Source of the DNA: Thermoplasmata archaeon M9B2D
GTDB taxonomy: Archaea; Thermoplasmatota; E2; DHVEG-1
Direction: 5' to 3'
NCBI GenBank assembly: GCA_002900555.1
Contig: MUGD01000105.1
Coordinates: 1-6,560, forward strand
DNA length: 6,560 nt
Translations under genes and position numbers: made by a program
Notes under the pieces: generated by a model
Told to the model about the DNA's origin: nothing
The model's database searches: none
What the model saw: the letters and a program-made list of their open reading frames with translations, nothing else
Shown here: one piece after another, positions 1 through 6,560 of the stretch
Numbering within the stretch: the first letter of the stretch is position 1
Layout: each line of letters opens with the position of its first letter

Positions 1-273
1 TTTCCAATCACATTCATGATTGTCTGATATCATAAAGATTATATTCCCTTTGTTTAGACCTTTCGTTACCATCTGACGAATGGTGGTCCATCCATCCATA
101 TGGGGCATCATGATATCCATTAAGATGACTCCTTTGAAACCGTTTTCTAGTTCTTCGATACAATCTTTTCCACAAGGGACAGTGAACACTTCGAATCCTT
201 CTGATTCAAAGAGTTCGCGGATGGTGATAAGAACGTCGGGATCATCATCGACAATCATAATTTTCTTTTGCAT
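1..273 (-). CDS. Response regulator receiver (CheY-like) protein, N-terminal 91 residues; C-terminus beyond window edge
   Basis: Receiver domain of a two-component system, which takes a phosphoryl group on an Asp from a histidine kinase. The minus-strand reading gives 91 residues starting MQKKIMIVDDDPDVL. The acidic Mg-binding cluster is D9-D11, the phospho-acceptor is D53 inside LMDIMMPHMDGW, and the conserved Ser/Thr after strand 4 fits S83 in IIFMISDN. The switch Lys and any output domain lie outside the window, so a stand-alone receiver and a longer regulator cannot be told apart. The start is ATG at 273; there is no in-frame ATG between it and position 325 and no clear Shine-Dalgarno, which fits a leaderless or short-leader transcript. 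It lies 105 nt downstream of the 84-residue gene on the same strand, with a T-run and a possible TATA between, so it may have its own promoter. The family call is secure; partner kinase and output are unknown. Confidence 0.93.
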   Translation of the reverse strand, partial: MQKKIMIVDDDPDVLITIRELFESEGFEVFTVPCGKDCIEELENGFKGVILMDIMMPHMDGWTTIRQMVTKGLNKGNIIFMISDNHECDWK

Positions 274-297
274 CCATAGGTGAAATACATATGATGC

Positions 298-307
298 ATA
301 ATAATTT
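298..307 (-). promoter_or_regulatory. Possible TATA box for the response regulator
   Basis: The minus strand reads AAATTATTAT here, centred about 29 nt before the ATG at 273. This is the spacing expected of an archaeal TATA box serving a leaderless transcript. The match is only moderate in AT-rich sequence. Confidence 0.3.
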
Positions 308-324
308 TGTCGTGGAAATGCAAC

Positions 325-331
325 AAAAAAA
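325..331 (-). terminator. T-run downstream of the 84-residue gene
   Basis: Seven consecutive T on the minus strand, about 48 nt after the stop of the 84-residue gene and before the response regulator. Archaeal RNA polymerase terminates on T-rich tracts without needing a hairpin, so this could separate the two genes transcriptionally. No supporting stem is seen. Confidence 0.3.
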
Positions 332-378
332 TTATTTTACACATCTTCTTAAAAGGGAGTGGAGAAAGCAGGGAGTTT

Positions 379-633
379 CTAGGTTATCATTGGGTCAAAT
401 ATATCGTTATTTTCATTTAATCTGGTCTTTTGTCGTCCGTTCAATCGTTTCGCAATATGGTATAAAAAATTTTTTTCAACCATTTCAACTTGTCTTTTGC
501 TAAGATTTGTTTTCCGAATCAATATTTCTCCTTTTTCATTGATCACTTCGATAATTCCTCGTTCTGGGTCTGATATAACTTTAAAGGTTTTTCCTTTTGT
601 TTGAAGCCAGTCCCAGATATGTTCACTCGTCAT
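379..633 (-). CDS. 84-residue protein of unknown family, paralogue of the 75-residue gene at 1669-1896
   Basis: I do not recognise a named domain. The real-gene argument is homology inside the window: it aligns end to end with the product of 1669-1896 with one single-residue gap. Shared positions in this protein's numbering are M1, T2, I6, W9, K18, I20, S21, E24, G26, I28, E33, I37, R40, T42, L44, Q48, V49, E53, F56, K62 and R67, about 20 of 70 columns by eye. The pattern suggests short beta strands (about 16-40) followed by an amphipathic helix (about 45-64). This copy has an extra Asn/Asp-containing tail (70-84). There is no signal peptide, membrane segment or cysteine pair, so it is probably cytosolic. 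It is divergent from the KaiC-like gene at 899 and upstream of the receiver gene. AAGGAA about 6 nt before the ATG may be a ribosome site. A role as partner or regulator of KaiC or the receiver is inference from position only. Confidence 0.8.
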   Translation of the reverse strand: MTSEHIWDWLQTKGKTFKVISDPERGIIEVINEKGEILIRKTNLSKRQVEMVEKNFLYHIAKRLNGRQKTRLNENNDIFDPMIT

Positions 634-674
634 AAATATTCCTTATATTTTATTAATTTTAAGTTATTTTGTGA

Positions 675-683
675 GTATATAAA
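675..683 (-). promoter_or_regulatory. TATA box for the 84-residue gene
   Basis: The minus strand reads TTTATATAC, a good archaeal TATA box. A start about 25 nt on would lie near 654, leaving a leader of about 20 nt that contains the AAGGAA ribosome-site candidate before the ATG at 633. Confidence 0.5.
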
Positions 684-766
684 CATTCCTACAATATAAG
701 AAAAAAAAATTAAAAAGCTTCTTCTTATAAAGACGTTTTTTCACTCTGACATAGTAGCACCCAGCG

Positions 767-775
767 TTTATATAG
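767..775 (+). promoter_or_regulatory. Orphan TATA-like box inside the 634-898 intergenic region
   Basis: TTTATATAG on the plus strand would place a transcript start near 797, about 100 nt before the KaiC-like ATG, with no convincing gene directly after it. It overlaps one half of an inverted repeat, GTACAA (775-780) and TTGTAC (805-810). It could be a second promoter with a long leader for the KaiC-like gene, a small RNA promoter, or chance in AT-rich DNA. Confidence 0.25.
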
Positions 776-863
776 TACAAGTAAAAGAAAAAGACACAGT
801 ATAATTGTACAAAAGGAACTGGGTTTAAAATGATCAGTGAAAATAAAAGCACCGTTAGAATTC

Positions 864-874
864 TTTATATAAAA
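864..874 (+). promoter_or_regulatory. TATA box of the first KaiC-like gene
   Basis: TTTATATAAAA is a near-ideal archaeal TATA box, centred about 30 nt before the ATG at 899. The predicted start of transcription falls within a few nt of that ATG, so the mRNA should be leaderless or nearly so. The absence of a Shine-Dalgarno sequence there agrees with this. Confidence 0.65.
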
Positions 875-898
875 GCATCTTAATTAAGTGGTTTTGTA

Positions 899-1678
899 AT
901 GTATGATAAAAAAATGGAAGAATTGGAAGAAGAACGGGTAATCAAGACCTACATTCCTGGATTTGACGAGTTATTTGCCGAAGGTGGTATTCCAAAGCGA
1001 AATTCTGTGTTAGTTGCAGGTGGGACTGGGACCGGAAAGAGTACATTTTGCAGACAAATCTGTTATACTCTTGTAACCCTTGGAAAAAATTGTATGTATG
1101 TGAGTTTTGAGGAAAGCATTGAGAAAATCGAGCGGAGTATGGCGTCATTTGGTTGGAACGCTAAAAAATATATTGATTTTGGATATCTGATTATTCAAAA
1201 GATAAATCCTCTTGATATTTTACGGATGAAGTTTGGTTCTGTTAGTGGTTCGGGGTCAGCGACAGAATTGTCATATAAGATCAAACCGTTGATTATCCCA
1301 AAGGATTTTCATCCGGAGGTTATCGTGGTTGACTCGTTAACCGCTGTCATCTCTGCATCCATTAGTAAAGAGAAAAATTACAGGGTGTATTTACAGCAAC
1401 TGTTTAGTTTCTTTGAGGAAACCGGGGCGACATCGTTTTTAATAACAGAAACAGAACCAATGCCGACGAGATTCAGTGATACGGGGATTGAAGAGTTTTT
1501 AGCTGATGGAATCCTTGTGTTGTATAATATTCAGCGTGGTGATTGTCGGGAAAACGCCATTGAAGTTCTGAAGATGCGATATTCAAATCATGAGAAAAAG
1601 GTTTTTGCGATGGATATTTCTAATCAGGGTATTAAGGTGTACCCGGAACGAAAAATAATGCTGCCTGGTTATAAATAA
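899..1678 (+). CDS. Single-domain KaiC-like RecA-fold ATPase, with the catalytic Glu pair
   Basis: A 259-residue single KaiC domain, half the size of the two-domain cyanobacterial clock protein and typical of stand-alone archaeal KaiC homologues. The N-terminal family motif YIPGFDELFAEGGIP is at 18-32. Walker A GGTGTGKST is at 41-49, the catalytic-type glutamates are E71-E72 in VSFEES, and Walker B is VIVVDS at 141-146. The late motif EEFLADGIL (198-206) and KMR (225-227) complete the core. A Gly/Ser-rich stretch (113-120) lies before Walker B. It probably hydrolyses ATP and assembles as a hexamer, acting in signalling rather than recombination; the target is unknown. The start ATG at 899 is chosen because a TATA box sits about 30 nt before it; Met6 is an alternative. 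Its last 10 bp overlap the convergent gene at 1669-1896, and it is divergent from the 84-residue paralogue. Family call is secure; clock function should not be assumed. Confidence 0.95.
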   Translation: MYDKKMEELEEERVIKTYIPGFDELFAEGGIPKRNSVLVAGGTGTGKSTFCRQICYTLVTLGKNCMYVSFEESIEKIERSMASFGWNAKKYIDFGYLIIQKINPLDILRMKFGSVSGSGSATELSYKIKPLIIPKDFHPEVIVVDSLTAVISASISKEKNYRVYLQQLFSFFEETGATSFLITETEPMPTRFSDTGIEEFLADGILVLYNIQRGDCRENAIEVLKMRYSNHEKKVFAMDISNQGIKVYPERKIMLPGYK

Positions 1679-1896
1679 GTGAATGGTTCTTTACGGTCAC
1701 CGATTTTTTTAAGGGCGTACGCTGCAAAGATAAGTTCGATGGATTTAACTTGTTGTCTTGTAAGTCCTGTCCGTCTGAGTATGATATTGTCGCACTCGTC
1801 GTAAATAGAAATGGTGCCTGATTCTTTGTTTGATATAGCTTTGAGTATTCTGTTGTTTTGCACCCAGATCCAGATTTTTATGTCTTTGGCAGTCAT
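1669..1896 (-). CDS. 75-residue protein of unknown family, paralogue of the 84-residue gene at 379-633
   Basis: No named domain is recognised. It shares with the 84-residue protein the N-terminal MT, I6 and W9, a central K-x-I-S and E-x-G-x-I stretch, and the R-x-T-x-L-x-x-x-QV-x-x-x-E block (residues about 41-54), so both are probably real genes of one small family. Expected structure is beta strands followed by a C-terminal helix. A single Cys (C35) argues against a zinc site. It is tail-to-tail with the KaiC-like gene, overlapping it by 10 bp, and divergent from the second KaiC-like gene, whose start lies 169 nt away. A TATA box is centred about 28 nt before the ATG at 1896, suggesting a leaderless transcript. 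The placement between two KaiC genes suggests a KaiC partner or regulator, but this is inference. Confidence 0.8.
   Translation of the reverse strand: MTAKDIKIWIWVQNNRILKAISNKESGTISIYDECDNIILRRTGLTRQQVKSIELIFAAYALKKIGDRKEPFTYL
1704..1710 (+). terminator. T-run after the first KaiC-like gene, inside the convergent small gene
   Basis: Seven T on the plus strand, 25 nt past the KaiC-like stop, of the kind that terminates archaeal transcription. Because it lies within the opposite-strand 75-residue gene, a KaiC transcript ending here would be antisense to the 3' end of that gene's mRNA. Confidence 0.35.
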
Positions 1897-1916
1897 ATCA
1901 TCTATTCTCGTTTCTC

Positions 1917-1929
1917 TATATTATATATT
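1917..1929 (-). promoter_or_regulatory. TATA box of the 75-residue gene
   Basis: The minus strand reads AATATATAATATA, centred about 28 nt before the ATG at 1896, giving a leaderless or very short-leader transcript. The surrounding 1915-1975 segment is almost entirely A and T, so the exact box is uncertain. Confidence 0.45.
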
Positions 1930-2024
1930 CTACATTATAAATATATAAATATTTTCATAAATATTAATATACTATCAGAAAACCATGTCAATAATCAGCA
2001 CGCGATGACGATTGGATACAACAA

Positions 2025-2035
2025 TTTATTATATA
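2025..2035 (+). promoter_or_regulatory. TATA box of the second KaiC-like gene
   Basis: TTTATTATATA on the plus strand predicts a transcript start near 2055. That start lies after the in-frame TTG at 2012 and ATG at 2039, so it rules against both and supports the ATG at 2066 as the true start. Confidence 0.55.
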
Positions 2036-2054
2036 CGCATGTCTATACAGTTGC

Positions 2055-2061
2055 GAGGGTG
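2055..2061 (+). promoter_or_regulatory. Ribosome binding site deciding the start of the second KaiC-like gene
   Basis: GAGGGTG closely resembles the archaeal GGAGGTG consensus and ends 4 nt before the ATG at 2066. It supports that start over the longer in-frame possibilities. Confidence 0.5.
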
Positions 2062-2065
2062 GATT

Positions 2066-2824
2066 ATGGCACTCATCCAAACGGATAATAAAGCCACAGT
2101 GAGAAATTTAGAACGAGTTAAAACTGGAGTGAGAGGACTTGATGAATTACTTTCAGGTGGTCTGCCAAAAGAAAGCGTTACTCTTGTTTCAGGCCCTCCA
2201 GGAAGTGGAAAATCTATCTTTTGTATACAATTTCTAGCTAAAGGAATTGAAGAAGGGAAAAAATGTCTCTATCTTACGCTTGATAAAAAAATCGAAGGGC
2301 TTCTCCTTCAGGCAGCAGAACTTAGTATAAATTTAGAACCAGCGATACAAACTGGACAAATAAAATTTTTATTTCTTAACATCAATAAAAAACTTATCTA
2401 CGAAAGTATGATCAACGAAATCCTTTCTGGAAATTACGATCGTGTTGTTCTTGACTCTATCACACCTCTTTCTGAAATGCCTATCTATATCAACAACCCT
2501 GAATTCAACAATGAGGTTAATAACATTGATCACGACGAGGTAGGCAAAGGCAATCTCCCTGTTCGACGATTACATCTGCATTACATCATGAATGCCTTAG
2601 AAACAGCAAAATGCACTGCAGTAGTTACCTCAGAACTGCCATCCAGTTCAATGAACTATTCACGTGATGGTCTCTCCGAATTCCTTGCTGACGGCGTTAT
2701 CCTCCTTAGCCTTGACCCGACAATGGATCGGCGCAAACTCGCAGTAATGAAAATGCGAAGTACCAAACACACACTTAAACCACAGAACATCGAGATTGGA
2801 AAAGGCGGCATACAAATCGTCTAA
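2066..2824 (+). CDS. Second KaiC-like ATPase, with Asp-Lys replacing the catalytic Glu pair
   Basis: A single KaiC domain of 252 residues from the ATG at 2066. Upstream in-frame starts would encode an 18-residue extension lying over the TATA box and are unlikely. The family motif TGVRGLDELLSGGLP is at 20-34, Walker A GPPGSGKS at 43-50, Walker B VVLDS at 127-131, SEFLADGVILL at 204-214 and KMRSTKH at 229-235. The position where KaiC has two glutamates reads LTLDKK, with D73-K74, so ATP may be bound but hydrolysed slowly or not at all. An Asn-rich insertion of about 25 residues (about 138-164) follows Walker B. It starts a plus-strand pair with the methyltransferase 5 nt downstream. It differs enough from the first KaiC-like protein not to be a recent duplicate. 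A structural or sensor role, perhaps in mixed assemblies with an active KaiC, is inference. Confidence 0.93.
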   Translation: MALIQTDNKATVRNLERVKTGVRGLDELLSGGLPKESVTLVSGPPGSGKSIFCIQFLAKGIEEGKKCLYLTLDKKIEGLLLQAAELSINLEPAIQTGQIKFLFLNINKKLIYESMINEILSGNYDRVVLDSITPLSEMPIYINNPEFNNEVNNIDHDEVGKGNLPVRRLHLHYIMNALETAKCTAVVTSELPSSSMNYSRDGLSEFLADGVILLSLDPTMDRRKLAVMKMRSTKHTLKPQNIEIGKGGIQIV

Positions 2825-2829
2825 GTGCT

Positions 2830-3297
2830 ATGTTGCATTACAAACCACCAAAAGAACTGCGGGCACTTTTTATCGTCCATTATTCACCATTGCTGCTTAT
2901 TATCCTAATCGGGCCGCTCACCCCCTTCTATAAGGTTTGGGAAATTCCCTTACCAAAAACCATGACTGTTCTTTTTGGTTGTATCATTTTTCTTCTTGGC
3001 ACATATGTCTATTTTAAGTGGGAAATCTTCTGGAATAAAACGTATACAGGGCAACTTGTTACCGAGGGGATTTTCCAGTACATAAGACACCCGCACTACA
3101 CATCCATTCTTATCATCGGATTTGGTCTTGCATTGTTTTTCTATTCACTGTTTGCTTTCAGTATCGCCCTGATTGCCATCCCGATAATGATATGGAGTAT
3201 TCTTGACGAGGAAAAGGTACTCCTACGGCAGTATGGAGAACCATATCGTGAGTACATGAAAAAAGTTCCTTGGAGAATGATACCAAAGGTTTATTAA
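2830..3297 (+). CDS. Integral membrane methyltransferase of the isoprenylcysteine carboxyl methyltransferase/PEMT type
   Basis: A 155-residue membrane protein matching the ICMT/phospholipid methyltransferase fold. The SAM-binding signature is in the C-terminal half: GIFQYIRHPHY at 80-90, the Glu pair in DEEKVLL (126-132), then YGEPYREYMKKVPWRMIP (135-152). Hydrophobic segments lie at about 15-33, 44-65 and 92-124. The family transfers methyl from S-adenosylmethionine to a substrate held in the membrane, such as a prenylcysteine carboxylate, phospholipid amine or other lipid. The archaeal substrate cannot be read from sequence. The ATG lies 5 nt after the KaiC-like stop with no obvious Shine-Dalgarno, which points to co-transcription and translational coupling. 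A functional link to KaiC is only suggested by this spacing. Confidence 0.88.
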   Translation: MLHYKPPKELRALFIVHYSPLLLIILIGPLTPFYKVWEIPLPKTMTVLFGCIIFLLGTYVYFKWEIFWNKTYTGQLVTEGIFQYIRHPHYTSILIIGFGLALFFYSLFAFSIALIAIPIMIWSILDEEKVLLRQYGEPYREYMKKVPWRMIPKVY

Positions 3298-3314
3298 AGA
3301 TTTTACGATCTTTT
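3296..3314. terminator. Possible bidirectional terminator between convergent genes
   Basis: AAAGAT (3296-3301) and ATCTTT (3308-3313) form a 6-bp stem with a 6-nt loop in the 29-nt gap between two convergent genes, with T-rich flanks on both strands. This would serve the methyltransferase on plus and the CorA-like gene on minus. The stem is AT-rich and weak. Confidence 0.4.
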
Positions 3315-3326
3315 GCTTGATATAAT

Positions 3327-4382
3327 TTAATCCATTTTTGAAGGGATCCATTCTTTTGTTTTGAAGAAGAGGTACATAAGATACGTGCACAGAATAGTGG
3401 ATATCACCAAAATAGTAACTATCCAAGGCCAGTCAATAAGATCATTAATTTTTCCAATACCAAAAATCGTCGCTAACGTATTTGGAACCAGTCCTGCTGT
3501 TGCCAAAACAGCAAGCCAAGTCGCAATGAACGCTAACCGATTATTCAACATTTGTAGTTGGTTATTATAAATCGTCTGCAAGACTTCCAATCCAGAGGCA
3601 AGTACCTCACTCATATGCTCGCTAAGAGCAATCTGCCTGTTAATATCGTCCCCTAAGATCCCGATACGCTGTAAAAGCTTTTGATTATCGGATATTGTCT
3701 CTGCATCGCCATATCGCAATGAGTTAATCACATCCCATGATGCCCAAAGTGTATTAAGATACGTAATCAAAGCATGTTTCATCTTGTAGATATCATTGCC
3801 AATTTCAACTCGAGGAGCCTTTGGTTCGACCATGTATTTGCCAAGCTCATCACCTTCCTCCTCAATCATCCGCAGACCATTGAAATTTTTCTGATTGTTC
3901 TCATCGATAATACGGGTCAGTAAAATCGTAAGCCTATCATTCCAAGGAAGATCTTGGCGGATTTTTTTCATAAAGATATCCGCATATCGGTAAATTTTTT
4001 GTAAACGAACAACGTCCTTTGGATGGACGGTAATGATTAAATTCTTTCGAATCAGAATAAGGAGAGGATAGACCTTTACATCAAATTTATCAACCCGTAC
4101 AGCGGGTACCATTAACCCTAATTCCGTGTCCAAATCCTCATATGCTGAATAGGGATCTGCGAGAACACTAGCAACGAGCTGTAGACTAAATTTCAGAGAT
4201 GACGCTATAACAAAACTATCCTCATTAATATTATCAACAGTAAAGTCCATCCACTCCAAAGCATCTTCCTGTAAATACCCGACGATTTCAGAGATATTGT
4301 CACTTTCTTTTTTTATTGTGACACCGTCTTTTGAAAGTGAGACGTAGAAAGCGCTTTTTTGTGTCTTCTCAGTATCTCCCAT
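3327..4382 (-). CDS. CorA-superfamily divalent cation transporter-like protein, GMN motif replaced by GIG
   Basis: A 351-residue protein with CorA layout: a soluble cytosolic alpha/beta domain (about 1-190), a long helical region (about 195-282) leading into TM1 (about 283-306), a short loop, and TM2 (about 319-340) with a basic tail. The family forms pentameric Mg2+/Co2+ channels in the membrane. Where classic CorA has Gly-Met-Asn at the end of TM1, this one reads TIFGIGK, so G308-I309-G310 replaces GMN. The preceding block, NNRLAFIATWLAVLATAGLVPNTLATIFG cut at any point, keeps the CorA pattern (about 280-308). The loss of GMN argues for altered ion selectivity or a different ion, or a non-transport role. 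Start ATG at 4382 is preceded by AGGTTGAG, a weak ribosome site, and a TATA box about 65 nt upstream. It is convergent with the methyltransferase and divergent from the radical SAM gene. Confidence 0.87.
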   Translation of the reverse strand: MGDTEKTQKSAFYVSLSKDGVTIKKESDNISEIVGYLQEDALEWMDFTVDNINEDSFVIASSLKFSLQLVASVLADPYSAYEDLDTELGLMVPAVRVDKFDVKVYPLLILIRKNLIITVHPKDVVRLQKIYRYADIFMKKIRQDLPWNDRLTILLTRIIDENNQKNFNGLRMIEEEGDELGKYMVEPKAPRVEIGNDIYKMKHALITYLNTLWASWDVINSLRYGDAETISDNQKLLQRIGILGDDINRQIALSEHMSEVLASGLEVLQTIYNNQLQMLNNRLAFIATWLAVLATAGLVPNTLATIFGIGKINDLIDWPWIVTILVISTILCTYLMYLFFKTKEWIPSKMD

Positions 4383-4443
4383 GCTTTACTCAACCTATAA
4401 CTGAGAGGAGATTGTCTAAATAATTCTTGACATCAGCAGGGAA

Positions 4444-4452
4444 CATATAAAG
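4444..4452 (-). promoter_or_regulatory. TATA box of the CorA-like gene
   Basis: The minus strand reads CTTTATATG. A transcript start near 4423 would leave a leader of about 40 nt before the ATG at 4382. The complementary sequence CATATAAAG could also serve the plus strand, so orientation is not certain. Confidence 0.4.
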
Positions 4453-4504
4453 CTACGTATAGAGTTAATGAGATCTCAGCAGGTATCTATCAAACAACCT
4501 CCAC

Positions 4505-4512
4505 TTTATAAA
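4505..4512 (+). promoter_or_regulatory. TATA box of the radical SAM gene
   Basis: TTTATAAA on the plus strand predicts a transcript start near 4534, just before the GGGGGAGGA ribosome site. This places the in-frame ATG at 4468 upstream of the transcript and supports the ATG at 4549. Confidence 0.55.
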
Positions 4513-4535
4513 TCACTGGGTGTTATGGAGGTACT

Positions 4536-4544
4536 GGGGGAGGA
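4536..4544 (+). promoter_or_regulatory. Ribosome binding site deciding the radical SAM start
   Basis: GGGGGAGGA contains GGAGG and ends 4 nt before the ATG at 4549. It is among the strongest Shine-Dalgarno matches in the window and fixes the start at MKVLLIEPP, the usual beginning of this family. Confidence 0.65.
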
Positions 4545-4548
4545 CCTA

Positions 4549-5991
4549 ATGAAGGTTCTACTCATAGAACCACCAAGCTCAACATCAATCTCAATGCTAC
4601 CGCCAATTACGTTACCCATTTTAAAAGGATTTATTCAAAACAAGACAAACCATGAGGCAAAAATCCTCGATTTAGTGTTTCATGCACGGGATTGGCAAGA
4701 AGTCGTGCTTACAGAAATAAAAAAAGAGAAACCCGATCTCATCGGATTTTCCATGTTAAGTTTTAACTATCGATTAATACTGTCAATAGCACACTTTATA
4801 AAACAACACAGCACAGTTCCCATCATCGCGGGTGGGGTGCATGTCATCCTCGCCCCCGACGAGGTGATTCAGAATCAAGAAATCGACATCGTTTGTATAG
4901 GAGAAGGAGAGTATGTTCTCAAAGAGCTTCTTGATACCTCCCTAGATTGTTCAACAGTGGATGGAATCTGGTATAAAAAAAACGGAAAAATCATAAAAAA
5001 TATACCACGACAGCTAATCACCAATTTAGATTTGTTTCCTTTCCCTGATTTTGATGATTTTGATGTGAAAAAATGCTTGTTCATCTACAATAACCATCTT
5101 CCGATTATGGCGTCACGAGGATGTCCATATTCCTGTTCATACTGCAACAATCATGCATTACGTCGAGTCTTACAAGGAACCTATGTGCGATTTCGTAGTG
5201 TGGAAAACGTTATAGAAGAAATCGACACGCGGATAAAACAATATTATGATATGGGATTTAGATATTTTTACTTCTTCGACGACACCTTTATTTTACACAA
5301 CAACTTTGTCTTAAACTTCTGCAGACAATTCAAAGAAAAAGGATTCCATCGGTTGATCCGATGGAATGTCAATATACGAGCGAATCTTGTGAACCATGAG
5401 CTGTTAAGGACTATGAAAGATGCAGGCTGCTATCAGGTACGGATGGGCGTTGAGACCGGTAACGAGTACATTCGAAATACCGTCTATAACCGAGGGATGA
5501 CCAACCAAGAAATCTATAGAGCAGTTGATATCATAAAAAAAAATAACCTTCAATTACGACTGTATTTCATGATCGGAGCACCACAAGAAACCATTGAAAT
5601 GATGCAAGAAAGCCTAACGATGGCAGACGCTCTTAAGGCTGATGAAACCTTTTTTGCATTGCTCTATCCCCTGCCTGGAACGGACATAGCAACCCTCTGC
5701 CAAAACGAACACATTCTCAAGGATAATAATGACACAAGTCCTCCAGAGATAGGTCCAATACAAAAAACCAAGTTCGTCTCTTCAACCCAGATACAACACT
5801 TCCTTTCACAGGTGAACCGCTGGCAGATGAAACGCTATGTCAAGGATGGGGTGCAATTACGTGGTGTACTGTTCTTTATCGATTGTCTGCGATTTATCTG
5901 CGTATATAAAAGACAATATCAGTTTGAAATGGATCAGCTGTTACGATGGAATGTCCAACGCTATACACTTCATCAGGCATGGAAGCAATAA
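4549..5991 (+). CDS. Radical SAM enzyme with N-terminal cobalamin-binding-type domain
   Basis: A 480-residue protein of the B12-binding radical SAM type. The N-terminal Rossmann-like domain (about 1-135) starts MKVLLIEPP and carries IGFSMLSF (65-72), IIAGGVHVILAPDE (92-105) and CIGEGEYVLKELL (116-128). The base-off histidine motif DxHxxG is not clearly present, the nearest stretch being DLVFHARDW at 41-49. The linker LFPFPDFDD (162-170) is typical. The [4Fe-4S] cluster ligands are C192, C196 and C199 in SRGCPYSCSYC. Later radical SAM features include FFDDTF (242-247), VRMGVETGNE (298-307) and MIGAPQET (341-348). Such enzymes methylate, cyclise or couple unactivated carbons in lipids, cofactors or peptides; the substrate here is unknown. 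The 4549 start is favoured over the in-frame ATG at 4468 by the ribosome site, TATA spacing and family N-terminus. It is divergent from the CorA-like gene and convergent with the tRNA. Confidence 0.92.
   Translation: MKVLLIEPPSSTSISMLPPITLPILKGFIQNKTNHEAKILDLVFHARDWQEVVLTEIKKEKPDLIGFSMLSFNYRLILSIAHFIKQHSTVPIIAGGVHVILAPDEVIQNQEIDIVCIGEGEYVLKELLDTSLDCSTVDGIWYKKNGKIIKNIPRQLITNLDLFPFPDFDDFDVKKCLFIYNNHLPIMASRGCPYSCSYCNNHALRRVLQGTYVRFRSVENVIEEIDTRIKQYYDMGFRYFYFFDDTFILHNNFVLNFCRQFKEKGFHRLIRWNVNIRANLVNHELLRTMKDAGCYQVRMGVETGNEYIRNTVYNRGMTNQEIYRAVDIIKKNNLQLRLYFMIGAPQETIEMMQESLTMADALKADETFFALLYPLPGTDIATLCQNEHILKDNNDTSPPEIGPIQKTKFVSSTQIQHFLSQVNRWQMKRYVKDGVQLRGVLFFIDCLRFICVYKRQYQFEMDQLLRWNVQRYTLHQAWKQ
5343..5367 (+). 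repeat. Perfect 10-bp inverted repeat with 5-nt loop inside the radical SAM gene
   Basis: ATTCCATCGG (5343-5352) is followed by TTGAT and the exact reverse complement CCGATGGAAT (5358-5367), encoding part of FHRLIRWN. It could form a stable mRNA hairpin, or be a chance result of coding sequence. A 12-base part (cgatggaatgtc, 5359-5370) recurs in frame at 5944-5955, encoding RWNV both times. Confidence 0.7.
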
Positions 5992-5998
5992 GAATAGA

Positions 5999-6072
5999 CG
6001 GACCTGTCGGGATTTGAACCCGAGTCAGAGGCTCCGGAGGCCTCTGTGATATCCAAGCTACACTACAGGCCC
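5999..6072 (-). tRNA. tRNA-Arg, anticodon CCG (reads CGG)
   Basis: A full 74-nt cloverleaf reads on the minus strand. The acceptor stem GGGCCTG pairs with CAGGTCC (one G-U). The D arm GTGT/TCAC has three pairs and a T-T at 13-22, with GG at 18-19 and A20. The anticodon stem is GAGGC/GCCTC with loop CTCCGGA, giving CCG. The variable region is 4 nt. The T stem TCGGG/CCCGA carries loop TTCAAAT. The discriminator is G and no CCA is encoded, so CCA must be added after transcription. A20 fits arginine identity. No intron is present. A T-rich stretch follows its 3' end (5998-5987), overlapping the last codons of the convergent radical SAM gene, which ends 7 nt away. Confidence 0.97.
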
Positions 6073-6098
6073 AAGACAATTCGGCTAATCCGCAGAAG

Positions 6099-6106
6099 AA
6101 TTAATA
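6099..6106 (-). promoter_or_regulatory. TATA box of the tRNA-Arg gene
   Basis: The minus strand reads TATTAATT, centred about 30 nt before the mature tRNA 5' end, preceded by AACC. The spacing suits an archaeal tRNA promoter with a short 5' leader removed by RNase P. Confidence 0.5.
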
Positions 6107-6195
6107 GGTTTTGCCTATGACCCATGCCATTCGTAAGACCACTCCTCTAACAATTTATTCTAAAACAGTACAAGGATGGAGACGTGCATGTATTT

Positions 6196-6208
6196 ATTAA
6201 AAAATAAG
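6196..6208 (-). terminator. T-rich terminator after the ribosomal protein pair
   Basis: The minus strand reads CTTATTTTTTAAT, starting about 24 nt after the S27ae stop and before the tRNA promoter. A T-run of this kind is sufficient for archaeal termination and would separate the ribosomal operon from the tRNA gene. Confidence 0.45.
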
Positions 6209-6231
6209 ATAAGGGACCTCAGGAAATGAAG

Positions 6232-6411
6232 TTAGACGTTTGGTTTTTCGTTTTCCTGTTTCTTGGCCTTAAACTCAGTGTACCCACATTTCCCACAACT
6301 CAACCGGTCCTTATGATCGGCCAGGAACACACCATCGCCGCATTTCGGGCAGTTTTTCCGCTGTCGAACAATCTTATCGCCTTCGACCTTAAACACTTCT
6401 CTTTTTTCCAT
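6232..6411 (-). CDS. rps27ae: Small-subunit ribosomal protein S27ae (eS31), zinc-ribbon type
   Basis: A complete 59-residue protein starting [24 protein letters not shown] when read through both halves (residues 1-24). The zinc ribbon has C21-P-K-C24 and C39-G-K-C42, with CGKCGYTEF (39-47) typical of the family. It binds the 30S head as the archaeal counterpart of the ribosomal part of eukaryotic ubiquitin-S27a; as expected in Archaea, no ubiquitin is fused. Its length matches the usual 50-60 residues. The ATG at 6411 has a clear AAGGAG site (6421-6426), and the gene lies 30 nt after S24e on the same strand, so both are one operon. Confidence 0.95.
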
Positions 6412-6420
6412 GATCTTCTA

Positions 6421-6426
6421 CTCCTT
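6421..6426 (-). promoter_or_regulatory. Shine-Dalgarno site of S27ae
   Basis: AAGGAG on the minus strand, 9 nt before the ATG at 6411, a strong match that confirms this start and translation from the shared S24e-S27ae mRNA. Confidence 0.6.
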
Positions 6427-6441
6427 CTTTACGTCTGTCTG

Positions 6442-6560
6442 TTACTCATCAGATGGTGCTTTTGACTCTGCCTTCTGAGGTTTTTCCTTTGGTGGTTCTT
6501 TCTTTTCTTCCCCTTCTTTGGCAGCTTCCTTCTTTCGTTTCTTCTTTGTCCCTAGTCCAT
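6442..6560 (-). CDS. rps24e: Ribosomal protein S24e (eS24), C-terminal end only
   Basis: The last 38 codons of a minus-strand gene that enters from the right edge: GLGTKKKRKKEAAKEGEEKK and on to SKAPSDE at the end. The two preceding bases fit an Asn codon, so the junction could read N-GLG, as expected at the end of the S24e fold. The rest is a Lys/Glu/Pro-rich disordered extension. The identification depends mainly on the position immediately upstream of S27ae, the usual archaeal pairing, because the folded domain lies outside the window. Confidence 0.72.
   Translation of the reverse strand, partial: GLGTKKKRKKEAAKEGEEKKEPPKEKPQKAESKAPSDE

What the first reader, a model, noticed from the sequence alone, without database searches (positions are those of the whole stretch)
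379..1896. Two paralogues of an unrecognised small protein family placed around a KaiC-like gene
The 84- and 75-residue minus-strand proteins align along their length (shared MT, I6, W9, K-x-I-S, E-x-G-x-I, R-x-T-x-L, QV-x-x-x-E), yet I cannot assign them to a known family. One is divergent from the KaiC-like gene at 899 and the other is convergent with it and divergent from a second KaiC-like gene. A response regulator lies next to the first. Two copies kept beside KaiC genes suggest a dedicated partner, for example an adaptor between receiver and ATPase. The paralogy is seen directly; the role is inference.
Basis: partly seen in the sequence, partly recalled or inferred. Interest (0 to 1): 0.7.

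Follow-up and report, generated by a model that had tools for sequence, protein, structure and literature searches.

The report
Small protein family beside archaeal KaiC genes
Two related small proteins of unknown function sit next to a pair of clock-protein-like (KaiC) genes in a group of uncultured archaea; one of them is kept in the same place between the two KaiC genes in dozens of genomes, so it is probably a working part of that signalling module, although what it does has not been tested.

Summary
The 84-aa (SP84) and 75-aa (SP75) proteins are true paralogues (E 2e-12), are under purifying selection and match no Pfam or NCBIfam family. The family was found in 48 of 389 sampled Thermoplasmatota genomes.

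SP75 is locked into a KaiC module. In 43 of 45 loci, window included, it is convergent with KaiCA. In 39 of 45 it is divergent from KaiCB. The block pilin-like gene - KaiCA - SP75 (opposite strand) - KaiCB - ICMT-like gene tends to stay together while flanks change. KaiCA keeps the presumed catalytic glutamate; KaiCB has Asp-Lys/Arg there.

SP84's usual neighbour is a secreted NosD/PKD gene (14 of 19 loci). It borders KaiCA in the window because that gene and the pilin-like gene are missing there. A receiver follows SP84 in 7 of 19 loci. A third paralogue sits in a chaperone/stress locus without KaiC (10 loci).

Predicted fold: beta-beta-beta-beta-alpha, weakly WGR-like. Best explanation: SP75 is a dedicated regulatory partner of the KaiCA/KaiCB pair in a surface-structure module. 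Main rival: a nucleic-acid-binding local regulator. Binding is untested.

The parts
379..633 (-). SP84, 84-aa member of the small-protein family
1669..1896 (-). SP75, 75-aa paralogue lying between the two KaiC-like genes
899..1678 (+). KaiCA: single-domain KaiC-like ATPase, presumed catalytic Glu retained (SFEE); Walker A GGTGTGKST
2066..2824 (+). KaiCB: second single-domain KaiC-like ATPase, Walker A GPPGSGKSI, Glu positions replaced by Asp-Lys (LDKK); start chosen by comparison with orthologues
1..273 (-). Receiver-domain protein (cut by the window start), downstream of and co-directional with SP84
   Evidence: the same pair in L102, L105, L107-L110
2830..3297 (+). ICMT/PEMT-like membrane methyltransferase, last gene of the conserved block
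   Evidence: family c3 found in 38 of 61 loci
676..687 (-). SP84 promoter element AATGTTTATATA (BRE/TATA-like)
1942..1953 (-). SP75 promoter element AATATTTATATA, shared with SP84 and rare upstream of other genes
733..774 (+). Upstream element TTTTTTCACTCTGACA... plus TTTATATA that belongs to the promoter of the secreted c4 gene in relatives; here it stands before KaiCA
830..883 (+). 17-codon ORF at the place where the c4 gene starts in relatives; probable leftover of the lost c4 gene (inference)

Best explanation
SP75 is a small regulatory partner of a two-ATPase KaiC module that serves a surface or secreted structure in a clade of Thermoplasmatota. Shown: in the loci read the fullest form of the block is c4 (secreted NosD/PKD protein) - c2 (pilin-like membrane protein) - KaiCA - SP75 (opposite strand) - KaiCB - ICMT-like methyltransferase, and SP75 is held in place between an ATPase with the presumed catalytic glutamate (KaiCA) and one without it (KaiCB). 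Inferred: SP75, made in quantity from its own strong promoter, binds one or both KaiC ring proteins and sets their ATPase or assembly state. A signal, in some lineages from a stand-alone receiver, would be passed on to the pilin-like and secreted proteins. SP84 would be a diverged copy tuned to the c4 side of the module, and SPc a copy used in a stress locus. The binding step and its direction are not shown.
For: Linkage: 43 of 45 SP75 genes convergent with KaiCA within 302 bp; 39 of 45 divergent from KaiCB. Of the other six, L068, L096 and L100 lie at contig ends, L069 was missed because of an overlong start call, and L097 and L098 lack KaiCB. The five-gene block c2-KaiCA-SP75-KaiCB-c3 persists (c2 family in 39, c3 family in 38 of 61 loci) while genes outside it change: aconitase-like genes, c4/SP84, CorA-like gene or ribosomal L3/L4. 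Co-occurrence: both in 43 genomes, KaiCA alone in 2 (one of them with a partial SP at a contig edge), SP alone in 4, of 389. KaiCA and KaiCB keep opposite states of the presumed catalytic Glu in 17 and 14 aligned orthologues. Promoter: AATRTTTATATA in 39 of 45 SP75 and 12 of 19 SP84 upstream regions against 2 of 646 other genes, 0 of 43 KaiCA and 0 of 41 KaiCB, which suggests strong expression separate from the KaiC genes. Rate covariation: SP75 with KaiCB, partial r 0.62 with ribosomal L3 as control, 18 loci, permutation p 0.0005 (p 0.0002). [quoted passage not shown]
Against: The third paralogue SPc keeps the same C-terminal motif (EPFTYL, exact in 7 of 10) in a locus without KaiC, so the family's basic activity is unlikely to be KaiC binding alone. 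G202 has KaiCA but no intact SP, and G166 and G217 keep KaiCA plus SP but lack KaiCB. The KaiCB-specific rate covariation is not robust: with the aconitase-like gene as control the values for KaiCB, KaiCA, ICMT and c2 are 0.38, 0.28, 0.31 and 0.20; without the two KaiCA outliers, or inside single clades, SP75 covaries with KaiCA about as well under several controls, and in clade B better with c2 under some. Conserved gene order within one archaeal clade can partly reflect shared descent.
Confidence: 0.45

Rival explanations
1. The SP proteins are small nucleic-acid-binding regulators. Each copy sits at a divergent promoter and controls the unit transcribed away from it: SP75 controls KaiCB-ICMT, SP84 controls c4-c2-KaiCA, SPc controls the Usp gene.
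Confidence: 0.3
2. SP84 and SP75 are phospho-relay adaptors between the neighbouring receiver and the KaiC proteins.
For: Receiver directly after SP84 on the same strand in 7 of 19 SP84 loci, window included. A receiver-like gene lies between SP75 and KaiCA, on SP75's strand, in G103 and G217. Receivers and a histidine kinase flank KaiCA in G202 (by eye).
Against: 12 of 19 SP84 loci have no adjacent receiver (one of them, L104, is cut by the contig start), and among the 44 non-window SP75 loci only L097 has one close to SP75 and KaiCA apart from those that come with SP84. The G217 and G103 receiver-like proteins seem to lack the usual acceptor Asp (read by eye). Four SP84 loci have instead a 112-114-aa gene that looks like a ribbon-helix-helix protein by eye, without a significant Pfam match in the two tested.
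Confidence: 0.12
3. The linkage has no functional meaning: SP75 is a highly expressed small protein of unrelated function that stayed in place by vertical descent next to a ribosomal-protein region.
For: Carriers were found in one part of Thermoplasmatota only (48 of 389 genomes). Ribosomal L3/L4 genes lie in the fetched stretch of 19 and 18 loci.
Against: Flanks outside the block vary while the triplet is kept. SP75 lies on the strand opposite to KaiCA in the 43 loci measured. The family co-occurs with KaiCA almost one to one.
Confidence: 0.13

Closest known systems
KaiC-family ATPases of archaeal type IV pilus and archaellum loci (ArlH/FlaH; KaiC arCOGs listed in PMC4858521)
   Same: Single-domain KaiC-like ATPases encoded with pilin-like and secreted proteins; PMC4858521 section 16 describes such associations.
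   Different: Here two KaiC genes are paired, one with and one without the presumed catalytic Glu, with a small ORF locked between them. NCBIfam ArlH and KaiC models match far below their cut-offs. Pilus motor and platform genes were not searched for.
KaiB and KaiA, the small partners of cyanobacterial KaiC (recalled)
   Same: Proposed role only: a small protein encoded next to kaiC that tunes the ATPase.
   Different: KaiB has a thioredoxin-like fold (recalled; PMC4858521 also calls the archaeal KaiB-like component thioredoxin-family). SP75 is predicted beta4-alpha and shows no Pfam or NCBIfam match.
arCOG03758 DEATH-like partner predicted for KaiC arCOG01174 (PMC4858521)
   Same: A predicted second component next to a KaiC gene in a pilus locus.
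   Different: Described there as alpha-helical; SP75 is mainly beta. Sequences were not compared here.
WGR domain (PF05406; PARP2, 2ra8)
   Different: 0-5% identity in those eight rows, no Pfam match of the window proteins at E 1, not among the 25 families listed for 99 members, and no WGR gene at E 0.01 in 145 Thermoplasmatota genomes.

Membership tests
KaiC-like ATPases (the two genes at 899 and 2066) | PF06745 domain over the gathering cut-off | tested here: met
   183.4 and 149.8 bits against a cut-off of 26.6
KaiC-like ATPases (the two genes at 899 and 2066) | Walker A motif and catalytic Glu after the second strand (position of the Glu recalled from cyanobacterial KaiC) | tested here: inconclusive
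   Walker A present in both. The second Glu is invariant in 17 KaiCA orthologues and replaced by Lys/Arg, preceded by an invariant Asp, in 14 KaiCB orthologues.
ArlH or circadian KaiC proper | NCBIfam equivalog cut-off | tested here: not met
   KaiCA: ArlH 62.6 of 215 bits, circ_KaiC 102.4 of 546 bits; KaiCB: 53.1 and 55.6 bits
WGR domain family (SP proteins) | Sequence match to PF05406 | tested here: not met
   no Pfam match of either window protein at E up to 1; not among the 25 families listed for 99 members
WGR domain family (SP proteins) | WGR fold | tested here: inconclusive
PC4/Whirly-type ssDNA-binding proteins (SP proteins) | Sequence match to a PC4 or Whirly Pfam model | tested here: not met
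   no Pfam match of either window protein at E up to 1; not among the 25 families listed for 99 members
PC4/Whirly-type ssDNA-binding proteins (SP proteins) | PC4/Whirly fold | tested here: inconclusive
   no such entry noticed in the 50 rows shown in each, which excludes nothing
KaiB | KaiB Pfam/NCBIfam match | tested here: not met
   no match for either protein at E up to 1
KaiC partner protein | Physical binding to KaiC | not testable with these tools
   co-folding and binding assays were not available

The most novel reading that the evidence does not exclude
SP75 is a KaiB-analogous partner with a beta4-alpha fold that couples a catalytically competent and a catalytically deficient KaiC into one switch. 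This would be a second-component family for archaeal KaiC unrelated to KaiB, controlling a pilin-like surface system, with paralogues reused at a secreted-protein promoter and in a stress locus.
Probability: 0.28. Interest if true: 0.75.

Novelty: new variant of a known kind. Interest (0 to 1): 0.5.

Why it matters
KaiC-like ATPases are proposed signalling hubs of archaea (mBio 2017 paper known only from citations seen; not held). [quoted passage not shown] A small family kept next to KaiC in more than 40 loci gives a concrete candidate that can be expressed and tested, and an active/inactive KaiC pair suggests how such a switch could be built.

Tried and rejected
Generic chance similarity of two short basic proteins: rejected by E 2e-12, the tree and dN/dS.

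Virus or mobile origin: one scan of viral contigs gave 77 pattern matches, none encoding a relative by tblastn at E 1e-3. The BFVD fold search gave no match at E 0.001.

PC4-like fold: my first guess from the secondary structure; no support. WGR: kept as a weak lead only.

SP84 as the dedicated reader of the upstream element TTTTTCAYTNTGAYANTTT: rejected as sole reader, because some genomes without SP84 carry as many copies (for example G157 29 against 2 in the reversed control, G163 15 against 0).

SP75-KaiCB-specific coevolution: strong at first but not specific after removing two loci with fast KaiCA (L070, L082) or within clades. In these runs locus L110 (split KaiCB) was dropped from all matrices, L099 and the SPc loci from SP75, and pairs with 30 or fewer shared columns were dropped.

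A conserved operator in the SP75-KaiCB region: only the core promoter stood out by eye. The c2 promoter lacks the upstream element (0 of 39 within three mismatches). The 'nucleic acid-binding' and 'YwqK antitoxin' names given by one source to a few members have no support.

Rfam, tRNA, PHROGs and PADLOC searches were not run. Phyla other than Thermoplasmatota were reached only by the protein searches and by one scan of genome contigs with SP84-type patterns (8 loci, titles Thermoplasmat*, Euryarchaeota or uncultured archaeon).

Full report
What is there. The window carries, from left to right, a receiver protein (1-273 minus, cut), SP84 (379-633 minus), KaiCA (899-1678 plus), SP75 (1669-1896 minus), KaiCB (about 2066-2824 plus) and an ICMT/PEMT-like methyltransferase (2830-3297 plus). 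SP84 and SP75 align over 63 residues at 33% identity, E 2e-12. Neither matches Pfam or NCBIfam at E up to 1. The database relatives listed are mostly unnamed or 'hypothetical protein'; organism names printed are Thermoplasmatales, Thermoplasmata or Thermoplasmatota records such as SM1-50. dN/dS values of 0.04-0.12 (8 unsaturated of 10 comparisons) show that both are maintained proteins.

Extent of the family. Profile A3 found matches at E up to 1e-9 in 47 of 389 Thermoplasmatota genomes. A broader profile raised G103 to E 1.1e-7 and left the further hits weak. The protein search with the profile gave 338 proteins at E up to 1, of which 120 were listed. Sixty regions around the strong matches were fetched, holding 73 members besides the two of the window, and four more regions for checks. 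A tree of these 75 members (few columns, many unresolved forks) has an SP84 group (19 rows plus the outlier L099) and a second group that holds SP75 (45 rows, window included) and SPc (nine rows in one clade, plus L062, which has the SPc surroundings but groups with L061 of the same genome).

Context of SP75. In 43 of 45 loci SP75 is convergent with a KaiCA orthologue, from a 12-bp overlap to a 302-bp gap. Of the two exceptions, L097 has two genes in between and L100 is a contig edge. In 39 of 45 it is divergent from KaiCB; the six others are contig ends (L068, L096, L100), an overlong start call (L069) and two absences (L097, L098). Those two genomes also lack a KaiCB orthologue elsewhere: G166 has no match at E 1e-45 and G217 only a 289-bit one. 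For L096 and L100 the genomes G100 and G227 have only a 283-bit match and none. Before KaiCA usually stands c2, a membrane protein with a pilin-like N-terminus (read by eye; weak DUF7289 match of 19.6 bits below the cut-off in one of two tested), and after KaiCB the ICMT-like gene. Family c2 is present in 39 and c3 in 38 of 61 loci. Genes outside this block differ between lineages (aconitase-like, hexapeptide, CorA-like, ribosomal L3/L4).

Co-occurrence. A KaiCA profile reaches at least 400 bits in 45 of 389 genomes; 43 of these also carry the SP family at E up to 1e-9. KaiCA without SP: G202, where only a match with three stops (E 7.8e-4) was seen elsewhere, and G103, where SP is cut by the contig end. 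SP without KaiCA: G178, G227, G255 and G267. In eight genomes examined, PF06745 gave 4-13 matching stretches per genome, so adjacency to KaiC by chance should be rare.

The KaiC pair. In 17 KaiCA orthologues the second Glu of the SFEE motif is invariant. In 14 KaiCB orthologues the corresponding residues are invariant Asp followed by Lys or Arg, while Walker A is kept. That this Glu is the catalytic one is recalled from cyanobacterial KaiC. KaiCA is thus likely the active ATPase and KaiCB a poorly hydrolysing one (inference).

Context of SP84 and SPc. SP84 is divergent from c4, a secreted NosD/PKD protein (two examples tested), in 14 of 19 loci and from KaiCA in 3 (window, L105, L106), where c4 and c2 are absent; L059 and L087 have neither. 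In the three loci the c4-type upstream element and TATA box still stand before KaiCA: best match within 3 mismatches for KaiCA in these 3 of 43 loci only, for c4 in 12 of 33, for other genes in 2 of 534. This suggests that c4-c2-KaiCA was one transcription unit (inference). A receiver follows SP84 on the same strand in 7 of 19 loci, and a 112-114-aa gene that looks like a ribbon-helix-helix protein by eye in 4 of 19. SPc surroundings were identified by Pfam in L062: CBS protein, universal-stress protein, DnaK, GrpE, thermosome and a class I tRNA synthetase. Of the 10 SPc loci, the same synthetase cluster is in 9, Usp and DnaK in 8 each and CBS in 6; L090 and L094 lie at contig ends. No KaiC was found in any of the 10 stretches.

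Receivers. Independently of SP84, a receiver-like gene lies between SP75 and KaiCA on SP75's strand in G217 (38.5 bits) and G103 (read by eye), and G202 has receivers and a histidine kinase around KaiCA (read by eye). A link of KaiCA to phospho-signalling is therefore plausible but varies between lineages.

Promoters. The element AATRTTTATATA lies upstream of 39 of 45 SP75 and 12 of 19 SP84 genes, 2 of 646 other genes of at least 100 aa, 0 of 43 KaiCA, 0 of 41 KaiCB and 0 of 9 SPc genes (genes with too little upstream sequence were dropped, and L099 is sorted with SP75 there). In genomes G110, G132 and G001 it occurs 62 times, the reversed control 42 times, so many sites need not be functional. 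I read 61 of the 62: 43 have an ORF of at least 60 aa starting 5-85 nt downstream, and 33 of the 43 begin with a hydrophobic stretch typical of exported proteins by a crude hydropathy rule, against 165 of 658 background genes. Of the ten others four are SP genes, one looks like a thermosome and one like TFB (by eye). Genes with TTTATATA upstream in the loci are also mostly of the exported type (21 of 32, c4 included), so the association is with strong TATA boxes in general. I take it that SP75 and SP84 are strongly expressed cytosolic proteins with the promoter type of surface proteins (inference).

Rates. With L3 as control SP75 distances follow KaiCB (r 0.62, p 0.0005, 18 loci) and not KaiCA, ICMT or c2. 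With the aconitase-like gene as control the four values are 0.38 (KaiCB), 0.28 (KaiCA), 0.31 (ICMT) and 0.20 (c2). Without two loci with fast KaiCA, or within clades, KaiCA does about as well under several controls and in clade B c2 does better under some. I read this as weak support for a KaiC link, not as proof of which KaiC is the partner.

Conclusion. The most likely role is a regulatory partner of the KaiC pair in a surface-structure module (0.45), with a nucleic-acid-binding local regulator as the main rival (0.3). In the listings of the searches made I saw no paper on this small-protein family; most subscription papers are not held, and the 2017 KaiC survey could not be read.

Noticed in passing
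window 733-774; consensus: Promoter element TTTTTTCATTTTGACATTTT-N-ACAC-NN-TA-NN-TTTATATA, mostly with fixed spacing to the TATA box. With one mismatch allowed in 19 bases, G211 has 29 copies (reversed control 2), G149 21 (3), G110 14 (2), G132 9 (1), G157 29 (2), G163 15 (0), against few or none in many of the 47 genomes searched. Examples identified by Pfam stand before an archaeal pilin, receivers, an acyltransferase, a glycosyltransferase and PKD or cohesin proteins; others have no ORF or short unknown ones (38 of 48 instances have an ORF of at least 50 aa). A likely surface/pilin regulon whose reader is unknown.
   Followed up: partly
L079, L084, L095 and others: between SPc and the Usp gene: A conserved ORF of about 40 codons (read by eye) on SPc's strand, and repeats of the type TTGTACAA-N-TACC and TGTACAATTGTTACC upstream of the Usp gene.
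   Followed up: no
L113 and L114 (G178 C1, G253 C78): Other KaiC-like genes, with no SP found in the stretch, lie next to pilin-like genes (read by eye), so the link of KaiC to pilin-like proteins is wider than the SP family.
   Followed up: no
L111 (G202 C106:1-9000): KaiCA orthologue surrounded by receiver genes and a histidine kinase (by eye), with neither SP nor KaiCB in the stretch.
   Followed up: partly
L055, L059, L060, L087 next to SP84: A 112-114-aa protein with an N-terminus that looks like ribbon-helix-helix follows SP84; no significant Pfam match in the two tested.
   Followed up: no
L099 (G267 C13:2366-2563): A diverged 65-aa family member, apparently beside a clamp-loader-like gene (read by eye), away from KaiC.
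   Followed up: no
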